Positions 1-59,002 of a stretch of DNA of 59,002 nucleotides are shown here, piece after piece (the stretch's first letter is position 1; every line of letters starts with the position of its first letter). The notes beneath the pieces are model-generated. The model ran no database searches. It was not told the origin of the DNA and saw only the letters and a program-made list of their open reading frames with translations. This DNA comes from an uncultured bacterium (GTDB lineage Bacteria; Bacteroidota; Bacteroidia; Chitinophagales; Chitinophagaceae). A program made the translations under genes and the position numbers. The stretch lies in assembly GCA_903826405.1 (NCBI GenBank), contig CAIKEH010000027.1, forward strand, positions 1-59,002, in the 5' to 3' direction.

Positions 1-140
1 GAGTTCATGAAGTCCCTCTGAAATGAGGTCTATCGTCCGTGACTTCTCTTGGTCCTTGGGCAGGTTGTTTGGGAATACGCGAATATGCGGACATTGGATC
101 TGTGCTGCAAGATCGATATAGCGTTTTCCCTCGTCAATAT
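1..140 (-). pseudogene. Truncated sugar-phosphate isomerase/epimerase (TIM-barrel) gene, running off the left edge
   Basis: Read on the minus strand from the IS boundary at 140 down to base 1, one frame is open and encodes a stretch that includes KRYIDLAAQIQCPHIRVFPN. This is like the xylose-isomerase-type TIM-barrel family (sugar phosphate isomerase/epimerase, AP-endonuclease-2 fold), in which a helix is followed by a strand ending in R-V-F. The upstream (N-terminal) part should lie on the other side of the insertion sequence, but the sequence after 2836 does not continue it. The gene therefore appears cut by the IS21 element, with the missing part lost or moved. The frame stays open into the IS end by chance. 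Only about 46 codons are visible, so the family call is moderate and the substrate is unknown. Confidence 0.55.
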
Positions 141-145
141 TGTAA

Positions 146-189
146 ATTCCGGTGAACTTGACCCCGGTATTCCGGGTGATGTTGACCCC
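146..189. repeat. IS21 left-end terminal repeats (two copies)
   Basis: Two inverse copies of the IS terminal motif lie at 146-165 and 169-189, reading ATTCCGG...TTGACCCC and ATTCCGGG...TTGACCCC. They are in opposite orientation to the copies at the right end (2639-2831), as expected for transposase-binding sites at the two ends of the element. Confidence 0.8.
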
Positions 190-269
190 CCTATTGAAGT
201 ATTGGAGGAACAGTGATGCAAAGAACTGTTTGTTGCTTTTCAAAAATATCTATCTTCTCAGGGTTCCCA

Positions 270-995
270 TCATTTTTTTCTTCTCAAAGATTCGCCTTTC
301 AGTTCTATCCGGTGAGCACCGGCTGTCAATCTGTCCATTATTGCATCGGCGACGGTGGGCTCGTTCAGATATTCATACCAGGCACTAACGGGCAACTGTG
401 AGGTGACGAGGGTTGAGCGCCTACCATGACGTTCCTCCAGGATTTGCAGTAAGGCAAGTTTTGCGTCCTGGTGCAGGGGTTGTAATCCAAAGTCGTCGAG
501 GATGATCAATGCCTGGCGCTCCAGGTGATTGAGGAGTTTGATATATGAGCCATCCAGTTTGGAGAGTGTTATTTTTTCAATAAACCGGTTCATACTGAAG
601 TAAGTGGTTTTCATGCCCAGTAGGCAAGCCTGATACCCAAGGGCACAGGCCAGATAGCTTTTACCGCATCCGGTGGGGCCTGTGACCAGTATGCTTTCGC
701 CCTGTTTCAAGTAGTGACCGTCGAGCAGTGTGGCAAGTTGCTGTTTGGTCAGATTTCGGGCAGCAGAGCATTGGATCTGTTCGGGGATCGCATTCAGCCT
801 TAGTTTGGCCAGCTTGAGGTAATAGGTCGTTTTCTCCTGCTGCCGGCAGAGTTGTTCTGATTGCAGGAGCAGGGCGACCAGTTCATGCGAGTCAAGCTGC
901 TGATGAACGGGAAGTTCCAGTTGCTGGCTGTAGGTGAGGGCCATACCTGATAGCCGGAGGTCTTTCATCTGTTCGAGTGTTGCGTTTGTGTTCAT
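270..995 (-). CDS. istB: IS21 helper ATPase IstB
   Basis: IstB is the AAA+ ATPase that assists IstA during IS21 transposition: it binds DNA, oligomerises with ATP and helps select the target. The 241-residue protein has a Walker A motif GPTGCGKS near residue 106 and a Walker B motif LIILDDFG near residue 164, preceded by the helical N-terminal domain of the family. The length is normal for IstB (about 240-260). It lies 17 bp downstream of istA on the same strand, the usual order, so the two are probably translated from one transcript. Nothing suggests inactivation. Confidence 0.93.
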   Translation of the reverse strand: MNTNATLEQMKDLRLSGMALTYSQQLELPVHQQLDSHELVALLLQSEQLCRQQEKTTYYLKLAKLRLNAIPEQIQCSAARNLTKQQLATLLDGHYLKQGESILVTGPTGCGKSYLACALGYQACLLGMKTTYFSMNRFIEKITLSKLDGSYIKLLNHLERQALIILDDFGLQPLHQDAKLALLQILEERHGRRSTLVTSQLPVSAWYEYLNEPTVADAIMDRLTAGAHRIELKGESLRRKK

Positions 996-1012
996 GTTGT
1001 TTGATTTGGTTA

Positions 1013-2557
1013 TTATTGATAGTGTCGTGAGCCACGGATATTTTCATGTACTGGCAACGGCTTGTCCGGCCTATTCGGCATTTGCTTATCCATGCCGGTG
1101 GCCAGCATATTTTTGATCATCGTGTAGCTGACGCGCGGGCCCGTCAGGGCCAGGGAACAAGCGGCTTCCAGCCGCTGGGTCCCGTAGCGTTTAACGAGCA
1201 TCAGCATCCCGAAGCAGGCCTTGTAGTTCTGTTCCATATAAATACTGTTTCCCAGGATCTGCTCGGCAGCACAGCTTACGCTGGCACCCAGGCGCGCTGC
1301 CTTGGAGATCAGTTCTTCCCGCGTCCAGCCTTTTGCGTCAATGGCCTGCTGGTGGTTCAGGGGCATATGTTCCCTGATCGTGTTATATCCGCGTCCGGGG
1401 AGCCTCCGGTGCAGGGCGATGCGCTCGTGGTCCAGGTAGATCTCCACTGTTTTCTTATCGTACCACACTTTTACCTTCTTTCCCACGTACTGCCATGGGA
1501 CACTATAGTACAGGCCGTCCTCACGAAGCTGGATATGGTAGTTACGTTGGACGGTCAACACGGCGCCTTTTTTCAACAGGCATGGTGAGCTGGGAAGGGG
1601 TCGAAGCAAGGACTGCTCCTGCTGCTCAAATAGGTCCCTCCGGCTGAAGGAAGAGCCTTTATACCTGCGCTGGTTAAGCAGATCGATCTGGATACGGAAG
1701 TAGTGATTGACCTCCGCCAGGGAGTGGAAGGTGCGATGACGCAAAGGGGCATAGACATACTTATACACCAGGCTGACCGCTTTTTCTACCATGGCCTTGT
1801 CCCTGGGTTTGCTTGGACGGGTTGCCGAGAACGTAGTACCGTAATGTTCCCCCAGCTGATAACAGAGATCGGTAAAACCCGGCTCATACCGGTCGGATTT
1901 GGTCACCGCAGTACGCAGATTATCACACAGGATGGTCTGCGTAACACCGCCCAGGTAGTGGATCATTTGATTGGAGCCCTCTAAAAAGTCCTGTGTTTTC
2001 TGCGAGTCAACGGCCAAACAGAAGATCATGCCGCTATAGGGCAGCGTGACCACAAACACCTCGCAGGGCCTGCGTTCTCCCGTATGCTCATCCACCCAGT
2101 AATACTTCGTGCCGGCAAAATCTACCATGATCTGCTCTGCCGGTTTGTACTCCAGGTGCATGACCACATCCTTCTTGCCCAGGAAACGCTGCAGGTGATA
2201 GCAGTACTGGCTATAGGCATAGCCGTCCGGGTGCTGCTCCAGGTACTCACGCCAGAGCAATTGCCGGGTTACACCGGTCCTGGACAGTTCCCGGTCAGCA
2301 CCTTCAAAATGTGCCAGCAACAGCCGGTACCGATCACTTTTACACGCAGCAATATCCTGATTGTAAAAAATATCAGCCAGTGTGGCATCACTCTGTTTTG
2401 CCGTCGGATCGGCCTCTTCCGTTAATCTGGCCAGATACGCTCTGACCGTATTACGTGAAAGTCCGGTCAGACGAACAATACCTTTTATGGACATTCTCTC
2501 CCTGTATAGATTTAGCACCTGCTTTAACTGCTCCATTGCGATAGGTTTTGCTGCCAT
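1013..2557 (-). CDS. istA: IS21 transposase IstA
   Basis: This is the DDE transposase of the element, 514 residues, within the normal range for IstA. An N-terminal helix-turn-helix (about residues 20-45, GIVRLTGLSRNTVRAYLA) recognises the terminal repeats. The RNase-H-like catalytic core has D146 (IMVDFAG), D212 (ILCDNLR) and E258 (KAMVEKAV), the expected acidic triad. A beta-rich Mu-C-like domain follows at about 330-410. The start ATG at 2557 lies about 80 bp inside the innermost right-end repeat, leaving room for a promoter in the terminal region. The frame is intact. Confidence 0.94.
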   Translation of the reverse strand: MAAKPIAMEQLKQVLNLYRERMSIKGIVRLTGLSRNTVRAYLARLTEEADPTAKQSDATLADIFYNQDIAACKSDRYRLLLAHFEGADRELSRTGVTRQLLWREYLEQHPDGYAYSQYCYHLQRFLGKKDVVMHLEYKPAEQIMVDFAGTKYYWVDEHTGERRPCEVFVVTLPYSGMIFCLAVDSQKTQDFLEGSNQMIHYLGGVTQTILCDNLRTAVTKSDRYEPGFTDLCYQLGEHYGTTFSATRPSKPRDKAMVEKAVSLVYKYVYAPLRHRTFHSLAEVNHYFRIQIDLLNQRRYKGSSFSRRDLFEQQEQSLLRPLPSSPCLLKKGAVLTVQRNYHIQLREDGLYYSVPWQYVGKKVKVWYDKKTVEIYLDHERIALHRRLPGRGYNTIREHMPLNHQQAIDAKGWTREELISKAARLGASVSCAAEQILGNSIYMEQNYKACFGMLMLVKRYGTQRLEAACSLALTGPRVSYTMIKNMLATGMDKQMPNRPDKPLPVHENIRGSRHYQ

Positions 2558-2638
2558 CCCTTATATGTTTTAAGGGGGCAAGAGTACAAATGCAATAAAC
2601 AGTTCCCGTAAAAGTTCCTCGGACTACTAAAAGGGGGG

Positions 2639-2831
2639 GGGGTCAACATGTGCCGGAATGGCAGTGGACAAAAACCGCCCAGAGGGGTCAAAATCGTCCG
2701 GAATAGGAGGCTGATTGATTGGTCAAAATGCCAGAATCACGAAAATGAAACCTCCCCAGCAGGGGGTCAACTTGCTCCGGAATGAGGGGGTCAACATAAA
2801 ACGGAACAGGGGGGTCAATATGGTCCGGAAT
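2639..2831. repeat. IS21 right-end terminal repeat array (five or six copies)
   Basis: Copies of GGGGTCAA-N6-CCGGAAT lie at 2639-2659, 2684-2704, 2763-2783, 2787-2807 (CGGAAC variant) and 2811-2831. A degenerate copy (GGTCAAAATGCCAGAAT) lies around 2721-2737. Spacing between starts is about 45, 35, 44, 24 and 24 bp. A run of about ten G residues begins at 2633. These are most likely IstA-binding sites. The right end carries clearly more copies than the left. Confidence 0.8.
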
Positions 2832-3044
2832 CTACAATTTGAAGATCAGTGCACAGGTTCCCTGCCCGACTGCGTCGCGCAGGCGGGGATTCCTGTCGAG
2901 GCTACTTCAATTTTCACATTCCATTGTTATACAATATATTACAAGGGTTTTTTATTTTGGTTTAAACATGGTTTAAACAATTCAAAAAGGGCAAGAAGGG
3001 CAGGAAAAAAAACACAAATCTCTCGGTTTGCCCGATTTTCTACT

Positions 3045-3257
3045 TTACAACGCTTCGATTATTTGGGGGGAGGTCACTGCACTTTCTCTCGCTTCTCTGA
3101 GTGTCAGCGTTTCCAATAAAATCGTCTGATTGGGTATGCTGGTCAGGATACCTTTAAACTCAGCAAGTACTCTGTGTGCGCTTGCCACTTTTCTTAGCAC
3201 AGCCTTTGTTTCAACATCTATCTTTAGAGGCAGGAAAGCAATACTAATTTGACTCAT
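3045..3257 (-). pseudogene. Truncated Fic-family protein (N-terminal fragment only)
   Basis: The 70-residue product matches the N-terminal region of Fic proteins (Fic_N): LPLKIDVETKAVL, then PNQTILLETLTLREARES. In full-length Fic proteins of this type the sequence continues S-S-A-I-E-N, the S/T-x3-E-G/N autoinhibitory motif, and then the Fic core with HPFxxGNGR. Here similarity stops exactly at ARES: the next residues are AVTSPQIIEAL and a stop. The whole AMP-transferase core is missing. The break lies about 210 bp from the right end of the IS element, so it is probably a rearrangement scar in the same region. The ATG at 3257 begins MSQISIAFLP. A short upstream frame ends in an ATGA overlap with this start. 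Confidence 0.6.
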
Positions 3258-3302
3258 GTTTTATTAATATAATTCATAAGTAGCATATTTTGACTCATGT
3301 TG
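3248..3302. repeat. Duplicated start region (13-bp direct repeat)
   Basis: TTTGACTCATGTT occurs at 3248-3260 and again at 3288-3300. On the minus strand each copy encodes ATG-AGT-CAA, the first codons of the Fic fragment. The upstream copy opens a 14-codon frame (M-S-Q-N-M-L-L...) that stops in an ATGA overlap with the real start. It may be a leader peptide or a relic of a local duplication. Confidence 0.5.
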
Positions 3303-3313
3303 ATATATATGAT

Positions 3314-3451
3314 TCAAATTTCTCCAATTCTGAATGTGGAGGTCATCCTGCCCCTTCTATTGATGAGTATCAGACTGTAGGGTGTCTTATCAGCATTATT
3401 AGTGGTACCGTTTTCATTTGCTTTAATATAAGTTAAACTAGTAATTGGCAT
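3314..3451 (-). CDS. Possible 45-residue small protein
   Basis: An ATG at 3449-3451 opens a 45-codon frame ending at 3314, just upstream of the Fic fragment and on the same strand. It begins MPITSLTYIKANENGTT. Its composition is protein-like, with no odd codons or repeats. No family is recognised. It could be a real small gene, for example a partner of the former Fic gene, or the tail of a decayed gene. The rest of the 3258-3630 gap (373 bp) shows nothing else clear. Confidence 0.25.
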   Translation of the reverse strand: MPITSLTYIKANENGTTNNADKTPYSLILINRRGRMTSTFRIGEI

Positions 3452-3630
3452 TAAGTTTTCAGGATTTGTTTAGACCAACGAGCGGATGGATGAGATTTTC
3501 ATCATCCCTAATTTTAAAATTCATTTAGAGAATGGGCCACATGTAACCACAAGTCTTTACTCTTCTAAATCGTTTTAAAGGCTCGAGTCCTTGGTGTCGC
3601 AAAACTTTATCTTACTTGTTGCCGATATTG

Positions 3631-6600
3631 CTAATTATTTTCGACAAAATACATGTCAATCTCACCCTTATTCTTGGCCTGGATTTTTCCACGGTGTACA
3701 CAATTAAATTGGTCTTTTACCAATTCATAAGTGCTACTGCTAATGTTTATTTTTCCCGCTTCACCCGATGATTCCATACGGGATGCAACGTTTACCGTAT
3801 CACCCCAAATATCATAAGCGAATTTCTTCACTCCCACAATTCCTGCTACAACAGGCCCCGTATGAACGCCGATTCTTATTTCAAATATTTCTTTGTTTTC
3901 ATTTTTTCGTTGTAGCAAATGTTGCTGCATGAACTGCTTAATTTCAATCGCCGCTTTTACAACATCGGTTGCGTTTGTTTTGTTGGCAACAGGTAAGCCA
4001 CCAGCACACATATAAGCATCACCAATAGTTTTAATTTTTTCAACGTTGTATTTTTCGATGATATGATCAAATGCCTGAAAGCAAGTATGAATTTCGGCAA
4101 CCAATTCAGATGGCGTCAGCTTCTCTGAAATCTTTGTAAAGCCCTTGAAGTCGGTGAACATTACAGTCACATCATCAAACTGCTTTGCATCGGCACTGCC
4201 TTTTGCTTTAAGTTCTTCGGCCACTTCTTCAGGAAGAATGTTGAGCAGCAAATCATCTGATTTCTTCTTTTCAGCAACCACTTCGGCTGTTCGTATTTTA
4301 ACTGTATTTTCCAGTTTTTCTTTTTCCCTTCGCAAATTGCGTTCTCTCCATTTCACAAATAATCTTAATGTAAAAAGAAATGTCAAAGCATACATCATAT
4401 ATGCCCACCAAGTTCTGTACCATGGAGGCAGAACTTTAAAGGTATAAACAACCGGTTCGCACCAAACTCCATTGGCACCCTGAGCTTTGAGTCTAAAGGT
4501 ATAGGTCCCTTCGTTTATATTTCCAAAGTTGGCGTTTGAACTGCTGCTAATTGGGCTCCATGTTTTGTCATACCCATTTAGCATATACTGGTACTTCACT
4601 AAAAAAGGTCGGCCCGTTTCAAGAGCTGCAAACTCAAAGGATATTTGGTTGTGCTCGTAGGGTAAGACCAAATTTTCAGGTATTGGATAAAATTTAGTCA
4701 CCCCATCAAATTGAATATTTCCAAAACGTTTAAGCATTGTATCATTTTGGGATTTTGACGGCGTTTTCCCATAAGCAAGAAATTCCTGGAACAAAGAAAT
4801 TGTACTGTCCTGTTTGTTATTTCTTACCCCCTTTGTTTGAAGATCGTACCAGCATATGTTTTCATCTTTTACTTTTATGGATTGTATAATCAAAGTAGGA
4901 GGCTCCGTACTTTTTTGCATCGCCGCATAATCAAACCGTACCACAGCTATTTTTTCGTTGCCTGTACCTGCCCAAATGATCCCTTTACTGTCCAATAACA
5001 TAGCATGTTGACCCTGATTCACATCTTTTACTGGATAGCCGGTATTGGAGTTGAAAATTTCTACATTGTTCAATTTAGAAAAATCCTCAGAAGGATTAAA
5101 AAGGGTGATGCCTAAGTTTGTACCTGCTGCCATTTTACCATTGGGCAACTGAACAACTTGCGTTACATTATTATCAGGTAAACCATCAGCGATTTTAAAC
5201 TTATTGAATAGAGTTGAGGGAATGATTGCATTTTTCTGAACTTGGTCAGGTGTTCCCTCTAAGTTCCTTACCACTCCTGCATCCATCACACTGAGTCCCT
5301 CCCCGGTGCCGAACCAAAGATCTCCCCTCTTATCCTCTAAAATGCTAAAAACAGAATTATTGGACAGACCCTGGGCAGTAGTAAAAGTGGTAAAGCTTTT
5401 ACCGTCATAAAGACTGACCCCGCCACCAACAGTGCCGAACCAAAGATTTCCGCTCTTACCCTCTAAAATGCTAAAAACCGAATTATTGGCCAGGCCCTGG
5501 GCAGTCGTAAAACTGGTAAAGGTTTTACCGTCATAGCGACTGACCCCACCGCCCAAAGTACCGAACCAAAGATTTCCGCCCTTATCCTCCAAAATGCTAA
5601 AAACAGCATTATTAGACAGTCCCTGGGCAGTAGTAAAATTGGTAAAAGTTTTCCCATCATAGCGACTGACTCCGCCGCCATAAGTACCGAACCAAAGATT
5701 TCCGCTCTTATCTTCTAAAATGCTATTAACAGTATTATTGGCCAAACCTTGGGCGGTGGTGAAACTGGTAAAGGTTTTACCGTCATAACGACTGACCCCA
5801 CCGCCATTAGTGCCGAACCAAAAATGGCCACCTTTATCCTCTAAAATGCTAAAAACAGAATTATTTGCCAGACCTTGGGCGGTACTAAAACTGGTAAAGG
5901 ATTTCCCATCATAACGACTTACCCCGCCGCCCAAAGTGCCGAACCAAAGATTTTCGTTCTTATCTTTTAAAATACTAAAAACAGCATTATTAGCCAACCC
6001 CTGGGCAGTAGTAAAACTGGTAAATATTTTATTGTCATAACGACTGACCCCGCCACCGAAAGTGCCGAACCAAAGATCTCCACTCTTATCCTCTAAAATG
6101 CTATAAACAGCATTATTGGCCAGGCCCTGAGCAGTGGTAAAACTGGTAAATGTTTTCCCGTCGTATCGACAAACCCCGCCGCCATTAGTACCGAACCAAA
6201 GACTTCCGCTCCTATCCTCTAAAATGCAATAAACAACATTATTGGCCAGACCCTGAGCAGTAGTGACACTAACAAAGGATTTCCCATCATAACGACTGAC
6301 CCCGCCGCCATAAGTGCCAAACCAAAGATTTCCGCCCTTATCCTCTAAAATGCTTAAAACAATATTATTGGCTAGACCCTGCGCCGTATTAAAATTGGTA
6401 AAGGTTTTCCCGTCATAACGACTGACACCACCACCATAAGTGCCGAACCAAAGATTTCCGCTCTTATCCTCTAAAATGCTAAAAACAATATTATTGGCTA
6501 GACCCTGAGCCGTGTTAAAATTGGTAAAAGATTTCCCGTCGTAGCGACTGACGCCGCCGCCATTAGTCCCGAACCAAAGGTTTCCACTCTTATCTTCTAA

Positions 6601-7158
6601 AATGGCATAAACAGAATTATATGCTAAACCCTGAGCCGTCGTAAAACTGGTAAAAGATTTCCCGTCATAACGACTGACCCCTCCGCCCAGAGTGCCGAAC
6701 CAAAGATTTCCGCTCTTATCCATTGCAGAACACCTAATGGCATCCAAAGCCAAACCATTATCGGTAGTAAAATTGGTGAAATTAGATTTGCCGCCATCAC
6801 CAAAAATAAACGGCTTCCCCTGGGCATCCAAGATAGGTTCACCTTTATCATTTTGCAAAACCGGAAGTGGATTAACGAGCGGTGGTTCCAGATTTATTTT
6901 TATTAGCCCGCCTTGGGGGTTGGTTTTTGAATAAAACCCGCCGGCCTTATTTGGAATGGCCACCGATAAGGGTTTTGGCATTTTATCCAAAGAAATGGTT
7001 TTAGGCTGCAGACTGTCCCGCAGGTTCTCAATAATTGTTACCTGCAATGGAGCAAGGGTGTCTTGGATGGCAGGCTTGTTCTTTACATTATTTTCCTGTT
7101 TTGAATTGCAGGCCCATACAATGAGTAATGAAAGAAAATAAATTATTGGTTTGTTCAT
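3631..7158 (-). CDS. Lipoprotein-anchored propeller sensor fused to a class III adenylate cyclase
   Basis: The protein has 1175 residues. A lipoprotein signal ends at C17 (IVWAC). From about 127 to 630 there are twelve 42-residue Reg_prop repeats of the type NLWFGT-x-GGGVSRYDGK, then further propeller sequence. A Y_Y_Y domain lies at about 820-905, a membrane segment at about 915-936 and a short coiled coil at about 937-985. The cyclase domain covers about 994-1170. It keeps both metal-binding aspartates (D1003 in FTDFKGFT, D1047 in IGDAYM), the transition-state N1123 and R1127, and adenine-selecting K1043 and D1116. It should therefore make cAMP in the cytoplasm in response to a periplasmic ligand. 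In Bacteroidota this sensor architecture usually ends in a histidine kinase. A lipidated N-terminus on a membrane-spanning protein is odd but is common in this family. Confidence 0.9.
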   Translation of the reverse strand: MNKPIIYFLSLLIVWACNSKQENNVKNKPAIQDTLAPLQVTIIENLRDSLQPKTISLDKMPKPLSVAIPNKAGGFYSKTNPQGGLIKINLEPPLVNPLPVLQNDKGEPILDAQGKPFIFGDGGKSNFTNFTTDNGLALDAIRCSAMDKSGNLWFGTLGGGVSRYDGKSFTSFTTAQGLAYNSVYAILEDKSGNLWFGTNGGGVSRYDGKSFTNFNTAQGLANNIVFSILEDKSGNLWFGTYGGGVSRYDGKTFTNFNTAQGLANNIVLSILEDKGGNLWFGTYGGGVSRYDGKSFVSVTTAQGLANNVVYCILEDRSGSLWFGTNGGGVCRYDGKTFTSFTTAQGLANNAVYSILEDKSGDLWFGTFGGGVSRYDNKIFTSFTTAQGLANNAVFSILKDKNENLWFGTLGGGVSRYDGKSFTSFSTAQGLANNSVFSILEDKGGHFWFGTNGGGVSRYDGKTFTSFTTAQGLANNTVNSILEDKSGNLWFGTYGGGVSRYDGKTFTNFTTAQGLSNNAVFSILEDKGGNLWFGTLGGGVSRYDGKTFTSFTTAQGLANNSVFSILEGKSGNLWFGTVGGGVSLYDGKSFTTFTTAQGLSNNSVFSILEDKRGDLWFGTGEGLSVMDAGVVRNLEGTPDQVQKNAIIPSTLFNKFKIADGLPDNNVTQVVQLPNGKMAAGTNLGITLFNPSEDFSKLNNVEIFNSNTGYPVKDVNQGQHAMLLDSKGIIWAGTGNEKIAVVRFDYAAMQKSTEPPTLIIQSIKVKDENICWYDLQTKGVRNNKQDSTISLFQEFLAYGKTPSKSQNDTMLKRFGNIQFDGVTKFYPIPENLVLPYEHNQISFEFAALETGRPFLVKYQYMLNGYDKTWSPISSSSNANFGNINEGTYTFRLKAQGANGVWCEPVVYTFKVLPPWYRTWWAYMMYALTFLFTLRLFVKWRERNLRREKEKLENTVKIRTAEVVAEKKKSDDLLLNILPEEVAEELKAKGSADAKQFDDVTVMFTDFKGFTKISEKLTPSELVAEIHTCFQAFDHIIEKYNVEKIKTIGDAYMCAGGLPVANKTNATDVVKAAIEIKQFMQQHLLQRKNENKEIFEIRIGVHTGPVVAGIVGVKKFAYDIWGDTVNVASRMESSGEAGKINISSSTYELVKDQFNCVHRGKIQAKNKGEIDMYFVENN
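5269..6780 (-). repeat. Twelve tandem 126-bp repeats within the propeller-cyclase gene
   Basis: The twelve 42-codon propeller units are close copies at the DNA level, with the recurring signature CCGAACCAAAGAT plus CTTATCCTCTAAAATGCT on the plus strand. Most units share well over half of their residues. The array length probably changes by recombination or slippage, and this stretch is prone to assembly error. Confidence 0.9.
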
Positions 7159-7317
7159 TGTGTTTCAAATATAATAATAGTAATATAAGTTCCTTCGAGA
7201 TTTGGCGCGAAAGGAAGAAACTCTAGTCATATGATTTCAAATAAGTTATCTATTTCATCAAGGGAAAAGATGATAAAATAAATAGCAAATCACATCATTG
7301 AAGATTGCTTGTAATAA

Positions 7318-7476
7318 CTTACGGACTGCCTACTCTTAGAAAATAATATTGATGTTCATAGGTTTCCTTACCTGTCAGCCTTACAAGACAATATTGAGCA
7401 GGGCAATCCACCGGATTTCAAAACAAAATCAGGAAGGAAAGGCATTTCTTATTACAAGTGTAGCTCACAATTCTGA
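7318..7476 (+). pseudogene. Possible gene remnant, no start codon
   Basis: In the gap 7159-7498 one plus-strand frame stays open for 52 codons between two stops and reads like protein (ALQDNIEQGNPPDFKTKSG, then YYKCSSQF). There is no ATG, GTG or TTG at its start. No family is recognised. It may be the tail of a decayed gene or chance. The remainder of the gap is AT-rich and would hold the cyclase promoter. Confidence 0.2.
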
Positions 7477-7498
7477 AATACCTGAAATACAAATTTTT

Positions 7499-8344
7499 CT
7501 AGTGGAGTAAATCCTTGGGCAAAGCTTCAAGTGCCCTGATGCGAAGATCTTTATAGAATACTTCGGCACCTTCTGACTGGATCTGAATTTTCCCCTTGGC
7601 CATAGGTATCAGTTTGCCATTGATCAGTTGGGATGAGTGGTAAAGAACCATCATGACTTTCCCATTGATCACATGGACACTAGTATCTCCATGACAATAG
7701 AGGTCGGCCGTATTCCATTGACCAGTTGGATTTTCCGCATCCGTTCTTTTCTTGCAAAACCTGCCGATTTTGGAAGCTTCGTTGAATGTTCGCATCACTC
7801 CACTCTTAGTATACTGGTAAATGCTGTCAGTTATTTTCACGGTAGGAACATCCTCCGAACCACCTGCCACTCCCCAATAATCTCCGGAATTACCCTCTTC
7901 AATTTGGAACTCCTGTGAGCGCATCCAAAAACCATAATCGGCACCATGGGGACCAACGGCAAAATAGAGCAATCCACTATCCTTTTTCTTACCCTTTTTT
8001 GAACCCCATTCCAGCTTACCCCATTTGAATTGAAGGTGCAAATGAAAATTCTCGTATTCACCTTTTGTTGAAATCCCACCCCATTGCTCACCGGATATCC
8101 TGATCACCTTTTCTTTTCGGTCTTCCACGACCGAAAAAACGTGAAGTGGATCTTGATTGAGTCCGATCGGCCGGTCTGTCAAATGCTTCTCCTGATCATC
8201 CATGATCGGACCGATATATGTATCCCATCCTGTAAGGTCCTTACCATTGAACAGATTTGTCCATGGGTCCGCTGAGTGTTGAATACTTATGAAACCCAAT
8301 ATGCCAAGCGGAAACAGGAATAGGAGGATCAAGTATCTCTTCAT
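7499..8344 (-). CDS. Secreted DUF1080 protein (3-keto-disaccharide hydrolase family)
   Basis: The 281-residue protein starts with a signal peptide (about residues 1-24, hydrophobic core LILLFLFPLGILGF). A concanavalin-like DUF1080 domain follows: WTNLFNGKDLTGWD at the front, then E-F-Q-I-E-E-G and KGKIQIQSEGAEVFYKDLRIR at the end. Members of this family cleave 3-keto-glycosides or act in related sugar degradation, often with Gfo/Idh dehydrogenases and TIM-barrel sugar isomerases. A fragment of such an isomerase lies at the left edge of the window, which may be a relic of the same locus. It probably acts in the periplasm. The upstream 8345-8930 gap (about 590 bp) shows no convincing gene. Confidence 0.8.
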   Translation of the reverse strand: MKRYLILLFLFPLGILGFISIQHSADPWTNLFNGKDLTGWDTYIGPIMDDQEKHLTDRPIGLNQDPLHVFSVVEDRKEKVIRISGEQWGGISTKGEYENFHLHLQFKWGKLEWGSKKGKKKDSGLLYFAVGPHGADYGFWMRSQEFQIEEGNSGDYWGVAGGSEDVPTVKITDSIYQYTKSGVMRTFNEASKIGRFCKKRTDAENPTGQWNTADLYCHGDTSVHVINGKVMMVLYHSSQLINGKLIPMAKGKIQIQSEGAEVFYKDLRIRALEALPKDLLH

Positions 8345-8930
8345 AACAATTGATTTATCATTTTACAGTTTATTTGGACGGCCAGGGTTCACCGAATCTA
8401 CTCCAAATTCCAATACTTGGGCCAAATAAACCAACAAGCCATACATTAAGTCAACACGCCATTCGTATCAACCAAATCAATTGATGTACGTCCAACTCCA
8501 CCAATATGAATTTTTTCTTTGGCCCACGCATTCAGGACTTCTCAATTAGTACATGAAACCACTTGCCGCACGATATGCTCATCCTATCAGATATCATCAG
8601 CATTATGAAAATCTGGCTTCCATAATTGAATTTTGCAGACCCAAATGCCATGCCTTACTGTTTCGAAAATAAAGGGTATAAATATTTGGCGTTGTTGTAA
8701 ATAAAAATTAAAGTTAAATAATTTACCCTTCGGAACAGATAGCCTTTCTTTCTTAAAAAATTCAATCCTCTTTCCCATTCAGACCCCTTAATTAATCGAT
8801 AGGTAGTTGCAATAAATGTAATATCATCAAATCGCCATTCAGATCAGTCAACACATCATAAAAGACATTGTATTTCCATTGGATAAAAAACAAAAACATC
8901 AATTTCCATCAACCACCTAAAACAAAACAC

Positions 8931-9461
8931 ATGAAATCCAAAATCTTAGTATTATTATTTGCATGCGCACTCTTCGCCTGCACAAATAAGCCAGAACCAT
9001 CGATTGGACTGAATTCAGAACAGGAGGCATTGTATCAAGGGAACATAAAAATTGTAAAAGAGGTTTGTGAAGCCATCTCTAACAAGAACATGGAAGCCGT
9101 ATCAAAATACTTCGTTGACACTTTACGTCATGATTCACCTTTTTTCGGTGATACAGCAACTTCGAAACAAGCTTGGCTAGACTCTTTGTCAGTCATTAAT
9201 AAAACCGGTAAAATCACTTTCACAAACTTTGATTTTTACCCAGCGATGGATCCCGGAGGGGAGATCGAAGACGTAGATGTAAGAGTTTACGCGAACATCA
9301 ACCTAGAGTCAAACAGTGGCATGAAAACTTCAGGTAAATATTTTGCAGTCTTTTCATTCACAAATGATGATAACAAGATGAAGGATGTCAAAATATACAA
9401 TGTCAATGAATTCTACGATGCAACCGGCATGTTGAAAGCCGCGTCAAGCGCCAATAAATAA
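8931..9461 (+). CDS. Small lipoprotein with NTF2/SnoaL-like domain
   Basis: The start is placed at the ATG at 8931, which gives a normal lipoprotein signal: MKSKILVLLFACALFAC, with C17 as the lipidated residue. An in-frame ATG at 8868 would put 21 hydrophilic residues in front and is unlikely. The mature part (about 160 residues) has the pattern of SnoaL/NTF2-like domains: a first helix EVCEAISNKNMEAVSKYF, then a central D-S-P-F-F-G-D loop and beta strands. Proteins of this fold bind small ligands or are enzymes; here the role is unknown. The gene stands alone and ends in a strong terminator. Confidence 0.75.
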   Translation: MKSKILVLLFACALFACTNKPEPSIGLNSEQEALYQGNIKIVKEVCEAISNKNMEAVSKYFVDTLRHDSPFFGDTATSKQAWLDSLSVINKTGKITFTNFDFYPAMDPGGEIEDVDVRVYANINLESNSGMKTSGKYFAVFSFTNDDNKMKDVKIYNVNEFYDATGMLKAASSANK

Positions 9462-9484
9462 TTGATCAACCAGCCTTTTTTCAA

Positions 9485-9515
9485 CAAAAGACCCCTGCAG
9501 GGTCTTTTGTTTTTT
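9485..9515 (+). terminator. Rho-independent terminator after the NTF2-like lipoprotein gene
   Basis: A perfect 10-bp stem (CAAAAGACCC at 9485-9494 and GGGTCTTTTG at 9500-9509) encloses a five-base loop. It is followed by a run of T residues to 9515 and lies 23 bp after the stop codon. The following stretch up to 9814 shows no gene. Confidence 0.88.
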
Positions 9516-9814
9516 ATAAATCTCTGTATAACTTGATTTTTCTTGCCTGATACTCTAAATAATTCAACTCGTATTTATAAAGTATAACATAAGCGTTCCA
9601 ATCTTTCGACACAGATTCAAACTAATTTAGTTGAACTTCTCTTTACGATTTTTACGCCCCTGATTTCAAGAAATTCGCCTCGTTATAGATACAAGTTGAG
9701 GCCACCATTGGATACCGCTAAATTAACCTGCATTTCCCCAGATAACATGCCAAAAACCATTTGCATAAATTGCAAGTTGATCGCTACAATGCGGGACACC
9801 AAAATTTAACCTAT

Positions 9815-10255
9815 ATGACCATAAGAGAGGCGCATTTGACCGACATTCCCAAAATGTGGATCGTCAGATACTCCGTCAAGGAAAACATGCTCACTGATGC
9901 CGATGAAGTAACGGATGAAGATTGTGTGGATTATCTCACACAAAGAGGCAAAGGCTGGGTCTGTGAGATAAACGGTGAGATCATCGGATTTGCAATCATC
10001 GACTTGAAGGACAATAATGTGTGGGCACTTTTTCTGAAACCCGAATTTGAAAATAAGGGCATCGGGAAAAAACTACATGATATTATGGTCAACTGGTACT
10101 TCTCGCAGACAACGGAAAATGTCTGGCTGGGAACCCTCCCCGGCACAAGGGCAGAGGGCTTCTATAGAAATGCAGGCTGGAAGGAGATCGGAATACACGG
10201 GGACGGTGAGCTCAAATTTGAAATGACTTACCATGACTGGCAGAATACGAAATAA
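9815..10255 (+). CDS. GNAT-family N-acetyltransferase
   Basis: The best start is the ATG at 9815 (MTIREAHLTDIPKM), because GNAT domains normally begin with such an I-R-x-A/A-x-x-x-D stretch; an ATG at 9761 would add 18 poorly fitting residues. The 146-residue protein has the acetyl-CoA loop region FLKPEFENKGIGKKLHD (Q/E-x-x-G-x-G/K pattern), and ends with LGTLPGTRAEGFYRNAGWKE, the usual F-Y-x-x-x-G-F/W motif of motif B. The substrate cannot be predicted. It is monocistronic in appearance. A 135-bp gap separates it from the next gene. Confidence 0.85.
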   Translation: MTIREAHLTDIPKMWIVRYSVKENMLTDADEVTDEDCVDYLTQRGKGWVCEINGEIIGFAIIDLKDNNVWALFLKPEFENKGIGKKLHDIMVNWYFSQTTENVWLGTLPGTRAEGFYRNAGWKEIGIHGDGELKFEMTYHDWQNTK

Positions 10256-10321
10256 AAGTAAATACACTATTCTCCAGATGGCCCTGCTCAGGTTTGAACA
10301 TCATTTGGAGAAAATGGATGA

Positions 10322-11386
<1,065 letters not shown>

Positions 11387-11501
11387 CCGCTCGTAATTCC
11401 GATTATCCCATAAAGAAAATCAAAACAGCATTTCCCCTGCCGAAAATCTGCCTATTTATGAAATGTAGGAATCGCATGAATCCATTTAAAAATTTCACTC
11501 G

Positions 11502-11933
11502 TCATTTGAAATAGATGTCCACGTAACTGGTCTCGTTACCGCAGCTCTTCATGTCCTGGCAGCGCCAGTACTTCCTGGTTCCGGTGGCCTTGAAAATGTA
11601 TTCTCCTTCTTTAATGCAAGGTTCACCTGCAGAAAGGATGTCCACGCTTGTTTCGATCTTACCCGTGAACTTCAGCGTCTTCGCATCCGCACAAACCACC
11701 TTACCGCTGATCTTGACATAACAACTATCACATCCTTTCCTGCCTAGCTGCTCACCTTCAATGGAATAATTGTCTTTTGCCGTCTTCTTGAAGACTACTG
11801 AACCCGGTTCGGTAAAGCTGATCCATTGCAGGGTCAGTTTATGCTTTCCGGATAGATCCGGCTTGGCACTTTTGGATTGCGCATGAAGAGACGTGACCAC
11901 AAAAAAGGAGAGTAAAATCAAGATCACTCGCAT
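11502..11933 (-). CDS. Secreted protein of unknown function
   Basis: Starting at the ATG at 11933 gives a clear signal peptide (MRVILILLSFFVVTSLHAQ) with a cleavage site after AQ. The frame is open up to an ATG at 11984, but that would bury the signal. The mature part of about 124 residues is beta-rich with six cysteines (including CDSC), suggesting disulphides in the periplasm or outside. No family is recognised. The longer frame would touch the gene upstream (11981), so the two may share a transcript. Confidence 0.65.
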   Translation of the reverse strand: MRVILILLSFFVVTSLHAQSKSAKPDLSGKHKLTLQWISFTEPGSVVFKKTAKDNYSIEGEQLGRKGCDSCYVKISGKVVCADAKTLKFTGKIETSVDILSAGEPCIKEGEYIFKATGTRKYWRCQDMKSCGNETSYVDIYFK

Positions 11934-11980
11934 GGTGAAGTTTTTAGCGTTACAAAAATCTGAGGCACTACAGGAAAACC

Positions 11981-12346
11981 TCATTTCAATTTACGTATAT
12001 AAAATTTATCCGGATAATTTCCGAAATACAATTTGACCGGTTCGCTCAGCCAGACAGCCGAGATCAAAAGACCATTGATATCGTATACTATATAGTCAGC
12101 CCCTCCCTGAATACCCCTTAGTGAATCCAAAATGCCAACATGGTCAGGGTCAAGGGAAAGTGGGTCCTCAGAAACCTCAACGACCACCTCCGGATTCCCG
12201 TCAGCCAGATAATTCAGAAGGATCTCAGCACCATCACGCATACGCAACTGCTCCTTCGTTCCGCCCTGCCGAAAAAAATTGGGTAGGTAAACATACCAGT
12301 AACCATTTTCGTTTACAAATTTCAATATGTCACTGTATCGAGCCAT
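11981..12346 (-). CDS. Uncharacterised 121-residue protein
   Basis: The protein begins MARYSDILKFVNENGYWYVYLP and looks like a compact soluble alpha/beta protein. It has no signal peptide, no membrane segment and no motif I can name. The acidic middle (EVVVEVSEDPLSLDPDHVG) is followed by strands ending in KFYIRKLK. It lies directly upstream of the secreted protein at 11502-11933, about 47 bp before its likely start, so the pair may form an operon. The 12347-12690 stretch upstream shows no gene. Confidence 0.6.
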   Translation of the reverse strand: MARYSDILKFVNENGYWYVYLPNFFRQGGTKEQLRMRDGAEILLNYLADGNPEVVVEVSEDPLSLDPDHVGILDSLRGIQGGADYIVYDINGLLISAVWLSEPVKLYFGNYPDKFYIRKLK

Positions 12347-12690
12347 TTTTGTCGTATCAAAAGAGAAAGATCGACCTGAAATAAATCCAAAAGATCATTT
12401 CCCGTGACCAATAGGTCAACACACAAATATCAACCCCAGGCGAACACCTTTTCCCGAAATCTTAAATTTAGAAAATATGGCGCCATTTTCTAACAATAGT
12501 TACGGGTAGCATAACCAGGAGAACAAGACCGGAAATCACGTATTTGCAGTTTTAAGGCAAGGGTACCCTCTTAATTGAAATACAGATCGACTGGAGAGTC
12601 CCAAAATGCTTCCATGCCTCTCGTCATTACTAGTCGCCCGAATGCGGAACCATATCTTTAAATTCAGTACATTCGAAGAAACTCCTGAAA

Positions 12691-12846
12691 ATGGGATTTC
12701 ATATCAACGACAAAAAGAACAAGGCCGGCAGCAAGAACTCCAAGCAGAATACGCAGGCAGGCTCCAAATTCATAGCCAAATCCACTTCCAAAGCAGCCGG
12801 CCCGGTAAAAAAACCCGTGAAAACCGGGGGAGCCAGAGGAAGCTGA
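12691..12846 (+). CDS. Small basic protein (51 residues)
   Basis: A frame from ATG at 12691 to TGA at 12844-12846 encodes MGFHINDKKNKAGSKNSK and so on, ending KTGGARGS. The product is very rich in Lys, Ser, Gly and Ala, has no hydrophobic core, and would be strongly positively charged. It resembles small lysine-rich proteins that I recall from related Bacteroidota, with ends such as KTGG-x-RGS. That is a recollection and not a search result. It could bind nucleic acid. The 12847-13204 stretch after it shows no convincing gene. Confidence 0.55.
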   Translation: MGFHINDKKNKAGSKNSKQNTQAGSKFIAKSTSKAAGPVKKPVKTGGARGS

Positions 12847-13204
12847 AGATTTCCATTCCATACCATCTGCACAGCATTTTAACTCCAACCGGACCTTCAG
12901 GAATGGGTGCGGTAGAGTTACGGTATACCTTGGCACCCTTTAAAGATTGTGTATGAACCCATTGACCATTTCCGCTTGAATAAATCAAATGGAGAGGGTT
13001 ATTGATAGAAGTTACGATCAATTCCGATCACCATCCCTAGATTTCGATCCAACAAGTAGATACCATAGCGAACGTTATGGGTGGTCAAAGGATACGGGGT
13101 CATCCCTTTTAGTCCCCAGAAAAGATACTTCCTCACCATAATGGGCTATTCATGGTCATCTCTGGATGGTTGCCTAATTTCGCGAAGTGCCACAGCGTCA
13201 TTAA

Positions 13205-13846
13205 GTGATCATGCAGACCCGCAACCAGATCAACCATTCCTACTGCCTGTATTCGGTGACCATTTCTGGATCATTCATCCTGGGTCTGCTCTTGTTATGG
13301 ATATTCCCCAAACCGGAATTGTTCCTTATGATGAACAGTTTCCATACACCCTTTCTTGACGGATTTTTCAAGATGATCACCTTTCTGGGAGATGGGTGGT
13401 TTTCCATCATTGTTGGCGCATGGCTGATCTTCACCGGAAAAAGGATCTTGGGAAGTAAGGTGCTCATCGTTTATGCCGTTTCAGGGATTTTCGCCCAATT
13501 TTGCAAAAGCTTCATCATCATGCCACGCCCTAGAGCGATCATTCCAGAAAACATTTTTCCACACTATATTCCTGGATATACCCTAAATGCCTGGAACAGT
13601 TTTCCTTCAGGACATACGGCCAGTGTATTTGCACTCACCGCCATCTTGGCTTGGAGCAGCCCTGTTCGACCCCTACGATTCATCTTGGCCGTGGCAGCCA
13701 TACTTACGGGCTTTTCAAGGATCTATCTTGGTCAACATTTTCTAGATGATGTGTTGTCCGGCGCCTTTTTAGGTGTTCTCACCGCATACGGGGTCATGAC
13801 CTTTACAGATCGTAATCTTTCACGCAAACAAAGTCGGGATCGATGA
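13205..13846 (+). CDS. PAP2-family membrane phosphatase
   Basis: The 213-residue integral membrane protein has the three PAP2 motifs: K-x6-RP (KSFIIMPRPR), PSGH (FPSGHTAS) and SR-x5-H (SRIYLGQH). Several hydrophobic segments fit the family's six-helix fold. Such enzymes dephosphorylate lipid phosphates, including undecaprenyl pyrophosphate, with the active site facing the periplasm. The stop overlaps the start of the GT39 gene by ATGA (13843-13846). Translational coupling to a lipid-linked sugar transferase suggests that this enzyme recycles or processes the lipid carrier it uses. Confidence 0.9.
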   Translation: MIMQTRNQINHSYCLYSVTISGSFILGLLLLWIFPKPELFLMMNSFHTPFLDGFFKMITFLGDGWFSIIVGAWLIFTGKRILGSKVLIVYAVSGIFAQFCKSFIIMPRPRAIIPENIFPHYIPGYTLNAWNSFPSGHTASVFALTAILAWSSPVRPLRFILAVAAILTGFSRIYLGQHFLDDVLSGAFLGVLTAYGVMTFTDRNLSRKQSRDR

Positions 13847-15417
13847 ACATAATGCCATCGGTTAAACGGGATCAATGGGAGCGGATATGCCTGCTATTTA
13901 CGATTTGTGCATTCGCCTTCAAGTTCATCCTTTCCTTCACAACAGAGTTCACTATCGATGAGGTTTACTATACGGTTTGGGCACGGCATTGGCAGTGGAG
14001 TTATTTCGATCATCCCGCAGCCATAGCCTGGCTGCAAAGACTGACCACCTTCAATGGCCACTTGATGACCGAATTGACCTGTCGTATCGGTCCAATGATC
14101 TGTTCCGTGATCCAGGCCTTGATGGTCTTCCGTATCACTGAGGCCATCAGCGACCGCAAAGCAGCTTGGCTTGGGGTTCTTGCCTATTCCGCCATGCCCT
14201 ACGGTAGTATCATATCTGGATGGATGGTGATGCCGGACGTCCCGCTGATGACAGCATGGTTGCTGGCCATGGCTCAAATGGTTCGGATCCTCCAAAAACC
14301 TGAAGAAACTCAATTCTCCATCTCGGAAGGAGTCATCCTCGGCATCACTCTTGCATTGGCCGTCTCTTCCAAAGTGCAATCCCTTTTCCTGGGCCTCGGG
14401 ATCGGAATATTATCCCTCCATTCGCATCGTCAATGGTGGAAAAAAACGGGCTGGTATGCCGCCATGTTCATCGGCGCTAGTGGTATCATTCCCCAGGTCT
14501 GGTGGAATATCAGGAATGGGTCCCCCATGACCTCTTACCATTCCAGTCGATTGGGTTCGACGATTCATCCCGACCATCTCTTCAGTGATTTCTTTGCCGG
14601 GTGGGTCTACCAGAATCCACTGGTGATGGTATTGCTGATCGGTGGATGCATCCTATGGGTTAAAGGTCATCCATTCCGGACCAATGTTTTTACAAGACTC
14701 TTCCTTTTCATCAGCATGCCCTTGTTGGTCACGTTCATGGGTGTTTCGCTCATTTCAGACAGTCTCCCGCATTGGACCGGCCCAGCTTACCTGAGCCTGT
14801 TGCCCATGGCCGCAGCGGGCGCAATGAGATCAGCAAATCCCATACGGTTTTTGAATTGGACAAAAGCCGGATGGTGGCTCCTACAGGGTATCATGGCTTT
14901 AATCGTGATCTATGCGATATGGTTCCCAGGCAGTATGGGGGACCAGAAAATGAACACCAGAGGATCGGGAGACCTCACACTGGATTTCACCGGATGGAAA
15001 GCCTGGAAGCTTCCCTTGTCGGATGCATTACAGCAGGATACCATCATTGGGAAACATCCAAATGATGTATGGCTACTTTCAGGTTTCCATTTTCCTGCAG
15101 CACAGATCGAATTTTATCATGCCCACCCACTGAACCTTCGGACGAAGGTGGTCGGCGAATTCAATTCCATTCACAATTTCTACTACACTAATCAGATCCT
15201 TGGAGAACTGGCGCCAGGAGATAATGCGGTTTGGATGGATATAACCAATTATGACCGGAAACTTCCTGACGCTTTGAAGCTCGCCTTTAACCGTACCGGC
15301 GAGACGATTTGGATCCCCCAAATCAGGAATGGCGCCACCGTCAGGTACCTGCGCATCACTCCACTTTACAACTACCAGGGAGGAATACCCGCAAGTGGTT
15401 TATTGACGAAGCCCTAA
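13843..15417 (+). CDS. GT39-type membrane glycosyltransferase (PMT/ArnT-like)
   Basis: The 524-residue protein starts with a membrane helix and then the family signature FTIDEVYYTVWARHWQWSYF with the acidic D-E pair typical of GT39 (PMT_2) enzymes. About ten further hydrophobic segments follow, then a periplasmic C-terminal tail of about 150 residues. These enzymes move a sugar from a polyprenyl phosphate donor to protein, lipid A or another acceptor on the outer face of the inner membrane. The gene starts inside the stop of the PAP2 gene. The acceptor is not known. It ends 56 bp from the convergent crtY. Confidence 0.88.
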   Translation: MNIMPSVKRDQWERICLLFTICAFAFKFILSFTTEFTIDEVYYTVWARHWQWSYFDHPAAIAWLQRLTTFNGHLMTELTCRIGPMICSVIQALMVFRITEAISDRKAAWLGVLAYSAMPYGSIISGWMVMPDVPLMTAWLLAMAQMVRILQKPEETQFSISEGVILGITLALAVSSKVQSLFLGLGIGILSLHSHRQWWKKTGWYAAMFIGASGIIPQVWWNIRNGSPMTSYHSSRLGSTIHPDHLFSDFFAGWVYQNPLVMVLLIGGCILWVKGHPFRTNVFTRLFLFISMPLLVTFMGVSLISDSLPHWTGPAYLSLLPMAAAGAMRSANPIRFLNWTKAGWWLLQGIMALIVIYAIWFPGSMGDQKMNTRGSGDLTLDFTGWKAWKLPLSDALQQDTIIGKHPNDVWLLSGFHFPAAQIEFYHAHPLNLRTKVVGEFNSIHNFYYTNQILGELAPGDNAVWMDITNYDRKLPDALKLAFNRTGETIWIPQIRNGATVRYLRITPLYNYQGGIPASGLLTKP

Positions 15418-15472
15418 GCAAGCCTTTTTCCCATTCCGTATCTGAAAAAGGAGATGGCCCATGCAAGAATGG

Positions 15473-16627
15473 TCACAAATACTTGTGGATCTCCTGGACC
15501 CCTGCCTTGAGGAAGGGCCATATGGGCAGTGTATTGAGCAACCTGACCTCCGTGGAAACTGAGCTATCGTTGTCCAAAAAACGAAGGATAGAAGAGGGGT
15601 CATTCTTCTTAAATAATATCCTGAAAACATCATGACCTTCCATTCGATGATGGGCAAGGACATTGAGCAATACGGAATCAAACCATTTGAACCGTTTTGC
15701 AGATCGCTCTGGGATCTTCAACGGATCACCTGACTTTGCCAAGGAATGGACAATCGCGGCCGTTTGTTTCTGAATGAACTGGAAGGTATACCCTGTTGAG
15801 GCCTTGGTATTCCCACCTGCAGTACCGATATTCACGATGCCCGCTTCAGCTTTTTTGAAAGGCTGATCCGTCATTGGTATGACACCGGATTCTTTTTCCA
15901 AAATAGCGTAACTCCCGATACCGAGTGTATCTGAAATGTAATGCCTCAATCCATCCTCATATTCCTCGTCCTGCAGAAGTGATTTGGAGAACAAGGTGTA
16001 TTCCACCAGAGCCCTTCTATCCGTCAATGGCATAACATAGACGAAAGTAGCGCCGTGCTTCTGCGAAGGGCGGAAATCCATCAATGTTGCCACCCCGGCA
16101 TCGAAAGCAGGTTCAGGCGTCTCAATGATCCATCCTTTGAAATGTTGAAGGAGATCATGATAGGGAGGTATGACCACATGCTTTTCAGCTATCAAGCTGT
16201 TGAAGATGAATCGGGATGTGATTTTTAGTCCACCAGCGGAGAGGTAAGGTCCTTCCCCGGATCTGCCCATGCCGTCGATTCTGGATTTCAGAAAACTGAC
16301 GTTATCCTGCCGCGAAAGAATTTCCTTGCAATACGAATAGAAATCGATGCCGCGGATCATCTTGTATCGATAAGGCGACAAGTCGAGCAATTTCGAAAAA
16401 CCATGGTCATGGAACCAGGCTCTGGACCAGGAATGGTGAACGATATTCTCGAAAAATCCATCGTTCTTTTCCCAGAAGCACCAAGTCCGGTCGTTCCTGG
16501 ACTTATCCTCCTGATCGATAAGCAAAATACTCTGATCCTTGAAATCACCGGAAAGCACCATTCTCGTAGCCAAGCTCAGTCCTGCGCATCCTGCGCCCGC
16601 GATGATATGATCATGGTATGGTGTCAG
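15473..16627 (-). CDS. crtY: Lycopene beta-cyclase
   Basis: CrtY cyclises both ends of lycopene to beta-carotene using a reduced flavin. The FAD-binding motif (HDHIIAGAGCAGLSLATRM) lies in frame upstream of the first ATG (16573), so that ATG cannot be the real start. No ATG or GTG exists between the motif and the upstream stop. The candidates are CTG at 16627, ATC or ATA, or a TTG inside the motif. With CTG the protein is 384 residues, normal for CrtY. Further family signs are DRTWCFWE and a late GTAGGNTKASTGY. It follows crtZ with the stop of crtZ at 16642, so translation may be coupled. A one-base error near 16600 could also explain the missing start. Confidence 0.88.
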   Translation of the reverse strand: MTPYHDHIIAGAGCAGLSLATRMVLSGDFKDQSILLIDQEDKSRNDRTWCFWEKNDGFFENIVHHSWSRAWFHDHGFSKLLDLSPYRYKMIRGIDFYSYCKEILSRQDNVSFLKSRIDGMGRSGEGPYLSAGGLKITSRFIFNSLIAEKHVVIPPYHDLLQHFKGWIIETPEPAFDAGVATLMDFRPSQKHGATFVYVMPLTDRRALVEYTLFSKSLLQDEEYEDGLRHYISDTLGIGSYAILEKESGVIPMTDQPFKKAEAGIVNIGTAGGNTKASTGYTFQFIQKQTAAIVHSLAKSGDPLKIPERSAKRFKWFDSVLLNVLAHHRMEGHDVFRILFKKNDPSSILRFLDNDSSVSTEVRLLNTLPIWPFLKAGVQEIHKYL

Positions 16628-16641
16628 AGTCTGAGAAGATG

Positions 16642-17148
16642 TTAATCCGATTCGGGAGCGTATTCCACCTTTTTACTGGCCATCAACTGCCTGTCGCGTA
16701 GTACTTTCTGCCAGTACTTCTTGTGAACATACAGCATGCCGAAACTCTCTCCTTCTTCTTTATTAAGATGTTTGTGGTGCATTTTATGACCCCACCGGAT
16801 CGCGCGCACATAGGTATTCCGACTCCGGGAGAACCATTTGAAGCGCTGATGGATGATCACATCGTGGACCATGAAATAAGCAAATCCATAGGCCATGATA
16901 CCGAAACCAATGGCCTGCAGCCACCAGATATCCTGTGTGGTACCGAAAAGGATACAGAGCATACTGGGTATGGCGAAAATCACGAAAAAAGCATCGTTCT
17001 TTTCAAAAAATCCGGGTTCCACCTGATGATGATCCCGGTGCAGGTACCACAGGAAACCATGCATGACATATTTGTGGGTCGCCCATGTCACCCCTTCCAT
17101 GATGAAAAAAGTGCCCAAAAGTACAAGTATGTAATAAAGCCAGATCAT
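16642..17148 (-). CDS. crtZ: Beta-carotene hydroxylase
   Basis: The 168-residue membrane protein is a di-iron fatty-acid-hydroxylase-type enzyme that turns beta-carotene into zeaxanthin. The histidine clusters are complete: H25-x4-H30, H37-R-D-H40-H41, HDVIIH, and HKMHHKH. Four hydrophobic stretches match the usual CrtZ topology. It is the first gene of a crtZ-crtY pair on the minus strand, with the promoter expected in the 220-bp gap to the divergent TerB-like gene. No ketolase gene (crtW) is in the window. Confidence 0.93.
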   Translation of the reverse strand: MIWLYYILVLLGTFFIMEGVTWATHKYVMHGFLWYLHRDHHQVEPGFFEKNDAFFVIFAIPSMLCILFGTTQDIWWLQAIGFGIMAYGFAYFMVHDVIIHQRFKWFSRSRNTYVRAIRWGHKMHHKHLNKEEGESFGMLYVHKKYWQKVLRDRQLMASKKVEYAPESD

Positions 17149-17334
17149 TTGCTACAAATTTACCTCAACTGGTCGAAACTCGGACAATCCGAGCTCAGAA
17201 CCTTAACAATTTACAGAGGAAATCGTTCAGAGAAGCCCCGCCGATGGCACCTACCGAAATCCAGGTGGATTTCCGGAAAATCCAACCCCGGAACGGCTTT
17301 GCACTGACTGATGTCATTGAAATCCTTGTCGCAT

Positions 17335-17342
17335 TAGGTTTG
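17335..17342 (+). promoter_or_regulatory. Possible Bacteroidota -7 promoter element
   Basis: TAGGTTTG fits the Bacteroidota -7 consensus TA-N2-TTTG and lies 26 bp upstream of the TerB-like start. A TTG at 17317-17319 could serve as the -33 element, but the spacing is somewhat short. This is a weak, pattern-only call. Confidence 0.3.
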
Positions 17343-17368
17343 CTTTACAGACATATAAACGTCTCCTA

Positions 17369-17812
17369 ATGAACCTCAAGCAATTCTATGCCGAGATCGG
17401 CAAACTGCTGTATGCAGTGGCGGACATCGATGGAGTCATTTCCAGGAAAGAAAAAGAAAGTTTGCATGAACTCATAAGGTCCAGACTCACGCAGAGGGAG
17501 ACCCATACAGACGAATTCGGCACGAACGATGCCTGGTATGTTGAATTCGAGTTCGATGTAGCTGAAGAACAGGTGATGAGTGCCGAGGACGCCTTCTTAT
17601 CTTTCATTGAGTATGTACGTGAACATCAGGCCGATTTCGACATGCCGATGCGGGAACTTTGTATCACTCTGGCCGAGAGGATGGCCGCTTCTTACAAGAA
17701 TACCAATAAAAAGGAAATGATCCTGATTGGCAAACTCAAGGAGGTGCTGTTCAGCAATACGCCAATCCGTGAAATCATTCACCATAGGGAACAACACCTG
17801 AAGGATAGATGA
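17369..17812 (+). CDS. TerB-like helical protein
   Basis: The 147-residue protein begins FYAEIGKLLYAVADIDGVISRKE, which is the metal-binding first helix-loop pattern of TerB/tellurite-resistance-like domains (A-D-G-x-I-x-x-x-E). The rest is helical and acidic. Such proteins are often tied to membrane or stress responses, but no specific role can be given. It precedes a universal stress protein by 34 bp on the same strand, so the two probably form a stress operon. Confidence 0.7.
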   Translation: MNLKQFYAEIGKLLYAVADIDGVISRKEKESLHELIRSRLTQRETHTDEFGTNDAWYVEFEFDVAEEQVMSAEDAFLSFIEYVREHQADFDMPMRELCITLAERMAASYKNTNKKEMILIGKLKEVLFSNTPIREIIHHREQHLKDR

Positions 17813-17846
17813 AAAAAATATATTCGAACCTCAACAATTCGAAACC

Positions 17847-18668
17847 ATGAAAAAGATAATCATTGCGTTCGATGGCCGGCACTTTTCTGAAGGCGCATTG
17901 AATATGGCCGCATGGCTTAATGAAAAACAGACCATCCTGGTGACCGGCATTTTTCTTAGCCCGATTGATTATCGGGAGATGATAGGTTATCATGACACGG
18001 GATTGAATCTTCCTGTTACTTTCATTTCGACTGACTTGGATCAGGAAGAAATCGATTCAAACATCTCCCGGTTCGAGGAATGGTGTGAAAAGAAGGAACT
18101 TGAATATCGAGTACATAAAGATGCCGAACTGTACGCTATTCCGGAACTCATCACCGAAACCCGCTTTGCCGACATGCTGATCCTGAGCAGCGAGCTTTTT
18201 TACGAGAACCTGGGAAAGCAACAACCTAATGAATATATGAGGTCAATCCTGCATCAATCAGAATGCCCGATCCTGCTTGTACCAGAAAAACATCATCCCC
18301 CCGAAAATCTGGTGATCGCCTATGATGGGAAGCCCTCCTCTGTTCATGCCATCAAACTGTTCTGCCAACTACTGCCCGAACTCTGCGGACTGAGTACATT
18401 ATTGGTGACGGCTGGTGAAAATAATCCCGATGTTCCGGATATGGACCGAATCACCGAACTACTGACCCGTCATTTCCCGACCATAGAGATCCGTTCATTA
18501 ATCGGCGAAACACGTCGATCACTCGGTCGTTGGATCGCATGCAGACCCGGGAGTTTGCTGATCACAGGAGCATATGCACGCAGACAACTTTTCGAGTCAT
18601 TCAAAGAAAGTTTTGCCACCAAAATTATTCGAGAGCATAACATACCGGTCTTCATCGCACATACCTGA
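17847..18668 (+). CDS. Tandem universal stress protein
   Basis: The 273 residues form two Usp domains. Domain 1 begins KKIIIAFDGRHFSEGALNMA and ends with SECPILLVPE. Domain 2 begins NLVIAYDGKPSSVHAIKLF and ends with NIPVFIAH. The usual nucleotide loop G-x2-G-x9-G-S/T is poorly kept in both halves, so ATP binding is uncertain. The protein is cytoplasmic and probably linked to stress resistance. It follows the TerB-like gene closely and precedes the LOG gene by 74 bp. Confidence 0.87.
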   Translation: MKKIIIAFDGRHFSEGALNMAAWLNEKQTILVTGIFLSPIDYREMIGYHDTGLNLPVTFISTDLDQEEIDSNISRFEEWCEKKELEYRVHKDAELYAIPELITETRFADMLILSSELFYENLGKQQPNEYMRSILHQSECPILLVPEKHHPPENLVIAYDGKPSSVHAIKLFCQLLPELCGLSTLLVTAGENNPDVPDMDRITELLTRHFPTIEIRSLIGETRRSLGRWIACRPGSLLITGAYARRQLFESFKESFATKIIREHNIPVFIAHT

Positions 18669-18742
18669 TTGCAACATCTTTCAAAAACTTACAAAGATTC
18701 TTCTGCCATCTTGCCTCAATGGATTAGGTTTGGGCGGAATTA

Positions 18743-19516
18743 ATGAAAATGACCGACAATAACGACAAACTGCCAACTCCAAAAAATCATATACCCAAGA
18801 CTGAGATCCGTTTTTTGGAAGGACCTCACTCCAGATGGGAGGAATTCAAATTCGTTGTCAAAGTCTGTTGGGAATTCATCCGCGGCTTCCGTACACTACA
18901 TTTCATTGGCCCTTGTGTAACCGTTTTCGGTTCGGCTCGTTTTGGCGAGGATCATCCATTTTACCAGTTGACCAGAGAACTCTCTGGGGAAATAGCCAAA
19001 TTAGGCTATACCATAATGACGGGAGGTGGCCCCGGGATCATGGAAGCAGCCAACCGGGGAGCAAAGGATGTAGGGGGGCGTTCCGTGGGATGCAACATCG
19101 TCCTACCGATGGAGCAAAATCATAATCCCTACCTTGACAAATGGCTGAATTTCAATTATTTTTTTGTAAGGAAGACTCTCCTGATCAAATACTCGTATGT
19201 TTTCGTGATCATGCCGGGCGGGTTTGGGACACTGGATGAACTTTTCGAGGCCATGACCCTGATCCAAACCGGAAAGATCAAGGATTTCCCGGTCATCATT
19301 TTCTGCAAGGAATACCACAAGGACCTGATTGAACATATCGAAAGGATGAAAGAAAGGAAAACCATCGCCCCGGAAGACATGGAACTTTTCCTGGTAACTG
19401 ATAGTATCGAAGAGGCTACGAGCCTGATCCGGAAAGCTATCCGGAAATTCGGATTGAAGCACGAGAAGCCCAGTATTTCCAAGTGGCTGTTTGAAGAGCC
19501 CGTTTTCAAAAGTTGA
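18743..19516 (+). CDS. LOG-family nucleoside 5'-monophosphate phosphoribohydrolase
   Basis: The 257-residue protein contains both LOG/lysine-decarboxylase-like signatures: GGGPGIMEAANRGA and PGGFGTLDELFE. In characterised bacterial LOG proteins these residues form the active site that removes ribose 5-phosphate from nucleotides, including cytokinin precursors. Many bacterial members act in nucleotide turnover and not hormone production. It is a cytoplasmic Rossmann-like protein. It begins at ATG 18743 after a short gap from the universal stress gene. Confidence 0.9.
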   Translation: MKMTDNNDKLPTPKNHIPKTEIRFLEGPHSRWEEFKFVVKVCWEFIRGFRTLHFIGPCVTVFGSARFGEDHPFYQLTRELSGEIAKLGYTIMTGGGPGIMEAANRGAKDVGGRSVGCNIVLPMEQNHNPYLDKWLNFNYFFVRKTLLIKYSYVFVIMPGGFGTLDELFEAMTLIQTGKIKDFPVIIFCKEYHKDLIEHIERMKERKTIAPEDMELFLVTDSIEEATSLIRKAIRKFGLKHEKPSISKWLFEEPVFKS

Positions 19517-19657
19517 GCTGTAGTCCCTGTCTCCCTTTCATGAATCCGACAGTTATCTGACCATTGTCACCCCATTTGAGATTTCCGTCATTCCCAATAA
19601 TGGAGGATAAGGGCAACTTTGTGTGACATCTGAAATCAAATCCTATAATCGAATCTT

Positions 19658-20044
19658 ATGGATTACAAGATCATCGACCTTTTCATGAAGGAAAACGACG
19701 CTTGGGACGACATGATCACCAGGCAGAGTCAGGAGATTCCCACATTGGAACGCACGTTGAGTGAGATCTTCTCCTCCAAAAAGGGGGCTGGAACGGAAAC
19801 GCTTTCCAATGTCAGGTATTTCCGGCTCGAAATGCAAAGTCAGGAAAAGGAGATGGCGGAACTGAAGAACGCTTTGGCTGACCAACAGACCTTATTGGCC
19901 AGGGAAAAGAAAGTCGACAACGATCCATTTGCGATAAAGACCGTGAACAGCCAGAATATCCTTCGGGAAAGGATCAAAAAAGTGCAAAGGACCTTCTTGG
20001 ACCTCAAATGCAATTTCCTGAACTATCTGGCGACCTTATTGTGA
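19658..20044 (+). CDS. Coiled-coil protein of unknown function, copy A
   Basis: The 128-residue protein is almost entirely helical and charged, with heptad-like spacing through ERTLSEIF, EKEMAELKNALADQQTLL and LRERIKKVQRTFLDLKCNFLNYL. It has no membrane segment or signal. Its C-terminal end matches that of the protein at 20683-21081 (LRE-x-I...F-x2-L-x3-F-x2-YL-x3-L), and both begin with a helix holding an E/H-N-x-x-W. The two are therefore diverged paralogues. No function is known. Confidence 0.65.
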   Translation: MDYKIIDLFMKENDAWDDMITRQSQEIPTLERTLSEIFSSKKGAGTETLSNVRYFRLEMQSQEKEMAELKNALADQQTLLAREKKVDNDPFAIKTVNSQNILRERIKKVQRTFLDLKCNFLNYLATLL

Positions 20045-20051
20045 CCCATGC

Positions 20052-20282
20052 ATGCATGAAAGAGGTATCAAGAAGGTACAAACATATTATCATGGTGTCG
20101 ATCGCTGTGATCCGTCCATCAGTTTGGAGGGAAAATATTTCAGTTTTGAGGGTTGCAAGCACGTATATCTTGTTCTGAATGAAAACGACCTCTTCAAGTA
20201 TTATGTACTGGAGAAAAATCCAGTTCTCAAAGCCAAAAGGAAATCCATTTCCAGACGCCTTGAATACCTGAAGGACGAGTAA
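20052..20282 (+). CDS. Uncharacterised 76-residue protein
   Basis: The frame starts 7 bp after the stop of the coiled-coil gene. It encodes a mixed protein with strands (SISLEGKYFSFEGCKHVYLVLNE) and a basic C-terminus (KAKRKSISRRLEYLKDE). No family is recognised. The tight spacing to copy A supports a real gene in one operon. The following 20283-20682 stretch (400 bp) shows no clear gene. Confidence 0.45.
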   Translation: MHERGIKKVQTYYHGVDRCDPSISLEGKYFSFEGCKHVYLVLNENDLFKYYVLEKNPVLKAKRKSISRRLEYLKDE

Positions 20283-20682
20283 GTCATCCGGAAACTCACT
20301 CGATTAGCAGATGGCATCAACCCCAAGTTGAGCTTTTGCCGTCTGAATAGCCTTGTGCAGGTTGCTTTTGGGCGAGCGAAAAGGATAATCAGGAATTTCA
20401 CTACAAAATGATATGATCTTGAGGGGATTGGACCTGCGAACTCCTTACCTGAGTCCAAAGGCACCGTTAATCAGCACGAACAGGGTGGATAATCATAGCT
20501 GATGTAACTCAGGAATTGGAGTGACTTTGATTATTGAATGAAACTAAAATCAAGGATAACTTTACCGACGTTGAATGTAAGTTGAAGAGGTCCGTTATGT
20601 ACAAACTAGACGGTGGATTATGGTGGAATGAGTAAACCTGCTAGTTTTCTCTGTTCTTTATCCATGAAAAAATCGATTCAAG

Positions 20683-21081
20683 ATGTTAGTCCAAATAGAT
20701 GAAGTGAAAGACAAACTGGAACAATTCCATCACGAAAATCAGACTTGGTCCAGGTCATTGGATTTTTACAAGCAAGAGAACGCTTTTTTAAAAAATCGTC
20801 TATCGCAAGTGGTGGACAAGACCTTCGATCAAGATTTCCTCGCACAAGCTGAGCATTTCCAAAATCAGTTCATCATCAAGGATGAGTTCATGGACGAGCT
20901 GAAACACGAAGTAATTGTGCAGAGGAGGGTTCTTGAGGAAAAATATATAGTAAGTGGATTTTCGTTGGATGAGCAGGTATCCAAAAAGCAGATGAATCTG
21001 CGCGAACAGATCGAATTCCTGGAGAAGGATTTTTCCGCCCTCCGCAATGAATTCATAGCGTACCTGGGCAAGATATTATGA
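20683..21081 (+). CDS. Coiled-coil protein of unknown function, copy B
   Basis: This 132-residue helical protein is a paralogue of the protein at 19658-20044. It shares the N-terminal E-N-x-x-W region (HHENQTWSRSLDFYKQEN) and the C-terminal block NLREQIEFLEKDFSALRNEFIAYL. The surface is highly charged and the heptad pattern indicates a long coiled coil, possibly a dimer or hetero-oligomer with copy A. It stands before a strong terminator. Confidence 0.65.
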   Translation: MLVQIDEVKDKLEQFHHENQTWSRSLDFYKQENAFLKNRLSQVVDKTFDQDFLAQAEHFQNQFIIKDEFMDELKHEVIVQRRVLEEKYIVSGFSLDEQVSKKQMNLREQIEFLEKDFSALRNEFIAYLGKIL

Positions 21082-21112
21082 TCCCTGAGCCCATCACACA
21101 CTATACTTAATG

Positions 21113-21140
21113 AAAAAGCCGTGCATTGCACGGCTTTTTT
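21113..21140. terminator. Bidirectional rho-independent terminator
   Basis: AAAAAGCCGTGCA (21113-21125) pairs with TGCACGGCTTTTT (21127-21139) as a perfect 13-bp stem ending in T residues. It has A residues before the stem, so it can end transcription from both sides. It separates the plus-strand coiled-coil gene from the minus-strand regulator at 21208. Confidence 0.9.
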
Positions 21141-21207
21141 GATGACCCGGTTATGGGACAGATCTGGAGTCCCTAACAGGATAATATTCTGCTGGTTCCT
21201 TGAATGG

Positions 21208-22266
21208 TCAATTCAGCATTGACGCCAACTTTTTCTCATTCACGATATATATGAATCCGTCCTTGATCTCGATGAGTTTTTCGTTTCGGAAATCACTGAG
21301 CGTTCGGATCAGTGATTCTGTGGCAGTGCCGGCTATGTTCGCCAGATCCTCCCTGGAAATATGTATGGAGAAAGTCTCCTGACCTGGTCGGCTGTATTTT
21401 TTCTGGAGCGTGATCAGTGAATCCGCCACGCGTTTGCGCAGGGAGTTATAGGCCAGCCCCAGCAACTGATCCTCTTTTTCAGTGACATTATTAGCTAGAA
21501 TGCGAATGAATCTACGGGACACCTCAGGATTCGTATTGATCAGGGACTCGAAATCCTCACGGGGTATGACGGCGATATCGGTATCTTCCAAAGCCTCTGC
21601 GGTTTCCCTGTATATAGAACTTTCTAATAAAGCCACATAACCGAAGAAATCACCTTCCTTATACAGGCCGATGGTAAGCTCCTTACCGTCATCGTTTGAT
21701 TTGAATGTCTTTACCTTGCCTTTGACCACGAAATACAATCTACCAGGATGATTTCCTTCAGAATAGATGAGTTGTTTTTTCCTGTAGTGGTTTATGTTCC
21801 TGTCCTCGGAAAGTGCCTTTAGGGCATCAGTATGTCCAATATCTTTCATGAACGCATGCACGCCATCAACATCCGGAGCATACTCTTTTTTAAGCAATTC
21901 GACCTTTCGGAGTCTTCTCTCGATCGAGTTCAACAGCTCGATATCCGTGAATGGTTTGGTGATATAGTCATCAGCACCCATTTCCATGCCCTTGCGGAAG
22001 TCTGATCGTTCCGCCTTTGCGGTCAGAAAAATGAACGGGATATTCTTCAGGATGGGATTCTTGTTGAGCAGGTGAAGAACCCCATAACCATCCAGTACAG
22101 GCATCATGATGTCGCAGATGATCAGGTCCGGGGTTGATTCAAGTGCCTTTTCCACCCCCACTTTACCATTCTCTGCGGTTGTCACTTGGTAATTGGCCAG
22201 TTCCAGGATTTCGGCGGTGTTCTCCCTGACTTCAAGGTTGTCTTCGATCAGAAGGATCTTATTCAT
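21208..22266 (-). CDS. Response regulator with cNMP-binding-like and Crp-type DNA-binding domains
   Basis: The 352-residue protein has an N-terminal receiver (residues 1-120) with phospho-acceptor D52 (IICDIMMP) and the K of TKPF. A cyclic-nucleotide-binding-like barrel follows (about 140-260), then a Crp/Fnr winged helix (about 270-340, HISREDLANIAGTATESLIRTLSDF). The phosphate-binding cassette has FFGYVALLESSIYRETAEA. The arginine is kept, but the glutamate of the canonical F-G-E is Tyr, so cAMP binding is doubtful. It overlaps the kinase gene by ATGA (22263-22266), so the two are a cognate pair. REC-Crp proteins of this type are found in Bacteroidota. The target genes are unknown. Confidence 0.9.
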   Translation of the reverse strand: MNKILLIEDNLEVRENTAEILELANYQVTTAENGKVGVEKALESTPDLIICDIMMPVLDGYGVLHLLNKNPILKNIPFIFLTAKAERSDFRKGMEMGADDYITKPFTDIELLNSIERRLRKVELLKKEYAPDVDGVHAFMKDIGHTDALKALSEDRNINHYRKKQLIYSEGNHPGRLYFVVKGKVKTFKSNDDGKELTIGLYKEGDFFGYVALLESSIYRETAEALEDTDIAVIPREDFESLINTNPEVSRRFIRILANNVTEKEDQLLGLAYNSLRKRVADSLITLQKKYSRPGQETFSIHISREDLANIAGTATESLIRTLSDFRNEKLIEIKDGFIYIVNEKKLASMLN

Positions 22267-23900
22267 ATTTTAAACGTGATTTTAAACATGGTTCCCATTT
22301 CCAATTCACTGTCTACGGTCATTTTCCCGTTCATCAGTTCCACATATTTGGATACGATATGAAGGCCGAGGCCGGTACCTTGGATATTGGTGGCATTCGT
22401 TGCCCTGAAAAAGCGCTCGAAAAGATGTTTTTTATCTTCCTCGGGGATCCCGATACCATGATCTCTGACGGAAATTAAGATTTGTTTCTGATCCACTTTC
22501 GTTTTCACCTCAATGACACCATTCTCTTTGGAGAATTTGATGGCATTCGAAACCAGGTTGATGATGACATTCCTGACTAGGGAAAGATCCAAATTCACTT
22601 GCACCTTGCCGGAATGGGAGCATTGAATGCTTTGACCCTTCACCAAAATCGGTTTCATTTCATTGCATACCAGTTGAACCTGTTCCTTGATATTGAAGGA
22701 ACTTGGGGTCAACTGTACCCTTCCCTCTTCGATCCTGCCGATGGAAAGGAATTCGTTGAGGATATCCGTGAGGTTGCTCACGGTGGAACGGATACGCTGA
22801 ATATGCTTGTCACGTTTGACCTGCTCCTCTGCTTGTGTGTATTTGGCCACCAAGGAAGCGGAGGACAATATGGTACTCAGCGGAGTACGGAATTCGTGGG
22901 AAGCCATGGAGACAAAGCGTGTCTTCAGGTCGCTCAATTCCTTCTCCTTGCTCAATGCCGTCTCCAATTCGTCACGGGATTTTTTCAGTCCGTCCAGAGC
23001 TTCATTGAGTTGCCTCGTACGCATCTCCACCTTCTTTTCCAGATTCTCATTCAAACTCTCAATGACTCTGTTTATCCTTTCCATCTCCACCTGTTGCTTT
23101 TTCATTTGGTCATGGATATCCTTTCGTCTGGTGATATCCACGACATAGGCAATGGCGAATTGCTCCTCATTTCTTGTATAATGCCCTAGGCTAATCTCAA
23201 CCGGGAATTCGGTACCATCGCCCCTCAATGCGTACAGGGCGATACCTTGACCCATGGGGCGATTCTGGGGATTGTCCATGAACCCCTTACGTTTCCCCTC
23301 ATGCTGAGGCCTGAATCTTGAAGGAATGAGTTTTTGCAAATTCAAGCCGCTCATGGCTCCTGAAGTATATGAAAAAAGCCGCTCTGCAAAAGGATTTGCG
23401 AGCATCACTGTGCCCGAACCATCGATCAGCAGTATCCCCATCGATGCAAATTCAAAAAGAGCTTCAAATCTCTTTTTCTCCTGCTGAAGCCCCACAACCG
23501 CCAAACTCAATTCTTCAACATCGATCACCCTGCGGATCAGGTATTCCGTGCTTTCATACTGGAAACACGTGGTGTGCATGAATCCATGGAAAGTAGACCC
23601 GTCTTTCCTGTAGAATAACATCTCATCCTTCCTGTGTTCCCCGTCCTTGATCAATGTGAGTTTGGCTTGAACGTCCTGATTGATCATGGAATAAGCCTTC
23701 CCGGATGCATAGGCCTCTTCCATTTCTGTAATGGAATCATATCCAAAAAGGGCACACCCTTTGGGGTCGAGGTAGATCAACTTGTCAGTGTCTTTATCCC
23801 AAAGGGAAAGGCATTCATCATCCGTGTTGAATAATGCCCTGATCAAGGATCCGTTAAAGGTGTTTTCCGCTATGCGAGAGATATTTCCCATAAATTCCAC
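22263..23900 (-). CDS. PAS-PAS histidine kinase
   Basis: The 545-residue protein has no membrane segment. A first PAS domain covers about 20-130 and a second about 143-260. A coiled coil follows (about 260-325). The HisKA domain carries the phospho-histidine at H335 (SMASHEFRTPLSTIL). The HATPase domain has an N box (NLVSNAIKFSKENG), a G1 box (VRDHGIGIPEED) and a G2 box (GTGLGLHIVSKY). It is a soluble sensor of an internal signal, perhaps redox, light or a small ligand through PAS. It is the partner of the regulator at 21208. It lies between two carotenoid gene sets, but there is no direct evidence that it controls them. The 434-bp gap to idi shows no gene. Confidence 0.93.
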   Translation of the reverse strand: MEFMGNISRIAENTFNGSLIRALFNTDDECLSLWDKDTDKLIYLDPKGCALFGYDSITEMEEAYASGKAYSMINQDVQAKLTLIKDGEHRKDEMLFYRKDGSTFHGFMHTTCFQYESTEYLIRRVIDVEELSLAVVGLQQEKKRFEALFEFASMGILLIDGSGTVMLANPFAERLFSYTSGAMSGLNLQKLIPSRFRPQHEGKRKGFMDNPQNRPMGQGIALYALRGDGTEFPVEISLGHYTRNEEQFAIAYVVDITRRKDIHDQMKKQQVEMERINRVIESLNENLEKKVEMRTRQLNEALDGLKKSRDELETALSKEKELSDLKTRFVSMASHEFRTPLSTILSSASLVAKYTQAEEQVKRDKHIQRIRSTVSNLTDILNEFLSIGRIEEGRVQLTPSSFNIKEQVQLVCNEMKPILVKGQSIQCSHSGKVQVNLDLSLVRNVIINLVSNAIKFSKENGVIEVKTKVDQKQILISVRDHGIGIPEEDKKHLFERFFRATNATNIQGTGLGLHIVSKYVELMNGKMTVDSELEMGTMFKITFKI

Positions 23901-24334
23901 CGGACACTATCAAGATAAGAAATCTACATAACATGGAGAGCAGCATTGCAGTCATTTTGGGAATAGCTCGAATTCCAGTAACCCGTTGCATGCTTAACGA
24001 CACTACTAGCAGCGGGATGAGGATTTCCCGGATCAGAGGGATGAAGTCCTAAAAACCCAAAAAGGGGAGAAGGCCAATAAACTCAAACAAAAGACATAGT
24101 AGGATACCTGTAAACCTGAGGATTAATCCGAGAATGATCGCTTATCAAAATTCTTACTTCTTTATGTGGTGGGCGAACGAAAGTCCTAAATGAATATTGA
24201 TCACCTTTGTGAACATCCAAAAATTGGGTAAAAATCGGTGAACCAGAATGCCTCTTAAAAAAAAGACAACCGTTCACTTATACAGATCCCCAAAGAGATG
24301 CATCCCGGATAAACCGGTGGTAAAGGGTTCTTCC

Positions 24335-24886
24335 TTAGGCGGTGATCGTCATCCCCTTCCGGATGGGATTGATCAGCAGGTATTCGTGCAGTCTTGGAAG
24401 TGCGATCTTGAACCATTCCGTGTATTTGTGCGGATGTGAGTCCATACTGGAGCGGATCTCCTCCACGTTTTTGTATGTATAATCACTAACCTCTTCTTTA
24501 TTGGGAGAGATCGGGCCATCATAATGACCGATAAAAACATGGTCGTACTCATTTTCAGATAGGCCATTATCGAACATTGCCCGATACGTGAATGAAAATG
24601 CCTTGTGCAACGTGGTTGTGAAACCCAATTCTTCCCTTAGCCTCCGAACTGCAGCTTCCTGGATATCTTCCCCGGGCATCGGATGACTGCAGCAGGCATT
24701 CGTCCATAGGCCCCCGCTATGGTACTTATTCATTGCTCTACGCTGAAGGAGCATCTCCCCTTTGTTGCTAAAGATGAAAATGCTGAAAGCTCGGTGCAAA
24801 AGTGCATTACGGTGTGCTTCCATCTTCCCCATCGTGCCGATCTCAACATCCTGATCATTCACCAGGATAACATCATGTTCTCTCAT
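24335..24886 (-). CDS. idi: Isopentenyl-diphosphate delta-isomerase, type 1
   Basis: The enzyme interconverts IPP and DMAPP, the precursors of GGPP and carotenoids. The 183-residue Nudix-fold protein has the catalytic cysteine C66 in TNACCSHP and the catalytic glutamate in ENEYDHVF, and also the Nudix-like EAAVRRLREELGF. Its length is normal for type 1. It is the last gene of the crtI-crtB-idi set on the minus strand, separated from crtB by 204 bp that carry a pair of direct repeats, so it may have its own promoter. Confidence 0.94.
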   Translation of the reverse strand: MREHDVILVNDQDVEIGTMGKMEAHRNALLHRAFSIFIFSNKGEMLLQRRAMNKYHSGGLWTNACCSHPMPGEDIQEAAVRRLREELGFTTTLHKAFSFTYRAMFDNGLSENEYDHVFIGHYDGPISPNKEEVSDYTYKNVEEIRSSMDSHPHKYTEWFKIALPRLHEYLLINPIRKGMTITA

Positions 24887-24944
24887 CTTGAAAATTTAAA
24901 AGTCAATACCAGTAAGCGGACACTTTCTGAAGGGGTGGTCGGGT

Positions 24945-25017
24945 GGGTCAACAGGACGCGTATCGAGTTGAAATTAAATAAAAAACATCATTCACATTCC
25001 GATAAGGGGTCAACAGG
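24945..25017. repeat. 11-bp direct repeat pair upstream of idi
   Basis: GGGTCAACAGG occurs at 24945-24955 and 25007-25017, 62 bp apart, in the gap between crtB and idi. On the idi strand this reads CCTGTTGACCC at about 60 and 120 bp before the start. It may be an operator for a regulator of idi. The call rests only on the repetition. Confidence 0.35.
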
Positions 25018-25090
25018 TTTTCCCCAGTGGAGTAAGGGAAAAAGTGAATCTTAAAAGATTAATTATGAGACGATTATGAAAATCCGTAGC

Positions 25091-25942
25091 TCATAGCATA
25101 TTCAACTGAGTACGAACAACTGCTTTGGCTGCGACCCAAGCCTTGGCATAATTGGGTATTCTGATCCTTTCCTCAAGGATCCGTTGAGGATGCATTTTCC
25201 TGATTTTCCGAAATAGACTCAGGTAATATTTATAGGCGAGATAGACCCCGAATCTTGCTTTTAGCGGAAGTTTAGTGATGCCGATATAGGCGTGATGGAA
25301 ATCCTTTGCAATATCCTCCTCTATTTTTTGCTTCATGGCAGGAGTGAAATGCTGGAAATCCACCCCCGGAAAATAAACTCGATTGAGTTGTTGATAATCG
25401 GCCTTCACATCACGAAGAAAATTCACTTTCTGGAATGCAGCACCGAGTGATCGAGCATATGGACGCAGATCTTCGTATTCCTGCTTATTGCCTTCGCAGA
25501 ACACATACAGGCACATGAGGCCGACAACCTCAGCACTGCCATATATGTATTCTTCATACCCCATCTGATCATATTCCGTCTTGTCCAGGTCGAATTCCAT
25601 GCTTCGGAAAAAGGCTTCGATCAATTCATGGTCGATGCCATATTGGTTGACCGTAAGTTGAAAAGAGTGGAGAATGGGATTCAGGCTGATGCCTTCGTTA
25701 ATAGCCGTATATGCATCTGACTTGAATCGGGCGAGAAGGTCTGCTTTGTCATAGCCATGGAACGTATCCACGATCTCGTCCGCGAAACGAACGAGGCCAT
25801 AGATATTGCATATGGGAGTGCGCAGATCCCGATGCAAAAGCCGGATGGCACTGCTGAAAGAAGTACTGTATCTCTCAGTTGTGAGGCGGCTGCATTCTTC
25901 GCTTACGGTATCGTATAAATTCATCATGTCAATAAGGGTCAC
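25091..25942 (-). CDS. crtB: Phytoene synthase
   Basis: CrtB joins two GGPP to phytoene, the first dedicated step of carotenoid synthesis. The 283-residue helical protein has the two aspartate-rich motifs, D55-EIV-D59 and RDVKADYQQLNRVYFP, in the FLRDVKAD context. It also has the family signature YGSAEVVGLMCLYVF. The Mg-dependent enzyme is soluble or loosely membrane-bound. It follows crtI by 89 bp on the same strand. Confidence 0.95.
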   Translation of the reverse strand: MTLIDMMNLYDTVSEECSRLTTERYSTSFSSAIRLLHRDLRTPICNIYGLVRFADEIVDTFHGYDKADLLARFKSDAYTAINEGISLNPILHSFQLTVNQYGIDHELIEAFFRSMEFDLDKTEYDQMGYEEYIYGSAEVVGLMCLYVFCEGNKQEYEDLRPYARSLGAAFQKVNFLRDVKADYQQLNRVYFPGVDFQHFTPAMKQKIEEDIAKDFHHAYIGITKLPLKARFGVYLAYKYYLSLFRKIRKMHPQRILEERIRIPNYAKAWVAAKAVVRTQLNML

Positions 25943-26031
25943 TTACTGTTATATTCCATTCTGGCAGGGGATCATGATCCTTGATTTTTCCGTAGAGAGG
26001 ATCATCGGATGGGTAAATCTAATAAAAATTG

Positions 26032-27510
26032 TCACGCCCCGAAATATTTAAGAACCTGTCCGGCCACGACTTCGCCACTGATCAGGCTTGGAGGAACACC
26101 TGGTCCCGGCACGGTCAATTGCCCGGTATAAAAGAGGTTATCCACTTTTTTGCTTCGGCATCCGGGCTTGAGAATGGCCGTTTGCATGAGCGTATTCGCC
26201 AACCCATACGCATTGCCCTTGAAGGAATTGTATTCACTGAGGAATTCACTGTATGCGAACGTGCGTTTATATATGATATTACTCCGGATATCCTCGCCCG
26301 TTAGTGCCTTGAATCTATCAAGCATGGTGTTCAGATAATGTTCCCTGATCTCTTCCGTGTCCCCACTGAGTCCGGCCGCGACAGGGATCAGCAGGATCAT
26401 GTTTTCACAACCCTGCGGGGCAAGGCTTTCGTCTGTGATAGAGGGAACGCTCACGTAGAAGAGTGGAGCTTTGGGCCAGGACTTGCTGACATAGATCTCC
26501 TGGGCATGAGCTTCGAATGGCGAATCAAAAAAGAGGGAATGATGAGGGACATCTTTCAATTTACGGTCAAGACCTATGTAGTAGAGCAGGCAACTAGGGG
26601 CAAGCACTTTCTTGTCCCAATAGGATTCGGAATAACTTCGGTATTTCTTCTCCAGCAATTTCGCTTCGATGAAATGGTAGTCTGCGCCACCTATAACGAC
26701 GTCCGCTTCAAAAATTTGTCCGGAGCTGGTCACGACCTCATTGGCCTTGTTGCCCTTGATGCGAATCTCATTTACATCATGGCCGTACAGGAATTGTGCT
26801 CCCTGTTCCTCGGCGAGTTTGACCATGGCCTCAACAATACTGTACATGCCACCTTTCGGGAACCAGGTGCCTAATTTGATGTCTGCATAATTCATCAGGC
26901 TGTACAGTGCTGGTGTGTTCTCAGGAAGTGCCCCCAGGAATAGTACCGGGAATTCCATCAATTGTCTAAGCCTGGGGTGCTTGAAATATTTTTGGATGTG
27001 GGCTTGAATGGAGTTGAATACTTCCAATTTGAAGAGACCCTTGAATAGATCCAAGTCGATGAATTCCGTTATCGACTGCCCTGGCTTGAAAACCAATTTA
27101 TTGATACCTACACGGTACTTGTATTCCGCACCTGCCAGAAATTGATCGAGTTTATCCCCTGACCCCGCTTCGATGGATTCGAATAATGCCCGGAATGCTG
27201 AATAGTCCGCGGGAATGTCCATGGGGCCGTCATCCCAATAGATCCTGTAGGAGGGATCCAACCTGATCAGTTCATAATAATCACTCACTTTCCGACCGAA
27301 CTGCGCGAAGAATCGCTCAAACACATCAGGCATCCAGTACCAGCTGGGGCCCATATCGAAAGTAAAACCATCCGCCACCAGTTTTCTTGCCCTTCCCCCT
27401 GGGGTATCGTGCTTTTCGAGTACCACAGTTTCCCAGCCTGCTTTTGCCATGAAGGCAGCAGCAGACATCCCGGCAAAGCCGCTACCTATGATGATGACTT
27501 TTTTTCCCAA
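26032..27510 (-). CDS. crtI: Phytoene desaturase (CrtI type)
   Basis: CrtI takes phytoene to lycopene with four desaturations using FAD. The 492-residue protein has an N-terminal dinucleotide-binding motif (VIIIGSGFAGMSAAAFMAKAG) and the linked GGRARKLVADGFTFDMGPSWYWMP. The C-terminal signature PGPGVPPSLISGEVVAGQVL is typical of the family. The length is normal. It starts only 10 bp after the stop of the ECF sigma gene, so the two are clearly cotranscribed, which ties carotenoid synthesis to this sigma factor. Confidence 0.96.
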   Translation of the reverse strand: MGKKVIIIGSGFAGMSAAAFMAKAGWETVVLEKHDTPGGRARKLVADGFTFDMGPSWYWMPDVFERFFAQFGRKVSDYYELIRLDPSYRIYWDDGPMDIPADYSAFRALFESIEAGSGDKLDQFLAGAEYKYRVGINKLVFKPGQSITEFIDLDLFKGLFKLEVFNSIQAHIQKYFKHPRLRQLMEFPVLFLGALPENTPALYSLMNYADIKLGTWFPKGGMYSIVEAMVKLAEEQGAQFLYGHDVNEIRIKGNKANEVVTSSGQIFEADVVIGGADYHFIEAKLLEKKYRSYSESYWDKKVLAPSCLLYYIGLDRKLKDVPHHSLFFDSPFEAHAQEIYVSKSWPKAPLFYVSVPSITDESLAPQGCENMILLIPVAAGLSGDTEEIREHYLNTMLDRFKALTGEDIRSNIIYKRTFAYSEFLSEYNSFKGNAYGLANTLMQTAILKPGCRSKKVDNLFYTGQLTVPGPGVPPSLISGEVVAGQVLKYFGA

Positions 27511-27520
27511 GAAATTCGTT

Positions 27521-28021
27521 TTAGTACCGGCTGATCTGTGATTTCAGCAATCGGCGGGCAAAATGTATCCTGCTTTTGATGGTACCGAGAGGTTCACTGA
27601 GCATGTCTGCGATCTCATGGTACTTATAGCCCTCAAAATACAACAAGAATGGGTTTTTGAAAATTGCGGGAAGTCCGTGCATGGCCGCATAGATCTCTTT
27701 CAAGGTCAGATTCATCTCGGCGGAATTGGACGTGGTGGCTTGACCGTGGTTCAGAAGGAAATCATTGGGGGTGCTGTCGAATATCGTCTGCTGCTTCATC
27801 CTCCTGCGGTAATTATTGATGAAAATGTTCCGCATTATGGTATAAAGCCATGCTTTGATATTGGTACCTGAATTGTATTTTTCCTGATTGGCCAAGGCCC
27901 TGAACATGGTTTCCTGCAACAGGTCTTTAGCCACTTCCTGATCCTTGGTCAACGTGATGGCGAACGGCTTCAGGAAATCTGCATTGGCGATCAGCATCTG
28001 GTCGAATTCTTGGTGTGACAT
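27521..28021 (-). CDS. ECF-type RNA polymerase sigma factor
   Basis: The start at ATG 28021 (MSHQEFDQMLIANADFLKPFA) gives 166 residues, a normal ECF length; an in-frame ATG at 28078 would add 19 residues across an inverted repeat. Region 2 contains LTKDQEVAKDLLQETMFRALANQ and IKAWLYTIMRNIFINNYRR. Region 4 contains GYKYHEIADMLSEPLGTIKSRIHFARRLL, the helix-turn-helix for the -35 element. No anti-sigma gene lies next to it; instead crtI follows within 10 bp and a CarH-like repressor lies upstream. In Myxococcus a light-controlled ECF factor (CarQ) also serves carotenoid genes, and a similar role is inferred here. Confidence 0.93.
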   Translation of the reverse strand: MSHQEFDQMLIANADFLKPFAITLTKDQEVAKDLLQETMFRALANQEKYNSGTNIKAWLYTIMRNIFINNYRRRMKQQTIFDSTPNDFLLNHGQATTSNSAEMNLTLKEIYAAMHGLPAIFKNPFLLYFEGYKYHEIADMLSEPLGTIKSRIHFARRLLKSQISRY

Positions 28022-28027
28022 GCTATT

Positions 28028-28060
28028 TTGTTTAAACGTGGATATGACGAATTTAAACAA
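28028..28060. promoter_or_regulatory. Inverted repeat in front of the sigma factor gene
   Basis: TTGTTTAAA (28028-28036) and TTTAAACAA (28052-28060) form a perfect 9-bp inverted repeat with a 15-bp spacer, just before the sigma gene start at 28021. It could be an operator or mRNA structure. A related TTAAACAA lies at 28108-28115. Confidence 0.5.
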
Positions 28061-28112
28061 TTCCCCTAATCCACACATTGTTTTTGTGTAATATTTTCGT
28101 CACATTATTAAA

Positions 28113-28126
28113 CAAAATATATTTTG
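28113..28126. promoter_or_regulatory. Perfect 14-bp palindrome upstream of the sigma-crtI unit
   Basis: CAAAATATATTTTG is its own reverse complement. It lies in the AT-rich 374-bp gap between the CarH-like gene and the sigma gene, about 90 bp before the sigma start, where a promoter is expected. It is a good candidate site for a dimeric regulator, such as the CarH-like protein encoded next door. The rest of the gap up to 28452 shows no gene. Confidence 0.45.
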
Positions 28127-28452
28127 ATATAAACTATTGATTTACAGTCAATAAAGTTTAACCCAGCCGCTCGCAGCATGTCAAACCTACCTTTTAATAT
28201 CTGTGCTTGTAAAGACTTCCCACCCTTAGATTTTACGGAACGCTCCTAACGGAAAGAATCAGGGTGATGTCATTCTCGGGAATCAGGTATCAATTAAGTG
28301 CTTTGGGGAATTTCCCATTTCATCTGATCAATCAACTAACACTATGGGCATGCCATTTTTTCAATGCGGTATGGTGTAGTATAGTTCAATAAACGGCATC
28401 TTCTACACATACCGGGGTTCGAAAAGCGTTCCCAGGAAGGGTAAACCGTCCA

Positions 28453-29334
28453 TCAATGGATGGAAGAAATGAATTCCATCACTTCTTGCAAAGATCTTTT
28501 GAAATGAAAGCGTGGGGGGATCTTCTGCTCATAGGAACTGGCCAATCGACCGGATATGATCAAAGGTGTTTCCCCGAATTTTCGGGAGGCCTGAAGCAGG
28601 AACTTGTCGAAGTTGAATCCGTGTGAAACGGAGGTGAGGTGGGTATATAAATAATCTGGTTTCTTGAGATTGATGACATACTCTACGTCATTGGTTGGCA
28701 CGTTTGCACCCAGATAAAGAGTGCTTATTCCCCTGTTGCGCAAGAGGTAATTCATATAAAGAAGACCCAGTTCATGGTATTCGCCTTCCGGCAGGAAGAG
28801 CAGTACATTTTGCTTTGTACTGATCCGGGAAACTATATTCTGTATGCCTACGATGAGTTTTTGTCTGATGATGTTGGTCACCAGATGTTCCTGGGCCGGA
28901 TTGATGTGGTCGGTTATCCATAGCATTCCTATCCTTTCCATGAATGGGAAGATGATCTGGCTGATGGATTTCTCTATGCCTTTTGACTTGATATAGTCGT
29001 CCAGTATGTCCTCAAAGAGATCCAGATCCAGATCGATCATGTACTGGACCAGATCATTGATTATCCTGTCCGTCTGGGATTCAGGATTGGACAGGGACAA
29101 AATCTTCTCCCGAATGTCATTCTCGTTCATCCTGTCGATATGCGAGATCTTGTAGCCGTATTTGTTGAGCAGGGCTATATTGAGGATCTTCTTTAGCTCC
29201 TCGCTATTGTAATAACGTATGTTGGTTTGGGTTCGCCGGGGTTTCAGGAAATTATAGCGTTGTTCCCAAATGCGTATGGTATGGGCTTTGACGCCGGTGA
29301 GATTTTCAAGATCCTTTATGGTATAGGTGTTCAC
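28453..29334 (-). CDS. CarH-like MerR-family repressor with B12-binding photosensor domain
   Basis: The 293-residue protein has a MerR-type winged helix (residues 3-70, YTIKDLENLTGVKAHTIRIWEQRY). A four-helix cap and a Rossmann-type cobalamin domain follow. The cap has the CarH signature W139-x9-E149-H150. The cobalamin domain has E185-Y-H187-E-L-G190, in which H187 would be the lower axial ligand. In characterised CarH proteins these residues bind adenosylcobalamin: the dark tetramer represses carotenoid genes and light breaks it. The gene lies upstream of the sigma-crtI-crtB unit on the same strand, which fits this role well. Light response is inferred and not shown. A CarA-like, B12-dependent but light-independent role is the alternative. 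Confidence 0.88.
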   Translation of the reverse strand: MNTYTIKDLENLTGVKAHTIRIWEQRYNFLKPRRTQTNIRYYNSEELKKILNIALLNKYGYKISHIDRMNENDIREKILSLSNPESQTDRIINDLVQYMIDLDLDLFEDILDDYIKSKGIEKSISQIIFPFMERIGMLWITDHINPAQEHLVTNIIRQKLIVGIQNIVSRISTKQNVLLFLPEGEYHELGLLYMNYLLRNRGISTLYLGANVPTNDVEYVINLKKPDYLYTHLTSVSHGFNFDKFLLQASRKFGETPLIISGRLASSYEQKIPPRFHFKRSLQEVMEFISSIH

Positions 29335-29493
29335 ATCACCAATTTGAAGAATAACAAGATACCAGCATGAATGTTTGATTCAAGCGGCCATTAATTCACG
29401 ATCATCAGACAATTTAGATAAATAATATTACAAATAATTACAAATCAATTACTTGCAAATTGTACAGGGAAAATAAAGTAAGTGGGAAGTCTA

Positions 29494-30234
29494 CTAGAGT
29501 TCGGCGTTGAGCATGCCTTTTTCCTCTACCAGGCGGGCGAGGGCGGGAGTATAAACAAGTTCACGGAGGTGGTGCAGGTGGCGTTCGTGGTGAAGATCGG
29601 TTCCCAGCAGATCGATCAAGCCTTTTTTGGAGAGCATTTCAGCCGCCTGCATGACATCGGATCCGTAATAACCAGCGAAGGAAAGCAGGTTGGCCTGGAG
29701 CAGGCAGCCCATGGCCTTGATCTCTTCATATTGTCTTGGCTGATGATGGTAGAAACTGTAACGCTCAGGATGCGCCAGAATGGGTTGATACCCGTTGATC
29801 TGCAGTTCAAAAATAACATCCTTCAAATGGAATGGTGGACTCACAAATGATATTTCCACCAATACGAAATTGCCCGTGAGCGTAAGCAAAAGTCCCTTCT
29901 TTTCCAGTATCTCATCCACGTTTCCATCCAACAAGTATTCAGCGGCGGGTTTGATGAAGACGGACAACTTCTCCCGTTCCATTTCTTTTTCGAGTATCCG
30001 GAATGCAGTAAATATCGACTCAGGATCATTCCTGTACATGTCTTCCATGACATGTGGGGTCGTGATCAATTTCTTATATCCCAAGTCCACCATGCCCCTG
30101 ATCAACTGTATTGAAGTCTCCACATCCGGAGAGCCATCATCGATCCCCGGAACCAGATGGGAATGCATGTCCGTCCCTAATTTTTCAAAGGGGAAGAAGA
30201 CCTTATTCCGTTTCTTGTTGAAGATGGAGAACAT
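29494..30234 (-). CDS. PHP-type tyrosine-protein phosphatase of the CpsB/CapC (YwqE) family
   Basis: The 246-residue protein has the PHP metal motifs: D22-M-H24-S-H26, TTPHVME, ILAHPERY and GTDLHHERH. CpsB-type enzymes dephosphorylate the tyrosine-rich tail of capsule polymerisation kinases (Wzc/CapB type) and so set polysaccharide chain export. It is the last gene of the long minus-strand polysaccharide locus, with a tandem repeat just upstream separating it from fcl. The kinase partner is not in the window. Confidence 0.9.
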   Translation of the reverse strand: MFSIFNKKRNKVFFPFEKLGTDMHSHLVPGIDDGSPDVETSIQLIRGMVDLGYKKLITTPHVMEDMYRNDPESIFTAFRILEKEMEREKLSVFIKPAAEYLLDGNVDEILEKKGLLLTLTGNFVLVEISFVSPPFHLKDVIFELQINGYQPILAHPERYSFYHHQPRQYEEIKAMGCLLQANLLSFAGYYGSDVMQAAEMLSKKGLIDLLGTDLHHERHLHHLRELVYTPALARLVEEKGMLNAEL

Positions 30235-30247
30235 GGGTTGAATTACG

Positions 30248-30335
30248 ATTAATGAATTAGTGGATTAGTGGATTAACGAATTAATGAATTAGTGGATTAG
30301 TGGATTAATGGATTAATGAATTAGCGGATAAGCAA
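30248..30335. repeat. Tandem 8-bp repeat (11 units) at the end of fcl
   Basis: Eleven consecutive octamers follow the pattern ATTARYGR: ATTAATGA, ATTAGTGG twice, ATTAACGA, then ATTAATGA, ATTAGTGG twice, ATTAATGG, then ATTAATGA, ATTAGCGG and ATAAGCAA. There is a higher-order period of four units (32 bp). Two inverse octamers (ATCCGTTA) follow at 30336-30351, inside the last codons of fcl. The array covers the whole gap between fcl and the phosphatase gene and extends over the fcl stop codon. Confidence 0.9.
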
Positions 30336-31274
30336 ATCCGTTAATCCGTTAATCTTATATCCCTCATACACTTTCCTGATCCCCTCTTCAAGTCCGATCT
30401 TATGTTTCCACCCTAGTCCATGAAGTTTGGAAACGTCCATGAGCTTGCGGGGGGTACCATCGGGTTTGGAAGTGTCATTGATCAGCTCGCCTTCGTATCC
30501 TACGATTTTTTTGATCATCAAAGCCAGTTCACCGATGGCGATATCCTCACCGGTGCCAATGTTCACCAGGCCCTCCTCGTCGTAATGTTGCATGAGGTGG
30601 AAACAGGCAGCTGCTAAATCATCGGCATGCAGGAATTCCCTCCTGGGCGTTCCCGAGCCCCAAATGGTAACGGATGGGTCAGAGCCAAGCTTGGCTTCAT
30701 GGAATTTACGGATGAGTGCGGGAAGAACGTGTGAACTATTCAGATCATAGTTATCGTTCGGCCCGTACAGGTTAGTGGGCATGACCGATATAAAGTGGCA
30801 TCCATACTGGGAACGATAAGCATCACATAGTTTGATACCCGCTATCTTGGCAACAGCATAAGGTTCATTGGTATACTCGAGTGGCCCGGTGAGTAGATAA
30901 TCCTCCTTCAATGGCTGGGGCGCCATCTTGGGATAAATGCAGGACGACCCCAGGAACATCAGTTTTTTGACTCCGTTCAGATAGGCCTGATGGATGACAT
31001 TGTTCTGGATCATCAGGTTCTCATACAGGAACTCGCCACGTAAAGTGTTGTTGGCCAGAATGCCTCCTACTTTAGCAGCTGCCAGAAATACATGATCGGG
31101 TTTCTCAAAAGCAAAAAAATCAGCCACCATGTGCTGATCGCGCAGATCCAATTCTTTTGACGTGCGAAGTACCAGATTGGTGAATCCCTCTGATTCCAAT
31201 TTCCTTAGGATAGCAGAGCCCACCATACCTCGGTGTCCGGCTATGTATATCTTTTCGTTTAGGTTCATATCCAT
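30321..31274 (-). CDS. fcl: GDP-L-fucose synthase
   Basis: The enzyme is the epimerase/reductase that makes GDP-L-fucose from GDP-4-keto-6-deoxymannose. The 317-residue SDR protein has the NADP motif [13 protein letters not shown] and the catalytic S and Y-x3-K in [10 protein letters not shown] and [11 protein letters not shown]. The family signature [10 protein letters not shown] is present. It lies 29 bp after gmd, forming the usual gmd-fcl pair that supplies fucose to the polysaccharide. Its last codons are part of the octamer repeat. Confidence 0.95.
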
Positions 31275-31303
31275 TTACTGAATTCCGGATTACATGATCT
31301 ATC

Positions 31304-32416
31304 CTACTCGTATTGATTCTTGATGGTGAATCCCGACTCATGAAGCAGCTTCTCCTTACGAAAAAGTTCGACATCAGCTGCAACCATCTCAGCGACCAGC
31401 ATGGAAAGATCATGCTTGGGCTTCCACCCCAGTTTGTTGTTCGCTTTTGCAGGATCACCGATAAGCAGATCCACTTCGGTGGGGCGATAATAACGTGGAT
31501 CCACCGCAACCACTTCAGATCCTGCTGCAATCTTGAAATCAGGGTTCTTGCAACTGACCACTATACCTGTCTCCTTCTCATCTTTTCCTCGGAATTCCAG
31601 TTCAACACCTATTTCCGAGAAAGCCATGCGTACGAATTCACGAACCGGAGTTGTGATTCCTGTTGCCAGAACATAATCCTCCGGAACCTCCTGCTGAAGG
31701 ATACGCCACATCCCTTCCACATAATCCTTGGCATGGCCCCAGTCCCGACGTGCATCCAGATTACCCAGGAAGATCTTGTCTTGAAGTCCCATTCCGATCT
31801 TGGCCACGCCGCGGGTGATCTTGCGAGTTACGAAGGTCTCGCCGCGAAGGGGTGATTCATGGTTGAACAGTATCCCATTAACAGCATACATGCCATAAGC
31901 CTCACGGTAATTGACCGTTATCCAATAGGCGTATAATTTGGCCACGGCATATGGTGAGCGGGGATAGAATGGTGTTCTTTCTGATTGAGGAACTTCCTGA
32001 ACCAGTCCATAAAGTTCTGATGTGGAAGCCTGATATACCTTGGTCTTCTTGGTGAGGCCCAGTAAACGGACCGCCTCAAGAATACGCAGAGTACCTATTC
32101 CATCTGCATTGGCCGTATATTCAGGTGTTTCAAAACTCACATGCACATGGCTCATCGCTGCCAGATTGTAGATCTCATCGGGCTGCACTTCCTGGATGAT
32201 GCGAATGAGATTGGTCGAATCCGTTAGGTCGCCATAATGAAGCTTCATTTTGACCTTTTTCTCATGCGGATCCTGATATAGATGGTCAATACGTTCGGTA
32301 TTGAAAAGGGAACTCCGACGCTTGATCCCATGGACCATATAACCCTTGGAAAGCAGAAGTTCAGCGAGGTAAGCACCATCTTGTCCAGTGATGCCGGTGA
32401 CTAAGGCGACTTTCAT
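31304..32416 (-). CDS. gmd: GDP-mannose 4,6-dehydratase
   Basis: The enzyme converts GDP-D-mannose to GDP-4-keto-6-deoxymannose. The 370-residue SDR protein has the NADP motif [15 protein letters not shown] and the catalytic triad in ASTSELYG and [12 protein letters not shown]. It also has [17 protein letters not shown], diagnostic for Gmd. A 167-bp AT-rich gap (32417-32583) lies upstream, so gmd-fcl may have its own promoter within the locus. Confidence 0.96.
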
Positions 32417-32583
32417 TTATGATCTATTTAGTTGATTATTAACGTTAAAAGGTCATGAATTGGTATGCCATCATGTAGTCAAATCAGGTTCAATCCGTTC
32501 AGAAATTTAAACATAATTATGATTTTCAGTAATTTATATATTTAACCGGGCATATTTTATAACTCAAATTATCGGCAAATAAT

Positions 32584-33738
32584 TCAGTTCCACCTCTTGA
32601 ACTGGGTTTCCAAGTTCAAATATGCAGAAGCCTGCATCGTATTCAATTGTGTTGCAAGTTGATCCGCATTCTTCTTCAGTTCCAGGCATTTTTTCAAATC
32701 CAGGGTCTTCATCTTTTCTGCTACTTGAGCATTCAGGTCAATGGATTCATCGATGAAGATCGTGGCGCTTTTCAGATAATGTTGAACATCGTTCTCAAGG
32801 GTGCCAAAATAAAAAATTCCGGATCCTGCACAAATGGCACTGAAGGCTTTTGAAGGAGAACAAATATGGTTCCATTCACCGAGCAAGGACACCAGATGGA
32901 GATCAATGAAACCCAGATACTCCCTTGGAACATTGGGTACGACCCTGACGGCAGAATTCAGCAATGCCTTTTCCCTCACTTTTGCTGCTTTCACCCCATA
33001 AACAGATAAGATCATAACATGACGTGTCGGATCCAGGTGGTCCATGACAGAGAGAAGAAATTCCAAAGAATGAGCTTCTCCCAGATTTCCGCAATATCCG
33101 AAGTATATCTTATCGTCATTGCTCCTCCACTCTGGTTGTGAAAGAGAAACCTGATTTTTCTTCCAAATGCCACAGGGCAATTCAACAGCAGGGATAATTC
33201 TTTGAAAGTGGTGCAAAAGGAAGTCCCTCTGCTTGATACCCAAACTGATCAAAAATCCCGGTGGCGAATTTCGTATTGCTCTTTCAAAGTATCGGTAAAA
33301 AATATTCCGATGGGAAACAAGTCCTGCGGCGACGAATGCATAGGGATAAAGATCCATTGACCAGTACGCCCATTTTCGGTTCCGTAGCAACAAAGAAGCC
33401 CATAATACAAGGAACGGAGGATCGGTCATGACGACAACAGGTCCTTTGTCAATGCTACGGGCTTTTCGTATCAAAATAAAAGACTCTACGAAAGAAGTCA
33501 ACAGCCGAAGTGCTTTCCATTTTCCACTGTATAAAGCCTTCACCTTATGGACTGTTCCATTGGGTGTAACCACCCTATTACCTCCGGCGTATCTGGCATC
33601 CGTATGCACAATATGAACATCGAGCCCTTGTTGACCCAAGAAATATGCAAGATCATTTGCAGATTCCCCAGTCACACCAGGACCTGGAGGATAATTACTA
33701 TTTACGATAGTTACGAACCGATTGTCCGGGTTCTCCAT
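32584..33738 (-). CDS. GT4-like glycosyltransferase
   Basis: The 384-residue protein has the two Rossmann halves of a GT-B enzyme. Near the start is [22 protein letters not shown], like WbuB-type transferases; later come [18 protein letters not shown] and [19 protein letters not shown], the nucleotide-sugar binding face. The usual E-x7-E is altered (K-A-F-S-A). It should act at the cytoplasmic face of the membrane in repeat-unit assembly. It overlaps the epimerase upstream by 28 bp. The donor and acceptor sugars are not known. Confidence 0.8.
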
Positions 33739-34769
33739 GAGTCATGAATTTCCTGGAAGGTGGTTTTAAGGTCTTTTGTGATGTCCCATCCAGGATAATG
33801 GGCTTTCATTTTTCTGAGATCACTGTAATAACAGATATGGTCCCCGATACGGTTTTGATCCGTATACTTGTACTTCATATCTTTTCCGGAGATGGAGGAG
33901 ATGAGGTCGAATGCCTCCAGAAGTGATACCGTATTATTTTTCCCTCCACCGAGATTATATACTTCTCCTATTCTGGGTGAATCAATGAAATGATGGATGA
34001 ATCGGGCTACATCGTAGGAATGGATGTTATCCCTGACCTGTTTGCCCTTGTATCCGAAAATGGTGTATTCCCTCTCTTCGAGGTTACAGCGGATCAGGAA
34101 ACTGAGGAATCCATGTAACTCCACGCCGCTATGGTTCGGTCCAGTGAGACACCCTCCACGCAAGCAGGCAGTAGGCATGTTGAAATATCGTCCGTATTCC
34201 TGTACACTAATATCTGCCGACACTTTAGATGCACCGAATAAGGAATGCTTGCTTTGATCTATTCGGAACGATTCCGGGATCCCTTCAACATAAGTGGGAT
34301 CAGCATAATCCCATCTTGTTTCCAATTCAATCATGGGTATTTCGTTGGGCGCATCACCGTATACCTTATTTGTTGACATGTGCACAAAAGGTATTTGAGT
34401 GGAGTATTGCCTTGTAGCTTCCAAGAGGTTGAAAGTACCCACAGCGTTCGTATCAAAGTCATCGAACGGGATAGCAGCTGCACGGTCATGGCTCGGCTGT
34501 GCCGCAGTATGTACAATGGCGGCGGGGCGGACCTCCTTAACCAAACTGAGCAACCGTTCACGGTCCCGTATATCGCACTCATGATGATGAAAAGCGGGTA
34601 GGGTTTCCTGTAGGCGTTTCTGATTCCAGCGGGTATTCCCCTGTATTCCGAAAAATTGTTCCCGTTGATTATTGTCTATACCATGAATTTCCCATCCCAA
34701 ACCAGAAAAATACACACAAACTTCAGAACCGATGAGCCCAGAAGACCCTGTTACCAATAACTTCCTCAT
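33711..34769 (-). CDS. SDR-family nucleotide-sugar epimerase (CDP-paratose 2-epimerase-like)
   Basis: The 352-residue protein has the NAD motif [15 protein letters not shown], then HTAAQPSH and [34 protein letters not shown] is typical of the CDP-paratose/tyvelose epimerase branch. The place of the catalytic tyrosine holds Phe (HSLF178GASK182), with the lysine kept. This may be a feature of the subgroup, which would need another acid/base group. It could work on a nucleotide sugar for the polysaccharide. It overlaps the downstream glycosyltransferase. Confidence 0.78.
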
Positions 34770-34811
34770 ATATTTTCAGATTGTCCTTTTTCAAAATAAA
34801 TCAAGCGAGTT

Positions 34812-36545
34812 TCAGGCAGTTCGCTCTATGACACAATTCTCCAAAACAAGCATGTCCATTTTTGTCCTCAAGAAACATTCCAAAGCCTCTTCTGGAGTGT
34901 TCACGATGGGTTCATTCTCATTAAAGGATGTATTTACTAGGACAGGGACACCTGTCTTTGCATGAAAGTTGCTGATCAGGTCATAATACTTCCTGTCGAT
35001 CTTTGCATCAACAGTCTGCAACCTGCCTGTACCATCGACGTGTGTAACCGCCGGTATCTTACTGCGCATTTCTGGTTTGATGACAAATACCTTCTCCATG
35101 AATGGCACGTAATCCACCGTTTCGAAATAATCAGGAACCTTCTCAACCAAAATCGATGGTGCGAATGGGCGAAAGCTTTCTCTCCTCTTGATCTTCAAAT
35201 TGAGGATTTCCTTTACATCAGTTCGTCTAGGATCAGCCAGGATCGAACGATGACCTAGTGCTCTTGGGCCGAATTCAGCCCTACCCTGGAACCAACCAAC
35301 GATACCACCACCGATTATACAGTCGGTAACTTTATCGTATACCGTTTGATCACTCATCAATTTATAGGGCACCTTCCTTGCCAGCAGCAGAGCTTCTATG
35401 GAATCATTGTCCGATCGGGAACCAGTATAGGGATTGAACATAGGCTTTATCCTGGGCTGATCCAACACGTGGTTCATTAGGTAAAGTGCGGAGCCTATGC
35501 TGGTTCCCGCATCATGTCCTGCCGGAGGTATGTATACGTGTTTGAAAGGAGAGTTGGCTATCATCTTTCCATTTGCAACCGAATTCTGAGCCACACCTCC
35601 CGCAACGGAAACATTTTCGAGTCCGGTCAATAGGTATAGGCGCTTCAGCAAGTGGAAGATCGCCTGCTCGCAATGTCGTTGCACCGATGCTGCAATATTG
35701 CGATGGTGGTCTGTTAGTGGTTCTTCCTTTTTACGAACGGGGCCGAATAATGTAACCAGCTTTTCAGAAAAAATGATGCTTGGAGTCGGGTCATTCTCTT
35801 CGAAGATACGAGTAGTTACCCCTTTTTTGTGATGCACGAAATAATCAAGATTGAGTTGGAACAAGCCGCCTTCCTGCAAGATCAGAATTTCCCGCATTTT
35901 GTCCAGGTATTCCGGCTTCCCGTATGGCGCAAGGCCCATAACCTTATATTCATCCCCATAGTAAGGGAATCCAAGGTACTGTGTGAACGCAGTATAAAAG
36001 ATCCCGATGGAATGTGGGAAGAGTACACTTTCCAAAACCTCGATCTTATTCCCTTTCCCTCTTGCCAGCATCGTGGAACAGAAATCTCCAAATGCATCAA
36101 TGGAAAGAACTGCCGACTCTTCAAAGGGAGAAGCCAGGAAAGCGCTGGCCAAATGTGATCGATGATGCTCTATATTGTGGATTCGTCCCTTGAAAAATTC
36201 AGGAGACATGTTGAAATGAACGGAGAAATCCTGCTCGAGAGATCCCGTTTTTCTACTATTGGCGAATCTCTGTCGTATACTTGCCAGACTGAACTGATTT
36301 CTTATCGCGTGGATCACCTTTTTGGTGAAATGCTCGCGGGGATCCCTAGATACCGTGATATGATCAACCTGGTCTATATGGATTCCTGCCTCACGTAGGC
36401 ACTCTTTAATGGCAAGGCTTGGAAAACCCGCCCAGTGCTTGATCCTTGTGAATCGCTCCTCCTCGAAAGCACAGATCAACTCCTGATCTTTGAAAATACA
36501 TGCAGAGGAATCACCGTGATAAACATTCAACCCTAAAATGTACAT
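34812..36545 (-). CDS. NodU/CmcH-type carbamoyltransferase
   Basis: The 577-residue protein begins with ILGLNVYHGDSSACIF, the Kae1-like N-terminal half. NIEHHRSHLASAF gives metal-binding histidines, and AVLSIDAFGD and VSVAGGVAQNSVANGKM follow. The C-terminal half (about residues 390-575) has FFAPSI-type FRPFAPSILVEK and TSFNENEPIVNTPEEAL. Such enzymes make carbamoyl-AMP from carbamoyl phosphate and carbamoylate a sugar hydroxyl, as NodU, TobZ and CmcH do. It sits between two SDR genes, so one of their products is probably its target. Confidence 0.92.
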   Translation of the reverse strand: MYILGLNVYHGDSSACIFKDQELICAFEEERFTRIKHWAGFPSLAIKECLREAGIHIDQVDHITVSRDPREHFTKKVIHAIRNQFSLASIRQRFANSRKTGSLEQDFSVHFNMSPEFFKGRIHNIEHHRSHLASAFLASPFEESAVLSIDAFGDFCSTMLARGKGNKIEVLESVLFPHSIGIFYTAFTQYLGFPYYGDEYKVMGLAPYGKPEYLDKMREILILQEGGLFQLNLDYFVHHKKGVTTRIFEENDPTPSIIFSEKLVTLFGPVRKKEEPLTDHHRNIAASVQRHCEQAIFHLLKRLYLLTGLENVSVAGGVAQNSVANGKMIANSPFKHVYIPPAGHDAGTSIGSALYLMNHVLDQPRIKPMFNPYTGSRSDNDSIEALLLARKVPYKLMSDQTVYDKVTDCIIGGGIVGWFQGRAEFGPRALGHRSILADPRRTDVKEILNLKIKRRESFRPFAPSILVEKVPDYFETVDYVPFMEKVFVIKPEMRSKIPAVTHVDGTGRLQTVDAKIDRKYYDLISNFHAKTGVPVLVNTSFNENEPIVNTPEEALECFLRTKMDMLVLENCVIERTA

Positions 36546-36554
36546 AAGAATGAA

Positions 36555-37529
36555 TTATTTTCCTTGTTGTTTGATCCATTGAAGTGTGATCTGCGTTGAC
36601 TTTTGCAGATCATATGGCATTGGTCCGGAAAGATGCATCGTATTTTCGAGAGGCAGCACATTATCTGTTGTCATATTCTTGAAACGGAAGGATGTCATGG
36701 GAAACCCGATTTTAAAGAGACCAAGTACATCTCCTACAAGGCCGGCGGCACGGATGAAAAGATGATGTATGACTGGAGGCTTACGCATTCCCGCCGTTGC
36801 AGCGACCATGTCAGTCCAAGACCTTATGTTGATCGGCGGCTCATCGCCGATATAATATACCTGTCCATGAACCTGATTCGAATCAAGTATCGCTTTGATC
36901 TGTTTCACAGAGTTCAGGATGAATCCATATGTTTTGGTAGCCGAATCCATACCCCCTATGGAGAACATGCTGCCTTGTAATACCCGGTCGAAGAAGTCCC
37001 TGTAGGGCGACGCGAACCAAGGCCCCCAAATTGATGATGGACGAATGATATTCCAACGATAAGACGGGTTTTTCTTTCGAATCAGTTCCTCCATCATCAT
37101 CTTACTTTCCCCGTATGGAGTTGCGGGCGCGAAATCAGTTCCATTCACTGGAATGTATCCAGGTCGGCAAACCAGCATAGTGGACGTAAATAGGACGTGC
37201 TCAAGTGCAGTCTCGCTATCCAAAACATCCATCAGAATTTCAGTTCCTCGTGTATTCAGAGCATAATCCTTTTCAGTTTTGCCTTTCAGATCAGCTCTTG
37301 CGGCTAGATGAACAACATGAGTAGGTCGGAAAGATTTAACCAAACTCGTAATTGAATCCCGGTCCATTAAATCTGCCTGAGACCAGAATTTCTGATGCTC
37401 CTCCATTTGCGGAGACTTGATATCGATATTGCAAATGGACGCACCTGATCCAATCAGTGACTCCACCAGATTCGTTCCTATAAAACCGGATCCACCGGTG
37501 ATCAATATTCTTTTCCCGTTATTCACCAT
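36555..37529 (-). CDS. NAD-dependent epimerase/dehydratase
   Basis: The 324-residue SDR protein has the NAD motif TGGSGFIGTNLVESLIGSG, the HLAARAD segment, and a complete S-T...Y-x3-K set (FTSTMLV; PYGESKMMME). It probably epimerises, dehydrates or reduces a nucleotide sugar of the polysaccharide. The more exact reaction cannot be told. It lies 9 bp upstream of the carbamoyltransferase gene and 6 bp downstream of a glycosyltransferase gene on the same strand. Confidence 0.85.
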   Translation of the reverse strand: MVNNGKRILITGGSGFIGTNLVESLIGSGASICNIDIKSPQMEEHQKFWSQADLMDRDSITSLVKSFRPTHVVHLAARADLKGKTEKDYALNTRGTEILMDVLDSETALEHVLFTSTMLVCRPGYIPVNGTDFAPATPYGESKMMMEELIRKKNPSYRWNIIRPSSIWGPWFASPYRDFFDRVLQGSMFSIGGMDSATKTYGFILNSVKQIKAILDSNQVHGQVYYIGDEPPINIRSWTDMVAATAGMRKPPVIHHLFIRAAGLVGDVLGLFKIGFPMTSFRFKNMTTDNVLPLENTMHLSGPMPYDLQKSTQITLQWIKQQGK

Positions 37530-37535
37530 CGCACT

Positions 37536-38681
37536 TTAACGAAATATTTCCTCATATTTAAGCTTGCTTTGGTCGTTTGCCAAATAAGCCTTCGCAAATT
37601 GCCAACTTTCTCCAGCCACTCTGTCATAATTGACCTGATCCCAAGATGCAGCAATCTCTATAGCATTTCTGAATGCGTCTATTTCAACAAGCGGGATATC
37701 AAATCCCACATTTTTATTCTTCAGATCCCGCCAAGGGGTCTGATCACTTATCAATACCGGCCTGCCGCTTAGAAAAGCCTCGAATATGCTATGGCCAAAA
37801 TTTTCACCACGTGACGGCAAGACGTACATATGGGCTTTTTGCATCTGATGAATGATGCCCGATTTGGCAACAGGCCCTATATATTCCGCCTGTACATTCG
37901 ACGGTAGTCCTTTTATCGCTTCGCAACAAACACGCCAGTAATCCTGATCGTCAACCGGGCCAGCGATGGTGAGTTGTATTGAAGAACGACACCCTTTGAG
38001 AATCTCCAAGAGTAATAGTAGATTTTTAATGGGGTCGATCCTGGCCAGATAGATGAGTTTCAAAGAATGAGGCTGTTTTTCAATGTCTTCAAAAGGTTCC
38101 TGGCTACCTTCTGGAAGGTTTGCGGCCACAAATATCACTCTTCCCGGGAATTTTTTCTTCACTGAACTTGCCTCCTTTTCATTCGTGGCATGAAAACGGA
38201 TGTTACTGTGCCTGTACAAACTGGATGCAAGCAGAAAAAATAATTTTTTCTTGGCAGATTTCTTGTCAAGTGCTGAATCGAGAAGCATTCCGCGTGGAGC
38301 AATGGTGAACTGGACCTTATGTTGGATTTCCCGATCAAATTTATTGGCCAGCAAAGGCCAGATCGTGAAAAACTTTGAGAACATGCTGTTGATGTAGATA
38401 TGGTCAGGCAAAGTTTCAAGGATCAACCTTCTGATATTGTTGAAATTCATATGAGCCTTGCTTAAATAATTTATACGGAAGCCATTAGGATGTTCGGTCC
38501 AAATATCCGGTTTGATGTAGGGATATGCATCAGCTTCACCCATATCAGAGTCCCGAGTCACTACGGAAATATCATGACTTCCGCTCAAAGCAAGCACCAG
38601 ATTATAACAGGATTGGATCGGGCCACCGCCCTTGAACCCGGGATGGAACCAATCTACGAAAACAAGTATCTTTTTCATCAA
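37536..38681 (-). CDS. Family 4 glycosyltransferase
   Basis: The 381-residue GT-B enzyme starts KILVFVDWFHPGFKGGGPIQSCYNL, with the acceptor-side G-G-P loop. The C-terminal half has LIYLARIDPIKNLLLLLE (R/K of the donor site), YVLPSRGENFGHSIFEAFLSGRPVL, and thus the E-x7-E motif of GT4 (E-N-F-G-H-S-I-F-E). It would transfer one sugar to the lipid-linked repeat unit. It lies between asnB and an epimerase gene, with short gaps. The specificity is unknown. Confidence 0.88.
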   Translation of the reverse strand: MMKKILVFVDWFHPGFKGGGPIQSCYNLVLALSGSHDISVVTRDSDMGEADAYPYIKPDIWTEHPNGFRINYLSKAHMNFNNIRRLILETLPDHIYINSMFSKFFTIWPLLANKFDREIQHKVQFTIAPRGMLLDSALDKKSAKKKLFFLLASSLYRHSNIRFHATNEKEASSVKKKFPGRVIFVAANLPEGSQEPFEDIEKQPHSLKLIYLARIDPIKNLLLLLEILKGCRSSIQLTIAGPVDDQDYWRVCCEAIKGLPSNVQAEYIGPVAKSGIIHQMQKAHMYVLPSRGENFGHSIFEAFLSGRPVLISDQTPWRDLKNKNVGFDIPLVEIDAFRNAIEIAASWDQVNYDRVAGESWQFAKAYLANDQSKLKYEEIFR

Positions 38682-38688
38682 TCAAAGA

Positions 38689-40548
38689 TCATTCCATACC
38701 ATGGGCATCAAGCCAATGGGACAGCACCAAGAGTATCCAGATATCAGGCCACCTTATTTTCCTGCGATTTGCCTGATAGTCATTCCAATACGACCGTATC
38801 CGGTCTGCATGAAAATGATCTCTTGCACAAAGCGATTGGATACGTTCATCTCCGAAATTTTTCAGTTCTTTTCTGATCCATCGGTCATATGGCAAAACGA
38901 AACCCATTTTCTTTCGGTGCACGATCTGCTCAGGGATCAATGGGGATAATGCATCAACCAATAAAGATTTGGGATAAGCACCCTTTTTAAATTCGTCAGG
39001 AAGGCCAATTACATATTCCACAAGTTCCGTGTCAAAGAAAGGTTCCCGTGCTTCAAGGGAAACGGCCATGCTCATCTGATCCGTATCTTTCAAAAGCACG
39101 TGTTGAGTATACCCCATGTATTCTGAAATAGAAACCTGGCTATAAGGTGCGAAGGCTCCTACTGAAGGCTGCTGGGATGCCAAGATTTTCTCCAAACTCC
39201 CGTAAACCGCATTTGAACTTTCTTTCAATAGTCGCCTTACCATTACCGGCGTCTGGATCTGCCTCAGCAACGGATAAATCTCAGCGATATCCGTGCTTGA
39301 AGACAGCAACAGCTGTTTCAATCTTTGTGTCCTGTGATCACGATCGGGAATGACCATGGCCAGTGAGTGACGAATCGGAGCTAAGGTCCTGAAAATTCCA
39401 TCCAGACCATGTAACCTGGAATATTGCCGAAAAATCGGATAACCGGCAAAAAGTTCATCGCCTCCCACGCCGGTAAGTGCTACAGTGATTCCACTCTGCC
39501 TTATGGCCTTGGCAACAGTGAATGTGTTCAAACCATCCCCGGAAGGAGTATCCAGGGCATTGAGTGCTGTGGGTAGATCTTGTAAAAAATCGTCTGCTTC
39601 CAGCATCACTTTGGTATGCTGCACGCCGTAAGCAGATGCAACCAGATCAGCATATGGGGTCTCGTCGTATTCTTTTTCTTTGAATCCTATGGTGAAAGCA
39701 ACGGGCTTCTTCTTACTCACCTTGGACATAATTGCAACCACTGCGGTAGAATCTATACCACCGGAAAGGAATGCCCCGATAGGTACATCACTGACCAACC
39801 GCTTCTCAACTGATGCGAATAGCAGGTCCCGGATCTTTCGGCGTGCTACAACAATGTCGTCATGGCGGTCCTGTGGGGCCGAAGTGATGTCCCAATAACG
39901 GGATACCGTCAATCTTCCTGCCCGGAAATCTGCATTATGGCCTGCTGGCAATTGCATCACACCCTTAACCAAAGTAAGCGGGGTGATCACAGATTGATAC
40001 TTGAGGTAATCTTCCAAAGCGAGAGATTCGATCTTTCTCGGTACCAGTCCACTCGCAAGCAGAGCGCGAATCTCCGAAGCAATCAGCAACAAACCATCCT
40101 GCTGGTAATAATACAGAGGTTTGACCCCGAAACGGTCTCTTGCCATGAAAAGCCTACTTTCCACAGCATCCCAAATGGCGAAAGCGAACATGCCCTGCAG
40201 TCGCGACACGCATGCACTACCCCATTTCATGTAGGCCGCCAAAATCACTTCAGTGTCGGATAGTGTAGTGAAAGAATAATCATTCAGTTCGGAACGGATC
40301 TCCATGTAATTATAGATCTCCCCGTTGAAAACAAGTTGGTATCTACCGGTAGCATCCGCGAATGGTTGATTGGAGGCTTCGGACAGATCGATGATGGATA
40401 AACGCCTATGACCCAAGGCTATTCCTTTACCTTCATAAAATCCACTTGCATTAGGGCCCCTATGAGCCATGCTGCCATTCATGCCTCTAATGCTTTCCGT
40501 CCGTCGACGGCTATCCATTTCACCAATAATGCCACATAAACCACACAT
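38689..40548 (-). CDS. AsnB-like glutamine-dependent amidotransferase
   Basis: The 619-residue protein begins MCGLCGIIGEMD, with the catalytic Cys2 of class II glutaminases, then AHRGPNASG and FNGEIYNY. The synthetase half has the PP-loop FLSGGIDSTAVVAIM and ends with VHRKKMGFVLPYDRW. It matches asparagine-synthase homologues found in polysaccharide loci, which are thought to amidate carboxyl groups of uronic acids. That is inferred here, and true asparagine synthesis is possible. It overlaps no other gene and is 3 bp from the formyltransferase gene upstream. Confidence 0.9.
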   Translation of the reverse strand: MCGLCGIIGEMDSRRRTESIRGMNGSMAHRGPNASGFYEGKGIALGHRRLSIIDLSEASNQPFADATGRYQLVFNGEIYNYMEIRSELNDYSFTTLSDTEVILAAYMKWGSACVSRLQGMFAFAIWDAVESRLFMARDRFGVKPLYYYQQDGLLLIASEIRALLASGLVPRKIESLALEDYLKYQSVITPLTLVKGVMQLPAGHNADFRAGRLTVSRYWDITSAPQDRHDDIVVARRKIRDLLFASVEKRLVSDVPIGAFLSGGIDSTAVVAIMSKVSKKKPVAFTIGFKEKEYDETPYADLVASAYGVQHTKVMLEADDFLQDLPTALNALDTPSGDGLNTFTVAKAIRQSGITVALTGVGGDELFAGYPIFRQYSRLHGLDGIFRTLAPIRHSLAMVIPDRDHRTQRLKQLLLSSSTDIAEIYPLLRQIQTPVMVRRLLKESSNAVYGSLEKILASQQPSVGAFAPYSQVSISEYMGYTQHVLLKDTDQMSMAVSLEAREPFFDTELVEYVIGLPDEFKKGAYPKSLLVDALSPLIPEQIVHRKKMGFVLPYDRWIRKELKNFGDERIQSLCARDHFHADRIRSYWNDYQANRRKIRWPDIWILLVLSHWLDAHGME

Positions 40549-40551
40549 TAC

Positions 40552-41334
40552 TTAACCCTTATTTGAACTGAGTTTTCTGAAATTATTCTTCATCTTGAAG
40601 AATTCACGTAAACTGGGTGTAGTGAAGCTCCTCCCCTTTCCCTGAGGATAAGCTTTTGATTCGTACTCCGGGTAATTTTCCAGTAGTTTAACCAGACCAT
40701 GGCCCGCCTTCTCCAAAATCAGGTCAACCGTATGCCGCACGGTCTCTTCCAGATTGACCCCAAAAAGGATGGGGAATTTTTCCTGCAGTAGAATATCACC
40801 CGTATCGATATGACTATCTATTCTATGTATGGTATAACCCGTCATGCTGCTTCCCTCGTGAATTTGCCAAATGACACTTTGTGCATTTTGAAAAGCAGGT
40901 AATACTTCTCCATGAATATTAAGCATGCCCATACGCGGAATACTGAAAACCTTTTTAGGGATGTAGCTGTTTCCTAAACTCAGTCCGAGATCGGCTTTTG
41001 CGGTAGCCATTTCCTCTACTGTCTTTGGATCGTACATGGAGGGTGTAACAGAAAAAGGAATGCCATTCGAAGCACAAATCAAGCCGATATCTTGTAGTCC
41101 CGATCTCAGTCCAGCACCATCGTACCATTTCCGGATACGAATTCCATTGATCGCTCCGGCAAGTCCGATATTCAATATTTTTTGGAATTTCTTCTTGTAA
41201 AAACGAATTCTATTCTTGACCCGAGCTTCGCAATAGATTACTTTCACGACATTTATTTCGGGCGACTTGAGTAGAAGCGACAGGCAAAAGGATGCGGTAT
41301 TCCTTCGGTTGCTGGTCAATATGACAATATCCAT
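40552..41334 (-). CDS. Formyltransferase-family protein
   Basis: The start is placed at ATG 41334 (MDIVILTSNRRNTASF), overlapping nothing and 1 bp after the deacetylase stop. A longer frame back to 41604 would only read through the deacetylase gene in another frame. The 260-residue protein has the Fmt-like core: SLGNSYIPKKV, then MLNIHGEVLPAFQNAQ with the catalytic N and H, and IDSHIDTGDIL with the catalytic D. It should N-formylate an amino sugar with formyl-tetrahydrofolate, as in other O-antigen loci. The aminosugar partner is not defined. Confidence 0.85.
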   Translation of the reverse strand: MDIVILTSNRRNTASFCLSLLLKSPEINVVKVIYCEARVKNRIRFYKKKFQKILNIGLAGAINGIRIRKWYDGAGLRSGLQDIGLICASNGIPFSVTPSMYDPKTVEEMATAKADLGLSLGNSYIPKKVFSIPRMGMLNIHGEVLPAFQNAQSVIWQIHEGSSMTGYTIHRIDSHIDTGDILLQEKFPILFGVNLEETVRHTVDLILEKAGHGLVKLLENYPEYESKAYPQGKGRSFTTPSLREFFKMKNNFRKLSSNKG

Positions 41335-41335
41335 G

Positions 41336-42208
41336 TTAGTCGCGGAAATGGCTTTGCTGAAATCGTTTATCTGCTGCATTCCTGGCCAGAAAATATAGAT
41401 TATGTTCGATTGGCCAATCCAATACAACATGGTCTCTGCGTATAAGCAGATCATTTGCACCAATAGGATGGTCATTCGACAAATGGCAACCGCGCTCTGC
41501 GGAAGAACAACTCGTATGGCCAAATCTGAAAATACACTCTCTTGCTGCGGCATTGAAATGAACATGCCGCCCGTATGGGAATGCAAAATGTTGACCTTCA
41601 CCACAACGTTCCTTTATGGTCGTGAAAGCCGTGCCTATCTCTTCGTCAAGCGCTGATATGGCAGTATCTGCAATATTTACATGGGAAAGGGTATGTGAAC
41701 CAATTTCGTGACCATCCCGTTGAAGGTGATGAATGTCATCCCAATCCATGAATTCCACTGGTGGAATGTGGAGTTTGTCCTTGCAAAACCGAGAAATGAC
41801 ATTGGGATCTTTTACTCCAATCATAGAAGGGCAAATGAAGAAGCAGGCACTGGCATTGAATTCGTTGAATATCGCAGCAGCCCTCCTATTATTTAGAAAC
41901 CCATCATCGGAACTGAAGCTCATGTACGGTTTGTCGATCTTGCCGCTGAGTACCTTGGTCCAGGCATCAGTGTGGGATATGAAAGTGTGCTTTTCTGATA
42001 GCTTTGTCAATAATGTACGGAGTGATTCCTCCTCGTCACGAAAAACATGATGTATATAAATGAATTGAACCCGAGGGGTATCGAAACGCTCATCCAATGA
42101 GGATCTGCTTTGATGGGCAAGTACATCAAGCAGCAAATGTCTGAACCTGCTCCTGAGGGTCACGCCTCTTGCTCGTTTCAAATCCCTATAATTCTGCAGG
42201 TAGTTCAT
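41336..42208 (-). CDS. Polysaccharide deacetylase (NodB-like, CE4)
   Basis: The 290-residue protein has the CE4 motifs: FSSDDGFLNN (D-D for metal and base) and GSHTLSHVN (H-x3-H metal ligands). Later comes FAFPYGRHVHF. It should remove an N-acetyl group from a sugar. Without a signal peptide it probably acts on a cytoplasmic lipid- or nucleotide-linked sugar. The formyltransferase gene starts just after its stop (TAA-C-ATG), so deacetylation followed by formylation of the same amine is an attractive inference. Confidence 0.88.
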   Translation of the reverse strand: MNYLQNYRDLKRARGVTLRSRFRHLLLDVLAHQSRSSLDERFDTPRVQFIYIHHVFRDEEESLRTLLTKLSEKHTFISHTDAWTKVLSGKIDKPYMSFSSDDGFLNNRRAAAIFNEFNASACFFICPSMIGVKDPNVISRFCKDKLHIPPVEFMDWDDIHHLQRDGHEIGSHTLSHVNIADTAISALDEEIGTAFTTIKERCGEGQHFAFPYGRHVHFNAAARECIFRFGHTSCSSAERGCHLSNDHPIGANDLLIRRDHVVLDWPIEHNLYFLARNAADKRFQQSHFRD

Positions 42209-42269
42209 GAGAGCATTAAAAGGGATAAAAATATCGATCGGTCTGAGTTCTTGTCGGATCTGTTGAAAA

Positions 42270-43265
42270 TCAGAAACATTCCATCATTTTTTCATAAATA
42301 TCCAAATATCTTTTTGCGATGATTTCAGGTGAATACAATGTGACCACTTCCGCGGCCTTCTCTATGAGCTCTTCCCGATAAACGCTGTTGTTTATCACTA
42401 AATTCACGCCTTCATGGATGGAAGCGATATCCTTGGGATCAACCAAACACGCCGCTCCTTTAGCCACATCCTTCATAGGGCTAATATTACTGGTGATCAC
42501 TGCACGACCTGCTTTGAATCCTTCAATGACCGGAAGGCCAAACCCTTCATAAAGCGAAGGGAAAAGAACAATATCCGCATTTGAATATGCTGCGGCCATT
42601 TCCTCATCAGTGAGACCTGAACGTATTATTGTCTTTACCCCGTTTGACTTCAAAAGGGCTTTTTGATGATCCTTTGGTCTGCCTATTATCTCCAATCGAC
42701 AATGGATTCCTCTCAAAGCTTGTGCCACCCTATCCAGATTTTTATTCGGTGTCGATCCTACAAAAAGGATTTGCGGTTCGTGCTGATCAAATTCTCGATC
42801 AACATGTTGAATAATTTGATTTACAGGATCAGGAATCACTTTTATTCGTTCAGGATCGCATCCGGTGAAGTTGACGAATTCAAGTTTCGTGTTTTCTGAA
42901 ATGGCAACGAGTGTGTTCTTTTTCCAAACAGGCAGATATAAATAAAACAAGCGGATCAAATGAAGTCTCCAGCCGCGATAACGATGCATGAAATTCAGGT
43001 CATGCATAGTCAGTACAGTTCTCTTTCCGGGAAGCACCAGCGAAGCATAATGGACATCACCGGTGATGTGGTACAAAACATCCTTTGATTGTCGTCTTTG
43101 AAATCGGAAAAGATGGACGAGATTCCGCACACGAAATCCAGTTTCAGGGAAATTATACACCCCTATATCCATCCTATCCGACAACTCTTTACGAATGAGT
43201 CGAGAGACTCTCTCTATGCTGAAGTAGGATGGGTGGATCGCCCTCTCGATGTGAATGACTCTCAT
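42270..43265 (-). CDS. Family 4 glycosyltransferase
   Basis: The start at ATG 43265 (MRVIHIERAIHPSYFSIERV) fits better than the ATG at 43295, which would add ten residues. The GT-B enzyme of 331 residues has FVGSTPNKNLDRVAQAL (donor site Lys), IVLFPSLYEGFGLPVIEGFKAGRAVI (E-x7-E: E-G-F-G-L-P-V-I-E) and SNISPMKDVAKGAACLVDP. It transfers a sugar in repeat-unit assembly. The first 77 bp are shared with the end of the wzy gene in another frame, which is a large overlap. Confidence 0.9.
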   Translation of the reverse strand: MRVIHIERAIHPSYFSIERVSRLIRKELSDRMDIGVYNFPETGFRVRNLVHLFRFQRRQSKDVLYHITGDVHYASLVLPGKRTVLTMHDLNFMHRYRGWRLHLIRLFYLYLPVWKKNTLVAISENTKLEFVNFTGCDPERIKVIPDPVNQIIQHVDREFDQHEPQILFVGSTPNKNLDRVAQALRGIHCRLEIIGRPKDHQKALLKSNGVKTIIRSGLTDEEMAAAYSNADIVLFPSLYEGFGLPVIEGFKAGRAVITSNISPMKDVAKGAACLVDPKDIASIHEGVNLVINNSVYREELIEKAAEVVTLYSPEIIAKRYLDIYEKMMECF

Positions 43266-44604
43266 GCTGGTGTTTGGGGAACAAAGTGGGAACAAATCTT
43301 TTTAAAAGGAAAATGAATAAAGCTCCTTTGAGTAGCGAATTGAATGCCTGCAACGAATCCGTCTCCATCACATATACGATCTGGAAAAAAAGTACCGGCA
43401 TCCAAAGGAATAACAAAGAATTCTTTGTGCATAAACGCAGGAAACGCAAGTAGGAAAAGCGGATGAATAAGCCAAAAAGAAAAATGTAAAAAGATCCACC
43501 TACAGTCCCGAAGCTTCCATATGCCTCTCCAATGGGTCCAACATTCGTGGACCAACCTTTCAGGGTGATCCCTGTATAGAGCTTCATGTTCTCTTTACCC
43601 CCGGCTTCAGGCTTGTCAGGCCAAAATATTCTTGGGACAAAGGAAGAAATGAAAGTCAGTAACAAGTGCTCTCCGCCGATAAAATCAACTCGATTAGGTA
43701 TCCTGCGCTGTACCAATCCAATGTTGAATCCCTGATTAGCTCGCACATAAATAGGGAACATGATGGATTCGAAAGGGGATGCATGATAAACTTTCAAGGA
43801 CATGAGGATCGCATTCGATTCGCCTTGTTTGTTCTGCCACCTGTCTTGCCTCCAATTCAACTTGAATAATTGCAAATAGACGATCGCCAATAAAGCACCT
43901 CCAATGATCAGTATCCTGTAAAGCAGCTTGATCTTTTTATCTGCCAAATAAAGAATAATGAAAATGCCACTCATATAAGCAATGATCGTGAACATGCCGG
44001 AATTAAGCGCATCAAGAAGTATGAAAAGAATTCCGCCAGCCAGGTAATAGAAGCGTTTGGGAAATTCTTTTTTGTTATAAATGTAAAATAAGGCGGTATA
44101 AAAACTGAAATAAAGGAAATTATTGACCTGCTTCAAGCTGTCAGGAATCAATGTCGCAATGTTATATGCGAAGAGTGAACTGAAATAAAGACCACGGATG
44201 ACCCCGGTAGGAACATTATTCATGTCCGATTTAATCCGGGTCATGATCGTTCGAGTAAATTGACTGTCATCCTTTGTTGTGCCCCGGAAAAGGAAAAAGG
44301 CCAATGAGATCGCAAGGCAAGATGGTATAAGTAACACGAAATAATATTCTTCAGGAACGGGCATGTATTTCACCCATAGATTTGCGATGGGGTTACTTCT
44401 TGGGAAAAAAACATAACCAACTACCGGCATCACCAGGCAGGTGAGGCAAGTGAAAAAATAAACAAGCTCTAATAGGAAAGAACCATTGCCGAACTTATGG
44501 ATGACCCGAATTAAGGAAAGGATGCTCAAGGCGATGGCGCCGCCCATGTACCATCCCATGGGCATACAAAGAACAGTTACCAATAATTCAAGAATCCAGA
44601 TCAC
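43189..44604 (-). CDS. wzy: O-antigen/capsule repeat-unit polymerase
   Basis: The 471-residue protein has about twelve hydrophobic segments (for example MIWILELLVTVLCMPMGWYM, YFTCLTCLVMPVVGYVFF) and a long periplasmic loop. That loop holds GEHLLLTFISSFVPRIFWP and a Lys/Gly-rich stretch, the usual pattern of Wzy polymerases. It joins lipid-linked repeat units in the periplasm. The call rests on topology and place, since Wzy sequences vary widely. The last about 25 residues overlap the next glycosyltransferase gene. No wzx flippase gene is in the window. Confidence 0.82.
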   Translation of the reverse strand: MIWILELLVTVLCMPMGWYMGGAIALSILSLIRVIHKFGNGSFLLELVYFFTCLTCLVMPVVGYVFFPRSNPIANLWVKYMPVPEEYYFVLLIPSCLAISLAFFLFRGTTKDDSQFTRTIMTRIKSDMNNVPTGVIRGLYFSSLFAYNIATLIPDSLKQVNNFLYFSFYTALFYIYNKKEFPKRFYYLAGGILFILLDALNSGMFTIIAYMSGIFIILYLADKKIKLLYRILIIGGALLAIVYLQLFKLNWRQDRWQNKQGESNAILMSLKVYHASPFESIMFPIYVRANQGFNIGLVQRRIPNRVDFIGGEHLLLTFISSFVPRIFWPDKPEAGGKENMKLYTGITLKGWSTNVGPIGEAYGSFGTVGGSFYIFLFGLFIRFSYLRFLRLCTKNSLLFLWMPVLFFQIVYVMETDSLQAFNSLLKGALFIFLLKRFVPTLFPKHQHESHSHREGDPPILLQHRESLSTHS

Positions 44605-44650
44605 TCAATTCAGTTGGATAATAAAATTGATCATCTGCAAAATAGTCAAA

Positions 44651-45769
44651 CTATCCCAGGAGAGACTCCTTGAAAGGGGGATATACATCTTCACAATAAA
44701 AGGAGGCCATACTTCCCGCATGTTGTTTAGTCGACTCCGCAGCAGCATCTATCGATGTACTCACCTCATAATTTACTGACACCACCTTGGGGCGACCACC
44801 CTCATTCACATAGGGCAATATGCCTTCCATATCGCGCGGGAACCAGACATGTAATCCACAGTTCAGGTATTCGAACAACTTATTTGGTGCATTATATCTG
44901 AAATTATCCGTTTTAACCCGATACAAAATCACACCAATATCATAACGACTCAGAAGTGAAGCTAGCTTGCCATACGGTACATATCCCATGGAACGCACAT
45001 TTCGGAAAGACCTGCTTTTCAGGAATTCAGAAAGTTCAGTGTCATTTTGTTGCGTGTAAATATCCCAGATAAACCTTCCCCCTTGCGCCTCAACCCAATT
45101 GGCCAGTTCAGAAACATACATCGTCTTCATGCCCAAAGCCCCTACGTATACAATCCTTATAACCCCATCTGTTGCATTAGTATCCATTCCATGGCTCCAA
45201 TTCCGAGGAGGGTAGTTGGGGATGATCCGGATCAAGTTGCGATCAGCATTCGGTTCATCACGCAAAAAAAGCTCAGCTCTTCGGGCATTCGTATGGGATA
45301 TCCAAGACAACCTGGAGAAAAGTCGTTTTTCCATACCGTGAATCCTTTTAATCAAACTACTGTTATCATAGTCTCGCGGCTCCATATATTCATGGTAATG
45401 AACCATAAGCTTAAGTTTCGACCCCAACGTTTGATATAAAAGGTATGGCACCATGGCCGATATGGATTCATAATACAATACCACGGATGGTTTCCATAAT
45501 AAGCATCCAATCCATGCTTTAACAATGTGATTTATATAATTGGAATACCTGTAGGATGTTCCACGTAGCTTGTTCAACCGTCCATACCTTATGATGCTTA
45601 TGCCGGAATGCGCAGGTGCAACAAAAAGTGTAAGGTGAGAAGCCGGCCATGTGGTATAAACCCTGATTTCAGCAGTTCCGCTTTCACATTCACCCAAATA
45701 ATTGAGGAAGTTCATCGCTGGAGGATAAAGTTCTATGGGACGAAAATGAAAAATGGCGATTTTTTTCAT
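44651..45769 (-). CDS. GT4-like glycosyltransferase
   Basis: Starting at ATG 45769 (MKKIAIFHFRPIELYPPAMNFL) removes eight residues of a longer frame (45793) that would overlap the gene upstream. The 372-residue protein has two Rossmann halves. IVYVGALGMKTMYVSELANWV and RYNAPNKLFEYLNCGLHVWFP mark the donor site. The opening is like that of the protein at 49070-50251 (LYYHPEAYPPTLNAINIL), and both have a matching HYHEYMEP/HNHDVIEI turn, so the two are paralogues. The sugar is unknown. Confidence 0.8.
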   Translation of the reverse strand: MKKIAIFHFRPIELYPPAMNFLNYLGECESGTAEIRVYTTWPASHLTLFVAPAHSGISIIRYGRLNKLRGTSYRYSNYINHIVKAWIGCLLWKPSVVLYYESISAMVPYLLYQTLGSKLKLMVHYHEYMEPRDYDNSSLIKRIHGMEKRLFSRLSWISHTNARRAELFLRDEPNADRNLIRIIPNYPPRNWSHGMDTNATDGVIRIVYVGALGMKTMYVSELANWVEAQGGRFIWDIYTQQNDTELSEFLKSRSFRNVRSMGYVPYGKLASLLSRYDIGVILYRVKTDNFRYNAPNKLFEYLNCGLHVWFPRDMEGILPYVNEGGRPKVVSVNYEVSTSIDAAAESTKQHAGSMASFYCEDVYPPFKESLLG

Positions 45770-45776
45770 AACACCC

Positions 45777-46790
45777 TCAAATAAAACCAGCATGTTCGAG
45801 TATTCCAGTCATGATATGCCCATAATCAAACCGCAGACTTCTGATTTTCTCTGACCCACGATTAGATACTTCCCGGATTATTTCAGGCGATCTGAGGTAT
45901 TTATGAAGTTTGGATAATAGATCCTCTCTGCCGGTATAATACAGAACTTCTTCCTCAGTGAAAAACCCACCTATCTCCGGATTACGCTCGGTCGCAAGAA
46001 GGGTACCACAAGCGGGGATCTCAAATGTTCTTGTCGTATGGAGTTCAGGGAATTTCCTGGACAATAACCCCAGTCCTATAAGACTGCCGGATATCGCAGA
46101 TGCATAATCCTGACCAAAAAGACCTTTGCCCAAATAGACCAAAAAAGGATTTTTTGCGTGTACCCTTGCAAAACGTTCCCAATTTTCTCCAGCTACTTTT
46201 ACGTGGATGCCGTTAGCAATAAGATAGGCCAAGAGATCCTCCCTATAGGGTTCGCAAAGTCCGATGAAGATGATCCCCTCTTTATTGCTGTGGGAATGTC
46301 GGGGGAAATGAAGGTTCGGGTCGTATCCCTGAGTACAAAAGACCACATCTTTCGCCCCATGACTTGTGTACATTTCTAATTCAAAACTCTTAGTGGTTAC
46401 ACAGTGATCATATTGGCTTATCCCATCCAGAAAGTGACGGGACCTGTTGAAATAAAAAGCACAATCCGGAGTATAGTGTATCAATTTCCTGGACTTTGCC
46501 CTTACCTTTTCTAGCGTGCTTTTTTTGATGAAGACACCCTTGTCGATCCAGGCCAAATCAAGCATATCCACCTCTGAAAGTGTTTTCTCCAATGCATCGG
46601 AAATACTTCCGATAAGTGGGCCCCGGTAAGTCCTCCAACCCAATGAGCGAAATACCATGGGCGTAGAATCAACGGGAATGTCTGAATCGGCAACGAAAAA
46701 AGCATCGGGCTGAAGAATCGTCTTCAACTGTTCGCCCCGCATACGGGAGGTACAGCCAACCTTGTAATGACCCGAATAAAGTACTTTCAT
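45777..46790 (-). CDS. CgeB-like glycosyltransferase
   Basis: The 337-residue protein belongs to the CgeB/DUF3880-type GT-B family. It begins MKVLYSGHYKVGCTSRMRGEQL, and later has LIHYTPDCAFYFNRSRHFLD and FCTQGYDPNLH. The C-terminal part has LLSRKFPELHTTRTFEIPACGTLLATERN, the family's glycosyltransferase signature. The start codon overlaps the stop of the gene upstream by one base (TGATG at 46790). It acts in polysaccharide assembly; the donor is unknown. Confidence 0.82.
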   Translation of the reverse strand: MKVLYSGHYKVGCTSRMRGEQLKTILQPDAFFVADSDIPVDSTPMVFRSLGWRTYRGPLIGSISDALEKTLSEVDMLDLAWIDKGVFIKKSTLEKVRAKSRKLIHYTPDCAFYFNRSRHFLDGISQYDHCVTTKSFELEMYTSHGAKDVVFCTQGYDPNLHFPRHSHSNKEGIIFIGLCEPYREDLLAYLIANGIHVKVAGENWERFARVHAKNPFLVYLGKGLFGQDYASAISGSLIGLGLLSRKFPELHTTRTFEIPACGTLLATERNPEIGGFFTEEEVLYYTGREDLLSKLHKYLRSPEIIREVSNRGSEKIRSLRFDYGHIMTGILEHAGFI

Positions 46791-47842
46791 CAGGAAAGCA
46801 ACCCATCAATGGTCGCGGCATATTTAAAATTGTCAAAAATCATTTTTGCCTTTTCCCGAGCGATCGCGATCATGCCCGTGTAACGAACCAGATCCGAAGC
46901 TACCGAGTTGAGTTTATCAGCCAAACCTTCTGTCAAATTATCCTCATCATTTACCGTGAGAAGGTCAGAAAGTCCAAGCATTTCTCCCATTTCACCGATA
47001 CCCCCGGCCAGAATACCCACAAAAGGTATTCCAGCGTCCAGACTTTCCAAATATATCCTGCCCAATGGTTCTGCTGGCGTACAATGAAGAATACAGTCCA
47101 ATTCGGAGTAGATCGCTCTTTTATCAGCTTTGAAACCCATGAAATGCACGTTCGACATCCTGGAAAATCTGATCAGTTCAGGAGAATCTTTCATGTCGTC
47201 TGATACATCACCGAATAGTGAAAAATCGTATCTATCTATGTCGCCGATCAGGCTCAGATGTTCTAAAAGACGGAAGAAAGTGCCAATTCCCTTGGGGCCC
47301 GTGACCCTCCCGACGAGTCCAACCCGGAGAGGCTGCCCATCTCTGATGATCGGATTTGCCCATGTGCGATCCTCAAAGGGATAAGGATCGTAAGCCCACA
47401 CGGAGTTGACCGGCATCATTCTCTGCATGAAAGCCGAAATGGTGACCGGCCTCATATTGTCGGGTATACTGCGACCCCATCTTCTCTTATCAACATCATT
47501 CATTATCCGTATATGAATAATGAAAGGAATATTTGGGAAGATCTGTGCCAAGAGCTTCATATATCGTACATGTCCGCCTTCGTTGAGATAAACCGAACTG
47601 TATTTACGGATCAGGAGATCCCAAAATACCTTTGCATAAAACCATTTCAGAAAGCGCAGATCAAATGGCAGTATCCCATATCTGCCCTGATTAACCTTCA
47701 GTAAAGCATGGAATGAACTTCCGGAAGGCACCGCAACGTTGACATCGTGACGGGTATGGGCAAGATAATCATACAGCACCCGTTCGCTTCCATAAAGGTT
47801 TCCCGAAGGACTAACGATCAAAACCTTAGTTCTATGACTCAT
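46790..47842 (-). CDS. Family 4 glycosyltransferase
   Basis: The 350-residue GT-B enzyme begins VLIVSPSGNLYGSERVLYDYLAH, the S-G-N-x-x-G-x-E acceptor loop of GT4. It then has VGLVGRVTGPKGIGTFFRLLE at the donor site and a variant E-x7-E region (PAEPLGRIYLESLDAGIPFVG). It overlaps the gene upstream by 11 bp and the gene downstream by one base, so the three glycosyltransferases are translationally coupled. The sugar is unknown. Confidence 0.87.
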   Translation of the reverse strand: MSHRTKVLIVSPSGNLYGSERVLYDYLAHTRHDVNVAVPSGSSFHALLKVNQGRYGILPFDLRFLKWFYAKVFWDLLIRKYSSVYLNEGGHVRYMKLLAQIFPNIPFIIHIRIMNDVDKRRWGRSIPDNMRPVTISAFMQRMMPVNSVWAYDPYPFEDRTWANPIIRDGQPLRVGLVGRVTGPKGIGTFFRLLEHLSLIGDIDRYDFSLFGDVSDDMKDSPELIRFSRMSNVHFMGFKADKRAIYSELDCILHCTPAEPLGRIYLESLDAGIPFVGILAGGIGEMGEMLGLSDLLTVNDEDNLTEGLADKLNSVASDLVRYTGMIAIAREKAKMIFDNFKYAATIDGLLS

Positions 47843-48992
47843 GAAAAACTTCGGTCAGTTTAGTTTGAATGAGATCAACCTGTCTATCATATGTATTGGA
47901 TTTTGCGAATCGGATGCGCCGTTCCTGTTTCGAAACGTCATTGTAAAAGGAGATACGAGATACTACCCGCTTGAAAAGTCCGGGTAGATCACTGTTCGCT
48001 TTCCGGTCAGTAGACATCACTAACAAAGGATCGGCATCATCATAGGTCGTGATATTATTAGATACGATGACCTTTCCGCTACCCAAAAATTCCATGACTT
48101 TGTGGTAATTGGTACCTTTGCTCTGGTCTTTTCCCACATCGTAGCAGATCAAAAAAGCATCCATCCTTTTATATTCCTTAGCCAACACGGAGGAGTTGAC
48201 AACCCCGTGTAGAATCACATTCGCAGCCTCTTGCAGGGTTTTAGCGAAGGAAATCACCATTGGATCTTCGGAACTACCGATATTGGAATCCTTGGAATGT
48301 ACCGCACCCCAACATTCAAATATAACTTCAGGATTATCCTGTATGATCCTGATCATCACTTCATGATCAATATCTGATCGGGTTAGGTTTCCTGATATGC
48401 CCACCCGCAGCGTGTCGGGATCGTTGACTGAAGCAACAGGCTCGTGTATGAAATCAGGTGTTACCCCATGATTGATGAAATGTTTTGGAACAGGAAATGC
48501 ATCATATTTTGCCAGGATCTCCCGGGTGACAGAAAAAATAATGTCAGCGCCCCGGGCAGCATCTATCGCCTGTTGATTCAATGGTTCATCCACGGGATGA
48601 AATATTTTCACTGTCCGGTCTCCGAATAATTGCAAAGGATATAGGTTGCCTATATCAAATGACCAAACCAGATCTGGCTTACTGCCGATTGCAGAAAGTA
48701 TTCGTTTCAAATGGAAACGCATCAAAAAATGGAATAAACGGGGAAGGTGGAACCTCAGGTCATAGGGGAAATAAAGTGAGTGACTGATCAATAAAAGATT
48801 TTCGCTTATCCCTGAAGGTTTAATACTTATCCGTGCACCCTTCACTTCTCTTCCTTGTTCGGGTGGGTTCAGAAAATAAACCCTATTACCCCGTCTCGCC
48901 AATTCAATGGCATAATGGTGCTTGGAAAGGAACATTTTTCCCCATGATTGTGGGGAAAGGATGATGATCGTCTTATTTTCCAAATTGGCCAT
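47832..48992 (-). CDS. Glycosyltransferase, GT1/GT4-like
   Basis: The 386-residue protein has the GT-B layout: ILSPQSWGKMFLSKHHYAIELARRGNRVYFL near the start, a central SFDIGNLYPLQLF, and a C-terminal VGISGNLTRSDIDHEVMIRI followed by TNYHKVMEFLGSGKVIVSNN at the donor site. It matches teichoic/polysaccharide transferases of Bacteroidota in outline. It should act in the cytoplasm on the lipid-linked chain. A 77-bp gap separates it from the next gene upstream. Confidence 0.83.
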   Translation of the reverse strand: MANLENKTIIILSPQSWGKMFLSKHHYAIELARRGNRVYFLNPPEQGREVKGARISIKPSGISENLLLISHSLYFPYDLRFHLPRLFHFLMRFHLKRILSAIGSKPDLVWSFDIGNLYPLQLFGDRTVKIFHPVDEPLNQQAIDAARGADIIFSVTREILAKYDAFPVPKHFINHGVTPDFIHEPVASVNDPDTLRVGISGNLTRSDIDHEVMIRIIQDNPEVIFECWGAVHSKDSNIGSSEDPMVISFAKTLQEAANVILHGVVNSSVLAKEYKRMDAFLICYDVGKDQSKGTNYHKVMEFLGSGKVIVSNNITTYDDADPLLVMSTDRKANSDLPGLFKRVVSRISFYNDVSKQERRIRFAKSNTYDRQVDLIQTKLTEVFHES

Positions 48993-49069
48993 TGGTCAAC
49001 CTTCCCTTGTAAAATAAACCTGAAAAAGAAGGGCCACTTGATTGTTTGATACAGGAATGTTTTCAGGAT

Positions 49070-50251
49070 TCAGAGCGGAAGGGTTTGAGGAATCTGATTG
49101 AAATGCTGTTCAAAATTCAACCTGCCCAGAAAACTTCTATGGGCGCTTTCAGAATAGCTCCCATAATCAGCAATGATTTCCTCCAAAGCTCTGAAGTATG
49201 AAACGGCATCATCTGTGACAGGGAACGCCCAGTCTTCCCCATCGAGGATCTTCTGCATGCTTGAACCTTCAACATACAAAACAGGAAGTCCGAGGGCTGC
49301 ATATTCAAATACTTTATTGGAAGAAGTTCCCAGTGTATCATTCATGACATCCCTATTCATGAAAACGGCAACACCCACATGACATCCAGAAGCCAGCAGT
49401 GGAACATCCTTGTAAACTGTATACCCATGCCATTCCAACGAATCGGATACGCCATATGCTTCGGCAAGCGACTCCAAACTTATTCTATAATCTGGCTTGC
49501 AATAACCTTTGAGCACCAGGATGAGCTTCCTGCCTGTTATCTTCTTATCCAACAAAGAAATGATCTGTTCTAATCCATGACCCGAACCGATCCTGCCCTG
49601 GAAGATGATCCTTAATTCATTCACGGGTTCATTCATTTTTCGAAAATCCCCAAAAAATGAGATAGAAGGATAATTGGGAATATAGAAAAATTTTCCTTCG
49701 AATCTGTCCATATCGAAATAAGGGAGCCTTTCAAGAGTTGGCAAGGAAAAAATATCCAATGCAGGAAAAATTGATTTTTCGGATCTGGCCGCAAACCATC
49801 CCAATGAAAATTTACGCTGGTGCTCGATCTCAATGACATCATGATTATGATACCAAACCTTATGCCTGAATCGCAGGAAGATCCGTATCCAGCGGTAGGC
49901 CAGCAATGCATATGGATCATAAATGACCAGGTAGGACGGCCTGTATTTGACACTTTCACGGTACAGATCTCGACAGAAATTCAGAAAGTAAATTGCTTTG
50001 GAAATAGTGTGGGAAGCTTCCTGTTCCACAGAACTCATGGGTTTCCCAGATGGCTTTAAGCTTACATTTCCAGGAAAGGACCAAGAACCAACCAAATGCG
50101 GTCGGAAAACAATGGAGATTTTGTTGAAATGCCCACTCAATATATTAATGGCATTCAGTGTTGGAGGGTACGCCTCTGGATGGTAATATAAGGCGGCCAA
50201 CATATTGTTTCCCGAGATCCTGCTATGCACAGAATTGATTTGTGATGCCAT
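49070..50251 (-). CDS. GT4-like glycosyltransferase
   Basis: The frame begins at ATG 50251; an alternative start at 50203 (MLAALYYHPEAYPPTLNAI) lines up with the start of the paralogue at 44651-45769. The protein of 377-393 residues has YNHNHDVIEIEHQ-like text in the first half, then LRIIFQGRIGSGHGLEQIISLL and GTSSNKVFEYAALGLPVLYVEG at the donor site. It transfers a sugar of unknown kind. The 101-bp gap upstream (50252-50352) shows nothing notable. Confidence 0.8.
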   Translation of the reverse strand: MASQINSVHSRISGNNMLAALYYHPEAYPPTLNAINILSGHFNKISIVFRPHLVGSWSFPGNVSLKPSGKPMSSVEQEASHTISKAIYFLNFCRDLYRESVKYRPSYLVIYDPYALLAYRWIRIFLRFRHKVWYHNHDVIEIEHQRKFSLGWFAARSEKSIFPALDIFSLPTLERLPYFDMDRFEGKFFYIPNYPSISFFGDFRKMNEPVNELRIIFQGRIGSGHGLEQIISLLDKKITGRKLILVLKGYCKPDYRISLESLAEAYGVSDSLEWHGYTVYKDVPLLASGCHVGVAVFMNRDVMNDTLGTSSNKVFEYAALGLPVLYVEGSSMQKILDGEDWAFPVTDDAVSYFRALEEIIADYGSYSESAHRSFLGRLNFEQHFNQIPQTLPL

Positions 50252-50352
50252 TTACCTAGAGTAAGCTGCTGCTAATGGTCCGTCCTGATCGATCACGTGC
50301 AAATAGAACATCTCTGCACTCAAAGTTAAAGAATGGAGCGCTTGAAAATAGA

Positions 50353-51456
50353 TCACGAATAGAATGCCCTGATCGAATCCGAAACATATCCGATCATCTC
50401 GGAACTGAGTTCAGGATACATCGGCAGGGATAATATGGATGCTTGCAATCGATAGGCAACAGGGAAATCTTGCGGTACTGCACCCAGATATGCATAAGCT
50501 GGAAGCAGAGGTAATGCAGTGGGATAATGAATGGCCGTTTCCACGCCTCTGGCCTTCAGGAAATGAGCAAGTTCATCTCGGCGTTCAGCACGAACAACAT
50601 AAAGATGCCAGGAATGTTCAGTATCAGGTCTAACCTCGGGTCTCATGATACCGGTGATGCCAGATAGAGCCTCATGGTATATCATCGCATTCCTTCTACG
50701 GGCAGCGGTCCATTCCATGATATGAGGCAACTTTGTAGACAATACAGCAGCCTGTAATCCATCCAGTCTGCTGTTTATACCTTCCATTTTATGTTGGTGT
50801 TTGACGAGTGCCCCATGATTGGCATACATCCTGCATTTCTCTGCCAGTAAGCCATCACTGGTGATTATGCATCCTGCATCACCATAGGCACCCAGATTCT
50901 TCCCGGGATAGAAACTGAAAGAAGCTGCATGGCCAAAGAGTCCGGCTCTTTTACCACCGCTGGTGGAAAAATGACTTTGTGCACAATCTTCTATGAGAAA
51001 AATCCCTTTGCGATCACAGATTTCCCTGATCTTTTCAATATCGCACATCTGACCCTGAAGATGAACCGCGATCACCGCCTTGGTAGCGCGTGTAATTTTT
51101 GCTTCAATCAAACGCTCATCCATACTGTAGTAGTCGGGGTGCACATCAACAAATACGGGTTTGGCGCCGGTTTGAGTGATCGTCTCAGAACTGGAGATCC
51201 AGCTATTGGCAGCAGTGATCACCTCGTCTCCCGAACCGATGCCCAATTGCTTCATGATGATGTAGAGGGAATCAGTTCCATTGGCACATGAAACCACATG
51301 ATCCACACCATAAGCATCAGCAAAGGCCGCCTCAAAGGCCTTTACGGGTTTACCTCCTATGAAGGAAGTATCAGAGATGACAGAAAATATGGCCCTGTCC
51401 ATAGCTTCTTTGATGGAGAGGTACTGGGCCTTCAAATCGACGAATGGTATATTCAT
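50353..51456 (-). CDS. DegT/DnrJ/EryC1/StrS-type sugar aminotransferase (WbpE-like)
   Basis: The start at ATG 51456 (MNIPFVDLKAQYLSIKEAMD) gives 367 residues and lines up with the family; the ATG at 51510 would overlap the oxidoreductase. The PLP lysine is K186 in SFYPGKNLGAYGDAG, and SCANGTDSL and IEDCAQSH are present. The pattern resembles WbpE/WlbC, which turn a 3-keto UDP-GlcNAc uronate into the 3-amino sugar. The upstream Gfo/Idh oxidoreductase would supply the 3-keto substrate. The pair fits the amidino-sugar genes further upstream. Confidence 0.9.
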   Translation of the reverse strand: MNIPFVDLKAQYLSIKEAMDRAIFSVISDTSFIGGKPVKAFEAAFADAYGVDHVVSCANGTDSLYIIMKQLGIGSGDEVITAANSWISSSETITQTGAKPVFVDVHPDYYSMDERLIEAKITRATKAVIAVHLQGQMCDIEKIREICDRKGIFLIEDCAQSHFSTSGGKRAGLFGHAASFSFYPGKNLGAYGDAGCIITSDGLLAEKCRMYANHGALVKHQHKMEGINSRLDGLQAAVLSTKLPHIMEWTAARRRNAMIYHEALSGITGIMRPEVRPDTEHSWHLYVVRAERRDELAHFLKARGVETAIHYPTALPLLPAYAYLGAVPQDFPVAYRLQASILSLPMYPELSSEMIGYVSDSIRAFYS

Positions 51457-51481
51457 GGTCTCTGATTGAGTGATGGGAAAA

Positions 51482-52507
51482 TCAACCTCTCGACTGTCCT
51501 GCAGCCTCATAGATCTTGTCGATGATCTCCACGGTCTTCAGCCCCTCAAACCCATTAGTGGCTATGGAACCGTTACCGGAAAGCACTTCCACGACGTTTG
51601 CATATACCTTGTCGTGATTGGACATGGACCCTACGTATTTGCCATAATGATTAGGGGGATTCCCGGGAGGGAGATCGTTGATAACATACCCTTCGATATC
51701 CTGATATTCAAGTTCATTCAGGTACTGCCCCCCTATCTTGACCGTTCCCTTCTCCCCAAAAATCGTCAGGGACCCCTCCATGTTTTTTTCATGCGAATTC
51801 ACCGTGTAATGAATGGAACCGATGACCGCATTGTAGAATTCCAGTATCACAACACCTTGGTCCTCGAATTCGATTATGCCCTGGTGATGAGCGTTCCGGG
51901 TATATGCATGCACCTGCTTCACATCTCCAACGATCCAGTACAGCAGATCGATGAAATGACTGAACTGCGTATATAGTGTGCCGCCATCGAGATCACGGGT
52001 TCCCTTCCACGATCCTTCATAATACTCCGGATTCCTGTTCCAGTAACAATTGAGTTGCACGCTGTACAGTTTGCCCAGTCTTCCTTCCTCAATGATCTTC
52101 TTCACGGCAGCAACGGGCGGGTTGAAACGATTTTGTTTGACGATGAAAAGCCGTCGGTTCGCCTTTTCTGCCTCCTTGATCATCTCTCCACAGTCATAAA
52201 CGCTTATGGCCATCGGTTTTTCACAAAGAACGTTACAACCTGCGCGGAGAGAACGTATACAATGTTCCGCATGAAGCCCATTGGGCGAGCAAATGGAAAT
52301 CACCTCCAATCCAGTTTCTCCGTCCAACATGTCATCAAGTGAATGATATGCCTTGGCCCCGTAATTTTTTGCCAGTTCTTCAGCCTTCTGAGGCACGGTA
52401 TCACATACGGCAACCAGAACTCCAATCCTGCTGATGTGTTCTGCATGTCTTTGAGCGATTCTGCCGCATCCAACGATCCCGAAAGCTATTTTATGCTCCT
52501 TACTCAT
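51482..52507 (-). CDS. Gfo/Idh/MocA-type oxidoreductase (WbpB/WlbA-like)
   Basis: The 341-residue protein has the NAD-binding start FGIVGCGRIAQRHAEHISRIG and CSPNGLHAEHC. The signature CEKPMAISVYDCGEMI contains the conserved lysine. RFNPPVAAVK and YWNRNPEYYEGSWKGTRDLDGGTLYTQFSHFIDLLYW match WlbA/WbpB in pattern. That enzyme oxidises C3 of UDP-GlcNAc uronic acid. It stands 25 bp before the aminotransferase, so the two would work in sequence to make a 3-amino-uronate. Confidence 0.9.
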   Translation of the reverse strand: MSKEHKIAFGIVGCGRIAQRHAEHISRIGVLVAVCDTVPQKAEELAKNYGAKAYHSLDDMLDGETGLEVISICSPNGLHAEHCIRSLRAGCNVLCEKPMAISVYDCGEMIKEAEKANRRLFIVKQNRFNPPVAAVKKIIEEGRLGKLYSVQLNCYWNRNPEYYEGSWKGTRDLDGGTLYTQFSHFIDLLYWIVGDVKQVHAYTRNAHHQGIIEFEDQGVVILEFYNAVIGSIHYTVNSHEKNMEGSLTIFGEKGTVKIGGQYLNELEYQDIEGYVINDLPPGNPPNHYGKYVGSMSNHDKVYANVVEVLSGNGSIATNGFEGLKTVEIIDKIYEAAGQSRG

Positions 52508-52571
52508 GATTCTGACGCATTGAAAAAGTGATGAGCTCTATTTAATATGAAGAAAAGCGATTCATGAAGAA

Positions 52572-53438
52572 TCACGACAAATGCGAATTGACCCCAATGT
52601 GAAGTTCCCCCGATACCGAAAGTTGGAATCCGATGCGTTCCAGCATGGAAAGGATCTTTCCTCTGTCCACGTACTCATCATGAAGTTCCACGGCAAGGAT
52701 ATGCACTTTTTGGAGGAATCCCCTTGCGTAATCTTCATCGTTCAGCAGAAAGCGTTCAGCCCCTTCAATATCCATCTTGAGCACATCAATGCGGGCCCAG
52801 CCATATTTCACAGCCAAACCAGCCACCTCCACAGCTCGTAGTTCTGTGGGCTTTTCCGATTCCACCACTTGAATCGACCACTCCAGGCCGTCGCGGAAAT
52901 CATTTACGATGGATAGAAAACAGGAACGATTGTACAATCCTGCCTGTTCAATATGAAAATGATCGATACCCTGTAGCAACAGATTCCGCTTGATCATGGC
53001 CACATTTTCAGAATCAGGCTCAACGAGGACGGAGAGTAATCGGTGAGTATCGCGTAACTTCTCTTGAAGATAGATACTCGTAAGCCCTATGTTTGCGCCC
53101 CCATCTATCATGGTGACATCTCCGGATGAGACATGTTTCCTGATCAAGCTCGCCAATAAACCGTATTCTTCATCTGAATAGATCTGACGATAAACAGTAG
53201 GATCACTGCAAAAAGGTTTTCGCATGGCCACATCGCCATGTTCCGCACTATGCATGACGGTATAATTCCCCTTATCCTCTCGGTGGTAAAGGTCGTAATT
53301 GACAAGTATATTGAAATAAGCAATCAATTTTTTTTGGTCGCCAACAAGTTCCCGGTGCATTAATTTCTCACCCACGTAAGCCTTGATCAGGTCAATGGCC
53401 CCACCTGGGCCCAGTCTTCGCATCTCAAATATTTTCAT
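52572..53438 (-). CDS. FkbM-family methyltransferase
   Basis: The 288-residue protein has a SAM-binding core: MIDGGANIGLTSIYLQEKL (motif I), LSVLVEPDSENVAMIKRNL (acidic E after beta 2), and WARIDVLKMDIEGAERFLL (motif post-I, typical of FkbM with D-I-E-G). Such enzymes O-methylate sugars or other hydroxyls. The gene begins inside the stop of the GT61 gene by ATGA (53435-53438). It probably methylates a sugar of the polysaccharide. Confidence 0.9.
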   Translation of the reverse strand: MKIFEMRRLGPGGAIDLIKAYVGEKLMHRELVGDQKKLIAYFNILVNYDLYHREDKGNYTVMHSAEHGDVAMRKPFCSDPTVYRQIYSDEEYGLLASLIRKHVSSGDVTMIDGGANIGLTSIYLQEKLRDTHRLLSVLVEPDSENVAMIKRNLLLQGIDHFHIEQAGLYNRSCFLSIVNDFRDGLEWSIQVVESEKPTELRAVEVAGLAVKYGWARIDVLKMDIEGAERFLLNDEDYARGFLQKVHILAVELHDEYVDRGKILSMLERIGFQLSVSGELHIGVNSHLS

Positions 53439-54640
53439 GCCTGCTTCAGTTCCTTGTAGAGTAATTCCTCCAGCGCGACCCGGTCAAGTTCAATATCCTC
53501 ATCTATTTTATGAGCAACCAGGTCAAGATCATCCGGGGGATGGGGGCCATTCCCAAAGAATCCAATATATCGCCCACCCCGAATGTTTGTCATCTGCCAA
53601 TAATAGGCGTCCTGATGATACGGCATCAATATATCCACCACCACCGTCCTGGATCCGATGAAACAAAGGTTGGACAATCCACTACCATGCACAGAGATTA
53701 TGAAAGAAGCTCCTGCCATAATCCGTGCAAAAGCAGAAACAGAATGATCCTCCGGGAAAACCTCCCGTATTCCGAAACGGGCCAAGAGCTCCATAAAAGC
53801 GGGGTTATTGATGATCTGGCGGGAGGATGCATTTTTCCGTGAAATATAAATTCGATCATACCCTTCTTCTTTACCCCCATCCGAATGATATAAATCATTC
53901 AAAAAATCCGTAACCCATGGAGAAACGGTTCCCAATGGCGAGGGAAGTGAAGGCACTAAAAGGGTATCCGTTTCGATCAGCATATCCTTATCCCCCGTAT
54001 TGAAGATCTTATCTTCCTGAATGCCCAGCAATTGGAGTGATTCCCTTTGAAAGGGCGAGCCTTGATTTCTGATCAGAAAATGATCCACCTTATCCAATAA
54101 TCCGGCCTCCCGCAACATTTGAAACCGCGGAAGACAATCGTAGTTCCAGTGGTGGAAATTAGCATTCCCCTTGGTGGTGATCACTGCGGTTGTTCCAGGA
54201 AGAGATATGCTTTTCCCGTAGTAAAGTTGACTGGCATACAGTTCCGATGATCGAATATGCCTTCCTCCATAAGCACCGAATTCACGTGAAAGGTCTGTGG
54301 AGAGGACATTATCCCTGTTAATGATGAGATTTGTGTCCCTCCCATAAACCTTGCCTTGGGGAAGTTCAGCTATCCATGCGTCAGGTATCTCCCGGTTCAG
54401 GTAACGCGTAAACCTGCTGCTGACCGGATGGTTGAATATTTGTGGGGGCAACTCGGTCCTCCACTGTCCCGACCGAACAGGAATCATAGCGCCCCAATCC
54501 ACTCCACTTTTCAATTCGTTATGGAAATCAACGAGGCGGCTAGGTGTATCATGAAGAACTCCTCCAGGTAAGGTCCGTTTTACGAACAGAACACCAGATC
54601 TCTGCAAGCGGGCCTTAATACCCCTGCCCTTCAATATCAT
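53435..54640 (-). CDS. Family 61 (DUF563) glycosyltransferase
   Basis: The 401-residue protein has the GT61 pattern: NANFHHWNYDCLPRFQMLRE (the conserved H-W near the middle), HFLIRNQGSPFQRESLQLLG, RIYISRKNASSRQIIN and SFIISVHGSGLSNLCFIG (H-G-x-G/A-L). Family members move xylose, GlcNAc or other sugars. It overlaps the gene upstream by ATGA (54637-54640) and the FkbM gene by ATGA, so the three are coupled. The donor is unknown. Confidence 0.9.
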   Translation of the reverse strand: MILKGRGIKARLQRSGVLFVKRTLPGGVLHDTPSRLVDFHNELKSGVDWGAMIPVRSGQWRTELPPQIFNHPVSSRFTRYLNREIPDAWIAELPQGKVYGRDTNLIINRDNVLSTDLSREFGAYGGRHIRSSELYASQLYYGKSISLPGTTAVITTKGNANFHHWNYDCLPRFQMLREAGLLDKVDHFLIRNQGSPFQRESLQLLGIQEDKIFNTGDKDMLIETDTLLVPSLPSPLGTVSPWVTDFLNDLYHSDGGKEEGYDRIYISRKNASSRQIINNPAFMELLARFGIREVFPEDHSVSAFARIMAGASFIISVHGSGLSNLCFIGSRTVVVDILMPYHQDAYYWQMTNIRGGRYIGFFGNGPHPPDDLDLVAHKIDEDIELDRVALEELLYKELKQA

Positions 54641-55785
54641 TTTCCTTTCAGCGATTTGTACAATGGCGAAAGCAATTTCAGGATGGGATACATCTCCTTG
54701 ATCTGCTTCTGTACACCATAATGGACATGCTCGATCCTTGGCGCATCCAGATATTCAGCGAAGAATCCGGGTGTGATACCCAATTTCTTTATGAAATATT
54801 CCGTATCCTCTCTCAGATCATTTTCCTTGTAGAGCGGCTGTTGCAATTCGGCCAGCGCCTGATCTCGGGTGATCTCGCCGGCAAGGATGAGGTTGGAGAG
54901 GTGTGCTTTGCGTTTGTCGATACCGAACTTCCTCGGCAATATGAAAGCCTGGTAGAACTTGGTATAAAAAGATTCATAATGTTTCCCGCCATAATCCGCC
55001 CAGCCGAACTGCTCGATGAGTTCCTGTTTAGCTTTTTCTTTGTGGTAGGGGATCATGTTCAGCGGCTTGATCGCTTTGATCTTGAGCAAGGCCTGATAGT
55101 AGGCCTGCTTCTCCGTACGCAACACCGGATAAGTCTTCAACTTTCTTGTGGAGAACTGCTTATGTATCGATAGCAGGTTCACCGCATCGGCCTTATTGAA
55201 TATCCAGCTTGGGGGCATGATTGATTCCGTGATGTAATTATTGCCACTGAGCACGTAACGGATCTTGAACTGTTTAGCAAGCTTGTACCAAGTTGCATAA
55301 ATGGCATGATCCGTGGGCACTTCCAAGTCAACCACGCCAGCCTTGATGTAACAGAGTTGAAGATCTTTGAATTCCTCCCAATCCACCACCAGTGTATATA
55401 GATCGAAACCCGTTTGGCTGATGATATTCTTGATGTTGCGAACAGCGATCTCTGAATTCCATCCATTATCAAAATGTACGATCAGCGGACGCAAACCCCA
55501 TTCCTTGGCTTTGTGTATCATGTATGAACTGTCCACACCGCCACTTATTCCGGTGAGGCAATCGTACGGCTTGCCTTTGCCTTCTTTCCGAATGGTATCG
55601 AGAGCACGAGACAATGTTCCTTGCATATCCTCAGGAATATGATCACGGTATTGCTGATGGAATTCCGTTGCGTAGTTGCTGACACCCTGCTGATCGAACC
55701 GGATGTCTGGATCGGCTACATTATCCATCACGGTGACGCTGCATATACGGAAATCCGGATCCTCGCTGGTCATATACTTTCGCAT
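54637..55785 (-). CDS. N-acetyl sugar amidotransferase (WbpG-like)
   Basis: The 382-residue ATP-PPase has the PP-loop LTGISGGVDSSYMI (S81-S87), VHFDNGWNSEIAVRNI, and SGNNYITESI. Homologues (WbpG in Pseudomonas, PseA/LegA types) turn an acetamido group into an acetamidino group, with ammonia from HisH/HisF-like partners encoded next door. WbpG-type proteins usually have C-x2-C and G-x-C-N-x-C near the start. Here the first becomes I-C-S-V and the second G-V-S-N-Y-A, so the metal-binding cysteines are mostly lost. The rest is well kept. Confidence 0.88.
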   Translation of the reverse strand: MRKYMTSEDPDFRICSVTVMDNVADPDIRFDQQGVSNYATEFHQQYRDHIPEDMQGTLSRALDTIRKEGKGKPYDCLTGISGGVDSSYMIHKAKEWGLRPLIVHFDNGWNSEIAVRNIKNIISQTGFDLYTLVVDWEEFKDLQLCYIKAGVVDLEVPTDHAIYATWYKLAKQFKIRYVLSGNNYITESIMPPSWIFNKADAVNLLSIHKQFSTRKLKTYPVLRTEKQAYYQALLKIKAIKPLNMIPYHKEKAKQELIEQFGWADYGGKHYESFYTKFYQAFILPRKFGIDKRKAHLSNLILAGEITRDQALAELQQPLYKENDLREDTEYFIKKLGITPGFFAEYLDAPRIEHVHYGVQKQIKEMYPILKLLSPLYKSLKGK

Positions 55786-55788
55786 TAC

Positions 55789-56556
55789 TTATATCTTATT
55801 GAAAAAACCATCCTTCAATTCAACTTGTGTAGGGTAACTGATCAGTACTGCTCGATGAGTGCCTTGGAAAACGAAAAAACTACCCGCAGCAACCCCGGAG
55901 GCGCCATGTTTGACAGCGGTGAGAAAATCATGAATACCTGATGCGCCACCGATGGCGATCACCGGAATACCTACTGAATGGGATACTTTTTCAATGAGCA
56001 CATGGTCATATCCCTTATAAGTACCATCCCGATCAATGGACATGAGCAGGATCTCACCTGCGCCAGCAGCTTCCATTCGCTTTGCCAGTTCCACTGGATC
56101 TTCGCCGGTTTTCTCCTGTCCACAGCGGGTATAGGCACGGTATTGTCCGAAAAGATTCTTTTTTACATCGATCGATACAACTATGCTCTGGGAGCCAACA
56201 TATTTTGATGCCTCGCTGACCAAAGTAGTACGACTAATCGCGCTGGTGTTGAGCACCACTTTTTCAACACCTAGCGTAATGAGAGTTCGGATCTCATCAA
56301 GAGTGGTTATGCCACCACCATAAGCAAGTGGCATGAAAGCTTCGCCTGCCATTTCCCGTATCTTTTCAAAATCGGGCCCTCGTCCTTCACGTGTAGCTGA
56401 AATATCCAGAATGACTATCTCATCCACCTCCTTCTCATTGAAAATGCGCACGGCATTGATGGGATCACCAACGTATTTGTGATCTTTGAAACAGACTGAT
56501 TTCACCAGTCCGCCTTTCTGCATCAATAAAGCGGGTATTACCCTGACCCTTTTCAT
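55789..56556 (-). CDS. HisF paralogue in the amidino-sugar pathway (HisF2)
   Basis: The 255-residue (beta/alpha)8 protein matches HisF in ILDISATREG, PLAYGGGI, VVSIDVKKN, ILLMSIDRDGTYKGYD and PVIAIGGASG. The catalytic D11 of true HisF (CLDVKDG) is replaced (ALLMQKG), while the second aspartate (SIDVK) is kept. That pattern argues against cyclase activity for histidine synthesis. It fits an ammonia-channelling role with HisH2 for the WbpG-like enzyme 3 bp downstream. No other his genes are in the window. Confidence 0.9.
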   Translation of the reverse strand: MKRVRVIPALLMQKGGLVKSVCFKDHKYVGDPINAVRIFNEKEVDEIVILDISATREGRGPDFEKIREMAGEAFMPLAYGGGITTLDEIRTLITLGVEKVVLNTSAISRTTLVSEASKYVGSQSIVVSIDVKKNLFGQYRAYTRCGQEKTGEDPVELAKRMEAAGAGEILLMSIDRDGTYKGYDHVLIEKVSHSVGIPVIAIGGASGIHDFLTAVKHGASGVAAGSFFVFQGTHRAVLISYPTQVELKDGFFNKI

Positions 56557-56563
56557 TACTCGA

Positions 56564-57196
56564 TCAATAATTACGGACGTAGTTCTCCAGCAACTTCATA
56601 CCGAACTTGTGGCTTTTTTCCGGATGAAACTGAACACCAATAATATTTTTGTGTTCCAATGCAGCCGCGAACGGGTAACCGTAATCGGAGGTCAACAACC
56701 TATCTGCATCATCTGATAATGCGGCATGATAGGAATGAACGAAATAAAATCGGGGATCGGGATACATTCCATCCAGAAGGGGGGAATTCTTGACAAAGGT
56801 AACTTCAGTCCAGCCCATGTGAGGTATGCGTGTTCCGGTGGACATGCTACTGGAATTGAAACGCACATTGGTTCCCCCTACCCAACCCAAACCATTTCCG
56901 GATCCTTCTTCACTACCGGAAAGCAGCAATTGCATGCCTACACAGATCCCGAGAATCGGCACCTTGTCGACAAGCACTCTCTTACTTAGTGTTTCGCGCA
57001 AACCGGATTGATTCAATTTGTCCACACAGGTATCGAAAGCGCCCACTCCCGGAAGAATGAGTTTTGAAGCCGACTCGATATCAGATGAAATTCCTGAGAT
57101 CAAGGAATTGATGCCGATTTTCTTCAGCATGTTCTTGATCGAGGCAAGATTCCCCACACCATAGTCAACAATAACCAGATCCATCGATTCTTTCAT
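56564..57196 (-). CDS. HisH paralogue glutaminase (HisH2)
   Basis: The 210-residue class I glutaminase has the triad: C85 in LGICVGMQLL, and H191 and E193 in VQFHPEKSH. Also present are VDYGVGNLASI and LPGVGAFDTC. It would release ammonia from glutamine, pass it through HisF2 and supply the sugar amidotransferase. The gene is 7 bp upstream of hisF2. The triad is complete, in contrast to the altered HisF partner. Confidence 0.92.
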   Translation of the reverse strand: MKESMDLVIVDYGVGNLASIKNMLKKIGINSLISGISSDIESASKLILPGVGAFDTCVDKLNQSGLRETLSKRVLVDKVPILGICVGMQLLLSGSEEGSGNGLGWVGGTNVRFNSSSMSTGTRIPHMGWTEVTFVKNSPLLDGMYPDPRFYFVHSYHAALSDDADRLLTSDYGYPFAAALEHKNIIGVQFHPEKSHKFGMKLLENYVRNY

Positions 57197-57211
57197 TGAA
57201 AAAAAGGAAGA

Positions 57212-57883
57212 TCAAACATGGAGGCGTTTAGCTCTGAATTCCTCAAATTTGGAATGAGGGATGTAGCCGTTGTATTCATTGATATTTCTATAACGAATGA
57301 ATTTTTCTTTAATAGATTCAATACCCGAATAATCAGCCACTATAGAAGCTGGATTACCAGATATTACGCAATAACCATTGGGGAAAGACTTTGTTACAAT
57401 TGAACCAGCTGCTACAGTTGTAAAATCACCTAAAGTTACACCAGGGTGTATTATTGATCCCATTCCAATTCTACAATATGCCCCTATTCTTACTACACCA
57501 GGAACATGTCGTCGAACATCCAGCATAAAATGATTAGAACTCAGAATTCCGACATTTGGCGCGATCTGTGTATAATCTCCGATGTAGATTTTGCCGACTG
57601 CTTGAATGTAACATCCCGGTGAAACGCCAGGAGCGGCGTCAATTCCAACATAAATATTATTTGGAGAACGAACTGTCGATGTAAAATGTACGGGCCAATA
57701 ACATGATCTATTTATACCCAAAACCTTCTGGTAAAACCAATTTGCAAAAGTAATACCACTTTCATTGCCTCGTGTGTAATATACAGCACGTGTGAATGGA
57801 ATGATTCGCATTGTAAACCAGAAAACAGGTCCATAGAAAATGAACCTGTAGATTTTTCCGGGTAACTTTAAAATATTTCTCAT
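57212..57883 (-). CDS. Left-handed beta-helix acyltransferase
   Basis: The 223-residue protein has hexapeptide repeats from about residue 70: YVGIDAAPGVSPGCYIQAVGKIYIGDY, NVGILSSNHFM and VRIGAYCRIGMGSIIHPGVTLGDF, followed by GSIVTKSFPNGYCVISGNPA. These are signs of a CatB/serine-O-acetyltransferase-like trimer with an active-site His (SSNH). It would O- or N-acylate a sugar. The region is clearly more AT-rich than the genes downstream, which suggests a recent join. Its neighbours are a carrier protein and HisH2. Confidence 0.82.
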   Translation of the reverse strand: MRNILKLPGKIYRFIFYGPVFWFTMRIIPFTRAVYYTRGNESGITFANWFYQKVLGINRSCYWPVHFTSTVRSPNNIYVGIDAAPGVSPGCYIQAVGKIYIGDYTQIAPNVGILSSNHFMLDVRRHVPGVVRIGAYCRIGMGSIIHPGVTLGDFTTVAAGSIVTKSFPNGYCVISGNPASIVADYSGIESIKEKFIRYRNINEYNGYIPHSKFEEFRAKRLHV

Positions 57884-57893
57884 AACAAAATGA

Positions 57894-58142
57894 TCAAGAC
57901 TGGTGCTTTTTTACTGCAGATACCATGTCACCGACGTTCTGAATTCCCATTATGTCATCCAGATCGAACTTAACTTGAAAAGCTTTCTCAACACTATCAA
58001 TGAAGAAGAGGTTAGAGATCGAATCCCAACCCGAAATGGAATTTTTATCTGATGATTCCGTGACTAATAAATCATCCTGCTTGAATACCTCTTTACATAT
58101 TAAAATGATTCTTTCAAAAATAGGATCATGTTGCATATTCAA
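57894..58142 (-). CDS. Acyl/peptidyl carrier protein
   Basis: The 82-residue four-helix protein has the phosphopantetheine attachment motif G-W-D-S41-I-S in the helix-2 position. It is followed by SVEKAFQVKFDLDDIMGIQNVGDM, the usual carrier-protein second half. The start codon overlaps the GNAT stop by ATGA (58139-58142). Alongside the AMP-ligase remnant at the right edge it should carry an activated acyl or aminoacyl group for transfer to a sugar. A separate role in fatty acid synthesis is unlikely in this place. Confidence 0.85.
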   Translation of the reverse strand: MNMQHDPIFERIILICKEVFKQDDLLVTESSDKNSISGWDSISNLFFIDSVEKAFQVKFDLDDIMGIQNVGDMVSAVKKHQS

Positions 58143-58888
58143 ATTAATTTATAGTAAACCATTAAAGGATCCAATTCCATGAAGCCTAACTTCTGATATA
58201 ATTTCAAACCTTGTGGAGTAGAACTTAAATACATTTTACTACTCCCCAATTCAAGTGCATAATTCATGGCATGAGCAATAAGCAACTGCCCGATTCCTTT
58301 TTTTTGAAATGCCGGATCTGTACAAACCATATAAATACTGGTACCCTCTGAATCAGTGTACATAATCAAGCAAGATAATAGTTGATCTAATTCATCCCAA
58401 ATACACAAATAATCCATCTTCCCATTATCCAATGCATCCTCAAATATTTTCTCGTCTAACAATTTACCGCCAAATAAAACCTTTGAAACCAATTTTACCC
58501 ATGATTTTATATTGCCATCACCTTTCTGTATCAACCCAACTTTCAATTTATGTCCTGGAATTTCTATTGGTGTTTCCTTGTTCAATGGACAATACATGTT
58601 TACCCACCTAGCCATTAGACGATAGCCTGAATCTGACAAAACATTATTAAGCTCAGTTGATATTGATCCAGAAAGCAATAAAGTCTTGCAGTCATCATTA
58701 ATCTGAAGCTGCTCTTTTAAATCTACTTCAGTGGTTTGATTGATAACGAACAAAAGATTAGGCCACGCAAAACCAGGCGTAATGAATCGGACAAAATCAC
58801 CGGACTGGTGCCGTACAATCCGACGGGAGTTGCTTAAAGATTCTATAAATCCCAGATAATGACGATATGTAATACCTGTCGCAATCAC
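58139..58888 (-). CDS. GNAT-family acyltransferase next to a carrier protein
   Basis: The 249-residue protein has a GNAT domain in the C-terminal half: TSIYMVCTDPAFQKKGIGQLLIAHAMNYA (acetyl-CoA loop Q-x-x-G-I-G) and LYQKLGFMELD. The first about 110 residues are of unknown fold. The start is placed at GTG 58888, one base after the ligase stop at 58890. A GTG at 58930 is also possible and would overlap the ligase by 41 bp. It may transfer the group held by the carrier protein, or acetylate the sugar amine. The region is AT-rich. Confidence 0.72.
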   Translation of the reverse strand: MIATGITYRHYLGFIESLSNSRRIVRHQSGDFVRFITPGFAWPNLLFVINQTTEVDLKEQLQINDDCKTLLLSGSISTELNNVLSDSGYRLMARWVNMYCPLNKETPIEIPGHKLKVGLIQKGDGNIKSWVKLVSKVLFGGKLLDEKIFEDALDNGKMDYLCIWDELDQLLSCLIMYTDSEGTSIYMVCTDPAFQKKGIGQLLIAHAMNYALELGSSKMYLSSTPQGLKLYQKLGFMELDPLMVYYKLI

Positions 58889-58889
58889 T

Positions 58890-59002
58890 TCAAAGCATAT
58901 TCGACAATTTGCGTCTGTCCAATTTGCCACTTGAATTCAAAGGAAATTGATCCAGCTGTATAATCTGGGAAGGTACCATGTATGATGGGAGAGCCTTTTT
59001 TA
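58890..59002 (-). CDS. C-terminal end of an AMP-dependent ligase (adenylation enzyme), cut by the right edge
   Basis: Read on the minus strand from the edge, the open frame encodes [18 protein letters not shown], then [14 protein letters not shown] and a stop at 58890. This is the typical last segment of ANL-family enzymes (consensus L-P-x-Y-M-V-P ... L-P-x-x-x-x-G-K-x-D-R), with the catalytic lysine K of SGK. Such ligases load amino or acyl groups on a carrier protein, and the carrier gene lies two genes downstream. Only about 37 codons are visible. Confidence 0.85.

Follow-up and report, generated by a model that had tools for sequence, protein, structure and literature searches.

Among described systems, those closest to the locus analysed here are built on MerR-B12 regulators. 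Thermus thermophilus CarH (TtCarH/LitR; PDB 5C8D/E/F and 8C31-8C37) has a bis-His histidine, His132, and operates at 11-bp direct repeats, three of them at the promoter; the CarH repeat is given as nnnnTnnACAn, with the core TnnACA (PMC9304148, in excerpt). The need for bis-His ligation in CarH release is disputed: the TtCarH variant H132A was described as disassembling in light and later as staying mostly tetrameric (PMC10442372, in excerpt). "Many" myxobacterial CarH proteins are said to have this histidine (PMC9304148, in excerpt), and the residue would therefore be non-universal in CarH. CtMerR of Chloracidobacterium thermophilum (8JBS/8JBT) has Arg at the bis-His position. The LitR-LitS pair of Streptomyces coelicolor likewise combines a CarH/LitR regulator with an ECF sigma factor; as reported in the excerpted text, LitR in light promotes the transcription of litS, and sigma-LitS transcribes crtE from the crtE promoter (PMC12705666). 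The Myxococcus CarA/CarH-CarQ system shares with our locus the MerR-B12 regulator (present there as paralogues), an ECF sigma factor and carotenoid genes. Myxococcus CarQ has an anti-sigma factor, CarR, and Myxococcus CarA is without the Trp of the Wx9EH motif (PMC8156234 and PMC9304148, in excerpt).

We analysed a contig of 59,002 bases (hereafter the window), which is part of the 3.59 Mb genome of a Chitinophagaceae-like host. We consider it likely that its MerR-B12 protein is a Bacteroidota variant of CarH/LitR, predicted to keep ECF-crtI-crtB repressed in the dark when AdoCbl is bound, and to leave the DNA in light without bis-His ligation. The evidence is comparative throughout (genes, motifs, predicted fold, the operator and its tie to merR), and from it we infer operator binding by this protein, repression, the AdoCbl ligand, the light signal, the operon structure and the role of the ECF factor. 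The features of the locus are as follows.

28453..29334, minus strand: MerR-B12 regulator of the CarH/LitR type (open reading frame, Pfam, motifs, alignment)
28085..28114, minus strand: candidate operator dyad 1, TGTTTA-N18-TACACA (differs from TAAACA at one base and still fits TnnACA)
28029..28059, minus strand: candidate operator dyad 2, TGTTTA-N19-TAAACA, immediately before the revised start of the ECF gene (exact pattern)
28048..28055, minus strand: putative -7 element of the promoter, TAAATTCG, which shares bases with the left half of dyad 2 (one mismatch to TAnnTTTG)
27521..28021, minus strand: ECF sigma factor of 166 aa when read from the revised ATG at 28021 (open reading frame, Pfam, operator position)
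26032..27510, minus strand: crtI, CrtID phytoene desaturase (open reading frame, NCBIfam)
25091..25942, minus strand: crtB, phytoene synthase, SQS_PSY (open reading frame, Pfam)
24335..24886, minus strand: idi, isopentenyl-diphosphate isomerase, IPP isomerase (open reading frame, NCBIfam)

The regulator is encoded by an open reading frame of 293 aa with a GTG start, and the gene order on the minus strand is merR, ECF, crtI, crtB and idi. The crtI product passed the NCBIfam CrtID model NF058655 with 737.9 bits (cut-off 640). A first-pass annotation of this DNA had described an ECF gene 10 bp from crtI, with merR upstream and no neighbouring anti-sigma gene. The open reading frame coordinates bear out this arrangement, with 10 bp between the ECF stop and the crtI start. 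At this locus the merR-ECF and ECF-crtI intervals are gene-free, and therefore an anti-sigma gene is absent there; because of this absence, the ECF factor would be governed by its own expression. The window regulator differs from Thermus CarH in lying next to an ECF sigma gene, which is its likely target. The ECF gene probably starts at ATG 28021 rather than 28078, since the latter would bring the conserved operator within the gene. Two further observations were made by eye around the locus. On the same strand, idi is followed by genes for a PAS histidine kinase and for a response regulator that carries a CRP-like domain (21208-23900), and AT-rich imperfect short repeats resembling GATTAATGAATTAGTGG lie at 30240-30345, between CpsB-like and nucleotide-sugar genes upstream of merR.

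In the MerR-B12 protein, Pfam detected MerR_1 (E 1.3e-14) and B12-binding_2 (E 4.7e-9), both above cut-offs; the Rossmann B12-binding model PF02310 gave 21.3 bits, below its cut-off of 32.1. The protein has the composition of the broad CarH/LitR type, with MerR DNA-binding, B12-type four-helix and Rossmann domains, and is 26% identical to TtCarH. The VIA-align ranking covers Foldseek's own list and leaves room for families outside it. The pocket residues G136, W139, E149, H150, E185, H187, G209 and P213 are present. The Wx9EH adenosyl cap reads W139-x9-E149-H150 (W and E in 80/80 aligned sequences, H in 79/80); loss of its Trp would mark the B12-independent CarA type, and W139 is kept. The D/ExHx2G/P lower-ligand motif is EYHELG (E185-x-H187-x2-G190), with E and H in 80/80 sequences and the last position G in 63/80, Ser in 14 and Ala in 3. 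The SignatureFinder pattern for light-responsive B12 domains (GxxW, EH, GxxH, GxxxP) was matched by eye at G136-W139, E149-H150, G184-H187 and G209-P213; G136 and G209 occur in 80/80 aligned sequences, P213 in 78/80 and G184 in 65/80. A candidate AdoCbl supply was found in the form of an adenosyltransferase gene and a cobalamin riboswitch. The window gene probably encodes a vitamin-B12-based, light-sensing repressor.

The first-pass annotation went further in holding that all B12-binding signatures are kept. Both motifs it named are at the residues it gave, but Ile140, His232 and Ser261 deviate. The motif SxT/V plus GG, described as the classic B12-binding motif for CarH (PMC9304148, in excerpt), is HLT and SG here, with His232 for Ser and Ser261 for the first Gly; among the 80 aligned sequences, H232 occurs in 56, T234 in 73 and G262 in all 80. 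Against the CarH equivalog NF052513 the protein scored 109.9 bits (109.6 on repeat) with a cut-off of 400, which was reached in 0/14 control genomes, Thermus composti among them. This score, like that of PF02310, weighs against the proposed reading.

Ile140 (codon 28915-28917), next to W139, sits where Thermus CarH has His132, and His was found at this position in 0/80 aligned sequences, which places the protein outside CarH sensu stricto as defined by Thermus. CtMerR differs in having Arg at this position, and the window in having Ile together with a carotenoid operon. Textbook CarH behaviour, with a light state of the bis-His kind, was implied by the first-pass annotation but is barely probable in view of Ile140, its 0/80 histidines and an operator that is inverted rather than made of 11-bp direct repeats (see below). 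Because the bis-His histidine of Thermus CarH is missing, another route to the light state would be needed. It may be the Glu/water contact reported for CtMerR; an alternative light-state ligand is perhaps His143, which is present in most Chitinophagaceae rows of the alignment only. Since H132A of TtCarH stays mostly tetrameric in light (PMC10442372, in excerpt), a protein without this histidine might fail to release DNA. Such a protein could instead be a sensor of B12 status or redox, repressing with AdoCbl and releasing when AdoCbl is short, with light incidental. The missing ligand in 80/80 sequences, the H132A result and the degenerate SxT and GG motifs fit a sensor of this kind, but CtMerR with its Arg still sheds the adenosyl group in light (PMC11796333, in excerpt), and the likely regulon described below includes rhodopsin, photolyase, folE, lipocalin and carotenoid genes; we regard it as unlikely.

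Relatives of merR (E<=0.001) were detected in 163/198 genomes of the order, 151 of them strong and 12 weak (E above 1e-13). Among the best 80 of at least 578 named loci, some of them on short contigs, 69 have an ECF gene no more than 3.5 kb from merR, and 53 have ECF, crtI and crtB together. Another 15 of the best 80 have an ECF gene without crtI or crtB nearby, and a few of these are explained by a contig end (e.g., L072 and L084). The ECF-crtI alignment gap was 0-162 bp in the 55 loci with both genes, the window included. The nearest merR sequences among the matches listed were Ferruginibacter-labelled (66-67%) and one Chitinophaga-labelled (67%), in a comparison from which records very close to the window were possibly excluded. 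By these counts, the merR-ECF-crt neighbourhood is more than chance.

The first-pass annotation had suggested a different layered circuit. The genes for an ECF-crt layer are present, but a CarH/LitR-ECF-crt layer is already known from LitR-LitS (PMC12705666, in excerpt), just as the fold and pocket are known from CarH; the likeness to LitR-LitS is one of gene adjacency (the 69/80 loci above, best 80 of at least 578 named). In genome G200 (L201:2598-5503), a MerR relative stands directly before crtI-crtB, with no ECF gene between and with dyads near its start. Some lineages may thus do without the ECF layer.

Dyad 2 is the sole exact dyad within the window, and none occurred in 100 shuffles. 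Upstream of ECF genes, we counted 140 exact dyads in 95 regions vs. 0.22 per shuffled set. They consist of inverted TGTTTA and TAAACA separated by N18 or N19, with 2/140 at other spacings (11 and 12). After removal of two duplicates and with the window included, 87/93 regions had at least one exact dyad and 44 had two or more. The half-sites typically start at about -92, -68, -37 and -13 relative to the ECF ATG. TAAACA fits the CarH half-site TnnACA, as do dyads 1 and 2 of the window, and 17/18 single-mismatch half-sites keep the ACA core (vs. 19/28 at control spacings). TnnACA is visible three times in 11-bp steps before Thermus carH. The candidate operator does not have the tandem 11-bp nnnnTnnACAn direct repeats of CarH from Thermus and Bacillus, the half-sites being inverted and 24-25 bp apart. 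The letters of the predicted operator are CarH's, and the arrangement is different.

The Bacteroidota -7 element has the consensus TAnnTTTG. By its likeness to this consensus, we take TAAATTCG at 28048..28055 to be a putative -7 element, and the logo of the ECF upstream regions has TA-N2-TTTR over the left half of dyad 2. The overlap of dyad 2 with the putative -7 element is as expected for steric repression. It argues against activation of the LitR kind, in which the light form would turn the ECF promoter on rather than the dark form blocking it. Light-activated LitR does promote litS transcription, but B12 added in the dark has a repressor effect in the same work (PMC12705666, in excerpt), and dyad 2 covers the start region as well; activation is quite unlikely.

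Two other candidate sites were rejected. CarH-like 11-bp direct repeats at merR (two ATTACAAAT copies at 29427-29445, 10 bp apart) had no counterpart upstream of merR in 14 relatives. A second exact dyad in the host genome (C38:6212), near a contig end and beside ORFs that look by eye like cold-shock/RNA-binding genes, was treated as chance because the reversed-pattern control also gave one match. The host genome has one convincing dyad site only, at the ECF operon. An exact dyad upstream of merR was found in 13/110 loci; where the two genes are divergent, as in L012/L045 and L080, this dyad is that of the shared ECF region. Autoregulation of the window merR is thus unsupported.

We compared the occurrence of dyad and regulator in 109 genomes of the order. 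The looser dyad pattern gave many matches in 60 family genomes, often no higher than the control, and counts of 1, 3 and 4 in the merR-less genomes G107, G177 and G180 vs. 2, 1 and 2 in controls. The stricter pattern gave 117 forward and 113 reverse matches in the 109 genomes vs. 5 and 8 in controls. Strict dyads occurred in 71 genomes, all 71 with merR, and in 0/26 genomes without merR; 12/83 merR genomes were without a strict dyad (Fisher 3e-16, kinship ignored). The 26 merR-less genomes include five with weak matches (E 2.6e-5 to 8.3e-4) counted as lacking merR, nine assigned by count of the merR search rather than by individual listing, and nine from family f19 and five from f4.

Eight genomes carry merR apart from the ECF gene. 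Of these, 6/8 have an exact dyad in front of the best ECF match, and 8/8 have a dyad of the same type there if up to one mismatch per half is allowed; L163 has its exact dyad at -269, off the usual place, and the ECF matches L161-L165 are just 40-48% identical. The merR-less genomes G107, G130, G168 and G177, picked for merR absence regardless of dyads and therefore an unbiased set, have ECF orthologues (63-72%) with an exact dyad in 0/4; at G130, a dyad with one mismatch per half is found at -43. With G222 left out, the comparison of 87/93 with 0/4 gave Fisher ~6e-5 by hand arithmetic. G222, G224, G204 and G239 had been picked because they were dyad-free in the looser search, and are excluded from the unbiased set. 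The ECF match of L153 (G180, 42% identity) has no dyad. Taken together, co-occurrence, the unlinked-merR loci and the ECF orthologues of merR-less genomes suggest that the MerR protein reads the dyad. That the dyad might belong to another regulator or to the ECF factor itself, with merR merely co-travelling, would suit the 12 merR genomes without a strict dyad, association statistics that ignore kinship and a sequence-based assignment of the reader. We consider this very unlikely, as the exact dyad is kept at ECF in 6/8 unlinked-merR genomes and missing at 4/4 unbiased orthologues, and the half-site is the CarH motif.

The proposed dark repressor would work as follows. In the dark, the AdoCbl-bound MerR protein would occupy four TnnACA half-sites, i.e., two inverted dyads that span the promoter of an ECF-crtI-crtB(-idi) operon, and RNA polymerase would be blocked. 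The inverted half-sites, 24-25 bp apart, could hold two dimers or one tetramer. Light would break the Co-C bond and release the MerR protein, upon which the ECF factor and carotenoid enzymes would be made, and transcription of other genes by the ECF factor may follow.

With the stricter pattern, on which all regulon counts are based, we selected by coordinates, among the matches listed, 43 sites away from merR in 40 stretches. By downstream gene, six belong to crtI/crtB (one of them merR-crtI-crtB), six to ECF, four to folE or queD-folE, one to rhodopsin, two to lipocalin, four to FAS1 and 11 to DUF4397, the commonest class; the nine other or unclear sites concern HSP90, a TonB receptor, other secreted proteins and sites inside ORFs. 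Targets were sorted manually, with crt, ECF and fol labels mostly from BLAST to reference sequences. Pfam confirmed the 11 DUF4397 proteins, four FAS1 proteins, two lipocalins, the rhodopsin, crtB of L253, the ECF factor of L268 and merR of L258. Of the 43 sites, L258 is merR itself, and some are redundant: L240/L241 are two copy-like contigs of one genome, and L269-L271 as well as L262/L265 are each from one genus.

The DUF4397 genes stand just downstream of the dyad in L245, L252, L255, L259, L261, L265, L266, L267, L269, L270 and L271, and 6/11 of the proteins carry Por_Secre_tail. FAS1 (fasciclin) genes follow strict dyads in L247, L250, L260 and L274 and looser-pattern dyads in L197, L200 and L204 (genomes G253, G249 and G227). 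FAS1 and DUF4397 proteins are possible light-controlled surface proteins; we know of no link between DUF4397 and light. Looser-pattern dyads were also found before rhodopsin-crtY (L198) in Algoriphagus mannitolivorans (G253, the genome of L089), where the third gene, judged by eye, is presumably blh-like, and in G200 between queD-folE and SOUL-photolyase (photolyase L202). Photolyase and folE are light-induced under class II LitR in Pseudomonas (PMC9758184, in excerpt), and for this reason the regulon backs light as the signal, apart from the photoreceptor argument. With somewhat less than even confidence, we propose a B12 light regulon of Bacteroidota in which a CarH-like repressor without the bis-His residue would act through two inverted TnnACA dyads on ECF-crt, rhodopsin, folE/queD, photolyase, lipocalin and secreted-looking FAS1 and DUF4397 genes. 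As a separate observation, in two genomes (L199:2852 and L207:2490) a dyad lies between genes that look by eye like those of a START-like protein and an rpoD-like sigma factor; the L207 protein matched Pfam START_2, and the L199 START/RpoD case comes from the looser pattern only.

In the literature searched, mostly papers available without subscription, we found neither an operator of a Bacteroidota CarH/LitR protein nor a Bacteroidota CarH-ECF pair, nor a precedent for an alignment of 80 sequences all without the bis-His residue, for the inverted operator or for the regulon; this is weak evidence that these three are new. The bis-His question becomes testable in a natural clade that is without this histidine and whose operator links it to carotenoid and other light genes. 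If the proposal is true, natural variants could settle whether bis-His ligation is needed for release, because their light state must work without it. In Bacteroidota, the dyad may serve as a DNA signature for predicting which rhodopsin, photolyase and pigment genes are under B12/light control, and FAS1 and DUF4397 proteins are flagged as possible parts of a light response. Optogenetics may gain a repressor that uses a different operator. In Chryseobacterium lacus, carotenoids are induced by light, and their regulator was called unknown (PMC7064467, in excerpt).

A Persicobacter plasmid encodes a MerR relative (L156:5001-5897) in which W and E are kept but both the EH histidine and that of the lower-ligand motif are lost; it is perhaps a B12-free Bacteroidota protein of the CarA kind. 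About 290 bp upstream of this gene there is a loose dyad.
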